From: Cyanobacteria bacterium SIG27
GTDB lineage: Bacteria; Cyanobacteriota; Vampirovibrionia; Gastranaerophilales; Gastranaerophilaceae
Assembly (NCBI GenBank): GCA_015152565.1
Contig: SUTT01000014.1
Location: 1-44,761 of the forward strand
Direction: 5' to 3'
DNA length: 44,761 nt
Program-made: the position numbers and the translations under genes
Part shown: positions 1-44,761 of the stretch, piece after piece
How positions within the stretch are numbered: the stretch's first letter is position 1
Layout: each line of letters opens with the position of its first letter
Notes under the pieces: model-generated
What the model was told of the DNA's origin: nothing
The model's database searches: none
What the model saw: the letters and a program-made list of their open reading frames with translations, nothing else

Positions 1-529
1 CGCCAGCCATCATTACATTTTCAGTTGCGCCAACTGATGGAATATCAAAACAAACAATTGAACCAGATAAATTGTTTGTTTTTGCAACAACATATCCATC
101 ATCAATAATGCACTCGCAGCCAAGAGCTTCTAGCCCTTTAATATGGAAGTTAACACGTCTTTCGCCAATTTTACATCCACCAGGGAGCGCAACACGTGCT
201 TCGTTTAATCTTCCAACTAAAGCGCCTAAAACGCAGAAGCTCGCTCTCATTTTTGATACAAATTCTTTAGAAGCAGTGCAATTGGTAAGATTTGTTGAGT
301 CTATTTCAACTTTTTTAAGGTTTTTATCATATTTTGTTTTAGCTCCGAGTTCCGCTAAAACTTCAAGCATAATATCTACATCAGATAAATTTGGAACATT
401 ATAAATTACGCAAGTACCTTTACACAAAAGAGAAGCTGCCATAAGCTTTAAAACTGAGTTTTTAGCACCACTTATAGTAACTTCACCTTTAGTTGGGTTT
501 TGCCCTTTTATAATTAATTTTTCGCTCAC
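1..529 (-). CDS. murA: UDP-N-acetylglucosamine 1-carboxyvinyltransferase, N-terminal part (cut by window edge)
   Basis: Cytoplasmic enzyme of the first committed step of peptidoglycan synthesis: it transfers enolpyruvate from PEP to UDP-GlcNAc. The visible 176 residues open with SEKLIIKGQNPTKGEVTISG and continue with AKNSVLKLMAASLL, the MurA substrate-binding Lys-Asn region. Further on, LPGGCKIGERRVNFHI holds the PEP-binding Cys loop (GGC.IG.R), here with Cys and so of the fosfomycin-sensitive type by family knowledge. Translation starts at a GTG (529-527), with AAAAGG about 8 bases upstream. The C-terminal half lies beyond position 1. It lies downstream of yidC on the same strand, 84 bp away; a TATACT-like -10 sits in that gap, so it may have its own promoter. 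Confidence 0.95.
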   Translation of the reverse strand, partial: MSEKLIIKGQNPTKGEVTISGAKNSVLKLMAASLLCKGTCVIYNVPNLSDVDIMLEVLAELGAKTKYDKNLKKVEIDSTNLTNCTASKEFVSKMRASFCVLGALVGRLNEARVALPGGCKIGERRVNFHIKGLEALGCECIIDDGYVVAKTNNLSGSIVCFDIPSVGATENVMMAG

Positions 530-613
530 AATATCTACCTTTTCTAACTGATTTTAGTATAAATTTCATTGTTTTGAAAGTTTATAGGCAAAAAATAAAA
601 TTTTTGTAGGATA

Positions 614-1717
614 TTATTTGCTATTTTTATCATCAACAACTTTAGCGTCAATCACTTTAGCGTCTATTATATTGTTATCAGAGTTTTTTTCTTCTTTTTT
701 CTTATCTTCAAGTTCAAGTTGCTTGTTAATTACAATTGTTTGGAAAATTTGGAAAACATTACTTGTAACAAGATATAACAATGCGCCTGCAGGAATTGGA
801 ATAAATACGAATGTAACACCAATCATAATAGGCATAATTTTACCCATTGATTTTTGGATTGCCGCTTGTTGAGGGTCTAGATTTTGTGTTTTATTTGAAG
901 CCATCATGATTTTTTGTGATAGCCAAATTGTCACTATAAACAGTGCAACAAGAAGAATTACATCGTAGTGAAACTCGTTTTCAACTTGAACTGTTGGAAC
1001 TTGTGCGATTAAAATATCGCCCATTCTTTTAAATTCAATATTTTCTGTTTCTTTTGTCATGATATTCATAACAGAAACTTCAGCTTTTGAAACTTTATTT
1101 AACTGAGCAAAGTTGAGATTTAGGCTATCTAGTGCCATTTTAAGCTCAATTGGTTTATTTTGTTCAATTTCACCTTGAATTTCTATTGCTTTTTGTGGTT
1201 TTTGGATTTTAACATTATCAAGTTTTTCGTTATCTAAATAAACAACTGCTGATTTTCCAGCTTGGAATTGAGCATGGTTTGATACTGAGAATTGACCATC
1301 TAATGACACACCAGCGTTTGATTTAATTGTTGAATCTAGTCTTTTAATGAATAAAAAGTTAGAATCACCTGCCATTTGAATGAACTGTGGGCTCATTAAA
1401 GCGCTATAAAGCATAATGAAAATTGGAATTTGAATTAACATCGGAAGACAGCCGGCAGTTGGGTTAAAGTTGTTTTCCTTGTAAAATTCCATCATTTTTT
1501 GCTGCATTAATTGAGGGTTATTTTTATATTTTTCTTGTATTGTTTTCATTTTAGGAGTTAAATTTTGCATATTTTTCATTGAACGTTGTTGTGAAACGTT
1601 AACGTGCCATAAGCAAATACGCATTAAAATAGTAAATACGATAATTGCCATACCGTATGAACCAACAAAACTTTTTAAAACATCCAAAAATTGTATAGTT
1701 AATGCTACAAAATCCAT
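614..1717 (-). CDS. yidC: YidC/Oxa1-type membrane protein insertase
   Basis: Inserts and folds inner-membrane proteins with or without SecYEG. The N-terminal helix (about residues 17-37) is followed by the charged cytoplasmic hairpin with KMKTIQEKYKNNPQLMQQKM. Next comes the helix with GCLPMLIQIPIFIMLYSALM (about 88-108), then C-terminal helices with IPIPAGALLYLVTSNVFQIF, all typical of YidC. There is no Gram-negative P1 domain. Instead about 120 residues (roughly 125-245) are inserted in the extracytoplasmic loop after the second helix. I recall an insert at the same place in cyanobacterial YidC. The start has GAGGAG 6 bases upstream. The lysine/aspartate-rich tail (about 340-367) is probably disordered and could contact ribosomes. 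Confidence 0.95.
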   Translation of the reverse strand: MDFVALTIQFLDVLKSFVGSYGMAIIVFTILMRICLWHVNVSQQRSMKNMQNLTPKMKTIQEKYKNNPQLMQQKMMEFYKENNFNPTAGCLPMLIQIPIFIMLYSALMSPQFIQMAGDSNFLFIKRLDSTIKSNAGVSLDGQFSVSNHAQFQAGKSAVVYLDNEKLDNVKIQKPQKAIEIQGEIEQNKPIELKMALDSLNLNFAQLNKVSKAEVSVMNIMTKETENIEFKRMGDILIAQVPTVQVENEFHYDVILLVALFIVTIWLSQKIMMASNKTQNLDPQQAAIQKSMGKIMPIMIGVTFVFIPIPAGALLYLVTSNVFQIFQTIVINKQLELEDKKKEEKNSDNNIIDAKVIDAKVVDDKNSK

Positions 1718-1757
1718 TATATTCTCCTCAAAATTAAAGTCTTTAAGTAATATGTCT

Positions 1758-1781
1758 ATTTTACTATGAACATGGTAAAAT
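1758..1781. promoter_or_regulatory. 24-bp palindrome between divergent yidC and mnmE, possible bidirectional promoter
   Basis: The left arm ATTTTACTATGA and right arm ACATGGTAAAAT pair at 11 of 12 positions (one T-G wobble; the two central A bases do not pair). Each arm supplies a TAAAAT hexamer on one strand. On the plus strand it reads TGGTAAAAT, an extended -10, ending 6 bases before the mnmE ATG. Toward yidC the mirrored TAAAAT leaves a leader of about 34 bases with a good ribosome site. Neither direction has a strong -35. A repressor operator is an alternative reading. Confidence 0.45.
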
Positions 1782-1787
1782 TGTTAT

Positions 1788-3110
1788 ATGGAAAATAATT
1801 TTGATACAATTTGTGCAATAATTACCCCGCTATCTGTTGGAGCTGTAGGCATTATCAGACTTTCAGGTTGTAAAGCTTTTGAAATAACACAGTCTATTTT
1901 TGATAAAAAAATTACACCTAAAATGATTAATTATGGTCATATTATCGATAATGGCGCTATTTTAGATGAAGTTATTGTTCTGCCTTTTGTTTCACCTCAT
2001 AGTTATACAGGTGAAGATGTTGTAGAAATTCAAACCCATGGAAACCCTGTTATAGTAAATTCTATATTAGAGCTTATTTTATCCAAAGGTGCAAGGTTAG
2101 CTAATAGGGGTGAATTTACTAAAAGAGCTTTTTTAAACCACCGCATTGACTTATCTCAAGCGGAAGCAGTATTAGATATAATTCAATCCAAAAGCTCTAA
2201 ATCTGCTCAAAATGCTCTATCTAATCTTGGCGGATACTTAAAAAATAAAGTAAATGAAATTAAAAATAATTTAATTGAAGTTTATTCACGTGTTATTGCT
2301 TCAGTTGATTTTCCAGAAGATGTTGCTGAAGTAGATGAAAACTACATCGAAACGATATGTAATGATAATATTCAAACAATAGAAGAAATATTATCTAATT
2401 CTAAAAGCCACGATTTTATAAGAGATGGATTAAACGCATGTTTGATAGGAAAGCCTAATGTTGGCAAAAGTTCCTTATTTAATTCTCTTTTAAATTACAA
2501 CAGAGCAATTGTAACCCATATCGAAGGTACAACTAGAGATACAATTAAAGAAGCAATAAACTTAAATGGTTATTTAATTAATTTTATTGATACTGCTGGA
2601 ATTAGAGATAAAAACCAAGCAGATTTGGTTGAACAAATTGGTATTGATAATTCGCTTGAATCCATTGATAATTCTGAAATTGTATTATTTTTGTTTGAAA
2701 AATCAATTGATGAAATTGATAATGAATTGATTGAAAGAGCAAAAGATAAAGAGGTTTTATTTATTAAAACAAAATGTGATATAAATACAGACAATATCGA
2801 AAATTGCATTGAAATCAGCTCTAAAACAGGTTTTGGCATTAATATATTAAAAGAAAAAGTGACTGAAATTATTAAAAATTTAATTCCAAATGATAGTAAC
2901 TATACTACAAATAAACGCCAGCAAACCTGTCTTTTAAGAGCTAAAGAAGCCTTAGAAAATGTTTTAGAAACAATTAAATTAAATCCAGATGCAGATTTAT
3001 ATGCAATGGACTTAAAACATGCAATTTTAGCGCTTGATGAGATAACGGGCGAAGTTTTAACTGATACAATATTAGATAATATATTTGATAATTTTTGTAT
3101 TGGTAAATAG
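1788..3110 (+). CDS. mnmE: tRNA uridine-5-carboxymethylaminomethyl modification GTPase MnmE
   Basis: With MnmG it modifies the wobble uridine (U34) of several tRNAs. The N-terminal formyl-THF-binding region contains GAVGIIRLSG and YTGEDVVEIQTHGN. The G domain follows, with GKPNVGKSS (G1, about residues 222-230), GTTRDT (G2), DTAGI (G3) and TKCD (G4, a variant of NKxD). The protein ends in CIGK, the C-x-G-K signature of MnmE. Its 440 residues are normal for the family. No Shine-Dalgarno sequence precedes the ATG; with an extended -10 only 6 bases upstream the message may be leaderless (inference). Its stop codon directly abuts the stop of the convergent gene, with no terminator between. Confidence 0.96.
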   Translation: MENNFDTICAIITPLSVGAVGIIRLSGCKAFEITQSIFDKKITPKMINYGHIIDNGAILDEVIVLPFVSPHSYTGEDVVEIQTHGNPVIVNSILELILSKGARLANRGEFTKRAFLNHRIDLSQAEAVLDIIQSKSSKSAQNALSNLGGYLKNKVNEIKNNLIEVYSRVIASVDFPEDVAEVDENYIETICNDNIQTIEEILSNSKSHDFIRDGLNACLIGKPNVGKSSLFNSLLNYNRAIVTHIEGTTRDTIKEAINLNGYLINFIDTAGIRDKNQADLVEQIGIDNSLESIDNSEIVLFLFEKSIDEIDNELIERAKDKEVLFIKTKCDINTDNIENCIEISSKTGFGINILKEKVTEIIKNLIPNDSNYTTNKRQQTCLLRAKEALENVLETIKLNPDADLYAMDLKHAILALDEITGEVLTDTILDNIFDNFCIGK

Positions 3111-3848
3111 TTATTTATAAAGTGTTACTACTTTGTATCTTACATAATCGCCGTAAGGTTTTTGGGTATAAATTACTGGGTTAATTTTACCTTGTGAGTC
3201 AAATATTTCATCTTCAGGCATATCTTTTGAAATGCATCCTAAGCCAGAAATTGCTGGTTGAAAAACACTTCCCAACGTAACACCGTTTAATGATGCGCTA
3301 GCTAGAGGATTATTGGTTGAGCCTATGCACAGATACTTTTTATTTCTTATATCATTAAAAATTTTAATAATATCTTTTTGTAGTGGCATTAATTCATCGT
3401 ATTCTGATGAAGTATAGTATAGTTGCACATAATCTTCGCCAGTCGTTTCGTCTTTATAAAATGAATTAAACATTACATATCGGCGTTGTAGTGGGTCTAA
3501 GCCACTAACCATAAAAAGATCATGGTCTGGATCAACATCATGTTTTTTGCATAATTCAAGATAAGTTGGTTTTAATGATTTTTTACAAGCTCCTTGAATA
3601 CTTGGATGCATAACTACAGCCGTCGCATAGCCACTTTTGGGGTCGATATAACCTGTGCTTTTGGATACAAGACTGATATTTGCATTTTTTTCTTTTTGAG
3701 TTTGCAGATATTCTTGTTTATAACGTTTCTTTCTTGCTTTAAAATCTGCAGGAGTTTCATCAAAATCCTCAACAAAAGCGTCTAGATCTTGAATTTGAAA
3801 ACTTCCTTTGAAATTTGTTGTTAATTGCGGCCTAAAAGTAACTTGCAT
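3111..3848 (-). CDS. Lineage-specific protein of unknown function, paralogue of the next gene upstream
   Basis: I do not recognise a known domain in these 245 residues. The leader MQVTFRPQLTTNFKG resembles the MQVSF...ITFKA start of the upstream neighbour. The core (about 145-205) aligns with that neighbour: FYKDETTGEDYVQLYYTSSE matches FYTDDNGEYASQMFRLESPN, then QKDIIKIF matches QRAAYKIF, and NNPLA matches NNPFR. There is no signal peptide or membrane helix. Residues 30-60 are rich in Lys, Arg and Gln. The ribosome site is AAGGTAG. The 12-bp gap to the upstream paralogue indicates one transcript. The stop abuts that of mnmE. Confidence 0.85.
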   Translation of the reverse strand: MQVTFRPQLTTNFKGSFQIQDLDAFVEDFDETPADFKARKKRYKQEYLQTQKEKNANISLVSKSTGYIDPKSGYATAVVMHPSIQGACKKSLKPTYLELCKKHDVDPDHDLFMVSGLDPLQRRYVMFNSFYKDETTGEDYVQLYYTSSEYDELMPLQKDIIKIFNDIRNKKYLCIGSTNNPLASASLNGVTLGSVFQPAISGLGCISKDMPEDEIFDSQGKINPVIYTQKPYGDYVRYKVVTLYK

Positions 3849-3860
3849 CGTTATTCTACC

Positions 3861-4490
3861 TTATAGATTTTTTGGATTAAACCAAATTTTCTGTTTACCA
3901 TCTGCGCTAAAAATTACATCATCTATTTTATCTGCATTTGCCGCATATCTTGCAAAATCGGCATTTTGAATAGTTTTAGCTACTCTATTAATTGTGCTTG
4001 TAATTTCTTTTGAACTTGAATTTTCATTTAATCCTCTAAATGGATTATTTAAGCTTTCAAGGGTTAAGCGGCTTCTTGTGTCTTTATCGTAGAAAATTTT
4101 ATAAGCTGCTCTTTGAGTATCTGTTAATTTTTCATTAGGACTTTCAAGCCTAAACATTTGAGATGCATATTCACCATTGTCATCGGTATAAAAAGTAGTA
4201 AAATTAACAATTGGATTGCCAAGTCTGCCGTAATGTTGCGTGATTAATAATTCGGAATTAGGATAAATATCACATTTTCTAACTTGAACTTGTGCCATTG
4301 TTTCGCCTTTAGATGTTTTTTTAAAGCCTAATTTTTGAATAAATTTATCAAATTGATTTTTTCTTGTGTGAGAATTGTAAGAATCGCCAAAAGACACCTG
4401 ATTGTTTTTTGGGGTATAATTTATCATTTTATTATTTTGAGGCGCCTTAAAAGTGATTTTAGAAGCTGATTGGTTAAAAGAAACTTGCAT
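3861..4490 (-). CDS. Lineage-specific protein of unknown function, tandem paralogue
   Basis: A 209-residue protein with no recognised domain. It begins MQVSFNQSASKITFKAPQNN and repeats a similar motif soon after (NNQVSFGD). Leaders of this kind recur in several proteins of this window. The middle and end align with the downstream gene (see there), so the two are probably an old tandem duplication. No signal peptide or membrane helix is visible; Ser/Asn/Thr-rich stretches lie near residues 150-170. The ribosome site is AAGGA. It sits 40 bp downstream of the FAD oxidoreductase on the same strand and could be cotranscribed with it. Confidence 0.85.
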   Translation of the reverse strand: MQVSFNQSASKITFKAPQNNKMINYTPKNNQVSFGDSYNSHTRKNQFDKFIQKLGFKKTSKGETMAQVQVRKCDIYPNSELLITQHYGRLGNPIVNFTTFYTDDNGEYASQMFRLESPNEKLTDTQRAAYKIFYDKDTRSRLTLESLNNPFRGLNENSSSKEITSTINRVAKTIQNADFARYAANADKIDDVIFSADGKQKIWFNPKNL

Positions 4491-4530
4491 TATTTATTCC
4501 TTATTTATGTTATGCAAGTATATAAAACAT

Positions 4531-5823
4531 CTAAATTTTATTTTTTGCTATATATTTTGCAACCGCTTCGCCCATAGACATGCAGCTTTTTTGAACTCTT
4601 AGGGCACTATGAGCATAAAAATCAGCTCCAAGAATTTTTCCAATTGCAAATAAATTGTCATAATCGGTACTCATTAATGATTCAATTGGAAGTTCGTATG
4701 TTGCGATTTTTTGTAAAATTGAACCATCTTTTTTGTGAGAATGTACATCTATTGAATAATTAGCCTTTAAGACAGGGGTTTTAAAACTTTTAGATGACAC
4801 CAAATCATCTCGAGTGAATACATATTTGGTTTTTACTCTGTTTTGTTCTCTAATACCTGTTTGAGCTGCAATATTAGTAATTATTGCGTTTTGAAAGCCT
4901 GGAAAATAGCGTTTTACGAAGTTATAGAAACGATATATAGCTTTTCTTGCATTGATTAATTCTTTTGATGACATATAAGGGTTATCTTGATAATTATTTA
5001 TTCTAGGGCAATTAAAAGCCACTTGGTTATCGCCACCGGCAATTGAAAATACTTGAAAATAGGCTCTATCGGTATTAATAAGGACGCCATCATCAACACC
5101 CTTTTTAAGATATTTATCTAAAGCCCAAGTTTTAGATGTGTCCCAAGTGCTTGCAGTAGTAAAATGAATTTTATTGTTAGTATTTACATCGTCACGATAG
5201 GTATTGGTAATATCCTCGTCTTTATCTACAGATAATATAAAATTACTAAATTCTTCAATATCAACATTTCCAAGAATAAATCTTAAAGTATTTTGCTGTT
5301 TTTGATCTGTGTCAGCTAAAAATTCACAATTTAATAATTTTGAAAATTCAGCTGAACCTGTGGCATCAATAAAATATGTCGCTTCGATTGGTAACGATAA
5401 TAAGTTTGAATTTAAAATTACTGACTTGACTCTTTTTTCTTCATAAGAAACATTTTCTACTGTTGTTTCAAATAATGTATCAAGATTGGGAATATTTAAA
5501 GCTTCATCTAAGACAATTTTTAATAGTTCAGGATTAAACCAACCATCATTTCCATCTTTATATGTAATTTGTGCTTTATATTTTTTTGCAGTTTCAATTA
5601 ATTTTTTATAATAATCGCAATTTAAGTCATCAACCGATGATTTCATAATTGGAACAACAAGTCCACCCGTCATCAAACCGCCAAGAAAATTATTTTTTTC
5701 AACAAGTAAAGTTTTTAGTCCATTTTTAGCGCAATTATAAGCGCAAGCACAACCCGATGTGCCGCCACCAACAATTACAACGTCATATTTTTGATTTTTT
5801 TCCATAACGTGATTATAATCCAT
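4531..5823 (-). CDS. FAD-dependent oxidoreductase (FAD_oxidored type)
   Basis: The N-terminal Rossmann motif VVIVGGGTSGCACAYNCAKN and the acidic end of beta-2 (LLVEKN) bind FAD, followed by LGGLMTGGLVVP. The C-terminal motif around DNLFAIGKILGADF closes the FAD site. The architecture resembles the family that annotators often call FAD-dependent oxidoreductase or putative glucose-inhibited/HdrA-like flavoprotein; the substrate cannot be read from sequence. FYATGSAE-like wording appears as YFIDATGSAEFSKLL. No signal peptide. The start is uncertain: ATG at 5823 or the second ATG at 5805, neither with a clear ribosome site. No partner dehydrogenase genes lie nearby. Confidence 0.85.
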   Translation of the reverse strand: MDYNHVMEKNQKYDVVIVGGGTSGCACAYNCAKNGLKTLLVEKNNFLGGLMTGGLVVPIMKSSVDDLNCDYYKKLIETAKKYKAQITYKDGNDGWFNPELLKIVLDEALNIPNLDTLFETTVENVSYEEKRVKSVILNSNLLSLPIEATYFIDATGSAEFSKLLNCEFLADTDQKQQNTLRFILGNVDIEEFSNFILSVDKDEDITNTYRDDVNTNNKIHFTTASTWDTSKTWALDKYLKKGVDDGVLINTDRAYFQVFSIAGGDNQVAFNCPRINNYQDNPYMSSKELINARKAIYRFYNFVKRYFPGFQNAIITNIAAQTGIREQNRVKTKYVFTRDDLVSSKSFKTPVLKANYSIDVHSHKKDGSILQKIATYELPIESLMSTDYDNLFAIGKILGADFYAHSALRVQKSCMSMGEAVAKYIAKNKI

Positions 5824-6078
5824 ATTTAGTTAATTGTAAAAATATCGTAGGTATAACTCTTTATAAGCATTATTCATGCTAAACGATTGGTTGTGATAAT
5901 GTATATTATGTAACAAGGCGTCTTAAATTAGTTGGCTATAATTTACCCCTCCCAAAATAAACTTTAAATGCTAATTCAAGTTTAAATCGGCATTATAATA
6001 CTCTTAAATTATAAAAAATTTGCTAATGAAATGCAAAAATGTAACTGTTAGTTTAAAGCATAATTTAAGGAGTAAAAT
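5824..6078. promoter_or_regulatory. Intergenic promoter region between the FAD oxidoreductase and the response regulator
   Basis: This is 255 bases without a convincing ORF, between divergent genes. Two exact TATAAT hexamers on the plus strand (5937-5942 and 5994-5999) are candidate -10 elements for the response regulator gene. Neither has a strong -35 at 16-18 bp. AAGGAG at 6068-6073 is the ribosome site of the next gene. No tRNA or long hairpin is visible. Confidence 0.4.
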
Positions 6079-6771
6079 ATGCAAAATAATATAAGAAATT
6101 CTAAACCACAAGAAGTGGTCAGACTTATGCTAGTCGATGACCATAAATTGTTTCGCTGCGGTATAAAATCGCTTTTTGAAAATTCTAAGGGCGTGTACGT
6201 TGTAGCTGAAGCTTCAAACGGTAAAGACGGTATAGCAAAAATCATTGCACAAAATCCTGATGTCGTGCTTTTAGATTTGGAATTAGGCGATATCAATGGT
6301 CTTGATTTAATAGAAAAAGTTATGGCACAAAAGCCAAATGTCAAATTTATCATTTTAACTTCACACATCAATGAACATGTAATTAATAAAGCTATGAAAA
6401 TGGGTATTTATGGGTACATTTTGAAAGATATTAACTCAGAATTTTTAGACATGATAGTTAAATCAGTTTCAAATGGTGCAATGTGGATTGATAAAAAAGT
6501 TGTGCAAATTTTAAGAGAATTAAATCCAAATGTGATACCAAATACGCAAATATCACGCTCAAATTTTAAATCAACTCATGCTAACCTGACAGCTCGAGAA
6601 TATGAAGTTTTAAAGCTTGTAGTCGATGGAATGTCTAACCAGCAAATTGCGCAAGAATTAAACATTTCAGAGCATACTTCAAAGGCCCATGTGTGTAATA
6701 TTATTCAAAAGCTGGTTGTGGATGATAGAACACAAGCGGCAGTTAAAGCAATCCGAGAAGGAATTGTTTAA
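6079..6771 (+). CDS. NarL/FixJ-family response regulator with LuxR-type DNA-binding domain
   Basis: Two-component transcription regulator. The receiver domain (about residues 14-130) has the acidic pair D20-D21, the phospho-acceptor D66 in VVLLDLEL, the conserved Thr in IILTSH and the Lys in YGYILKDI. The LuxR-type helix-turn-helix (about 168-228) reads LTAREYEVLKLVVDGMSNQQ, then IAQELNISEHTSKAHVCNII. The tail QKLVVDDRTQAAVKAIREGIV resembles what I remember of cyanobacterial NarL-type regulators. The ribosome site AAGGAG lies 5 bases before ATG. No histidine kinase is encoded nearby, so this is an orphan regulator within the window. Its targets are unknown; paired CGAT-type palindromes lie just downstream, before the next gene. 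Confidence 0.93.
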   Translation: MQNNIRNSKPQEVVRLMLVDDHKLFRCGIKSLFENSKGVYVVAEASNGKDGIAKIIAQNPDVVLLDLELGDINGLDLIEKVMAQKPNVKFIILTSHINEHVINKAMKMGIYGYILKDINSEFLDMIVKSVSNGAMWIDKKVVQILRELNPNVIPNTQISRSNFKSTHANLTAREYEVLKLVVDGMSNQQIAQELNISEHTSKAHVCNIIQKLVVDDRTQAAVKAIREGIV

Positions 6772-6799
6772 AAATTAGATAGTATATTATCATTATCAG

Positions 6800-6847
6800 T
6801 CGTTACGATATAATAATATATTATAACTACCAATCGAAACGATATAA
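6800..6847 (+). promoter_or_regulatory. Paired palindromic motifs upstream of the rhodanese-like gene, candidate operator
   Basis: TCGTTACGATATAA (6800-6813) recurs as TCGAAACGATATAA (6834-6847), with 34 bases between starts, about three helical turns. Each contains a small palindrome (TCG-N3-CGA). The first copy overlaps TATAAT (6809-6814), a possible -10. The second ends just before the AAGGAG of the next gene. AACGATATAAGA in the second copy differs by one base from AACGATACAAGA found twice further downstream. Function is inferred only from position and symmetry. Confidence 0.35.
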
Positions 6848-6861
6848 GAAGGAGAAAAAAA

Positions 6862-7257
6862 ATGAAAGACAAAAATTTTACTTTTAATTCTAATAAAGCA
6901 AAGGAGTATTTTCTTGAAAAGATTTCTTTTGAAATGTCTCCTTGGCAACTTCAAAAACATTCTCAAGAACAAATTAGTGCGCTAAATATTGTTGACGTTA
7001 GAGATTACGATGATTATATCGAAGGTCATATACCTTTTGCTATACACATTCCTATGGGAGATTTAGAAGAACACATCAAAATGTTTGAAAAAGACGTTGT
7101 AAATATTGTCTATAGTTACTGTAATTGTTGTTGCAGAGCACCTAAGGCAGCTTCTATTATTGCTGATAATAATCATCCTGTTATGATGCTTTGCGGAGGC
7201 TTCAAAGCTTGGAAAGAGCTTAATTTTGACATAATCAAGACATCTGACAGTCAATAA
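6862..7257 (+). CDS. Rhodanese-like domain protein
   Basis: A single rhodanese domain of 131 residues, a sulfur-carrying or persulfide-handling fold. IVDVRDYDDYIEGHIPFAIH is the classic CH2A region, and LCGGFKAWKELNFDI the classic C-terminal CGGxxxW motif. The active-site loop reads YSYCNCCCRAPKAA, a C-x4-R loop with three extra-close cysteines, which is unusual and could bind metal or support persulfide relay. About 35 residues precede the domain. The ribosome site AAGGAG lies 8 bases before ATG. It follows the response regulator by 90 bp and may be regulated separately through the palindromes in that gap. No sulfur-transfer partner is nearby. Confidence 0.9.
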   Translation: MKDKNFTFNSNKAKEYFLEKISFEMSPWQLQKHSQEQISALNIVDVRDYDDYIEGHIPFAIHIPMGDLEEHIKMFEKDVVNIVYSYCNCCCRAPKAASIIADNNHPVMMLCGGFKAWKELNFDIIKTSDSQ

Positions 7258-7297
7258 ATTCAGCTAAAAGTTGTATTTTAATCATAATAAAAAGTTG

Positions 7298-7303
7298 TAT
7301 AAT
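7298..7303 (+). promoter_or_regulatory. Candidate -10 element upstream of the glycosyltransferase leader
   Basis: TATAAT, preceded by TTG. No good -35 is visible at the usual distance. If used, transcription would begin near 7310 and give a leader of about 110 bases that carries the 41-bp repeat and a terminator-like hairpin before the coding region. Confidence 0.35.
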
Positions 7304-7321
7304 TGTAGTAAATTATTGCAT

Positions 7322-7362
7322 AAGCTCCAATTAAGGCTTTAAAATTTACTAACGATACAAGA
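7322..7362 (+). repeat. 41-bp element, copy 1 (before the glycosyltransferase gene)
   Basis: It matches 9074-9114 at 35 of 41 positions with no gaps. The last 19 bases, ATTTACTAACGATACAAGA, are identical. The first part, AAGCTCC...GCTTTAA, is an inverted repeat in both copies, shorter and less perfect here (AAGCT/GGCTT) than in copy 2. I do not recognise it as a known riboswitch or mobile element. Confidence 0.6.
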
Positions 7363-7373
7363 CTCATTATATT

Positions 7374-7407
7374 ACCGCGCCAGTTTGACTTAGTGCGGTT
7401 TTTGTTT
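7374..7407 (+). terminator. Terminator-like hairpin directly before the ribosome site (possible attenuator)
   Basis: ACCGC (7374-7378) pairs with GCGGT (7395-7399) across a 16-base loop, followed by a T-rich run (7399-7407). The run leads straight into GGGGAG and the start codon of the glycosyltransferase. A terminator at this place would only make sense as leader attenuation, or as the end of the rhodanese transcript with a second start inside. The stem is short, so the call is tentative. Confidence 0.4.
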
Positions 7408-7419
7408 GGGGAGAAAGAC

Positions 7420-9069
7420 TTGAAGTATAAAATATTATTCGGAATAATACTTTTAATTGCTTTATTTGTTAGATTAATTGCAATTGATAGCCCAAGTGGG
7501 CTAAATTATGACGAGCTATTTTTTTGGAATATTGTCAGTAAAAACAACTTTTTAGGCATAATTCAGGAATTAATTAATACAGATTACCATCCTCCTTTAT
7601 ATCTTTTGGTGCTTAAATTCTGGACTATTCTTTTTGGAGATAATGATGCAGTTTTGTGCTTATTATCTGTCTTATTTTCTACGGGCTGCGCTTGGATATT
7701 ATATTTAATAGGAAAAACATACAAAAATAGGCAATTTGGACTTAAGTTGATGTTGTTTTTTACTATATCTTTAACTTTTTTTTCTGAAGCGCAAACGGTA
7801 AGATTTTATCAAATGGCGCTATTTTTGTGTCTTTTAAGTGTATTATTTAGCTTGAAATTAATTCAAAAACAAAATTTAAAAAATTATATCTTTCTTGCAA
7901 TTGTAAATGTTTTACTTTTATACACTCAAACAACAGGAATTATTTTTATTGCAATTGAAGCAATAATCTTACTTATATATCATCTTAAATTTTTCAAGCA
8001 ACATCTTAAAAGGTACTTATTTACTTGTTTATATTCATTGATTGCGCTTATTCCTCAATTTATCATCTTTATTATTCAATTTTTTAATTCCAGGCAAACT
8101 TTCTGGCAAAACCCTTGGGAATGGAGTGGAACTGGAATTGGAATTATGTGTTTCATAAATAATTTTATAATTACAATTTGTCCTTTTGATATCTTATTTA
8201 TCCCTGATTGGCTGTTTTTGATTGTAATTTGCGCTATGTTTGCATACATTTTTTATTTTTCAATCAACAAAAAGGATAAACTATTATTCTTTTTAACAAG
8301 TTTTTTATTTTGCTACACTGTTTTATATTATTCCTTGCAAAGCCTGCAATTACTAAATGCTGGGTGCAATATAAACTATATTTTTTTAGGAATGACTTTA
8401 TTCTTGTTGACTCTGTTTTGCATACTTGAAAACACAAAACCTGCTTTAATTACTATTTTAATAGTGTTGCACTTTATTGTTTCTATGACAGTTATTTTTA
8501 CTGATTTTTACTACTACAAATTAAATCGTACAAATTTTGGAATCGTTAGTAATTATATTACAGAAAAAAATTATGAAAACTGCCTTGTTTTTAGCCTTTA
8601 TGGTGATGATTTAATTAAAAAATATAATCAAAATCTTAAAACTTATGACATAAATGCAGATAAAATGTTTACTATGAAAAACTGGCAAAATGAATTTAAT
8701 AAAGTATTTGATGAAGATTTAACAAAGTACTCAATAGACGAAAAAACAAAATTTGTTCTTGATTTTATAAAAAATGACAATATTACGCAAAAATTCAAAG
8801 ATCAATATAATGAAAAAATATCCAAGTTGAATAAAGACGATTATTTTATTGTTCTTTCACCTAAAAAACGTCTTATACATTCGTCTATAATTAAATCTGT
8901 TGCAAATAATGATTTTGATTCAAAACATAATTCTAAATCACTTTTAATGGTTTGCAAATTAAACAATGATATTCTAAGCCTTGCGTATTCGGATGAAAAA
9001 TTAGATTTAGTGGAGCAAAATCTTTTACATGACGAGTGGTTCATTTTTGTATTTAAAAAGATAAAATAA
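7420..9069 (+). CDS. GT-C superfamily membrane glycosyltransferase (PMT/ArnT-like)
   Basis: A polytopic membrane protein that should transfer a sugar from a polyprenyl-phosphate donor to a lipid or protein acceptor outside the cytoplasmic membrane. Helix 1 (KYKILFGIILLIALFVRLIA) is followed by the catalytic-type acidic loop YDELFFW, then HPPLYLLVLKFW, both diagnostic for the PMT_2/GT39-like fold. AQTVRFYQMALFLCLLSVLF is the conserved helix after it. About ten further helices extend to residue 370, then a soluble C-terminal domain of about 170 residues. I chose TTG at 7420 because GGGGAG lies 6 bases upstream; GTG at 7393 lies inside the hairpin and has no ribosome site. The substrate is unknown. 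Confidence 0.85.
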   Translation: MKYKILFGIILLIALFVRLIAIDSPSGLNYDELFFWNIVSKNNFLGIIQELINTDYHPPLYLLVLKFWTILFGDNDAVLCLLSVLFSTGCAWILYLIGKTYKNRQFGLKLMLFFTISLTFFSEAQTVRFYQMALFLCLLSVLFSLKLIQKQNLKNYIFLAIVNVLLLYTQTTGIIFIAIEAIILLIYHLKFFKQHLKRYLFTCLYSLIALIPQFIIFIIQFFNSRQTFWQNPWEWSGTGIGIMCFINNFIITICPFDILFIPDWLFLIVICAMFAYIFYFSINKKDKLLFFLTSFLFCYTVLYYSLQSLQLLNAGCNINYIFLGMTLFLLTLFCILENTKPALITILIVLHFIVSMTVIFTDFYYYKLNRTNFGIVSNYITEKNYENCLVFSLYGDDLIKKYNQNLKTYDINADKMFTMKNWQNEFNKVFDEDLTKYSIDEKTKFVLDFIKNDNITQKFKDQYNEKISKLNKDDYFIVLSPKKRLIHSSIIKSVANNDFDSKHNSKSLLMVCKLNNDILSLAYSDEKLDLVEQNLLHDEWFIFVFKKIK

Positions 9070-9072
9070 AAA

Positions 9073-9092
9073 AAAGCTCCTTTTGGAGCTTT
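9073..9092 (+). terminator. Terminator hairpin after the glycosyltransferase gene
   Basis: AAAGCTCC, loop TTTT, GGAGCTTT: a perfect 8-bp stem three bases after the stop codon. The T-run right after it is short. A second possible hairpin, AAGAT (9093-9097) with ATCTT (9113-9117) followed by T bases, would supply a better one. Both belong to copy 2 of the 41-bp element. Confidence 0.65.
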
Positions 9093-9114
9093 AAGATTTA
9101 CTAACGATACAAGA
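9074..9114 (+). repeat. 41-bp element, copy 2 (after the glycosyltransferase gene)
   Basis: Second copy of the element at 7322-7362, 35 of 41 bases identical. Here the hairpin half is perfect and acts as the terminator of the upstream gene, followed by the invariant ATTTACTAACGATACAAGA. The 172 bases from here to the next gene are AT-rich; TATAAT near 9257 is the only promoter-like word I see. Confidence 0.6.
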
Positions 9115-9286
9115 TCTTTTTTATTGCCACTTTTGAAATTACTTCATTTACGGCGCATTATTTATAGTATATGAAAAATTATATTTTGCAAGATTTAAAT
9201 TAAAATTTTAACTTTGCTTAATAATTTAAGCAATAAACTTACATATATATACTTTATATAATATATAAATACTTGTAGGATACAAT

Positions 9287-10753
9287 ATGATAAACGGACC
9301 CAAAGTTACCCCATTAACGATTAATAACAACTATCAAAAAAATTTAAATGAGTTCATTAGCGCATATTCTGATGAGCTTAATATATCTATTGATGAATAT
9401 GTTGATAACAACAAAGAAAGCGCAACTTATTTCAAGGAAAATGATCGCATTACAAACCTTGAGCAAGATTTTGATAACGATGGCTCATGCGATTTTGGAA
9501 TATCAATTTATCGTGAAAATGATAAGAATATATATAAAACAATTAGCATAGATACTAATCATGACGGTATGTATGATTATATCGAGAAATATTTAAATGA
9601 CGAATTGCTAACTATGGCAATGGATACTAATTATGATGATAAAAGTGATTATGTTGAAGAATACAATGAAAATGGCTCTAGTAGTATATTTTTTGAAGAT
9701 TATGACGGCAATTATCAATATAATTCTACTTTATCATATCAAAATGATAGTTTAAGATATGGCAGAATCTGCACCAAAAATAGCGATGGTTCAGTTGAAT
9801 ATACAACATACATCGACAATCAAATAGACAATAAATCAGTAGATATTGATGGTGATGATGTAATAGATGAAACAGATACCTACACAAATGGCCAATTAGA
9901 CTATAAAACAGTTTTTTCAAAAGTAAATGGAAATGAAAATCAAGTAATTTTCTTTGATAAAGATGGAAATGCTCTTGCATCAGTAATCGATAACGACTCT
10001 GACGGAGAATATGACGGAATAATCACAAAAGATAATGTCGATTTAAGAGAATTAGTTAGTTTGGATTTTGATGAAAAAATTCAAACAACTAAACAAGGTG
10101 GAACTGGTGATTGTTGGCTATTAGCCGGAATAAATTCGCTATCATATACGCAAAATGGCTCAAAAATTTTAAGCGATGCGCTTGAATATAATGCCGACGG
10201 AGCGGTTGTACATACATATTTTGGCGATTTTTCAGTTTCTTACGAAGAAATTTTATTAGCAAAAATGTCAGATAAGACTTTTGAAGGCGGTCAAGACAAA
10301 AGTAGGTCTGAATTTTCAACAGGTGATAATGACATGTTAGTTTTTGAACTTGCAATTGAAAAATTAAGAACAGATATCGGAAATGGTGTATATGACATTA
10401 TGGATGATTCATATCTAAATTTTGTTACTAACAGTGGAATTGATGAAGTAACGCCTCTAAGCGGAGGGTTTGATGATGAAATATTGTATTATTTAACTGG
10501 CAAAACCGCTCAGTGCACAAAAGAGAAAGATGAAATTGAAAATACGCTGAAATTGTTTGAACAAAATTCTAATAGCAGCTATTTAACCTGTAATTTTACA
10601 CAAGGTTTGCCAACAAATCATCTTTTTAGTGTTAAATCTGTAGTTGGCGATTCTATTGTGCTAATTAACCCTTGGGATTCGAGTGAAGAAATTAAAATTA
10701 CAAAATCTCGTTTCTTGGATCTTGTTGATGTAACGGCATATTGTAAAATTTGA
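9287..10753 (+). CDS. Calpain-like (C2-type) cysteine protease with N-terminal calcium-binding-type repeats
   Basis: The N-terminal half (about 58-245) carries DxDxDG-type loops: DFDNDGSCD (61-69), DTNHDGMYD (89-97), DTNYDDKSD (113-121), DIDGDDVID (186-194), DKDGN (224-228) and DNDSDGEYD (235-243). These match EF-hand or dockerin-like calcium ligands. The C-terminal half has the calpain triad. Cys276 lies in QGGTGDCWLLAGINSL, His445 in NHLFSVKSV and Asn461 in INPWDSSE, equivalent to QxxxGDCW, HAYSV and NPWG of papain-like family C2. No signal peptide is visible. The ribosome site is weak (TAGGAT). By analogy calcium could stabilise or activate it. Substrate and location are unknown. The three-module membrane protein follows 40 bp downstream. 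Confidence 0.85.
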   Translation: MINGPKVTPLTINNNYQKNLNEFISAYSDELNISIDEYVDNNKESATYFKENDRITNLEQDFDNDGSCDFGISIYRENDKNIYKTISIDTNHDGMYDYIEKYLNDELLTMAMDTNYDDKSDYVEEYNENGSSSIFFEDYDGNYQYNSTLSYQNDSLRYGRICTKNSDGSVEYTTYIDNQIDNKSVDIDGDDVIDETDTYTNGQLDYKTVFSKVNGNENQVIFFDKDGNALASVIDNDSDGEYDGIITKDNVDLRELVSLDFDEKIQTTKQGGTGDCWLLAGINSLSYTQNGSKILSDALEYNADGAVVHTYFGDFSVSYEEILLAKMSDKTFEGGQDKSRSEFSTGDNDMLVFELAIEKLRTDIGNGVYDIMDDSYLNFVTNSGIDEVTPLSGGFDDEILYYLTGKTAQCTKEKDEIENTLKLFEQNSNSSYLTCNFTQGLPTNHLFSVKSVVGDSIVLINPWDSSEEIKITKSRFLDLVDVTAYCKI

Positions 10754-10768
10754 TAGCAAATAAAATAA

Positions 10769-10793
10769 TTTTCAAGTTTTGTATGCTTGAAAA
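10769..10793 (+). promoter_or_regulatory. Inverted repeat abutting the start codon of the three-module membrane protein
   Basis: TTTTCAAG (10769-10776) and CTTGAAAA (10786-10793) form a perfect 8-bp stem with a 9-base loop, and the ATG follows immediately. There is no Shine-Dalgarno sequence in the region. In RNA the hairpin would touch the initiation codon, so it could control translation; in DNA it could be an operator. The stem is A/U-rich and might melt with temperature (inference). Confidence 0.4.
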
Positions 10794-12452
10794 ATGTCTA
10801 AAATAAATGATTATCTTGAATATAGGAAATATAAGCCAGAATATCAAAACTGGAAAAATAATCGTAATTTGCTAACTGCAAAAAAATTGGAATATTTAAA
10901 AACAAATCCAATTGACGATAAGCAAAAAGACGATGATATTAAGCGTGCAAAAATCATCTTAAACGCCGTAAACACAATGGATGAATATTCTCAAAGCAGG
11001 GCAGAGGATATGGAAGTTTATATTCAAGGAATAATAAAGCCTATTGCAGACGTTGTAGTCAATCTATCAACATTAATTGCAATTGGATGGGTTGCTTTAT
11101 CTAAAAATGCTCAAAAAGCGTTAAGTGAAGTTATTCAGGGAAATTTTAAAAATGCACGAAAGCTTATTGCTCCATTAGCTATATTTATTGTACCGTCAAT
11201 AATATTATCAGTATTTACTTCTTTTTGGGGCGCTAAAAAAGAAATTCAAGCCTCAAGAGAAGGAAGAGCGGATGCAATTAAAAATGATTTACAAAGTGAA
11301 AACCAATTCGCACTTCTAACAGACGAGCAAGAAGCTGAAGTTGAAAAAATTGCCAACACAATAAAAGTATCTAAAAAAGAAAAATCAAAAGCGATTAGCG
11401 CAACAAAAGGGCTTGGTGTAATTGAATCGTTTAAAACTATCTTTAAAAAAGAAAAAGAAGATAAGTCTTTAACAAAACCAAAAATCGATTTATCAACAAA
11501 ATTGACACCAGAAGAAATACTTGAAGCCAAGAAAGATAAAGAGCTAATTCAAGCCATAGTAGAAAAAATCGACATTACATCGCAAGATTATGCAGAAAAC
11601 GCTGAATTAATTACTAAAGTTGCCATGGTTTTGGGTTTTGCTGGTGGTGGTGTAGTAAGCTCACTTGCGGGCAAAATTTCAAAATTATTAAAAGTTCCCA
11701 TTAAATATTCGCAACCAATAAAATTAATTACAAACTACGCTATAATGTTTTCTACAGCAATCATTGCTGCAAAAATTGATAAACAAGCTTCTAGGGTTGG
11801 TCGTTTTAGGGCAAAAAAGGAATTATTGAATAATCCTCAAGCGCTTTATTATGTCGATAATGATAAGCTTGAAAATGTTAATGCAAATATTGATACATCA
11901 AAAAAAGCTAATTTCTTTCAAACTTTCATCCAGTTGATAAAGGATAATCGTGAATACAATAAATATGTAAAAGAAAATAATGCAAAAGATATTCAATTAA
12001 GAAAAGCCAAAAATCAGATTGATTTATCTTCGCAACAAAGAGCCCGAGCACAGCAACTTCAAAAAAATGTCTTTAATATGTTTAATATATTAGATGATAA
12101 ATCGCAGACATATTCTGAAGCAACAGAAGCTCTGGGTGATCTTGTAACTCAAATGGTGAGCAATTTTATATTTGCACCACTATTGTTACTAACAATGTTT
12201 AAAGAAACAGCTAAAATGATTGAAACAAAACAAGATTATAAGCCATCTGCTTGGATAAAGATTGCTTCAACGTTTATAATTCCGATATTAATGAATGTCA
12301 TTGTTACAAAAGAGCAAAAAAATGCTTCTAGAGTAGCTAATATGCAAGCTATAAAAGAATTAGATGATTATAGATATTTTGCAAATGACAAAAAAGACAA
12401 CAATTCTCAAAAACTTGATTCAAATAAAATTTTTGAAAAGTTTTTAAAATAG
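10794..12452 (+). CDS. Membrane protein with three repeated two-helix modules, function unknown
   Basis: A 552-residue protein I cannot assign to a family. It shows three modules of two hydrophobic segments followed by a basic tail: around 82-160 (ending KEIQASREGRADAIK), 272-350 (ending DKQASRVGRFRAKKEL) and 445-530 (ending QKNASRVANMQAIKEL). The shared tail pattern is K/QxASRxxRxxAxKEL. Long charged linkers, rich in Lys and Glu, separate the modules (165-270 and 350-440). There is no signal peptide; the first 80 residues are polar. It lacks a ribosome site and sits behind a hairpin. It may be cotranscribed with the calpain-like gene 40 bp upstream. The C-terminal membrane region of the protein at 40459-41763 has a similar feel. 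Confidence 0.8.
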   Translation: MSKINDYLEYRKYKPEYQNWKNNRNLLTAKKLEYLKTNPIDDKQKDDDIKRAKIILNAVNTMDEYSQSRAEDMEVYIQGIIKPIADVVVNLSTLIAIGWVALSKNAQKALSEVIQGNFKNARKLIAPLAIFIVPSIILSVFTSFWGAKKEIQASREGRADAIKNDLQSENQFALLTDEQEAEVEKIANTIKVSKKEKSKAISATKGLGVIESFKTIFKKEKEDKSLTKPKIDLSTKLTPEEILEAKKDKELIQAIVEKIDITSQDYAENAELITKVAMVLGFAGGGVVSSLAGKISKLLKVPIKYSQPIKLITNYAIMFSTAIIAAKIDKQASRVGRFRAKKELLNNPQALYYVDNDKLENVNANIDTSKKANFFQTFIQLIKDNREYNKYVKENNAKDIQLRKAKNQIDLSSQQRARAQQLQKNVFNMFNILDDKSQTYSEATEALGDLVTQMVSNFIFAPLLLLTMFKETAKMIETKQDYKPSAWIKIASTFIIPILMNVIVTKEQKNASRVANMQAIKELDDYRYFANDKKDNNSQKLDSNKIFEKFLK

Positions 12453-12462
12453 CTTAATGTGA

Positions 12463-13086
12463 CTATTTAATATCTTCAATTGCGCAGAATTGCAAAAAGC
12501 TACCTATTAAATTTTCATTCCAAACTTTAATTCCATCAGGAACAGTTAAAATTGTGGGTGCAAAATTCCAAATATATTTAATTCCAGCTATAACGAGCTC
12601 ATCTGTTACACTTTGAGCAACTTTATTTGGAAGAGTTAAAATTGCAATATTTACGCCAGTTTTTTTGATAATTTGCGAAATATCTTTAAGGTCATATATA
12701 GGCTTATTATCAATATTTTGACCAATTTTTTTAATATCCGTATCAAAAAGCGCTTCAATTTTTAAGCCAAATTCATCAAATTTTGAATATTTTGATAAGG
12801 CTGTGCCAAGATTACCTGCGCCAATTACATAGGCCCTTTTGGTTATTTTATAATCAAGAACATCTTCAATAATCTCTTTCAATTCAGATACAACATATCC
12901 AACCTTGCATTTACCTTTGCAATTAATGCTTTTTAAGTCTTTTCTAACTTGCGTTTCATCAATTTTTAAATATTGAGATATTAAAGCAGAGGTAATATTT
13001 TCAATGCCTTTTTTAGAATAATCTCTTAAAATTGTATGATATTGCGTTAGACGGTTTATAGTGCGTTGAGAAAGAGAGTTTTTCAT
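12463..13086 (-). CDS. rex: Redox-sensing transcriptional repressor Rex
   Basis: NADH/NAD+-sensing repressor of fermentation genes. The N-terminal winged helix (about 4-75) reads SQRTINRLTQYHTILRDYSK and then ITSALISQYLKIDETQVRKD, as in Rex. The Rossmann part holds YVIGAGNLGTALSKY (NAD binding, about 88-102) and IEALFDTD. NFAPTILTVPDG near the C-terminus is also typical. Length (207) is normal for the family. It lies directly downstream of adhE on the same strand, separated by a strong terminator, so it is probably expressed on its own or by read-through. Repression of adhE by Rex is known in Firmicutes; I found no clear TTGTGA/TTGTTAA-type operator upstream of adhE here. Confidence 0.95.
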   Translation of the reverse strand: MKNSLSQRTINRLTQYHTILRDYSKKGIENITSALISQYLKIDETQVRKDLKSINCKGKCKVGYVVSELKEIIEDVLDYKITKRAYVIGAGNLGTALSKYSKFDEFGLKIEALFDTDIKKIGQNIDNKPIYDLKDISQIIKKTGVNIAILTLPNKVAQSVTDELVIAGIKYIWNFAPTILTVPDGIKVWNENLIGSFLQFCAIEDIK

Positions 13087-13118
13087 AATTTAATATCTTT
13101 TTCTTAATTTACATCAAA

Positions 13119-13148
13119 AAAGGGGCTACAATCGCTTGTAACCCCTTT
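13119..13148 (-). terminator. Rho-independent terminator after adhE
   Basis: On the minus strand AAAGGGGTTACAA pairs with TTGTAGCCCCTTT around a GCGA loop (one T-G pair), and the TTTTTT tail completes it. It lies between adhE and rex and should separate most of their transcription. Confidence 0.85.
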
Positions 13149-13159
13149 AGATTTATTTA

Positions 13160-15817
13160 TTATACGTTACCGTTGAATGCGTCAATGTAAAGTTGTTTCA
13201 TATCTTCCATGATTGGGTAAACTGGATTTGCACCTGTACATTGGTCGTCAAATGCCAATTCAACCATTTCATCAAGTTTAGCGTAGAAGTCTTCTTCAGA
13301 AACACCAAAGTCTTTAATTGAATTTGGAAGTTCAATTTCTTTCATTAAAGCATCAACTGCATTTAATAATAATTGTGTTTTTTCTTCATTTGAAGAACCG
13401 CCCAATTTTAATTCATCTGCAATTTGAGCATATCTTTCAACTGCACATGGGAATTTGTATTGAGGGAATGTAGCTTGTTTTTTAGGACAATCAGTTGCGT
13501 TATATTTCATAACTTGTCTGATTAATAATGCGTTAGCTACACCGTGTGGAATGTGGAACATTGCACCTAGCTTGTGAGCCATAGAGTGGCATAATCCTAA
13601 GAAAGAGTTAGCAAATGCCATAGCAGCGATTGTTGCAGCATAGTGCATTTTTTCTCTTGCGATTGGATCGTTAGCGCCATCTTTGTATGATCTTGGTAAG
13701 TATTTAAATACTAATTTAATTGCTTCTAAAGCGTTTGAATTAGTAAAGTTTGTTGCCATACAAGATACATAAGCTTCAATAGCGTGAACTAAAGCGTCAA
13801 TACCTGATGCTGAAGTTAAACCTTTTGGCATACCATCAACAAAGTTAGGGTCAACAATTGCCATATTAGGTGTTAGTGCATAATCAGCAATTGCATATTT
13901 AACACCTGATTTATCATCTGTGATGATTGAGAATGGTGTTACTTCTGAACCAGTACCTGATGTTGTTGGAATAGCAACCATAAGAGCTTTTTTGCCAAGT
14001 TCAGGAAGTTGACAAATTCTTTTTCTGATATCCATAAATCTCATAGCGATATCTTCAAATACTGTTTCAGGTTGTTCATATTTTAACCATAAGATTTTAG
14101 CAGCATCCATTGGAGAACCACCACCAAGAGCGATAATTACGTCTGGTTCAAATGGTTTCATAATTGCATAAGCTTCTTCGATTGTTGATAGAGTTGGATC
14201 TGGTTTAACATCAAAGAATACTTCATGATCAATTCCGATTTCATCAAGAACTTTTGTAATTTGTTCACATGCGCCAGAATTGAATAAGAATCTATCAGTA
14301 ACGATGAACGCTTTTTTTCTACCTTGTAATTCACGTAAAGCTAAATCAGTCGCACCACGTTTGAAGTAAACTTTTTGTGGAACTTTAAACCAAAGCATGT
14401 TTTCTCTCCTTTCAGCAACTCTCTTATAGTTTAATAAGTCTCTAACACCAACGTTTCCTGATACTGAGTTTTTACCCCAAGAACCGCAACCAAGTGTTAA
14501 AGATGGTTCCATACGGAAGTTGTATAAATCACCGATACCACCTTGAGATGATGGTTGATTGATTAATACACGACATGCTGGCATTTTTTGAGCATAAGCA
14601 TCAATTCTATCTTTTTTACGTTCATCTGTATAAAGAACTGCAGTATGACCAGCACCACCTCTTGATACTAGGTAGTATGCTTTTTCTGCTGCATCTTCAA
14701 AAGATTCAGCTTTATACATAGTTAAAATTGGAGATAATTTTTCTCTAGAAAATGGGTCAGCCCAATCAACTTCTGGTCTTTCAGCTAATAAAACTTTAGC
14801 ATTTACAGGTGTATCAAAACCAGCTAATTTAGCAATTTCATGTGCTGGTTGACCAACGATTTGTGGGTGTGCAGTACCACGAGCAGGGTCAATAAATGGA
14901 AGATCAACAAGTTTTTGTTGTTCATCTGTATTTACTAAATATGCTCCACGGTAAGCAAATTCTTTTTTAACTTCTTCATAAACAGAATCAACAATGATTA
15001 CTGATTGTTCAGAAGCACAAATCATACCATTATCAAATGTTTTTGACATTAAAATTGAAGAAACTGCCATTTTAATATCAGCTGTTTCATCAATAACTAC
15101 TGCAGTATTACCAGGGCCTACGCCTAATGCTGGGTTTCCTGAAGAATAAGCCGCAGTAACCATTCCAGGACCACCTGTAGCTAAAATACAAGCGATTTTT
15201 TTATGTTTCATTAATTGACCTGATAATTCAACGCCCAAATTTCTTTTTTCAGCTTTGGCAGCTTCTTCAGCCTCAGGATCCATATCAATCCAACCAATGA
15301 TATCTTTTGGAGCACCAGCTTTAACAGCTGCATCTAAAACGATTTTTGCTGCTTCAATTGTGCAATTTTTAGCTCTTGGGTGTGGAGAGAATACAATACC
15401 GTTTCTTGTTTTTAGTGCAATTAACGATTTAAAAATAGCAGTTGAAGTTGGGTTTGTAGTTGGAATTACACCGGCTAAAACGCCCAATGGTTCAGCTACA
15501 ATTTTAACTCCATTTGCCTTGTCGTCATCAATAACACCACAAGTTTTAGTGTTTTTGTGTTTATTGTAAATGTATTCTGCTGCGTAGTGATTTTTAATAA
15601 TTTTATCTTCAACTACACCCATACCAGTTTCTTTTCTTGCCATTTTAGCAAGAGGAATACGAGCTTTGTCTGCCGCTGTTGCTGCTGCTTTGAAGATTTT
15701 ATCTACTTGTTCTTGAGAAAAAGTAGAAAATTCTTTTTGAGCCGCAGCTACTCTATCAATAAGAGCATCTAACTGTTCAGCAGAGGCAATCAATTTGATT
15801 TCTTCAGTTGCTGTCAT
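13160..15817 (-). CDS. adhE: Bifunctional acetaldehyde-CoA/alcohol dehydrogenase AdhE
   Basis: Reduces acetyl-CoA to acetaldehyde and then ethanol with two NADH, the main redox sink of mixed fermentation. The aldehyde dehydrogenase half (about 1-445) has the catalytic Cys in DNGMICASEQSVI. The linker and iron-dependent alcohol dehydrogenase half (about 455-885) have ALGGGSPMDAAK (nucleotide binding), TTSGTGSEVTPFSII and the metal site GLCHSMAHKLGAMFHIPHGV. Its length (885) fits full AdhE, which forms spirosomes in other bacteria. The ribosome site is AAGGAG. A perfect TTGACA lies upstream. Codon and base use is less AT-extreme than that of the hypothetical neighbours, which suggests high expression. 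Confidence 0.97.
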   Translation of the reverse strand: MTATEEIKLIASAEQLDALIDRVAAAQKEFSTFSQEQVDKIFKAAATAADKARIPLAKMARKETGMGVVEDKIIKNHYAAEYIYNKHKNTKTCGVIDDDKANGVKIVAEPLGVLAGVIPTTNPTSTAIFKSLIALKTRNGIVFSPHPRAKNCTIEAAKIVLDAAVKAGAPKDIIGWIDMDPEAEEAAKAEKRNLGVELSGQLMKHKKIACILATGGPGMVTAAYSSGNPALGVGPGNTAVVIDETADIKMAVSSILMSKTFDNGMICASEQSVIIVDSVYEEVKKEFAYRGAYLVNTDEQQKLVDLPFIDPARGTAHPQIVGQPAHEIAKLAGFDTPVNAKVLLAERPEVDWADPFSREKLSPILTMYKAESFEDAAEKAYYLVSRGGAGHTAVLYTDERKKDRIDAYAQKMPACRVLINQPSSQGGIGDLYNFRMEPSLTLGCGSWGKNSVSGNVGVRDLLNYKRVAERRENMLWFKVPQKVYFKRGATDLALRELQGRKKAFIVTDRFLFNSGACEQITKVLDEIGIDHEVFFDVKPDPTLSTIEEAYAIMKPFEPDVIIALGGGSPMDAAKILWLKYEQPETVFEDIAMRFMDIRKRICQLPELGKKALMVAIPTTSGTGSEVTPFSIITDDKSGVKYAIADYALTPNMAIVDPNFVDGMPKGLTSASGIDALVHAIEAYVSCMATNFTNSNALEAIKLVFKYLPRSYKDGANDPIAREKMHYAATIAAMAFANSFLGLCHSMAHKLGAMFHIPHGVANALLIRQVMKYNATDCPKKQATFPQYKFPCAVERYAQIADELKLGGSSNEEKTQLLLNAVDALMKEIELPNSIKDFGVSEEDFYAKLDEMVELAFDDQCTGANPVYPIMEDMKQLYIDAFNGNV

Positions 15818-15857
15818 TTTTAAGTATCTCCTTTTCGTGATAAAAATCTCTATTTAA

Positions 15858-15885
15858 ATTTTACTATATAATTAATTAATGTCAA
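15858..15885 (-). promoter_or_regulatory. Promoter of adhE
   Basis: On the minus strand TTGACA (15885-15880), a 16-base spacer, then TAAAAT (15863-15858). This is the best sigma-70-like promoter in the window. It leaves a leader of about 35 bases that contains AAGGAG before the adhE ATG. Confidence 0.65.
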
Positions 15886-15932
15886 TCAAACACTTAATAT
15901 ACATTTAATTCTTTTTGATGTATTTTAGTTTT

Positions 15933-16892
15933 ATGAAATTTAAGCAAATTCCATCAGATTATTTTATTACAATTTTAGATAGATTAACTCGCTTTGAACC
16001 CGCTTGTGTTCGCTATAAGCGAGTTTTTGATGATATAATCAACAAATTCTGTCTTGATGAAAAGCTGAAAAACCTATCTCTAGAGGATGAAATTAAAATT
16101 GTTGAAGAAATTTTTAACTCTTCAATTAAGCAAAATAATGACTTTTATATTAATGATATTTTGATGGGGTTAGAGGAAAAATATTTTAATTTTAATCAAT
16201 CATCTTATCAATACCTATCAGCTCGATTGAATATTTCTTCAATGGTTAGCGAAGTTAAAAAAAATGAAAATTTAGCAAAAAATGTTCAATGGTTGATTGA
16301 AATTTCAAAAAGCAAAACCAATATTCTAGAATTAAGAAAAAAAGAGAATCTTCTATATCCTATTGAAAAAATAATTCTCTGCGAAGGGCAAACTGAGCAC
16401 ACCTTGCTTGAAACAATATTTAAAAAGCTAAATTACGATATTAATCAAAACGGCGTCTTGATACTTCCTGCAGGGGGCAAAAATCAAGTGGCAAGAAAAT
16501 ATTACTCCATGCTTGAATATGTAAAACTTCCGTTTTTTATATTGCTAGATAAAGATGCAATGCCAATAAAAGACCTGATAGAACCAAAATTACGCCCAGT
16601 TGATACGATATATCTAATTAAAAATGGTGAAATTGAAGATATTATTCCCCAAAATATTCTTCAAAAAACAATCAATATAGTTCATAAAAATGAATTAAAT
16701 TGCATGTTTGATGATTTTGACCCTGATAAATCAATGGTTTATAATCTTGAAAATATCTATAAAAAATATGGTTTTGGGGAGTTTAAAAAAGCAAAATTTG
16801 CGCATGAATTAAAAGAATATATCGAATTTAACACAACTTTAGGTGATTTTAAGAATAGTGAATTAGTTGAAATAAAGAACGCTTTAAAATAA
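15933..16892 (+). CDS. Stand-alone OLD-like TOPRIM domain protein
   Basis: The C-terminal half looks like the TOPRIM domain of OLD-family nucleases. Numbering from ATG 15933: EKIILCEGQTEHTLL holds the catalytic-type Glu (about 151), GVLILPAGGKNQV the glycine turn, and FFILLDKDAMPI the DxD pair (about 206 and 208). TOPRIM domains use these for Mg-dependent phosphodiester chemistry. The N-terminal 140 residues are helical with no recognised domain; there is no ATPase domain, unlike full OLD proteins. TTG 15915 and ATG 15918 are alternative starts and none has a ribosome site. The SDR-like gene follows after 9 bp. A defence or DNA-repair role is possible but not shown. Confidence 0.75.
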   Translation: MKFKQIPSDYFITILDRLTRFEPACVRYKRVFDDIINKFCLDEKLKNLSLEDEIKIVEEIFNSSIKQNNDFYINDILMGLEEKYFNFNQSSYQYLSARLNISSMVSEVKKNENLAKNVQWLIEISKSKTNILELRKKENLLYPIEKIILCEGQTEHTLLETIFKKLNYDINQNGVLILPAGGKNQVARKYYSMLEYVKLPFFILLDKDAMPIKDLIEPKLRPVDTIYLIKNGEIEDIIPQNILQKTINIVHKNELNCMFDDFDPDKSMVYNLENIYKKYGFGEFKKAKFAHELKEYIEFNTTLGDFKNSELVEIKNALK

Positions 16893-16901
16893 AATCAAAA
16901 T

Positions 16902-17774
16902 ATGGATAAGATATTAGTAACTGGCGTATCAGGCTTTATTGGCTCAAATTTGGCAAATCATCTTTTAAAAGATGAGAAAAATTTCATTTACGGTTTGGAT
17001 AATTTTTCATCATCTACAATGTCCAATCTTTATCCCCTGCTTAAAAATGAACGTTTTGAATTTATTGAACATGATTTAACTAATGAAATCACTCTAGAAG
17101 CTGATTATATATACCATCTTGCAGGAAATGGCGATTTGGGGCATTATTATAACAATAAATATGATTTTATCTTAAATAACATTGAAATTACTAAAAATAT
17201 TGTTAAATTTAGCCAAATGCAAGGAGCAAGGCTTGTTTTATTGACTCAATATCTCGATTATCAAGACCATAATAAAAAACTTCATAAATATTTTGATATG
17301 TTGAAATTAATCGAAAATCTTGTTTTAGAATTGATTGAAAACAGCAAAATTAATGCTGTTTTTGCCCGAATTGACGAGGTTTATGGTGAAAACTTACTAA
17401 AAAGCGACAAACGATTTATACCAAGAATAATCATGGATATTTTAAACGGGAAAAATATTGAGCTTAATTTTGAAGAAGCTTTTTATTATACATATATTCA
17501 AGATATTGTATTAAACCTTGAAAAATTAATGAAAACTTATACCAATAAACCAATTGTTGATTTAATAAATGATAATTTATATTTAAATTCTGATATTGCA
17601 AAGCTAATTATCACATATACAAAGTCAAATTCAAAGGTGATATTAAATAGTGCAGTTCAATACACACCAAAGTATTTGCCAAATAAAAATTATTATGACT
17701 TTTCTTGCGATACTACGGTTTTAGATGGAATTTTAAAGACAGTCAACTATTTTAGATTGATGTATTTTAGCTAG
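16902..17774 (+). CDS. Degenerate extended SDR (NAD-dependent epimerase/dehydratase-like)
   Basis: Resembles UDP-glucuronate decarboxylase and related sugar-nucleotide epimerases. The NAD-binding motif VTGVSGFIGSNL is intact, as are YGLDNFSSS, FEFIEHDLT, YIYHLAGNG and ARIDEVYG. The catalytic region is not. The Ser/Thr-x-x-x-Tyr area reads LLTQYLDY. Where YxxxK is expected the sequence is F131-D-M-L-K135, with a Tyr displaced to 130. The usual GDGxQxRxF substrate strand is shortened to FEEAFYYTY. At 290 residues it is also shorter than the usual 310-350. It may bind NAD or nucleotide sugar without classic chemistry. No ribosome site; 9 bp after the TOPRIM gene. Confidence 0.8.
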   Translation: MDKILVTGVSGFIGSNLANHLLKDEKNFIYGLDNFSSSTMSNLYPLLKNERFEFIEHDLTNEITLEADYIYHLAGNGDLGHYYNNKYDFILNNIEITKNIVKFSQMQGARLVLLTQYLDYQDHNKKLHKYFDMLKLIENLVLELIENSKINAVFARIDEVYGENLLKSDKRFIPRIIMDILNGKNIELNFEEAFYYTYIQDIVLNLEKLMKTYTNKPIVDLINDNLYLNSDIAKLIITYTKSNSKVILNSAVQYTPKYLPNKNYYDFSCDTTVLDGILKTVNYFRLMYFS

Positions 17775-17938
17775 AATAATTTCTTTATCTTCACCCTCAA
17801 AATAATAAGATAGAAAATTGCTTTGCTTTGCTTAAAATTCTTTTTTTAATTGTTTATTTTTGTAAATATGAAAAAAATTTACTAGCAAATAATTTTTTTT
17901 ACAAGCATTATATAAAAAAGTAAAACGAGGAAAAATTA

Positions 17939-20900
17939 ATGAAGCTATCACCAGTCAACGCACAAAACCAAGCATTTCAAGCTATAAAAAAATCTAAAAA
18001 ACAAGTTAATAATAAACAATCAAAACAACAAAATACACAAAAAAATCCGATTGATTTAAACAAAGTTGCTCAAAATTTGCCAGCATTTAATATTAAAATT
18101 AAGTCAAAAGATGATTATACCGACTTAAAATTAATGAAAAGAAATTATACACCAGAAGCTAAGGAAATTTATGATTACGCAGTTTCAATTGCCAAAAGGG
18201 CAAATTCCCCAGAATTAGAAACTTGGCACACATATATGGCTTCTTTAATTATGGCGAATAATTTTATTAAAGAAGCAGACAAAAACCCTATTCTTTTAGA
18301 TCAAGAGCAAAGATTTAGACTACCATTTGCTATCCAAAATTTAATTTATATGGGTTGTACTTGCTTGTATGTTGACGAGAAAAGAAAACAAGTTATTGAA
18401 ATTCTAAATAAACACATTAAGTCTATGGAGGAAAATTTTGTTCAACGTGATTTACGTAATAATCCTCGTCCACAATTAACAACGCCAACCATGTCTAAAA
18501 AATCAATTTGCGATACTTCAGATTTTTGGAACAAAATAATTCAACAAACCGATATGCCAGACTTTTTTGATAGCTACTTCTTACTTGCATCACATATTTC
18601 GCAAGACAAACAACTAGCTCAAGAATATGCTGATTTAATTTTTGATTTACAAGAAGCAGTTATGAAAGAAGAAGCTAAGGCTGATGAAAAATATCACATT
18701 GAATTTTACGACAATAAAGCTGATACAATGTGGAAAAATATAGCTTTAGGAAATAACGTTTTAATTATTAACGACAATGAAAACCTTTCAGGATATTCAT
18801 ATTTAGCAAGCAGCTTTGCAAATCTAGTTAAAAAACCAGGACAAAAATACGGAGCTATTGATCCTAAAAAAACCCACGTTATCAAATTGAGTGATAAAGC
18901 AACAAAAGAGTTTGTATATACGCTTGGCAAAAAAACTAAATATGACCAAAATAAAAAAGGCGAAACAACAGTCATAATGTTTGATATGGATGCACTTTTG
19001 CAAAATTCAGAAATGCAAATACCTCTTGAATTTGTAAGATTATTGTCAGGAAGTGAAAAATATAATCCAGACAAATCTAATGTATATTTTGCTCTTAGTG
19101 TTACTCCGGAATCTTATCATGTTAATACAGAAACTCCTGGACCAATGAGAGATTTATTAACAGGCTTTGCGCAACAATCATTGCCAATTTTAACAGCAAC
19201 AGACGCTAAAAACTATCTGGCAAATGAAAGCGGCGTTAAATTTATTTCTTCTAAAATTAAAAAAGAAATTCAGCCTCAAGCAGTCTTAAGAGCAATTGAA
19301 TTAACAGGTTCAAAACAAGGAAATTATCCTGATAAGGCAATTGAGTTATTAAATACAGTTTCAAAATATTTTGTTGATGAGAAAGAAATTACCCCAAAAC
19401 ACATTGATACATATCTAAAAGAAACAGAAAACCTAAGCGAAGTAGCGAATATTGAAGAAAGAAGCATTGTTTTTGACACAGGTAAAACCTTGGCCGATAT
19501 CAAAGGTATGCCAATGGTTTTGGCGGAAGCTCAAAGCTATGTTAAACAAATTCAAAATGGTTCAATTGGAACTCGTGGCGTAATTATTATGCATAACCAC
19601 GGTGGCGCAAGCGGGGGCGGCAGACGCCACACTATTGAGGCAATTGCTGGTGAAACTCAGGTTCCAATTTTAAAATTGAATGCAAGAGATTTTGCAATTA
19701 AAGATATCGATGCGCTATCACAAGAAGCAGGTCTATCTGAAATTAAAATTAAAAAGATTATTCAAAATGCTAAAGCTCAAGCAGAAGCAAACCCATTAAA
19801 CACAGCAATTATATATATTGACAACTTTGATAACTTTGGCTCTGACCCATTATATGGTATTTCATCAATTTATGAGCAAAAAGCCTTTTCGCAATTGTTA
19901 TCTGAAATGGAAGCAATAAGAAAAGAAGGGAAATTAAACATTATCATTGTTGGTTCAATGAATATTCCAGAAACTCTTGATGAAAACATCTTAAAACCAT
20001 ATAAATTCTTAAATCAAATTGTAATTTATCAACCACGAGATTCTGAGCAAAGAAGAGAAATTTTAGATTATTATATTGAAAAAGACGGACGTCAAATTAA
20101 AGACGATAGTCTTGGCGAAAAAGATAAAATCTTAAACACAGTAGCTGAAAGAACAAAATATTTCTCAGTTGTTGATTTAATTGATCTGCTTGATAGAGCA
20201 AATATTATTTCTAAAGAACAAGACAAAGACGCAATTGATACAACTGATTTTACCGAAGCTTATCTTCAAATGACTACTGGTCGAGCTGATACATCTGAAA
20301 TTTCAGAATCAAGAAAGAAAATTGTAACATCTCATGAAGCAGGCCATGCGCTAACACTTCAATTAATGTATGAAATGGCTAAAAAATCGGATATTCCTTG
20401 GCATTTACCATCCCAAGTTGATTTCATCACGCTTGATCCTAGGGGTGATTTTGGCGGCGCAATGTTCTATAAAGATTCTGATAATGAAGAATGGTCTTTT
20501 GAAAGATTATTTGCCGACATTATTTGCACTTACGGTGGTCATAGTGCAGAAAACATTATCTACAATATGCAAGGCTCTTGGGGTATTACAGGCGATATGG
20601 AAAGCGCAGTTACAGCAGCAGAACAAATGGTAACATTAATGGGTATGGGTGTTAAAACAGGCGTTAGAAACACTATCGGCAACCGCTTTGCAACAGAAAA
20701 ACAAAAAGAAGCTATCCAAGAAGACGTTTCAAGAATATTGACAACAGCAAAAGATATTTCCGATAGCATAATTAAAGCTTATGAACCATTTATTTTGGAA
20801 TTTACTGAAAAATATTACCAAAAAGTTGCAACTGGTGAATGTTTGATACCATCAGAAGAATTTCAATTTATGTTAAATAACTGGAGATTAAAACAAACGC

Positions 20901-20977
20901 CAGAAAAATTAAAAGAATTGGAAAAACTTGAATTTAACATAAGTCAAAAAATCAAAAATTGTAAAAAAGGCGAATAG
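17939..20977 (+). CDS. Clp-like/FtsH-like protein with two degenerate AAA+ modules and an intact M41 zinc-peptidase domain
   Basis: 1012 residues without a membrane helix. Residues about 68-165 (YTPEAKEIYDYAVSIAKRAN) resemble a Clp N-domain. Residues 265-500 resemble the ClpB/ClpC first AAA+ module: NNVLIINDN at the P-loop, VIMFDMDALL at Walker B and YPDKAIELLNTVSKYF near its end, but neither Walker residue set is kept. Residues 507-765 match FtsH AAA+. P-loop glycines remain (G556, G559, G561) but Lys-Thr became R562-R563. Walker B is IDNFDNFG (D628, Glu to N629), and RPGRFDR became KPYKFLN. The M41 peptidase is complete: H799-E-A-G-H803 and D886 in GITGDMESA. The leader MKLSPVNAQNQAFQAIKKSK resembles other lineage-specific starts. 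Ribosome site GAGG. It may be an ATP-independent protease or a partner subunit of true FtsH. Confidence 0.85.
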   Translation: MKLSPVNAQNQAFQAIKKSKKQVNNKQSKQQNTQKNPIDLNKVAQNLPAFNIKIKSKDDYTDLKLMKRNYTPEAKEIYDYAVSIAKRANSPELETWHTYMASLIMANNFIKEADKNPILLDQEQRFRLPFAIQNLIYMGCTCLYVDEKRKQVIEILNKHIKSMEENFVQRDLRNNPRPQLTTPTMSKKSICDTSDFWNKIIQQTDMPDFFDSYFLLASHISQDKQLAQEYADLIFDLQEAVMKEEAKADEKYHIEFYDNKADTMWKNIALGNNVLIINDNENLSGYSYLASSFANLVKKPGQKYGAIDPKKTHVIKLSDKATKEFVYTLGKKTKYDQNKKGETTVIMFDMDALLQNSEMQIPLEFVRLLSGSEKYNPDKSNVYFALSVTPESYHVNTETPGPMRDLLTGFAQQSLPILTATDAKNYLANESGVKFISSKIKKEIQPQAVLRAIELTGSKQGNYPDKAIELLNTVSKYFVDEKEITPKHIDTYLKETENLSEVANIEERSIVFDTGKTLADIKGMPMVLAEAQSYVKQIQNGSIGTRGVIIMHNHGGASGGGRRHTIEAIAGETQVPILKLNARDFAIKDIDALSQEAGLSEIKIKKIIQNAKAQAEANPLNTAIIYIDNFDNFGSDPLYGISSIYEQKAFSQLLSEMEAIRKEGKLNIIIVGSMNIPETLDENILKPYKFLNQIVIYQPRDSEQRREILDYYIEKDGRQIKDDSLGEKDKILNTVAERTKYFSVVDLIDLLDRANIISKEQDKDAIDTTDFTEAYLQMTTGRADTSEISESRKKIVTSHEAGHALTLQLMYEMAKKSDIPWHLPSQVDFITLDPRGDFGGAMFYKDSDNEEWSFERLFADIICTYGGHSAENIIYNMQGSWGITGDMESAVTAAEQMVTLMGMGVKTGVRNTIGNRFATEKQKEAIQEDVSRILTTAKDISDSIIKAYEPFILEFTEKYYQKVATGECLIPSEEFQFMLNNWRLKQTPEKLKELEKLEFNISQKIKNCKKGE

Positions 20978-20991
20978 GAAAGTTTTGCAAT

Positions 20992-21078
20992 AGATTCTTC
21001 GGCTACTTTACACCTCAGAATGACGAACATCTGACATTAATGCACCAAACCGTCATTCTGAGCGCAAGCAAAGAATTT
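20992..21078. repeat. Intergenic inverted repeat of the GTCATTCTGAGCG...GAATC type
   Basis: The left arm ends TCAGAATGACG (about 21015-21025) and the right arm begins CGTCATTCTGAG (21051-21062). Outside them lie AGATTCTTCGGCTAC and GCAAGCAAAGAATTT, which pair partly. The arms flank a 25-base spacer. I recognise the word as a REP-like palindrome scattered in many bacterial genomes. Lying between convergent genes, the hairpin may also help end transcription. This is the only copy I see in the window. Confidence 0.65.
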
Positions 21079-21101
21079 AAAAATACATTTTTGCCAAACT
21101 G

Positions 21102-21962
21102 CTAGCTGTTATAGTCAAAAGCAAGGTCAAGAGTTGGTGCTTTCATAACAATTGCGCTTGTTGAAATTACATCTACGCCTGTTTTTGCAATATTTTCAAC
21201 ATTATCAAATGTTACACAGCCCGATGCTTCAACAATAGCTCTTTTGTTAATATATTCGCAAGCTTCTTTCATTTGCTCACAAGTCATATTATCAAGCATG
21301 ATAATATCGACATTATTTTCAACAGCTTCTTTAACTTGCGCTAGTGTATCGCATTCGATTTCTATTTTATGAGCATGAGATAAATGCTTTCTGATTTCAC
21401 TAACCGCACGAGTTATTGAACCGCCATAAAGTGCAATATGATTATCTTTTAACATAACACAATCTGAAAGATTAAAGCGATGAAGATAATTTCCGCCAAC
21501 TTTAACTGAATATTTTTCAAAAAGCCTAAAGTTTGGGGTGTTTTTTCTGGTATCTACAATTCTTACATTATATTTTGAAATCAAATTTTGAAATTTACGA
21601 GTGTAAGTCGCAATTCCAGACATTTTTTGAACAAAATTAAGCGCTAATCTTTCACCTGTTAAGATATAATGAGCATCTCCAACAATGGTTGCGATTTTAT
21701 CGCCGGCTTTTATTTCATCACCATCTTCAAAAAAGAAATCGATTTTTACTTTATCATCGCAAAGCAGTTTAAAAACTCGCTCAAATACGCTTCTTCCGCA
21801 CAAAACACCATCTTGACGAGTTTTAAGAAAAATTGAAAACTGCTTTTCATCTAAATCAGCACAAATGGCATCTGTCGTAATATCGCCAAAATACATGTCT
21901 TCTTTAAGAGCTGAAATAATAAAATCGTCAATTGCGAAGTTATTCAACCAATATTTTGTCAT
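21102..21962 (-). CDS. nadC: Nicotinate-nucleotide pyrophosphorylase (carboxylating), quinolinate phosphoribosyltransferase
   Basis: Converts quinolinate and PRPP to nicotinate mononucleotide in de novo NAD synthesis. Typical blocks are EDMYFGDITTDAI (about 17-29), LTGERLALNFVQKMSGIATY, VDTRKNTPNFRLFEKYSVKV, CVMLKDNHI and EASGCVTFDNV. The normally conserved GGGxNHR motif reads GGNYLHR, a small departure at the substrate-phosphate region. Length (286) is normal. Its start lies 23 bp inside the end of nadB, so the two are translationally coupled. The quinolinate synthase gene nadA is not in the window. Confidence 0.95.
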   Translation of the reverse strand: MTKYWLNNFAIDDFIISALKEDMYFGDITTDAICADLDEKQFSIFLKTRQDGVLCGRSVFERVFKLLCDDKVKIDFFFEDGDEIKAGDKIATIVGDAHYILTGERLALNFVQKMSGIATYTRKFQNLISKYNVRIVDTRKNTPNFRLFEKYSVKVGGNYLHRFNLSDCVMLKDNHIALYGGSITRAVSEIRKHLSHAHKIEIECDTLAQVKEAVENNVDIIMLDNMTCEQMKEACEYINKRAIVEASGCVTFDNVENIAKTGVDVISTSAIVMKAPTLDLAFDYNS

Positions 21963-23553
21963 TTTGAGTTATTTCCTTTTTAGCTTGTTTTTCTGGTATA
22001 TAATCTTCTCGATAGTGTGCACCGATTGATTCTTTTCTATTAAGTGCTGCTTTAGTGATTAATTTAGCAACACAAAGAGCGTTTAAAAGCTCGTATTTTT
22101 CATAATTGAATGAATTTGAAATCCTTTTTGTTTTTGCTTCAAGAGATGAAATTTCAACCAATGCTTTGTTTAAACCGGCTTCATTTCGCTTAATTGAAAC
22201 ATAAGTTGACATTGTTTCTTTTAAATTATTAAAATATTCTAAAATTTGGCTTGTTTCAGTGTTATTCACATCAATTTGAGAATATTTTTCAATAATTTCT
22301 TTGATTTTTGCATCGTTTTTCTTTGGAGGATTTTGCAAGTTTGCTTCTATAACACTTGCAAGCTGTTGAGCGTAAACAACACATTCTAAGAGCGAATTTG
22401 AAGCAAGACGATTTGCTCCATGGAGCCCAGTTGAAGAGCATTCTCCAATTGCATATAAATTTTTAATGTTAGTTTTAGCATTTGTATCAACCTTAATTCC
22501 ACCCATAAAGTAGTGCTGAGCAGGAGCAACAGGAATTAAACCGCTTGATAGGTCAACATTGTTTTCATAGCAAAGTGAAGTGATTGTAGGAAATCTTTGT
22601 TTAAATTTTTCAATTCCAATTTGAGAAATGTCAAGATTTACAAAATCGCTATCAGTTTCATCCATTTGTTTAATAATTGCTCTAGCAACGACATCACGAG
22701 GCGCTAAATCGGCTTGATGATGGTAATTTTTAGCAAAGTAATCACCGTTTAAATCAACAAGTTTTGCGCCCTCGCCACGAGCAGACTCCGAAACTAATGG
22801 CATAGTTTTTTTGTTTTTACAATACAGTGCTGTTGGATGAAACTGAACAAATTCCATGTTTTCAACATCAGCACCAGCGTTGTATGCTAGAGCAATTCCA
22901 TCCCCTGTTGAAACAGCAGGGTTTGTAGTATTTTTATAAATTTGACCAATACCGCCTGTTGCAATGACAATATTGGAAGAATAAACTGCTTCAAAAGAAT
23001 GTGAAAGCTTATTATAGGTAATTATGCCTTTACATTCATTGTTTTCATCAACTAAAAGCTCAACAACAACGGTATTAGAATAAATATCTACATTATCAAG
23101 TTTATTCAATCTATCGCAAAGAGTTTTTTCGATGACTTTTCCTGTTGAATCGCCAAGAGCATGGAGAATTCTTGGACAACTATGAGCGCCCTCCAAGGTG
23201 AAATTAAGAGAATTTTTCTCATTTTTATCAAACTCTACTCCAAAACGAATGAGTTCTTGCGCTGCATTTGCTGAATTTTGCGAAACAAACTTAACGGAAT
23301 TTAGCTCATTTAAACCACAACCTGCTTGAATTGTATCTTTAATGTGAGATTCAATAGAATCAGTTGGGTTGATTTCGGGAATAACAGAAACTATACCACC
23401 TTGTGCTAAAGCGGATGAACCAGAAAACAGCTCATCTTTTGTGATTAACAAAACATCATCTGATAAATTATTATTTAAAGAGAGCTTATTTGCCAAAAAT
23501 AAACCGCTAATGCCACTGCCTATAATTATTGCGCTATATTTAGAAAATTTCAT
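21940..23553 (-). CDS. nadB: L-aspartate oxidase
   Basis: FAD enzyme that oxidises L-aspartate to iminoaspartate, the first step of de novo NAD synthesis; in anaerobes fumarate serves as electron acceptor. The FAD motif AIIIGSGISGLFLANKLS is at residues 9-26, followed by SGSSALAQGGIVSVI, FVQFHPTALY, SESARGEGAKLVD and the ring HGANRLASNSLLE near 385-397. Residues HYFMGGIKVDTNA correspond to the active-site region shared with fumarate reductase flavoproteins. Length 537 is normal. GGGG lies about 9 bases before the ATG. Transcribed with nadC. Confidence 0.96.
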   Translation of the reverse strand: MKFSKYSAIIIGSGISGLFLANKLSLNNNLSDDVLLITKDELFSGSSALAQGGIVSVIPEINPTDSIESHIKDTIQAGCGLNELNSVKFVSQNSANAAQELIRFGVEFDKNEKNSLNFTLEGAHSCPRILHALGDSTGKVIEKTLCDRLNKLDNVDIYSNTVVVELLVDENNECKGIITYNKLSHSFEAVYSSNIVIATGGIGQIYKNTTNPAVSTGDGIALAYNAGADVENMEFVQFHPTALYCKNKKTMPLVSESARGEGAKLVDLNGDYFAKNYHHQADLAPRDVVARAIIKQMDETDSDFVNLDISQIGIEKFKQRFPTITSLCYENNVDLSSGLIPVAPAQHYFMGGIKVDTNAKTNIKNLYAIGECSSTGLHGANRLASNSLLECVVYAQQLASVIEANLQNPPKKNDAKIKEIIEKYSQIDVNNTETSQILEYFNNLKETMSTYVSIKRNEAGLNKALVEISSLEAKTKRISNSFNYEKYELLNALCVAKLITKAALNRKESIGAHYREDYIPEKQAKKEITQNDKILVE

Positions 23554-23627
23554 TATTATTCCCCACTATAAATATAATATTACAAACAAAATTGAATTTA
23601 AAACCAATCCATTTGATTGATTTTTTG

Positions 23628-23636
23628 TGATAAAAT
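23628..23636 (+). promoter_or_regulatory. Extended -10 element of gpmI
   Basis: TGATAAAAT has the TGnTAAAAT form also seen before mnmE. It lies 31 bases before the gpmI start, in the gap shared with divergent nadB. There is no convincing -35, which fits an extended -10 promoter. Confidence 0.45.
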
Positions 23637-23667
23637 AACAACGTTAAAACAATATAAAGAGGTAAAT

Positions 23668-25206
23668 ATGACAAACGGTAAAAAACGTGCACTACTCTGT
23701 ATTTTGGATGGATGGGGAATTTCAAACGACACAAAACACAACGCAGTATATAGTGCAAAAACTCCAAATTATGATAAATTTATGGCAACTATGCCGTCAA
23801 CTCAAATTCATGCTGATGGATTGTCTGTTGGATTGCCAGAGGGTCAAATGGGCAACAGCGAAGTAGGGCACTTAAATATTGGCGCCGGTAGAATTGTATA
23901 TCAAGAATTAACCAGAATAAATAAATCTATTGATGATGGCAATTTCTTTGAAAATAGCGAATTTTTAAATGCAATCAACCATGTCAAAAAGAACAATTCT
24001 GCAATGCATATTTATGGGCTTGTTTCTCCGGGAGGAGTTCATAGCTCAATGAAACATCTAAAAGCATTAATTAAAATGATGGCTGATAACAATTTGAAAG
24101 ATGTTTATATACATGCTTTCTTAGATGGAAGAGATACTCCTCCAAAATCAGCTGATAAGTATTTGGCAGAAATTGAAGAGGAATTAGCAAAATATAATCT
24201 TCCTAAAATTGCTTCAATTATTGGAAGATATTGGGCAATGGATAGAGATAAACGCTGGGAAAGAGTTGAGCGTGCTTATGATTGTTTAACTTTAGGCGAA
24301 GGGATAAAAGAAGAAAATTCAAAAATTGCTATTGAAAATTCATATAAAAATGAAAAAACAGATGAATTTGTTGAACCAACAGTAATTTCACAAAGAAGAA
24401 TTGAAGATAATGATGCTTTAATCTTCTTTAACTATAGACCTGATAGAGCTCGTGAAATTACAAGAACGTTTGTCGACAAAGAATTTAGCGGTTTTGAACG
24501 CAAAAAAGAAATCAAAAACTTATATTACGTTTGCATGACTCAATATGATGAAACTCTTGATGTTCCAGTTGCATTTAAACCGCAAACTTTAACAAATATC
24601 CTAGGTGATGTTTTAGACAATAATAACATCAAACAATTCAGAACAGCTGAAACTGAAAAATATGCACATATTACATTTTTCTTTAATGGCGGAGTGGAAA
24701 AAGAGGGAAAATTAGAAACAAGAGCTCTTGTTAACTCTCCAAAAGTTGCAACATACGATTTAAAACCTGAAATGAGCGCTTATGAAGTGTGCGACAATGT
24801 TTTAAAAGCATTGGATAATCCTGAATATGGTTTTATTTTAGTAAACTTTGCAAACCCAGATATGGTTGGTCATACCGGCGTTATGGAGGCAGCAGTTAAA
24901 GCTTGTGAAGCAGTTGATGAATGCGTTGGTCGTATCGCAAATAAAGCTTTAGAAAACAACGTTCCAATGATTATTACGGCAGACCACGGTAATGCTGAAT
25001 GGATGTTTAATGAACAAACAAATGCACCACAAACTGCGCACACAACAAACACTGTTCCATTTATTATTGTATCAAACAATGAATATGAACTTGAAAAAGA
25101 TGGTGCATTATGCGATATAGCTCCATCAATTCTTGATATTTTAGAAATTAAAAAACCTCAAGAAATGAGCGGAAAATCAATGATTAAAGCTATGGCAAGA
25201 AAATAA
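23668..25206 (+). CDS. gpmI: 2,3-bisphosphoglycerate-independent phosphoglycerate mutase
   Basis: Interconverts 3- and 2-phosphoglycerate in glycolysis with two Mn ions and a phosphoserine intermediate. The start MTNGKKRALLCILDGWG follows AAAGAGGT, and the catalytic Ser is in GNSEVGHLNIGAGR. LDGRDTPPKS, IGRYWAMDRDKRWER and FFNYRPDRAREITR bind substrate, and TADHGNAE supplies metal ligands. The protein has 512 residues, the normal length. An in-frame start 17 codons upstream exists but would add an unrelated leader. It ends at a strong terminator. Confidence 0.97.
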   Translation: MTNGKKRALLCILDGWGISNDTKHNAVYSAKTPNYDKFMATMPSTQIHADGLSVGLPEGQMGNSEVGHLNIGAGRIVYQELTRINKSIDDGNFFENSEFLNAINHVKKNNSAMHIYGLVSPGGVHSSMKHLKALIKMMADNNLKDVYIHAFLDGRDTPPKSADKYLAEIEEELAKYNLPKIASIIGRYWAMDRDKRWERVERAYDCLTLGEGIKEENSKIAIENSYKNEKTDEFVEPTVISQRRIEDNDALIFFNYRPDRAREITRTFVDKEFSGFERKKEIKNLYYVCMTQYDETLDVPVAFKPQTLTNILGDVLDNNNIKQFRTAETEKYAHITFFFNGGVEKEGKLETRALVNSPKVATYDLKPEMSAYEVCDNVLKALDNPEYGFILVNFANPDMVGHTGVMEAAVKACEAVDECVGRIANKALENNVPMIITADHGNAEWMFNEQTNAPQTAHTTNTVPFIIVSNNEYELEKDGALCDIAPSILDILEIKKPQEMSGKSMIKAMARK

Positions 25207-25208
25207 TT

Positions 25209-25236
25209 AAAAGCCCTCAATAAGAGGGCTTTTTTT
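25209..25236. terminator. Terminator shared by gpmI and the convergent lgt unit
   Basis: AAAAGCCCTC, loop AATAA, GAGGGCTTTT: a 10-bp stem with seven T bases on the plus strand. Read from the minus strand it also ends in TTTT, so it can serve the convergent small gene whose stop lies inside the T-run. Confidence 0.9.
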
Positions 25237-25468
25237 ATTCATCCAACTTCTTATGCCAAATGTCGGCATATTCTTTTTCTTCGCCATTTTGAATAAACGT
25301 TGCACCCTCTTGTTTTGTTAATTGATTACCTCTCTTATCAAAGTTGTCAATCAATGTTGTTTCTTCTGTTTGAGCTAAATTTATTTGTGTAATTCCTAAA
25401 TCAAGTAATGATTGAGCTTCACTATTATATCCATTAGCTTTAATTTTAAAACCTTTAGTTTCTATCAA
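25235..25468 (-). CDS. Small protein similar to a linker module of RTX-type calcium-binding proteins, possibly a remnant
   Basis: 77 residues. The pattern EAQSLLDLGITQINLAQTEE, then DKRGNQLTKQEGATFIQNGE and EYADIWHKK, resembles a segment I know from large RTX-type secreted proteins (L.eLGI.sI.l...G....G.f...DG....DvWf). Those modules normally sit inside proteins of over a thousand residues, so this may be a C-terminal fragment or a domesticated single module. The start is a TTG overlapping the TGA of lgt, without a ribosome site, so expression would need coupling to lgt. The coding status is uncertain. Confidence 0.5.
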   Translation of the reverse strand: MIETKGFKIKANGYNSEAQSLLDLGITQINLAQTEETTLIDNFDKRGNQLTKQEGATFIQNGEEKEYADIWHKKLDE

Positions 25469-26268
25469 TATTGTAAATTTTTATTACGACAAATAAAATA
25501 TAAAACAAGTGATGAAACAATAAACACAATAATGCATATTATTTGAACAATAGGAATATTACCAACATTTAAAACGCTATCAAGCCTTATTGATTCAATA
25601 AAAAACCTTACTACTGCATAGAAAATTAAATACAAACAAGAAATTACACCTGAATTCAATTGCTTTTTGGTAAAAAATAATCTCATTAAAATAAAAAATA
25701 TAATCAAATCAAAAAAACTTTCATACAAAAAAGTTGGGTGATAAAATTCTATATTTTTATATTGAGAATAGCGAAATTTTTCGTCAACAAAAAGCCTGAT
25801 AAAACCATTAGTAGGTGCTCCATAAGCTTCTTGATTAAAATAATTTCCAAAACGACCAATCGCCTGACATAGCGGGAAAACAACAGCAATAACGTCAAGA
25901 TGTTTTTTGAAATCAAACTTTTTTACTTTTGATATGATAAAGATTGTTGCTAAACCGGCTATAATTGAGCCAAAAATCGACAATCCGCCATGGTTAATCA
26001 TAAAAATTTCAATCAAATTATCAGAATAAAATTCCCATGATGCAAAAACATAAAATAGTCTTGCACCAATAATTGAAGATATTATCAGAACAGGAGCATA
26101 ATCAAAAAATAAATCTGCGGTTGCATTATTGTATTTCTTCTTAAAAAGATAATAAGAAAACAACACACCAACCAGAAACACAATTGCCATAATTAATCCA
26201 TAATATCTTATAGGGTAATTAAAGATATGAGCAATTATTGGCGTATTATGTGGATAAATTGTTATCAT
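25465..26268 (-). CDS. lgt: Prolipoprotein diacylglyceryl transferase
   Basis: Membrane enzyme that attaches diacylglycerol from phosphatidylglycerol to the lipobox cysteine of prolipoproteins. Seven hydrophobic segments are visible, from IRYYGLIMAIVFLVGVLFSY to IVQIICIIVFIVSSLVLYFI. The Lgt signature AIGRFGNYFNQEAYGAPTNG (about 135-154) carries the essential Arg, Asn and Glu. HGGLSIFGSIIAG, equivalent to the HGG motif, is intact. The gene starts 2 bp after the stop of the TPR lipoprotein, so both are on one transcript; a lipoprotein beside its modifying enzyme fits. Confidence 0.95.
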   Translation of the reverse strand: MITIYPHNTPIIAHIFNYPIRYYGLIMAIVFLVGVLFSYYLFKKKYNNATADLFFDYAPVLIISSIIGARLFYVFASWEFYSDNLIEIFMINHGGLSIFGSIIAGLATIFIISKVKKFDFKKHLDVIAVVFPLCQAIGRFGNYFNQEAYGAPTNGFIRLFVDEKFRYSQYKNIEFYHPTFLYESFFDLIIFFILMRLFFTKKQLNSGVISCLYLIFYAVVRFFIESIRLDSVLNVGNIPIVQIICIIVFIVSSLVLYFICRNKNLQY

Positions 26269-26270
26269 AT

Positions 26271-26795
26271 TTATTGCATGGTGCTATTTTGACCAATTTT
26301 AGTTTCATTTTGTTTAATTAAACCAAGCACTGATTGAAAATCTTCAGCTCCAGGTGCCAAAGAAAGGTATTTATCAAAGCTTTCATTGGCAATTTTAATC
26401 ATATCAACATAGTGCTGATGTTCTGCGCTAGACAATACACTGCCATCTTCATGTTCTTTTATAATTTTATCTGCAATGCATTGCGCCGCAACACCTCTTG
26501 TGTAATGAACAACAGGTTCCTTGCTGTTTAATTCAACTGCAACGTTAATATGTTCAAGAGCATGCTCGCATTTACCTGCACTAACATAAGCACTTGCGAG
26601 ATTATATCTTGATTCATAAACATTAGCGTCTAAATCAACAGAAGCTTCAAGACGAGCTATTGCAGCGTCAAGATTTCCTTCTTCAAGATATTTGCTAGCT
26701 TTTTGATTTAGTTCATGTACGGCAACTGTATTTACGCATGCACAACAGATTACCCCTAAAAACAATATGAATAAAAATTTAAATATATTTTTCAT
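26271..26795 (-). CDS. TPR-repeat lipoprotein (probable)
   Basis: A 174-residue exported protein. The signal peptide MKNIFKFLFILFLGVICCAC has a hydrophobic core and clustered cysteines; C20 after C-A is the likely lipidated residue, though the lipobox (ICCAC) is weak. About three TPR-like units follow: HELNQKASKYLEEGNLDAAI, NVYESRYNLASAYVSAGKCE and EPVVHYTRGVAAQCIADKII. TPRs form protein-binding scaffolds. It is the first gene of the lgt unit. Partner unknown; roles in outer-membrane assembly are known for some TPR lipoproteins, but nothing here decides that. Confidence 0.8.
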   Translation of the reverse strand: MKNIFKFLFILFLGVICCACVNTVAVHELNQKASKYLEEGNLDAAIARLEASVDLDANVYESRYNLASAYVSAGKCEHALEHINVAVELNSKEPVVHYTRGVAAQCIADKIIKEHEDGSVLSSAEHQHYVDMIKIANESFDKYLSLAPGAEDFQSVLGLIKQNETKIGQNSTMQ

Positions 26796-26902
26796 AACTA
26801 CCTTAATTGTAATTTACTTTTTATAATAATGCGACAATATTAAGAATATTTATGATAAAGTTAAATGTAAATCATACATTTGATTAATTTTTTACACAAT
26901 AT

Positions 26903-27664
26903 ATGAACAAAAACATAATATTAGTTAAATATCATGAAGATTTCGCTGACAATATGTCTTGCTATGCTTTAGCAAAGATTATTGAAAATCAAACAGGCGA
27001 AAAAATTTGCTACGAAAATAAGCCAACTTTAAGAAACAATTTTGAAAAATATATGTCAAGTTTTGATATGAAATACAATTTTATATCATCTACCAGAATA
27101 AAAGAAATAGCTAAGAAGGCTTATGAATTTAACAGTTACAACAAAAAAAATTTAAAAAACAAAAGCAAGTTAATCAAAAATAAATCATTTAAATTGGAAA
27201 ATATTCAATATTTAAACAGTGAAATTATTAACAATTTTCAATTTAAAAGCAGTGACTTCATAGTTAATCACGATATTTTAGAAGAAATCAATACGCAAAA
27301 TTCTATTGGTTTATTTATTGATGAGAATGACATTAAAGAAAATCTAATCAACTATAATTTTATTTTAGAGGCAGCTAAAAGACTCAATAAATACGTTAAA
27401 AGGCCAAAGCTATATATTTTTACTAAAAAAAATTTAAACGGCTTAAAAGACATTTTAATTGATTATAAAATTATCACAATTGATGATTGGAGAGAAGAAT
27501 TTTATTTTCTTAAAAGTTGTAAGCACAAAATAATTTTAAATTCTAAATATTCATACTCTAAAAACTTTTGGGCTACAATTTTAAATCAAAAAAACTATTA
27601 CTACACAATTTATGATAAGAAATTGAAAACAAAAAAACTGCCAAATAATTGGATAGGAATTTAG
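26903..27664 (+). CDS. GT11 (fucosyltransferase)-like protein with altered catalytic motif
   Basis: 253 residues, very Lys/Asn-rich. DNMSCYALAKIIENQTGEKI resembles the N-terminal NQMFQYALAxxL region of GT11 alpha-1,2-fucosyltransferases. The segment EEFYFLKSCKHKIILNSKYS, followed by SKNFWATILN and KLPNNW, resembles the C-terminal motif (lMsxCkhnIixNStFSwWxAwLn...P..W). The donor-site motif HxRRxD reads F138-I-D-E-N-D143, so the catalytic His and both Arg are missing. It therefore may not transfer fucose. No ribosome site and no glycosyltransferase cluster nearby. Its stop abuts that of the convergent GerMN gene. Confidence 0.65.
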   Translation: MNKNIILVKYHEDFADNMSCYALAKIIENQTGEKICYENKPTLRNNFEKYMSSFDMKYNFISSTRIKEIAKKAYEFNSYNKKNLKNKSKLIKNKSFKLENIQYLNSEIINNFQFKSSDFIVNHDILEEINTQNSIGLFIDENDIKENLINYNFILEAAKRLNKYVKRPKLYIFTKKNLNGLKDILIDYKIITIDDWREEFYFLKSCKHKIILNSKYSYSKNFWATILNQKNYYYTIYDKKLKTKKLPNNWIGI

Positions 27665-28291
27665 TTAATCAAGCGGTTGCTTGATATAAACCCCGTCGCC
27701 GCCAAGATATTCAACTTCCTTGCCATTAATATATAAATAAACTTTTTTGTTTGGCTCGTATAATTTAACAGTTTTAGACAACTGCTTTACTCGATTTGTG
27801 ATGCTTTTAGATCCGCCACCATTGCCAAAATTTGAAGTTAAATCAACAATAATATCATTTTCTATTCTTGTAACTGAAATTAGATCAACATTAGCAGGGA
27901 TTTCAGAATAAATTCCTTTTTTTGTTTCTGTGATTAATGGACCTTTTAATAAAACATTTAAAGCGCTTTCTAGTGATGGTTTCATAGAAAGTTTGCGCTC
28001 AGCAAGTATCAATTCTCCGTTATGTGAATAAAAATAACACTTATGAGAATATTTACTAATTTCATTTTTTTGCTTAGTATCATCAGGGTTTTGTTTTTGA
28101 GGTTCAACAGGTTTTGTAGCAGGTTTTTCAACGCTTGGCGCCTCTGGAAGATTATGATGAGTACCAAAAACAGGATTATTCTTTGAAACAACCAAATCGT
28201 CGCTATAGCTATATACTGAAAAAAACTTATAAGCCAAAAAACCAAAAGTTAAAATTAAACACGCAAAAAATGTTTTTAAAAAAGTATTCAT
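27665..28291 (-). CDS. GerMN-domain exported protein
   Basis: 208 residues. One N-terminal membrane anchor or signal (about 6-22, FLKTFFACLILTFGFLAYKF). Then comes a Pro/Glu/Lys-rich linker (about 50-75) and a C-terminal GerMN domain (about 85-205). The domain is seen as CYFYSHNGELILAERKLS, SALNVLLKGP, IPANVDLISV, IIVDLTSNF and KVYLYINGKEV. GerMN domains occur in spore germination proteins and in cell-wall or envelope proteins of non-sporeformers; the function here is unknown. ATG at 28291 is preferred because GGGGAGG lies 4 bases upstream; it overlaps the truB stop by one base (TGATG), so translation is coupled. Confidence 0.85.
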   Translation of the reverse strand: MNTFLKTFFACLILTFGFLAYKFFSVYSYSDDLVVSKNNPVFGTHHNLPEAPSVEKPATKPVEPQKQNPDDTKQKNEISKYSHKCYFYSHNGELILAERKLSMKPSLESALNVLLKGPLITETKKGIYSEIPANVDLISVTRIENDIIVDLTSNFGNGGGSKSITNRVKQLSKTVKLYEPNKKVYLYINGKEVEYLGGDGVYIKQPLD

Positions 28292-29133
28292 CAATCCTCC
28301 CCAAAAAACTTTTTAGGTTTAATTAAATTATCTGATAAATATCCTATCGATACAAGTTTGTTATTTTTTGTTAATAAAAAATAATTTTCAAATTCATTAC
28401 ACTCGCAAGTAATGAAGTTACCGTTTTTAATTTTAAAATATTGTTCATTGCTAAGTTCAATTTGTTTTAGCGTTAAAGCGCACAGAGGCGGGATTTCAAA
28501 AAATTTTTCGTCTTCTAAGTTATTTGAGTTTTCAAGAATAAAATCGCCAGCTTTTGTTCTAATTAGTTCGCTCATATAGGCTCCGCAACCAAGCTTTTGA
28601 CCAATATCATTTACAAGAGAGCGAATATAAGTCCCTTTTTTACAAGAAACTTTAATTTTTGCTTTATCTTGGCTAAAATCTAACAATTCTATAGAATAAA
28701 TTTCAATTTCTCTTTTATGGACTTCAATATCAATTTCTTTATTATTGCGAGCTAAATCGCACAATTTTTGACCATTTAATTTTATAGCACTATATTTAGG
28801 TGGAATTTGAAAACTTTTACCCAAAAAACTATCAAGAACGCAATTAAGTTCTTTTTTAGAAAAAGAAGGCTTGCCAACAAACTGTTTTTCAGATTCACTA
28901 TCAAACGTTTCAGTTACAAAACCAAAAACAATGTCTGCAATATATTCTTTATCAGAATTTAGATAATCAAGCAGCTTTGTTGCTTTTCCGACAGCCACTT
29001 GCATAACACCAGACGCAAGAGGGTCAAGTGTTCCACTATGACCTATTTGCTTTATTTTAAGCTTCTTTCTAAGAGTTCTTATAACGTCAAATGAAGTTAT
29101 TCCTTTAGGCTTATTGATATTTAAAAAATACAT
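28291..29133 (-). CDS. truB: tRNA pseudouridine(55) synthase
   Basis: Makes pseudouridine 55 in the T-loop of tRNAs. The N-terminus NINKPKGITSFDVIRTLRKK and the catalytic block IGHSGTLDPLASGVMQVAVG (Asp in TLDPLASG) are diagnostic. KEYIADIVFGFVTETFDSES and IPPKYSAIKLNGQKLCDLAR follow, then CKKGTYIRSLVNDIGQKLGC. Length 280 is normal. It begins immediately after the rbfA stop and overlaps the GerMN start, in the classic infB-rbfA-truB order. Confidence 0.97.
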   Translation of the reverse strand: MYFLNINKPKGITSFDVIRTLRKKLKIKQIGHSGTLDPLASGVMQVAVGKATKLLDYLNSDKEYIADIVFGFVTETFDSESEKQFVGKPSFSKKELNCVLDSFLGKSFQIPPKYSAIKLNGQKLCDLARNNKEIDIEVHKREIEIYSIELLDFSQDKAKIKVSCKKGTYIRSLVNDIGQKLGCGAYMSELIRTKAGDFILENSNNLEDEKFFEIPPLCALTLKQIELSNEQYFKIKNGNFITCECNEFENYFLLTKNNKLVSIGYLSDNLIKPKKFFGED

Positions 29134-29484
29134 CTAAACTTCGCCACGTTCAATTTTATTAATTAAATTCATTATTTTAGCACCTCTTTCCATAGAATCA
29201 TCTTGAATAAAAAGAAGTGTTGGAGTTTTTCTTAATCTAATTCTTTTTCCTACTTCATGGCGAATTTGCCCAACGTGACGTTCTAGTGCTTTTGAAGTCT
29301 TTTCTTTTACTTCATCATCTCCATAAACACTGTAAAAAACACGAGCAGCAGAATTATCAGATGAAACATCAACATCTGTTATAGAAACCATACCGCAAAT
29401 TTGAGGGTCTTTAATTTCACGAAAAATAATATCGGAAATTTCTCTCATTAAAGCTTTTCTAACTCTTTCGTTTCTTAATGACAT
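29134..29484 (-). CDS. rbfA: Ribosome-binding factor A
   Basis: A 116-residue KH-like protein needed for late 30S subunit maturation and 16S 5'-end processing. RVRKALMREISDIIFREIKD, VSITDVDVSSDNSAARVFYS and the C-terminal LRKTPTLLFIQDDSMERGAK match RbfA. The ribosome site AGGA lies 7 bases before ATG. Located between infB and truB with 9 and 0 bp gaps. Confidence 0.96.
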   Translation of the reverse strand: MSLRNERVRKALMREISDIIFREIKDPQICGMVSITDVDVSSDNSAARVFYSVYGDDEVKEKTSKALERHVGQIRHEVGKRIRLRKTPTLLFIQDDSMERGAKIMNLINKIERGEV

Positions 29485-29493
29485 GGTTTTATC

Positions 29494-31977
29494 CTATATT
29501 AATGTTTGTGGTTCTACTTCTTTAGTTGTTGATACTTCAATAATATCACCCTCTTGAATGTCATTAAAGCGAGAGAATGAAATACCACATTCAAAGCCCT
29601 CTTTTACTTCTTTAACGTCATCTTTAAAGCGTTTTAATTGGTCAATTTCACCTTTGAAGATTTCTTCGCCATTTCTAATTAAGCGAGCTGTCTTAGAACG
29701 TACGATTTTACCCTCAAGAACGTAGCAACCTGCAATTCTTGTTGTTTTTCCAACGGTAAATACGGCTCTAACCTCAGCCTTACCAAGTTCAACATCTTCA
29801 ATTTCAGGAGAAAGTAAAGAAAGCATTGTTTTTTCAATGTCTTCTAATACTTGATAAATGATATCATATTTTTTAATTTTAACGCCTTGTTTTTGAGAAG
29901 CTAAAAGCGCGTTCATATCTTCTTTAACTGTAAAACCAAGAATAATTGCGTTAGATGCAGAAGCAAGCATAACATCTGCTTCAGAGATATCACCAACGCC
30001 GGCATGGACAATTTTTGGTACAACTTTTAAAGATTTAACGTTTTGAATAGCGTTAGAAACGGCTTCTGCTGCACCATTTGTATTGGCTTTAATGATAAGA
30101 TTTAAGTTAGTAACTTGATTATCGCCAGCAATAGCTTCTTTTTGCACATGGGCTGCTGTCATTGCTTCAAGTCTTGAAGAGCGTTCCAATTGTTTTCTTT
30201 GAGCAACTATTTGCTTCATAACTTTGTCGCTTTCAACAACTTCAAAGATGTCACCGGCTTGAGGAACTTCGTTTAAACCAAGAATTTCAACAGGAGTTGA
30301 TGGTCCTGCCGTTCTAACACGTTTTCCTGAGTCATCTAACAAAGCTCTAACTTTTCCGCCAACAGTACCTACAACAATTGAATCTCCAACTTTAAGTGTA
30401 CCGTTTTGAACAAGCATTGTAGCAACAGGACCTTTGCCTTTATCAAGATTTGCTTCAATTATTACACCTGTTGCAGGGCATTTTTCAACAGCTTTTAGTT
30501 CTTGCATTTCAGCAACTAATAAAATGTATTCTAAAAGTTCATCAATACCTGTTTTTTGTAATGCTGAAATTGGGACACAAATTGTATCTCCACCCCACTT
30601 TTCAGGAACCAAACCATGTTCAATTAATTCTTGAAGAACTTTATCAGGGTTAGCATCAGGTTTATCGCATTTATTTACAGCAACAATGATAGGCACTCCT
30701 GCTGATTTAGCATGTGAAATACTTTCAACAGTTTGAGGCATAACACCATCATCAGCTGCAACAACTAATACTGCAATATCTGTTGATTGCGCACCACGTA
30801 AACGCATTTGAGTAAATGCTTCGTGACCCGGTGTATCAATAAATACGATTTTCTTTTTATCAAGCCAAACAGTGTACGCACCAATACTTTGAGTAATTCC
30901 ACCAACTTCAGTTGATACGATTTTGTGTTTTGAAGCTCTGATTGAATCAAGGGTAGTTGTTTTACCATGGTCAACGTGACCCATAACAGTAACAACAGGT
31001 GCACGCTTGACAATATCTTCTTCTTTAGCGTTTTTAAGATATTTATTTACACCCTCTTTTTCTTCTTCCTGTGCAATAAATTCTTCAATATCTTCATCTA
31101 AAACTTCTAAATCAAAATTCAGTGCAACTTTTTTTGATGTTTCAGTATCAATAGGAGCATTAACAGTCACCATGATACCTTCAAGCATTAAAAATTTAAT
31201 AATTTCAGCAGGTGTTTTTTTGATTTTATCCGACAACTCACCAACTGTCATAGGTCGATTGATTACAACAGATTTTACTTCTTCAACTGCAGCTGTTTCT
31301 TGAGTGTGTTTTTTGTGTTTATTTTGTACAGTTTTTTCAAGACTTATTCTTTCTTGTTCTTCTTGCTTATTATTATAGCCGTGTTCTTTTTTCTTCTTCT
31401 TAGCGCCCCTAGCTTGGTTATTATACATATCTTGGGAAATGATATGTCTTTTAATCGGAGCTTGTGGAGCGGGCTTTTTGTCTTTATTTTCTTTTGGTTT
31501 TTTATCTTGTTTATTTTCTTCTTTTACTTCATTTTGACGAGAAAAATTCTTTCTTGTCATAGATGGTAAACTCGCAAGTTTATCAGTAGAATTTTCGACT
31601 TTGGCTTTTGGAGCAATTTCAACTTTTTCTACCTTTACAACAGGCTTTTGTGGAGCTTTTGGTTTTGGTTGGTTTTGCTGTGTGTTTAAATCTTTAGCAC
31701 TTCTAACAACTTCAAGACGAGAAACTGTTTTCATAACAGGTTCTTGTTTACTTTCGACAACAGGTGCTTCTGTTTTTTGCTTTTTGACAATAAAAGCTTT
31801 AGGTTTAGCACTAGACTTTGCTTCACTTTTAGAATATAGTGCTTTGATTTTGTCAATGTAGCTATCACCAATTGTTGAACTGTGTGATTTTAATGACAAG
31901 CCCAGAGCTTCATTTGCCTTTTCAATAAGTTCTTTAGAAGTTATATTTAATTCTTTTGCAAGTTCGTGTACTCTCAT
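29494..31977 (-). CDS. infB: Translation initiation factor IF-2
   Basis: GTPase that positions initiator tRNA on the 30S subunit. The N-terminal IF2N motif (VHELAKELNITSKELIEKAN) is followed by a Lys/Pro/Glu-rich linker (about 70-235) and a second IF2N (PMTVGELSDKIKKTPAEIIK). The G domain has GHVDHGKTT (333-341), DTPGHEAFTQMRLRGAQ and NKCDKPD. Domains II-IV include GPVATMLVQNG and the fMet-tRNA binding C-terminal barrel. The 827-residue length is normal. Ribosome site GGAG. It lies 64 bp downstream of the TPR gene on the same strand, with no terminator, so read-through is likely. Confidence 0.97.
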   Translation of the reverse strand: MRVHELAKELNITSKELIEKANEALGLSLKSHSSTIGDSYIDKIKALYSKSEAKSSAKPKAFIVKKQKTEAPVVESKQEPVMKTVSRLEVVRSAKDLNTQQNQPKPKAPQKPVVKVEKVEIAPKAKVENSTDKLASLPSMTRKNFSRQNEVKEENKQDKKPKENKDKKPAPQAPIKRHIISQDMYNNQARGAKKKKKEHGYNNKQEEQERISLEKTVQNKHKKHTQETAAVEEVKSVVINRPMTVGELSDKIKKTPAEIIKFLMLEGIMVTVNAPIDTETSKKVALNFDLEVLDEDIEEFIAQEEEKEGVNKYLKNAKEEDIVKRAPVVTVMGHVDHGKTTTLDSIRASKHKIVSTEVGGITQSIGAYTVWLDKKKIVFIDTPGHEAFTQMRLRGAQSTDIAVLVVAADDGVMPQTVESISHAKSAGVPIIVAVNKCDKPDANPDKVLQELIEHGLVPEKWGGDTICVPISALQKTGIDELLEYILLVAEMQELKAVEKCPATGVIIEANLDKGKGPVATMLVQNGTLKVGDSIVVGTVGGKVRALLDDSGKRVRTAGPSTPVEILGLNEVPQAGDIFEVVESDKVMKQIVAQRKQLERSSRLEAMTAAHVQKEAIAGDNQVTNLNLIIKANTNGAAEAVSNAIQNVKSLKVVPKIVHAGVGDISEADVMLASASNAIILGFTVKEDMNALLASQKQGVKIKKYDIIYQVLEDIEKTMLSLLSPEIEDVELGKAEVRAVFTVGKTTRIAGCYVLEGKIVRSKTARLIRNGEEIFKGEIDQLKRFKDDVKEVKEGFECGISFSRFNDIQEGDIIEVSTTKEVEPQTLI

Positions 31978-32041
31978 TTTTCTCCAAAATTATAGTCGAT
32001 ACATAAGTATAAAATAACACAAGCAAATTTAGATGTATAGT

Positions 32042-33310
32042 CTAAATGTTAAGAAAGTCAATTTTTAGCAACAGCCAAGGTGCTTCTTTGCATCTTTTAG
32101 CAAAATACCTGACAAAAATATCATTATTTTGATTTAAATTATTAAACTCGATATTTTGAGGTAATTCCATATCTTCATATCTAAGCATTTCATAAGCAGA
32201 AAGAGGATTGGTTGAATTTACAACTTTCTTTTCAATAACATATTTTTGACCATTTACAAATAATTCAGCCTTGATAAATAAATTTTTAATATCTTCCTTA
32301 GTGTTATTTTTAATTTCAAATACTAAAATATGCTTAATTTTATTCCAAATTGATTTTTTGTAAACCAAAGTTGAATTATCAATTAAAACTTCGTTTTTAT
32401 ATAAATAAGAATTAGCGACTTTGTTTTTAAATCTTGTCAATCTTGAATTGTAAAAGTTATAAAGCCCTTGTTTTTTAAGAATTTGAGCTTCACTTATAAG
32501 TTTTTGTAAAAGCGAATTATATACATAAGGATTTACAACAAAAACATCCTCATTAAATGCTTTATTAATGTGTTTTTCTGCAATTGCAGGATGTGAATCT
32601 AAATACAATAAACCAAGTTTGTAATTTGCAATTGCAGTTTCTTTAATTTGAAGAGAATTTTTCAAATCCGAAATTGCTTGCAAAAAGTCTTTGTTTTTAA
32701 TGTTTAAATCGGCCAATTTAACGTATTCTCGAGCATATTGGGTTTTAATTGATTTCAAATATTTACTATCCCCAATGCTCTTTGCATACTTATAAGCTAT
32801 TTGATAACTACTAACAGAAGCTAAAATATTGTTTTTTCTATCAAAACTAATTCCAAGCTGTTCATAAATTTTTGCTTTGTAAGTATTAGTTTGTTTATTT
32901 GAACCGGAAAGTTCTTCAGCAAGAGTTGCTGCAAAAATAAATAAGTCATTTCTAGCACAAAACATCGCATAAGAATAAAGGCTAAAATTAGAACGCCCTG
33001 AAAGTTTAAGCGCATTTTTATAAAATTCATTTGCTTTTTCTAACTTATTTAAGCTTTCATATAAAACTGCAAGTCTAACGTTTAAAACATAATCGTCAGG
33101 AGAGCTTATAAGTTGTTTTTCTAATTCTTCAATAGTCCAAAATTTAGATAAATTTTCAACATTAAGCTCTTTAAAATTAACATTTTGCTCACTTCTAAAC
33201 ATCAGTTCAAATTGAACACAAAAAGATATTGTAAAGACCATTATGAATGAAACCACAACGGTCATGATATATTCTTTGATATTTGATTTAAAATCTTGCT
33301 TTTTATTCAT
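32042..33310 (-). CDS. Membrane-anchored TPR protein
   Basis: 422 residues from ATG 33310, which overlaps the mgtC stop by 8 bp; a TTG 6 codons upstream is less likely. One membrane segment near the N-terminus (YIMTVVVSFIMVFTISFCVQ) anchors a TPR region (about 60-265) with units such as YVLNVRLAVLYESLNKLEKA, AREYVKLADLNIKNKDFLQA and AIANYKLGLLYLDSHPAIAE. The C-terminal 150 residues form a different, beta-rich domain (KHILVFEIKNNTKEDIKNLF, AELFVNGQKYVI), like FxLYD/immunoglobulin-type modules. Role unknown. It is cotranscribed with mgtC. Confidence 0.8.
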   Translation of the reverse strand: MNKKQDFKSNIKEYIMTVVVSFIMVFTISFCVQFELMFRSEQNVNFKELNVENLSKFWTIEELEKQLISSPDDYVLNVRLAVLYESLNKLEKANEFYKNALKLSGRSNFSLYSYAMFCARNDLFIFAATLAEELSGSNKQTNTYKAKIYEQLGISFDRKNNILASVSSYQIAYKYAKSIGDSKYLKSIKTQYAREYVKLADLNIKNKDFLQAISDLKNSLQIKETAIANYKLGLLYLDSHPAIAEKHINKAFNEDVFVVNPYVYNSLLQKLISEAQILKKQGLYNFYNSRLTRFKNKVANSYLYKNEVLIDNSTLVYKKSIWNKIKHILVFEIKNNTKEDIKNLFIKAELFVNGQKYVIEKKVVNSTNPLSAYEMLRYEDMELPQNIEFNNLNQNNDIFVRYFAKRCKEAPWLLLKIDFLNI

Positions 33311-34034
33311 AATATTCTCTAATTTCAATAGATTCGATACAATTTAAATTTTTAAAATAATCATTTATTTCTTTTAAAGTTTTCTTAGTAGAAACAACAG
33401 CGCTATAGCGCAATTCTTTATGATTGATTAATTTTTTGTTGAATTTAAATATTTTTTTAAAGCTGTTTTCAAAAACAAGTTCGATATTGTCACAAGCTTC
33501 CAATGAAGCATTAATTGAAATTTCAAAATCACGATATGAAATTTTTCTTTTAGATAAAAAGTTCTTTTCTAGTCTTCTTATAACAATTAAAACAATCAAG
33601 GTTGCTAAAGAAGCAATAATTGCTGTCATATATTCTCCACAGCCGCAAGACATTCCAATAGCTGCACACATCCAAAGAGTTGCGGCAGTGGTAATTCCAA
33701 AAACATTACTTCCATGACGCATAACAGTACCTGCACCAATAAAACCGATACCTGTAATCACTTGCGCTGCAATACGAGCAGGGTCATTTTGAATGAAAGG
33801 TCTTATTGTACCATTATATTCTACAACTTGAGATTGAGTTTCAAAACCGTAAACGGATAAAATCGTAAAAACGCAAGCACCGACGCAAACTAAAATATGA
33901 GTTCTTAATCCTGCAAATTTACCAGTTAACTCACGTTCTATTCCGGGAATAAAAGCAAGTATTATCGCAAGCGATATTCTAAAAAGTATTATTAAATTAG
34001 TATTAATAGACTCCAGATTAATATTTTCCAGCAT
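33303..34034 (-). CDS. MgtC/SapB family membrane protein
   Basis: Family linked to growth in low magnesium and, in pathogens, to survival in hosts. Membrane segments include IILFRISLAIILAFIPGIER and THILVCVGACVFTILSVYGF. The signatures AAQVITGIGFIGAGTVMRHG, FGITTAATLWMCAAIGMSCG and ACVFTILSVYG are classic. IASLATLIVLIVIRRLEKN precedes a soluble ACT-like C-terminal domain (about 165-243). Its 243 residues are normal. Ribosome site GGGAG. It lies between the oligopeptide-type permeases and a TPR gene; there is no functional link visible beyond cotranscription. Confidence 0.92.
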   Translation of the reverse strand: MLENINLESINTNLIILFRISLAIILAFIPGIERELTGKFAGLRTHILVCVGACVFTILSVYGFETQSQVVEYNGTIRPFIQNDPARIAAQVITGIGFIGAGTVMRHGSNVFGITTAATLWMCAAIGMSCGCGEYMTAIIASLATLIVLIVIRRLEKNFLSKRKISYRDFEISINASLEACDNIELVFENSFKKIFKFNKKLINHKELRYSAVVSTKKTLKEINDYFKNLNCIESIEIREYYE

Positions 34035-34042
34035 ATTCTCCC

Positions 34043-35104
34043 CTATTTTAAAGTTTTTGGATCAAGTATATCTCTAATCTTATCGCCTAATACATTAAAA
34101 GACAAAACTGCAATAAAAATTAAAAAACCGGGAGTTAAAAGCCAAGGTCTATATAAAATATTTGCAAATTCTTGCGCTTCTTTAAGCATATTTCCCCAGC
34201 TAGCGTCAGGTAATTGTATTCCTAAACCAAGAAAACTCAACCCAGATTCAGCTAAAATGTATGATGGTACGGATAAAGTAATTGCAATAATGACATAGCT
34301 TGAAGTTTGAGGAAGAACATGTTTTAAAATAATCCTTGCTTTATTAGCTCCAATTGTTTCAACTGCTCTAATATATTCTTGATTTTTGATTGATAAAACC
34401 ATGCCTCTAATTACACGAGAAAAACCAGCCCAACCTATTAATGCTAAAATTGCAACAATAAGAGCAAACCTCTGAACAGAAGTCATATTAGAGGGTAAAA
34501 TCGAAGCCAAAATAATCAGCAAATAAAAACTAGGAATTGACATTATTCCTTCCGCAAGGCGCATTAGTACTTTATCAATTTGACCGCCTAAATAACCTGA
34601 AATTCCACCATAAAGCGCACCAATAGGAAAAGAAATCAAAAGAGCAAGAAAACCAATAGTTAAAGATATTTGCCCTCCGAAAAACAACCTAGAAAAAACA
34701 TCACACCCATTGATATCTGTTCCTAAAAGATGCAAGTTGCACTCATCAGGCTTAGAAATTAAATGAAAATTAGATTTAATTAAACCAAAAAGTTTATATT
34801 CATACCCTTTTGAAAAAAAATTAATATAGTGTTTTTTAGATCTATCTTGAATATATTCAATACAAAGAGTGTCTTTGTTAAATTTTTTAATGTAGTTATA
34901 GGTATAGGGTCTAGAAAAATTGTTTTTTTCGTTGATTATGTAAATATTACTTGGTGGCTGATAAGCAAGCTTTCTATTTGAATAATTTGAGGGATAAATT
35001 GCGAAAAAATCAGCAAAAAGAATAAGTAAATATAAAACAATCAGCACCCAAAAAGCAAAATAAGGAACTTTATCTTTTTTTAATTTTGAAATAAAATTCT
35101 TCAT
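34043..35104 (-). CDS. ABC transporter permease, DppC/OppC type
   Basis: Inner-membrane permease subunit of a peptide- or nickel-type ABC importer. The first helix FAFWVLIVLYLLILFADFFA is followed by an enlarged extracytoplasmic loop (about 40-125). The family box HLLGTDINGCDVFSRLFFGG comes next, with Cys where Arg is usual (GRDVFSR). The EAA loop that docks the ATPase is YIRAVETIGANKARIILKHV. The C-terminus has SFLGLGIQLPDASWGNML and LGDKIRDILDP. It starts directly after the oppB-type stop (TAAATG). No substrate-binding protein or ATPase gene is in the window. Confidence 0.93.
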   Translation of the reverse strand: MKNFISKLKKDKVPYFAFWVLIVLYLLILFADFFAIYPSNYSNRKLAYQPPSNIYIINEKNNFSRPYTYNYIKKFNKDTLCIEYIQDRSKKHYINFFSKGYEYKLFGLIKSNFHLISKPDECNLHLLGTDINGCDVFSRLFFGGQISLTIGFLALLISFPIGALYGGISGYLGGQIDKVLMRLAEGIMSIPSFYLLIILASILPSNMTSVQRFALIVAILALIGWAGFSRVIRGMVLSIKNQEYIRAVETIGANKARIILKHVLPQTSSYVIIAITLSVPSYILAESGLSFLGLGIQLPDASWGNMLKEAQEFANILYRPWLLTPGFLIFIAVLSFNVLGDKIRDILDPKTLK

Positions 35105-36070
35105 TTAAACCCTCACTCTTGGATCGGTCAATTTAAGTAATATATCAGATATGACATTTCCAACTATAAGCATTAAAGCCCCAATCATCAAACTTGCCAT
35201 AACAAGATTAATATCAGATTGCATAACAGCTTCTAAAATTAATTTTCCTAAACCTGGATATTGAAAAACATATTCAGTTAAGGCAGCCCCTGATAATAAC
35301 CCAGCAAATTCAAAGCCTAAAAGTGTAATAATAGGGTTAATTGCATTTCTTAGCGCATGTTTTACGATAACTTTTCTTTTGGATAAACCCTTAGCATAAG
35401 CAAATTTAACATATTCAGAATTTAAAACATCAAGCAAATTAGCTCTCATTTGACGAGCCAACGAACAAAGAGAAATGGTGGTTAAAACAAAAACAGGCAA
35501 AAATAAGTGCCATGAAATATCAATTATTTTTTGAAACAAGTTCATTTGCGAAAAATCAACACTGGTTAATCCGCCAATCGGAAACCAACCCGTATGCTGA
35601 GCAAAAAGAAGCATTAAAATCGCAAAGAAAAAGGATGGGATTGCCATTCCGACACTTGATACAATGGTTAACAATTTATCAAACCAAGAATTATAATAAA
35701 CAGCAGCCAAAACCCCAAGAGGAATTGCTATAATCCAGCTAAAAAATATAACACAAATTGACAACAATAATGTGTTTAAAATTCTATCTTTGATTTTAGT
35801 TGAAACTTTAGTATTATCCGTGCAATAGCCCATATCACCCTTGATAAAATTTTTCGCCCAAAGAGCGTATTGAACTATAACGGGCTTATCAAGCCCCAAT
35901 CTTTTTACTTCAGAATTAATTGTTTCTTGGCTAATAGCAGGATTTAATCTTAATTGAGCCAATGGGTCAACAGGAGATAATCTAATTAGAAAAAAACTAA
36001 TTAAAGAAACAATTATTAAAATTGGAATTGAACCTGCAATTCGTTTAAAAATATAAACCCAAGTACTCAT
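35105..36070 (-). CDS. ABC transporter permease, DppB/OppB type
   Basis: Partner permease of the downstream gene. The N-terminus YIFKRIAGSIPILIIVSLIS and FFLIRLSPVDPLAQLRLNPA are typical, as is LGLDKPVIVQYALWAKNFIK. The EAA loop reads EYVKFAYAKGLSKRKVIVKH and ALRNAINPIITLLGFEFAGL; the C-terminal AALTEYVFQYPGLGKLILEA and DPRVRV complete the family pattern. 321 residues is normal. The pair is transcribed from the TPR gene 45 bp upstream or from a promoter in that gap. Confidence 0.94.
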   Translation of the reverse strand: MSTWVYIFKRIAGSIPILIIVSLISFFLIRLSPVDPLAQLRLNPAISQETINSEVKRLGLDKPVIVQYALWAKNFIKGDMGYCTDNTKVSTKIKDRILNTLLLSICVIFFSWIIAIPLGVLAAVYYNSWFDKLLTIVSSVGMAIPSFFFAILMLLFAQHTGWFPIGGLTSVDFSQMNLFQKIIDISWHLFLPVFVLTTISLCSLARQMRANLLDVLNSEYVKFAYAKGLSKRKVIVKHALRNAINPIITLLGFEFAGLLSGAALTEYVFQYPGLGKLILEAVMQSDINLVMASLMIGALMLIVGNVISDILLKLTDPRVRV

Positions 36071-36115
36071 TAAAATTATCCTACAACATTTTTAACTAAT
36101 TTCAAATTAGCCAAA

Positions 36116-37708
36116 TTAATTAAAAAGATTATTTAACCTCTCTTGAATGTCAGCAGGGTCTATTTCATTGGTTATGTTATTAACATCCATTGCTTGTTGG
36201 AAATATCTTGCAGCTTCTATATTTTCATTTTTAAGTGCATAACATCTTCCAAGATTATAATAAGCGAGAGCATAATTTGGATTGCAATCAACAGCTTTAT
36301 TAAAGCAATCAATAGCGTTTTGCAATTGCACTAAATCATCAAGGTAAATTACACCTAAGTTATTGTAGGCAATATCATAATAAGGATCAAATTTAATTGA
36401 CAGACGATATTCCTTAATCGCTTCATCCAAATCACCCATACCCCAATACAAATAGCCTAAATTACAATGAATTTTAGAATTGTTTGGCTCTAATTCAAGA
36501 GCACGTCTATATACTATTAAAGCATTTTTATAATCTTCATTATCGTAAAAAGCACTACCTAGAGAAATATAAATATCAATTTCATTAGGAGTCATAGTAT
36601 TTGCAATTTGATAATTAGCTATAGCACAATCAGTGTTTTTAATAACATTTTGCTGAATATAGCCCAAAGTTTGTGCTACAATACTTGTCCAATCGGCTTT
36701 TGGGTTAATAGAGATTGCAGATTGATAATGAGAAATTGCAAGTTCTGTTTCGCCTTTCATAAAATAAAGGTTTGCAATACTAGAATGTAAAACAGCATTA
36801 TGAGGATGAATTGCGATATATTTATTGTAATATGCTATAGCATTATCATAATCGCCAATCTCTTCGTATACTTGCACTAAACCAGAATAAGCAGGGTAGT
36901 TCATAGAATCAATCCACAGAGCCATTTTGTATTCAGGAATGGCATCTTCAAGTCTTCCAGTTTTACGATAAGCATCACCTAAAGCACAATACAAGCCGGC
37001 AAAACCGGGCATTTTATTTAAAGCGTCATTATAAACCGAAAAAGCAGCCTCAACATCGCCTTGCGCAATTAGTGTATCAGCTTTAAAAACAACAGGAATT
37101 ATTTGAACCCATTTAAATTTATCTGTAATATTTTTAATTGCTTCTTTATCAAAAGGAAGAGTTAGGTACGATAAAAGCAATGAAAAATAAGCCGAATATT
37201 TCATTTTTTTATTTTTGAAATATAAAGCATTTAAGAGCCTAAATCTTGCATAATGAAGTCTTGATGATTTAATACCGGCGTGTTTTAGCGCAAGTTCAAC
37301 ATTTAAAAGTGCGTCTTGAAATCTATCTTTCTTTTTCAAGCAATTTGAAATCATATAATAACACTGAGCAATATCAGCTTTCTTTTCTATTGCAATATTA
37401 AAATAATTAATTGCCTTATCAAGTTCGCCTTTGTAATACAATGCTAAACCGATTTTATAATATATTTCACCATTATCAATTAAAACTTCTGCAGCTTTTT
37501 GATACTCTGTAATTGCTTCATCAATATATTGTTTTGATTGATAAATATCTAAATGCCAATCAAGATACAAATCTCCAAGGCGAATATGAAGATTGTTGTT
37601 AACAGGCTCTTTTAACAACAAAGCTTGGCAATATTCAATCGCTTTCTGGATATCACCTTTTTTGGTTAGTTTGTTTATTGTTTTTTCTATTTTTTTAATA
37701 TCTTTCAA
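36116..37708 (-). CDS. TPR-repeat protein (about ten or more repeats)
   Basis: 530 residues, almost entirely tetratricopeptide repeats. Examples are NNLHIRLGDLYLDWHLDIYQ, GEIYYKIGLALYYKGELDKA, AGLYCALGDAYRKTGRLEDA, AVLHSSIANLYFMKGETELA, SKIHCNLGYLYWGMGDLDEA and YALAYYNLGRCYALKNENIE. No signal peptide or membrane helix is seen, so it should be a cytoplasmic scaffold. I prefer the TTG at 37708 because TTGGAG lies 5 bases upstream; a TTG at 37738 would overlap the PilZ gene and has no ribosome site. Pairing with a PilZ gene suggests a c-di-GMP-linked assembly, but that is inference. Confidence 0.88.
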   Translation of the reverse strand: MKDIKKIEKTINKLTKKGDIQKAIEYCQALLLKEPVNNNLHIRLGDLYLDWHLDIYQSKQYIDEAITEYQKAAEVLIDNGEIYYKIGLALYYKGELDKAINYFNIAIEKKADIAQCYYMISNCLKKKDRFQDALLNVELALKHAGIKSSRLHYARFRLLNALYFKNKKMKYSAYFSLLLSYLTLPFDKEAIKNITDKFKWVQIIPVVFKADTLIAQGDVEAAFSVYNDALNKMPGFAGLYCALGDAYRKTGRLEDAIPEYKMALWIDSMNYPAYSGLVQVYEEIGDYDNAIAYYNKYIAIHPHNAVLHSSIANLYFMKGETELAISHYQSAISINPKADWTSIVAQTLGYIQQNVIKNTDCAIANYQIANTMTPNEIDIYISLGSAFYDNEDYKNALIVYRRALELEPNNSKIHCNLGYLYWGMGDLDEAIKEYRLSIKFDPYYDIAYNNLGVIYLDDLVQLQNAIDCFNKAVDCNPNYALAYYNLGRCYALKNENIEAARYFQQAMDVNNITNEIDPADIQERLNNLFN

Positions 37709-37724
37709 AATAACTCCAAGTCTA

Positions 37725-38312
37725 TTATTTTTCAGCAATCAGTTTAAATACGTGTTTTACAATTTTATCTTCATCGTAAGGTTTTAAATTAATAAATTTA
37801 GCGACATAAGAATTTTCTCTTACTTTTATAATTTCTCCTCGGCAAATTATTTCTCTATCAAAAATATGCGAAGGTAAATGCATTTCAATAATTTCACCTA
37901 TACCAAAATGGGAATTATGCGCACCAAAAGCAATTCCGCCTCCAGATATGTTTATACAATAACACTCAATATTTGTTTTATTTTCACAAATTGCTCTAAA
38001 AGCGAAATTAGATAAAACCCTAACAAATTCACGTTTTTGAACCACATGTAAAGTAGGGCTGTTTTCAATTGTTATACAGTTACTTTTATCAATACAATCA
38101 ATAACATGGCTAAACATCTGCTTAACACCAAGATGAGTATTTACTCTAACTAGCATTTCGTCAAGTTCTTTTAGAGTTTTTGCTTCTTGCAAAGACTCAA
38201 ATGCAACCAAAATTTTAACCCTATCCCTACCGTAATCAAAAACAATTCCATCGATTTTGGTTTGATTTTTTAATTCAATTTGAACTATGTGGTTTTTTCT
38301 GATTTCATCCAT
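37725..38312 (-). CDS. PilZ-domain protein (putative c-di-GMP receptor)
   Basis: 195 residues. The C-terminal PilZ domain (about 90-190) has the c-di-GMP motif RxxxR as K-R-E-F-V-R in VVQKREFVRVLSN and the second motif N-I-S-G-G-G in CINISGGGIAFGA. The N-terminal 85 residues have a beta-rich fold (VQIELKNQTKIDGIVFDYGR), as in YcgR-type two-domain proteins. No diguanylate cyclase is in the window. It lies 47 bp after the 5-formyl-THF cyclo-ligase and just before the TPR gene, in one long transcription unit. Confidence 0.9.
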   Translation of the reverse strand: MDEIRKNHIVQIELKNQTKIDGIVFDYGRDRVKILVAFESLQEAKTLKELDEMLVRVNTHLGVKQMFSHVIDCIDKSNCITIENSPTLHVVQKREFVRVLSNFAFRAICENKTNIECYCINISGGGIAFGAHNSHFGIGEIIEMHLPSHIFDREIICRGEIIKVRENSYVAKFINLKPYDEDKIVKHVFKLIAEK

Positions 38313-38359
38313 AAACTGATTTTAATTTATTTTTAAATTTTTAGCAAATAAAATAGGCT

Positions 38360-38899
38360 TTATGCACTAATTGTATTATCACATTGAAAATCAAATTCAT
38401 CTTGAATAAATGCATCATTATGCAATTCAAAAGGGACAATTATTATTTTTTTAGCTTTTAAATTATATTTTGCAAAAAACCTATCATAATAGCCTTTTCC
38501 ATATCCTAATCTGTAGTTCATTTTATTAGCCATAAGGGCTGGAATATAGATTATATCTAATATTTCAGGATTAATTTTCTCTCCAGTTGGTTCTAATATT
38601 CCATAAGTTCCGCTTTTAAGCAAGTTAAAACCTTCAAATTTTACAAATTCAAGCTCGTTATTATTGCATCTTGGTAAATAAAAATTTTTATCTTTTAAAT
38701 TTAACAACGAAGTTAAATCAATCTCGTTTTTGATTGGAAAATAAAGGGCAATATGATTAGAATTATTAAACTCAGAAGAATTAAGAATTTTTTGAATGAT
38801 AATAGAAGATTTATTTTCAAGCACACCACTATCTGCAAACGAGTTTCTTTTTTGCATGGCGTATTTTCTTAATTCATTTTTATTTTGGATGGTAATCAT
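38360..38899 (-). CDS. 5-formyltetrahydrofolate cyclo-ligase
   Basis: Converts 5-formyl-THF to 5,10-methenyl-THF with ATP. The N-terminus NKNELRKYAMQKRNSFADSG, the HIALYFPIKNEID segment and the signature RLGYGKGYYDRFFA are diagnostic. PFELHNDAFIQDEFD corresponds to the C-terminal PxxxQ/D region. Length 179 is normal. Its ATG overlaps the HIT-protein stop by one base (TAATG). Often annotated ygfA or mthfs; I leave the symbol blank. Confidence 0.93.
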   Translation of the reverse strand: MITIQNKNELRKYAMQKRNSFADSGVLENKSSIIIQKILNSSEFNNSNHIALYFPIKNEIDLTSLLNLKDKNFYLPRCNNNELEFVKFEGFNLLKSGTYGILEPTGEKINPEILDIIYIPALMANKMNYRLGYGKGYYDRFFAKYNLKAKKIIIVPFELHNDAFIQDEFDFQCDNTISA

Positions 38900-39207
38900 T
38901 AGTTAGCTAAAATATGGATATGTAAATGCATTACTTCTTGACCTGCAAGAGAACCAGTATTAATTTGAGTTCTGAAGTGAGTTATATTTTCTTGCTTATT
39001 AATTTTTTTAATCGCTTCAAACATTTTTGCAATTAAAGAACTATCTTCTACTTCATTTAAAGATTCAATATGTTCTTTTGGAATAACTAAAATGTGCTTT
39101 TTTGCTTTTGGATTGATATCATTGATTGCAAAACAATAATCATCTTCATAAACAAATTTTGATGGAATATCACCAGCTAAAATCTTACAAAAAACACAAT
39201 TAGTCAT
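38899..39207 (-). CDS. HIT family protein (histidine triad nucleotide hydrolase)
   Basis: 102 residues. CVFCKILAGDIPSKFVYEDD opens the fold, with the zinc-type CxxC; HILVIPKEHIESLNE follows, and the triad HLHIHIL closes it with GQEVMHLHIHILAN. Family members hydrolyse AMP-linked compounds such as AMP-NH2 or aminoacyl adenylates. The protein ends a few residues after the triad, slightly shorter than usual. AAGGAG is 7 bases upstream of ATG. A TATAAT-like -10 lies about 30 bases further up. It is the first gene of the long minus-strand unit. Confidence 0.94.
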   Translation of the reverse strand: MTNCVFCKILAGDIPSKFVYEDDYCFAINDINPKAKKHILVIPKEHIESLNEVEDSSLIAKMFEAIKKINKQENITHFRTQINTGSLAGQEVMHLHIHILAN

Positions 39208-39310
39208 ATTTATCTCCTTAATGTTTACAATATAATTATAGATTAAAAATATTAAAATTTCTCAATTTGTTTTATTTCTTAAAAATATGTATTAAAATGT
39301 TTAATAGATT

Positions 39311-40420
39311 ATGGGGATTAACATTAAAAAATATATTTCAACTTGTTTATTAGCTAGTGTATTGTTGTCTAATATTACTTTTGCTACAACAATGCAAGGG
39401 CATATTCAACATGATAACAAAAACCAGCAAGAACTCAACAAAGAGCTATTTACAGGCGAAATAGAAAAAATCGATAAAACAGATGTTATAAATTTAACGG
39501 TTTCGCAAGTCTTATCAGCAGGATACACCATGGAGGGCGATGAATTTTTCGCTGAAGTTACATCTGATGTTGAATCAGATAAAGGAATAATCATTCCTGT
39601 TGGAACAATAGTCCATGGCATTGTAGAATACATTCAAGATGCTAAAAACATGGGTCGAGATGGATATATTAATGTTGATTTTGACTATATGGTAACCCCT
39701 GATGGTAGGGAAATTCCCATAAAAGCGAGCCTTTCAACCAAGCCAACTGCTGTTAAAGGAGCTGCAAAAGCTGTAGCACATCACGTTGGATATACTGCCC
39801 TTGGTGGCGTTGCAGGTGGTTTTTTTGCGCTTAATACTCTTGGCTTAGGAGCTGCTGTTGCTTCAAATGGCTATACACTAGCTGCAGGCGCTGCCGTTGG
39901 TGGTGCGGTCGGATTAACTGCAGCAATAATTAAAAAAGGCAAAGGCTTTATGATTAAACCCGGAGATGAGCTTAAAATCAAAATTGAAGAAGAGCTTGAT
40001 ATGCCTGTTTTTTCAAAAAATGCTTTTCGACAAGAGGAATTATTTTTAGACGGATTAAATGTCAGAATTAATGCTGTAGCTTTAGAAAAAGACCCATTTG
40101 GAATAGAAAATACAATCACCCTTTCGCTTGGCATTGATAACTATTCTCAATATTCATTTTCTACTTTTGATATAGCGCTAATGACAAATACAGGACAAGT
40201 TTTTTTCCCAAGCCCTTTTGGAGATACAGCCTTATGGTTTAAAACAATTAACCCAGGTGATAGAGTCGTTGGTAAATTATCATTTAATATAACTGATAAA
40301 AAAGCTCGCCATTGGCTTGTTTTTTACGACAGAAAAACCAAAAAACCTCTTGCAAAATTATCAGTTGATAATGCAAAAACAGATTTAAAAAATATTGCCA
40401 AAGCAAAGAAAAAGAAATAA
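39311..40420 (+). CDS. Exported protein with glycine-rich central segment, function unknown
   Basis: 369 residues. A signal peptide (about 1-26, cleaved after ITFA) is followed by a beta-rich part. There IIPVGTIVHGIVEYIQDAKN, GRDGYINVDFDYMVTPDGRE and IPIKASLS resemble a pattern I know from conserved outer-membrane or periplasmic proteins (IPaGTxxxGxV...). A glycine/alanine-rich region (about 165-205, YTALGGVAGGFFALNTLGLG) may be a hairpin membrane insertion. MIKPGDELKIKIEEELDMP follows. The C-terminal 120 residues are beta-rich (ITLSLGIDNYSQYSFSTFDI) with a Lys-rich tail. No ribosome site; function unassigned. Confidence 0.75.
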   Translation: MGINIKKYISTCLLASVLLSNITFATTMQGHIQHDNKNQQELNKELFTGEIEKIDKTDVINLTVSQVLSAGYTMEGDEFFAEVTSDVESDKGIIIPVGTIVHGIVEYIQDAKNMGRDGYINVDFDYMVTPDGREIPIKASLSTKPTAVKGAAKAVAHHVGYTALGGVAGGFFALNTLGLGAAVASNGYTLAAGAAVGGAVGLTAAIIKKGKGFMIKPGDELKIKIEEELDMPVFSKNAFRQEELFLDGLNVRINAVALEKDPFGIENTITLSLGIDNYSQYSFSTFDIALMTNTGQVFFPSPFGDTALWFKTINPGDRVVGKLSFNITDKKARHWLVFYDRKTKKPLAKLSVDNAKTDLKNIAKAKKKK

Positions 40421-40458
40421 AAAAGCAATTTTAAATTAAAACTTGTTTTTATTTATAT

Positions 40459-41763
40459 ATGCAACAAACAAATGTTTTAAATTCAGCCATAAATTCTAAT
40501 CGCAACTTATATCAACAGATGACACAACCATCTATTGCATCTAATAAGGCGCATTTGGTTAATTCATATTATGGCGATAAAACGCAATATTATAACGATG
40601 AAGTTGCAATTAAAAAAGAGCAAAAAAGGAAAATAAGTAAAATTGCAACAATAGCATTTAGTGTTCTTGCTGTAGCTGGAATTTTAGGCAACACTTATTA
40701 TCAAATGGCAAGAAAACACGTTAATTTTGGCAAACTTACAAATGACGTTAAAGATAATTTTAGTAAAGCTGTTCATTTTTTCATGAACATGGATATGGCA
40801 AAAAATAATTTATGGAAAAGTGCTTCAGAAAAGATATCTACTAATACACCGATAAATACTCAAAAATGGTTTGACGAGCCAATTGAAAAATTATATTCAT
40901 TTATGGGAAAATTTTTCAACAACAGAAAATATGAAAAAGGAGTAAAAGTACTTCAAGAAAATAATAAAGTTTTAAAATTCGATAATTTACCTCAAAGCGG
41001 AGAATATTCAAAATGGTTTGACGAGCAAAGTGAAATCATTGCAAAAAGAATCAAACAAGCAAACACCCATGCAATTGATGTTTTCAAAGAAACATTTAAG
41101 AAAAATTCAAATGAGGACGTTGGTTTTATAGGTAACGCAAAAAATAAACTATCAAAAATTTGGAATGAAAGCACTCAAGATATTGTTGAAGATAGATATT
41201 TGCTTGATTTATATGAAAGTCAAACAATAAGCAAAACAGAAAACTATATTAAAGCTTTTGGAATAGATGATGAAAAATTAGCAATATTAACAGATGGCAG
41301 TATATTAAATATTTTCAAAAAATATAAAGCTAAAAAAGAATTTATTGCTGATATTGCAAAAAAACTTGATGGCAATTGTGAAAATCCTAACAAAGCAGCA
41401 AAACAAGTTGCAAATTCATTGTTAAATATTCACAAAATAACTTCCTCGGGTGCTAGAGAAGTCTTAGAAAAACAAAGAGATATTAGACTTGGAAATAACT
41501 CAGTTGAAATGCTGACAAATATTGGCACATTAGCTGCTTTGGGTCTTTCAATTTCAACATCAGAAACAAAACAAGAGAAAAAATCCAAAATATTAAATCA
41601 AGGTATTCCACTTGCTACAGCACTAGGTTTTTCAAGCGTAGGCGGCGTATTAAATATAGCAGGTCCAAAAGCAGCCATAATAGGTCTTATTACAGGCGGA
41701 TTAGCCTCAAAAATTGCCGCTAAAATTGATGAAAATATTAAAAAACAAGCCCAAGAAACATAA
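40459..41763 (+). CDS. Lineage-specific membrane protein of unknown function
   Basis: 434 residues without a recognised domain. A polar Asn/Gln/Ser-rich leader (1-50) precedes one membrane segment (IATIAFSVLAVAGILGNTYY). Residues 85-340 form a charged, helical region. The C-terminal 90 residues have two or three hydrophobic segments (LTNIGTLAALGLSIST, LATALGFSSVGGVLNIAG, AAIIGLITGGLASKIAAKID). This layout and the basic tails recall the three-module membrane protein at 10794-12452. No ribosome site precedes the ATG. It follows the exported protein by 38 bp and may be cotranscribed. Confidence 0.75.
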   Translation: MQQTNVLNSAINSNRNLYQQMTQPSIASNKAHLVNSYYGDKTQYYNDEVAIKKEQKRKISKIATIAFSVLAVAGILGNTYYQMARKHVNFGKLTNDVKDNFSKAVHFFMNMDMAKNNLWKSASEKISTNTPINTQKWFDEPIEKLYSFMGKFFNNRKYEKGVKVLQENNKVLKFDNLPQSGEYSKWFDEQSEIIAKRIKQANTHAIDVFKETFKKNSNEDVGFIGNAKNKLSKIWNESTQDIVEDRYLLDLYESQTISKTENYIKAFGIDDEKLAILTDGSILNIFKKYKAKKEFIADIAKKLDGNCENPNKAAKQVANSLLNIHKITSSGAREVLEKQRDIRLGNNSVEMLTNIGTLAALGLSISTSETKQEKKSKILNQGIPLATALGFSSVGGVLNIAGPKAAIIGLITGGLASKIAAKIDENIKKQAQET

Positions 41764-41794
41764 AAAACACCTTCCTAAAAGAAAGGTGTTTTTT
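41764..41794. terminator. Bidirectional terminator between the membrane protein gene and ferredoxin
   Basis: AAAACACCTT (41764-41773) pairs with AAGGTGTTTT (41783-41792) around a 9-base loop, followed by TT. T-runs on both sides allow it to end both the plus-strand gene and the convergent ferredoxin gene. Confidence 0.9.
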
Positions 41795-41811
41795 AATAAT
41801 AAATAAAATTA

Positions 41812-41991
41812 TTATTCTTGAACAGTAATTACGCTAACAGGGCAAGCATCAGCAGCATCTTTAACGCAATCTTCGTTACCAGCGATTTTAGATTCATCAA
41901 CTACACAAACATCTTCAACTTTGAAAACGTCAGCGCAGAAAGATTCACATGCGCCACATCCGATGCAACCGTCTTCGATAATAACTTTCAT
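41812..41991 (-). CDS. Small [4Fe-4S] ferredoxin
   Basis: 59 residues: MKVIIEDGCIGCGACESFCA, then DVFKVEDVCVVDESKIAGNE and DCVKDAADACPVSVITVQE. The CxxCxxCxxxC block and the later DACP Cys fit a single-cluster bacterial ferredoxin of the Thermotoga/Moorella type. Two further cysteines (VCVV and EDCV) match the positions that form a disulfide in such ferredoxins. It is a low-potential electron carrier for fermentative enzymes. AAGGAG is 8 bases upstream of ATG. Confidence 0.93.
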   Translation of the reverse strand: MKVIIEDGCIGCGACESFCADVFKVEDVCVVDESKIAGNEDCVKDAADACPVSVITVQE

Positions 41992-42021
41992 TTGTATTCT
42001 CCTTAATTCATTAACTCGTTA

Positions 42022-42050
42022 AGTATAATTAAAAATCAAAGATTTTACAA
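42022..42050 (-). promoter_or_regulatory. Promoter of the ferredoxin gene
   Basis: On the minus strand TTGTAA (42050-42045), a 17-base spacer and TATACT (42027-42022), about 30 bases before the start codon. Spacing and hexamers fit a sigma-70-type promoter. The tolC-family gene upstream on the same strand ends close by, so this promoter makes ferredoxin independent of it. Confidence 0.6.
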
Positions 42051-42069
42051 GTTAACTAAAAGATTGATT

Positions 42070-43518
42070 TTATGGCTTATAATTTTGATTAATTAATTCA
42101 ATGGTCAATAATCCACAATTAAAGAGCAATTCAGCCTGCGAAATGTTATATTTTATAATAGAGCTAACATATTCAACACGAGATTTAGTGGCTTCATTTT
42201 GGGCTTGAATGACATCCAATAAAATTCCTTTGCCATAATCAAAGCGAAGCATTGCAAGCTTAACGCTTTGATTAGAGTATTCTACCCTTTGCTCATTAAT
42301 TTTTAGTTGCTTTTCAATAAAATTAGAAGTTGATTGAGAATCTATTATAGCTTGCTTAATATTTCTTAATTTATTTTCAAATTCCAATTTTCTCATTTTA
42401 ATTTGCTCACTTTGAGCTTTAATTTTAGTTAGTGTTCCAAAAATTAAATTTTCCCCAGGCTGCCAGTACAATAATCCGGTTAAAATATAGTTTGGATTAA
42501 CATTAGTTGCAGCAGTTCCTTGGAATTGCTGTTGAAAATTAACAAGAGGCTTTGGAATAAAATCAGTAATTAAAACATTTCTTTTTTGCTTTTCAAAAGA
42601 AATTAAATCCTTGTAAGCTTTTAAATCTTCTCTGTTTTCAAGCGCTAAATTAAAAAAATATTCACTATCCTTATTTTCTTGAACTAAATCAAGCCTTTTA
42701 ATATCTTCTTCTAGGGGCATGAGCGCTGTTTTAACATCTATCCCCATTAAATTGGAAAGTCTAGATTGACTTAATCTGAAATTATTTAACGCTTCTAATA
42801 AATCAGCTCTTGCTTGAGCGGCTAAATTAAGTGCTCTAATCTCATCGAACTTTGTACCAAAGCCAGATTTAACAAGGTTTTTAGCAAGTGTTAATTGAGC
42901 ATTTCTCTCAATTAAATTTCTTAAATAAATTTCTATATTAATCTTTGCCAAAAGCATTTCGTAGTAATATTTTGTAGTATAAAAAATAACTTCGCTTTGA
43001 CCGAATTTTAAATTATGCTTTTTGCTTTTAGCGAAATATTTAGCAGCTTTAGCTTCAAAAATCGTTCTTCCGCCTTGTGTTAAATCATGCTGAGCGGTAA
43101 TATTAACCGAAATTGCAGTTTCTTGAAAGTTATCTCTTAAAACACCTCCAACAAGAATTTGTCCACTATATTGAGAAATATATGAAGTTGTATTTAACAT
43201 TGGTAAAAAGTTAGATAAAGCGTTTTGATAAAGATATTTAGAGCTATAATAGTCTTTTGAAGCAATTTGAACACCAAAGTTATTTTTAAAAGCAATATCA
43301 AGACATTCGTCCAAACTAACAACAACATAATCGAGCTGAATTTGCGATTTTATGAACTTTTCAATATTTACATCTTTAATAAATTCAGAACAATATTCAT
43401 CCAAAGAGCAATTTTTTTTATGAATTAATTCAATTGGAGAATCAAAAAAAATTTCTTTAGCAAATGCTAAAGTTGTCAAAAAATAAAGCAATATTAACAA
43501 TGTAGAGATAAATCGCAT
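42070..43518 (-). CDS. TolC-family outer membrane efflux protein
   Basis: Outer-membrane channel of efflux or type I secretion systems. The signal peptide MRFISTLLILLYFLTTLAFA is cleaved near 20. SLDECLDIAFKNNFGVQIAS starts the first TolC repeat, with LNTTSYISQYSGQILVGGVL and long coiled helices (IEIYLRNLIERNAQLTLAKN, LNLAAQARADLLEALNNFRL, SRLSNLMGIDV). The second repeat reads FFNLALENREDLKAYKDLIS through YSNQSVKLAMLRFDYGKGIL and DVIQAQNEATKSRVEYVSSI. It shows a Gram-negative envelope. No inner-membrane pump or adaptor is nearby. Confidence 0.92.
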   Translation of the reverse strand: MRFISTLLILLYFLTTLAFAKEIFFDSPIELIHKKNCSLDEYCSEFIKDVNIEKFIKSQIQLDYVVVSLDECLDIAFKNNFGVQIASKDYYSSKYLYQNALSNFLPMLNTTSYISQYSGQILVGGVLRDNFQETAISVNITAQHDLTQGGRTIFEAKAAKYFAKSKKHNLKFGQSEVIFYTTKYYYEMLLAKINIEIYLRNLIERNAQLTLAKNLVKSGFGTKFDEIRALNLAAQARADLLEALNNFRLSQSRLSNLMGIDVKTALMPLEEDIKRLDLVQENKDSEYFFNLALENREDLKAYKDLISFEKQKRNVLITDFIPKPLVNFQQQFQGTAATNVNPNYILTGLLYWQPGENLIFGTLTKIKAQSEQIKMRKLEFENKLRNIKQAIIDSQSTSNFIEKQLKINEQRVEYSNQSVKLAMLRFDYGKGILLDVIQAQNEATKSRVEYVSSIIKYNISQAELLFNCGLLTIELINQNYKP

Positions 43519-43618
43519 TAAACAATTTTATAAAATAGTAAAATTAATAATAATAACTTTATTGGCTAATGCTTTTGTGATAGATTAATTTTATAAACAC
43601 ATTTTATGAGGATAAAAA

Positions 43619-44761
43619 ATGACAAATACCAACCAAGAGCTTGCAACAACTTATGTTGCTCGTGAAATTGAGAATGAAATATACAAATTTTGGGAAGAAA
43701 ACGATTGTTTTAAAGCTGATGCAAATTCACAAAAAGAACCATATTCAATCGTAATTCCGCCTCCAAACGTAACAGGTGTGCTTCACATGGGCCACGCTTT
43801 AGATGGCACTTTGCAAGATATTTTGGTTAGATATAATAGAATGCTTCAAAAAGAAGTGCTTTGGATGCCAGGGTGTGACCATGCTGGTATTGCTACTCAA
43901 AATGTTATTGAAAAAAACCTAGCAAAAGATGGCTTAACCCGCCACGATTTAGGAAGAGAAAAATTCTTGGCAACAACTTGGCAATGGGCAGAAGAGCACA
44001 AAAACAGAATTCTAGAACAATTTAAACTATTAGGCGCAAGCTTCGACCTTTCAAGAAAAAGATTTACTCTTGATGAGGGTTGCTCAAATGCAGTTAAAAA
44101 AGTATTTGTGGATTTATACAACAAAGGTTTAATTTACAAAGGAAACTACATTGTAAACTGGTGTCCTCGTTGCCAAAGTGCAATTTCGGATGTTGAAACT
44201 AATTATGACACAGAGGATGGACATCTTTGGGAAATATCATATCCTCTAAAAGACGAAATGGGAGCAATTGTTATAGCTACAACTCGCCCTGAAACAATGT
44301 TTGGAGATGTTGCAATTGCAGTTAACCCAAATGACTATAAGTATAAAGAACTTGTTGGAAAAAATGTTGTTATGCCATTAACAGGTAGAACAATCCCTAT
44401 CATTGCCGATGATTATGTTGATAAATCGTTTGGAACGGGTGCTCTTAAAATTACACCTGCACACGATCCAAATGACTTTGAAGTTGGCATTCGTCATAAT
44501 TTACCACAAATCAAGGTAATTGATGAAAAAGGTTGCATGATGAAAAATGAATATGTTCCTCCGCAACTTCAAGGTGTAACACGTGAACAAGCAAGAGAAA
44601 TGACCGTTGATATGTTAGAAAAAAACGGCGCTCTTTTAAGAATTCAAAACCATATTCATAACGTTGGTAAATGCCAAAGATGCAATACAACAATTGAACC
44701 ATTATTATCTCAACAATGGTTCGTTAAAATGGAACCTCTTGCAAAACCGGCTATTGAAGCG
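43619..44761 (+). CDS. valS: Valyl-tRNA synthetase, N-terminal part (cut by window edge)
   Basis: Class I aminoacyl-tRNA synthetase charging tRNA-Val. The first 381 residues are visible. YSIVIPPPNVTGVLHMGHAL contains the HIGH motif (HMGH), followed by DILVRYNRMLQKEVLWMPGC and DHAGIATQ. WCPRCQSAISDVE holds a CxxC zinc-type pair, and TTRPETMFGDVAIAVNP, GTGALKITPAHDPNDFEVG belong to the editing domain. GAGG lies 8 bases before the ATG. The KMSKS half lies beyond the right edge. No T-box leader is seen upstream. Confidence 0.96.
   Translation, partial: MTNTNQELATTYVAREIENEIYKFWEENDCFKADANSQKEPYSIVIPPPNVTGVLHMGHALDGTLQDILVRYNRMLQKEVLWMPGCDHAGIATQNVIEKNLAKDGLTRHDLGREKFLATTWQWAEEHKNRILEQFKLLGASFDLSRKRFTLDEGCSNAVKKVFVDLYNKGLIYKGNYIVNWCPRCQSAISDVETNYDTEDGHLWEISYPLKDEMGAIVIATTRPETMFGDVAIAVNPNDYKYKELVGKNVVMPLTGRTIPIIADDYVDKSFGTGALKITPAHDPNDFEVGIRHNLPQIKVIDEKGCMMKNEYVPPQLQGVTREQAREMTVDMLEKNGALLRIQNHIHNVGKCQRCNTTIEPLLSQQWFVKMEPLAKPAIEA

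Follow-up and report, generated by a model that had tools for sequence, protein, structure and literature searches.

FtsH is the textbook example of a protease whose cutting depends on the consumption of ATP. Relatives of such enzymes in which only one of the two activities persists have been described: in MtaLonC the ATPase activity is absent, nucleotides are bound, and unfolded proteins are degraded without ATP (PMC3391209), and the chloroplast FtsHi proteins kept the ATPase and lost the HExxH (PMC8197885). Our search of the literature, limited to open-access sources, found no FtsH of the kind reported here, no Clp_N-M41 fusion and no motor-dead M41 protease.

Here we analyzed a gene on a 44,761-nt contig (SUTT01000014.1, hereafter the window) of a bacterium of the order Gastranaerophilales. 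Its product consists, in chain order, of a disordered leader, a Clp N-domain, a Clp-type AAA+ module, an FtsH-type AAA+ module and an M41 zinc peptidase. Like the LonC proteins (MtaLonC and TTC1975), it carries AAA modules without ATPase residues, judged here by sequence only, on an intact protease; unlike them, with their Lon-type protease and one AAA module, it has an M41 zinc site, two modules and a separate origin. Like FtsHi, it is an FtsH-family paralogue missing one of the two activities, but the loss is the reverse, the HExxH being kept and the ATPase residues lost throughout its clade (hereafter the dead clade). The clade therefore adds, from an animal-gut lineage without cultured members, an M41 counterpart of LonC that is also the mirror image of FtsHi, and would let one ask what an AAA+ ring does beyond supplying energy, be it assembly, gating or sensing.

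Results and discussion

The gene and its surroundings

The gene encodes 1012 amino acids (positions 17,939 to 20,977 of the window, forward strand, stop codon included), and its orthologues in the Gastranaerophilales are of about the same length (950–1050 aa). A GAGG resembling a ribosome-binding site can be read at 17,927–17,930 (forward strand), with the ATG 8 nt further on; promoter and terminator scans gave nothing better than shuffled sequence. On the 5' side the gene is flanked by an OLD-TOPRIM-like ORF and an epimerase, and on the 3' side by nadC-like and nadB-like genes on the opposite strand. These neighbours vary by genus and none is conserved, which rules out an operon partner; the protease gene is stand-alone. 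As a separate observation, the ORF at 15,915–16,892 (forward strand) has an OLD-like TOPRIM domain (2.8e-13) and no ATPase domain that was recognised.

A membrane-grade segment is absent from the window protein and from 64 of 65 clade members, whereas real FtsHs have clear ones; the maximum 19-residue hydropathy is 1.07 in the window protein versus 2.1–3.2 in the FtsHs. The AlphaFold model of the whole chain reached a pLDDT of 82.5, and since its pTM was only 0.50, it does not fix the domain packing or ring formation.

The N-terminal half is of the Clp/Hsp100 type

Two domains make up the N-terminal half, a Clp N-domain-like helical domain (residues 60–240; 18,116–18,658, forward strand) and a Clp/Hsp100 D1-type AAA+ module (residues 245–500; 18,671–19,438, forward strand). 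Searched as a single sequence against Pfam and NCBIfam, this half gave no Clp match. A 61-sequence profile of residues 60–511, in contrast, matched the ClpC D1 in the PDB at 1.8e-14, and the other PDB matches listed for this profile were all Clp/Hsp100 proteins. Smaller family profiles and hhalign (95% for D1) agreed with this assignment, the N-domain matching Clp N domains, and the Pfam models AAA_lid_9 and, weakly, Clp_N were recognised in 12 and 6 of the 61 family members, respectively.

The predicted structure points the same way. Modeled alone, the N-terminal half had a pLDDT of 90.5 and a pTM of 0.86, and its best 50 structural matches, in a VIA-align ranking that covers Foldseek's own matches only, were exclusively Clp/Hsp104 chains with Z scores up to 16.9. 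The D1 module scored Z 16–17 against the D1 of Hsp104 and ClpC, and several alignments with ClpC, ClpA or Hsp104 started in the N-domain and spanned both domains. A Pfam RNA_helicase match at residues 319–378, below the Pfam cut-off and inside the Clp D1 fold, was rejected as a chance match.

Residues 60–500 thus share with ClpC, ClpA, ClpB and Hsp104 the N-domain and the D1 fold with its D1 lid. They differ in that the window D1 has no functional Walker motifs, its P-loop and catalytic Walker B being gone; a Gly-rich P-loop was seen in this module in no family member, including relatives in which the second AAA+ module (AAA2) is motor-intact. The chain also departs from Clp/Hsp100 further on, where the second module is by sequence of the FtsH type, not a Clp D2, and has a peptidase of its own behind it.

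Other Clp-related proteins were noticed along the way. A 454-aa protein (L042, positions 1261–2625, reverse strand, G000:C44) has several Clp_N repeats and no recognised AAA module, and a 1017-aa Clp-like protein from another family of the class (L067, 1300–4353, reverse strand) has NSGEGKN for the D1 P-loop and keeps GPTGVGKT in D2.

The FtsH-type module has lost its motor residues

The second AAA+ module spans residues 513–785 (19,475–20,293, forward strand). Pfam AAA matched residues 556–694 (1.9e-12), and NCBIfam FtsH_fam (TIGR01241) matched residues 547–962 with an E-value of 1e-39 and 136.8 bits, which lies below the equivalog cut-off of 600. FtsH was the first match in the PDB sequence search, and residues 514–980 of the full model superposed on apo-FtsH (3kds) with a Z score of 31.2 over 414 residues at 3.3 Å. 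The C-terminal 500 residues therefore resemble FtsH in having an AAA module and then M41, with the same fold and zinc ligands. Unlike FtsH, the window protein has no N-terminal anchor, Walker Lys or Glu, arginine fingers or FVG motif, and it has a Clp-type N-terminal half.

Residue counts were made in 65 non-redundant clade members, and the motor differs from that of FtsH as follows. First, Arg562-Arg563 (19,622–19,627, forward strand) stands where Walker A has Lys-Thr, Arg562 being present in all 64 members that have a residue there. Second, the catalytic Glu of Walker B is replaced by Asn629 (19,823–19,825, forward strand), which is Asn in 63/65 and His in 2/65 members; a wider set of 79 rows gave the same pattern, with two Lys at this position. 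Third, the arginine fingers of the SRH, which we take to correspond to E. coli R312 and R315, are Lys686 and Lys689 in the window protein and mostly Lys across the clade. At last, the FVG pore motif is gone, the segment reading FAIKDID in the window protein and DFA.KD.D in the clade. Recurrence of identical substitutions in 65 non-redundant members is beyond chance. As far as can be read from the residues present, both AAA+ modules are without catalytic residues, and those for hydrolyzing ATP or pulling a chain through the pore are missing from the protein.

The segment of the former P-loop is about four residues longer than that of FtsH, and model confidence is lowest just ahead of it. By within-clade conservation, the segments that once formed the P-loop (GxGRx[HY]) and Walker B (I[ED]NF[DE]) fall in the top 5% and the top 8%, respectively, of AAA2 segments. 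Because few parts of the module are better conserved than these, the old nucleotide pocket appears to have been remodelled rather than abandoned.

The zinc peptidase site is intact

The M41 zinc peptidase domain occupies residues 788–1000 (20,300–20,938, forward strand; Pfam Peptidase_M41 at 788–962, 9e-17). The zinc ligands and the catalytic Glu lie in HEAGH at residues 799–803 (20,333–20,347, forward strand), with H799, E800 and H803 invariant in 65/65 members, and the third zinc ligand, Asp886 (20,594–20,596, forward strand), is equally invariant (65/65). Across the aligned members, the zinc site is complete throughout the clade.

A first-pass annotation, made from the DNA letters alone, had described a soluble chain of Clp N-domain, Clp D1, FtsH AAA and M41. 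Pfam, the 60–511 profile, the predicted folds and the hydropathy bear this layout out, and when the halves were searched separately the N-terminal one led to Clp and the C-terminal one to FtsH/M41, in agreement with the monomer prediction; the Clp-type match that it expected for residues 60–500 emerged with the family profile and not with the single sequence. All the residues it had singled out (Arg562-Arg563, Asn629, Lys at the finger positions 686/689, HEAGH and Asp886) are present, and the contrast it drew between dead motors and a live zinc site extends to the 65 members.

Distribution, relatives and selection

The named relatives found for the family are nearly all Candidatus Gastranaerophilales bins, and the genomic data are metagenome-assembled genomes (MAGs). 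A scan of genome contigs gave no match with the single protein as query and 66 loci with an alignment query. Order-wide, 93 of 286 genomes matched at 1e-60, five of them only via other, distant relatives, leaving the dead clade in 88, where the dead state was read in 79 tree rows, not in each of the 88 genomes. A phylum-wide genome sample contained no clade member outside the order, and inside this sample the clade occurred only in the window's own family. In the collections searched, the dead clade is restricted to gut Melainabacteria (Gastranaerophilales). The gene is accessory, since its presence is patchy within genera.

Soluble M41 relatives with an intact motor (GxxGxGKT and DE) exist (L023, L024, L026, L027, L032, and a 750-aa group comprising L150–L154 and L163). 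Those assigned to the same order (L023, L024, L032, L150–L154 and L163) share the AAA-M41 core with the window protein, and the longer ones, for instance L023, L024 and L032, also have a D1-like module. They differ from it in keeping GxxGxGKT, DE and the YVG pore loop, and a Clp N-domain was not seen in those that were aligned. In three further soluble M41 relatives (L025, L028 and L033), GSGKT/S is kept, Walker B reads DD or ND and canonical fingers are absent; their motors look half dead, intermediate between the intact and the fully dead ones. The soluble paralogue of about 750 aa, with an intact motor and its own N-terminal 250 residues, was found in 10 of the 286 genomes. It accompanies the dead gene in 9 of the 88 clade genomes, from two genera, too few for a soluble partner with an intact motor to be the norm. 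In the window genome, the one other M41 relative found is an ordinary membrane FtsH (L002).

In the tree, all sequences with the dead state fall on the same side of a branch that has support 100; long branches meet at this point, so that the exact placement of the motor-intact relatives is unsure. The motor-intact homologues are separate deep lineages, not functional copies of the dead-clade gene.

All modules of the dead-clade gene are under purifying selection. In Nei-Gojobori estimates from 17 independent pairs, of which 14 to 16 were usable per module and some had dS near saturation, the median dN/dS was 0.129 for the N-domain, 0.088 for D1, 0.044 for the dead AAA2 and 0.09 for M41. The most constrained module is the dead FtsH-type AAA2; the motor fold is thus more tightly constrained than the peptidase, though the working parts are gone from both modules.

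A proposed mechanism and its alternatives

We favor the view, at a probability of roughly 0.58, that the gene encodes a soluble M41 zinc metalloprotease that would act independently of energy on a static AAA scaffold. Because the protein has no membrane segment, has lost the motor residues and has a complete zinc site, ATP-independent cleavage would be the simplest mechanism, and the protease probably works without ATP. The ancestor would have been a soluble AAA+ protease in which a Clp N-domain and a Clp D1 were joined to an FtsH AAA-M41 core. The ATP site of the D1 module would have been the first loss; the death of D1 is probably older because its motifs are absent even where the second motor is intact. 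In the dead clade, the losses in the FtsH-type module (Walker Lys, catalytic Glu, arginine fingers and FVG pore motif) would have followed. Retained as a fixed scaffold, probably ring-shaped, the dead module may hold the peptidase in position and gate it, and its old nucleotide pocket would have been reshaped for structure or for a ligand that is not hydrolyzed. The Clp N-like domain would pick substrates or adaptors, and unfolded, partly unfolded or adaptor-delivered substrates might get to the zinc site with no threading powered by ATP, rather as in LonC. Even so, ATP could be bound, unhydrolyzed, in the conserved pocket and so affect activity.

Less probably, the remodelled pocket may instead make the protein a switch or sensor, in which a nucleotide, alarmone or other metabolite is bound unhydrolyzed and opens or closes the protease. 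The high conservation of GxGRx[HY] and I[ED]NF[DE] though catalysis is gone, together with the lowest dN/dS falling on the module that holds the pocket, would fit this possibility, for which MtaLonC offers a precedent of nucleotide binding without hydrolysis (PMC3391209). Such conservation may, however, be structural alone, for instance if Arg562 pairs inside an empty pocket, and the extra length of the P-loop segment, about four residues over that of FtsH, with the model least sure just before it, also speaks against a ligand. If a sensor is nevertheless what evolved, an ancestral motor would have become a ligand-gated valve, with the level of a metabolite controlling proteolysis that ATP no longer powers.

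We regard it as unlikely that the protein is a non-hydrolyzing subunit of mixed hexamers, in which translocation would come from a motor-active partner, either the membrane FtsH or a soluble paralogue with an intact motor. The FtsH family does include hetero-hexamers, such as FtsH12/FtsHi and Yta10/Yta12 (PMC8197885, PMC9020784), and candidate partners exist, namely the normal FtsH (L002) in the window genome and, in the nine genomes mentioned above, the soluble 750-aa paralogue. The latter is, however, missing from 79 of the 88 clade genomes, and FtsH is membrane-anchored, whereas the dead-motor protein has no anchor and is only about 30% identical to it. Moreover, a neighbour in such a ring would make use of a pore motif and arginine fingers, both of which are gone from the dead subunit. 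The first-pass annotation had left the choice between ATP-independent proteolysis and hexamers shared with a real FtsH. The former is now the better supported of the two; the latter is weakened by the membrane FtsH being the only motor-intact M41 relative found in the window genome, by the lost fingers and pore, and by the 9/88 co-occurrence.

Since proteolysis by canonical FtsH requires ATP, protein degradation does not necessarily follow from an intact HExxH. It is conceivable, if quite improbable, that the protein is no protein-degrading enzyme at all, serving as a binding or chaperone-like scaffold or as a highly specific processing peptidase that keeps M41 for one substrate. Folded proteins would be hard for an M41 peptidase without a motor, and the patchy presence within the genus suits a specialised accessory role. 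A pure scaffold, though, would not need the zinc and catalytic residues that are invariant in 65/65 members, and a specific processing peptidase, which would not depend on ATP either, overlaps with the energy-independent protease that we favor.

A reading of the gene as a soluble AAA+ protease paralogue in decay, to which motor-intact relatives and the many near-complete relatives without the gene might point, has next to no probability and is contradicted by identical replacements recurring clade-wide, by a low median dN/dS in every module (0.04–0.13) and by frames that are open across the clade, with one break (L128) in 66 database loci; homologues with intact Walker motifs, which the first-pass annotation had thought would betray such decay, do exist but form separate lineages, and selection acts on the dead clade in its own right.

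The N-terminal leader

The chain begins with a disordered leader (residues 1–59; 17,939–18,115, forward strand) that starts MKLSPVN and has a pLDDT below 50 for residues 1–56. Most orthologues have a cognate leader, MKI..I ... [IV]SF.G, whose second part was not seen in the window's copy. Counting MKI..I or similar, a disordered stretch and [IV][ST]F.G or a close variant, the leader was found in 62 of 85 members versus 73 of 579 internal segments. This leader may be a lineage-specific sorting signal, which could bear on where the protease is located.

In the 0.79 Mb sampled from the window genome, the leader occurs on 22 of 626 proteins versus 6.3 expected from shuffles (maximum 15). A similar leader also stands on unrelated proteins of the order, for example on two that, from their sequences, look by eye adenylate-kinase-like and DHH-like, respectively; loci with the shared leader include positions 3114–3848 of the window (reverse strand), L076, L077, L130, L175 and others.
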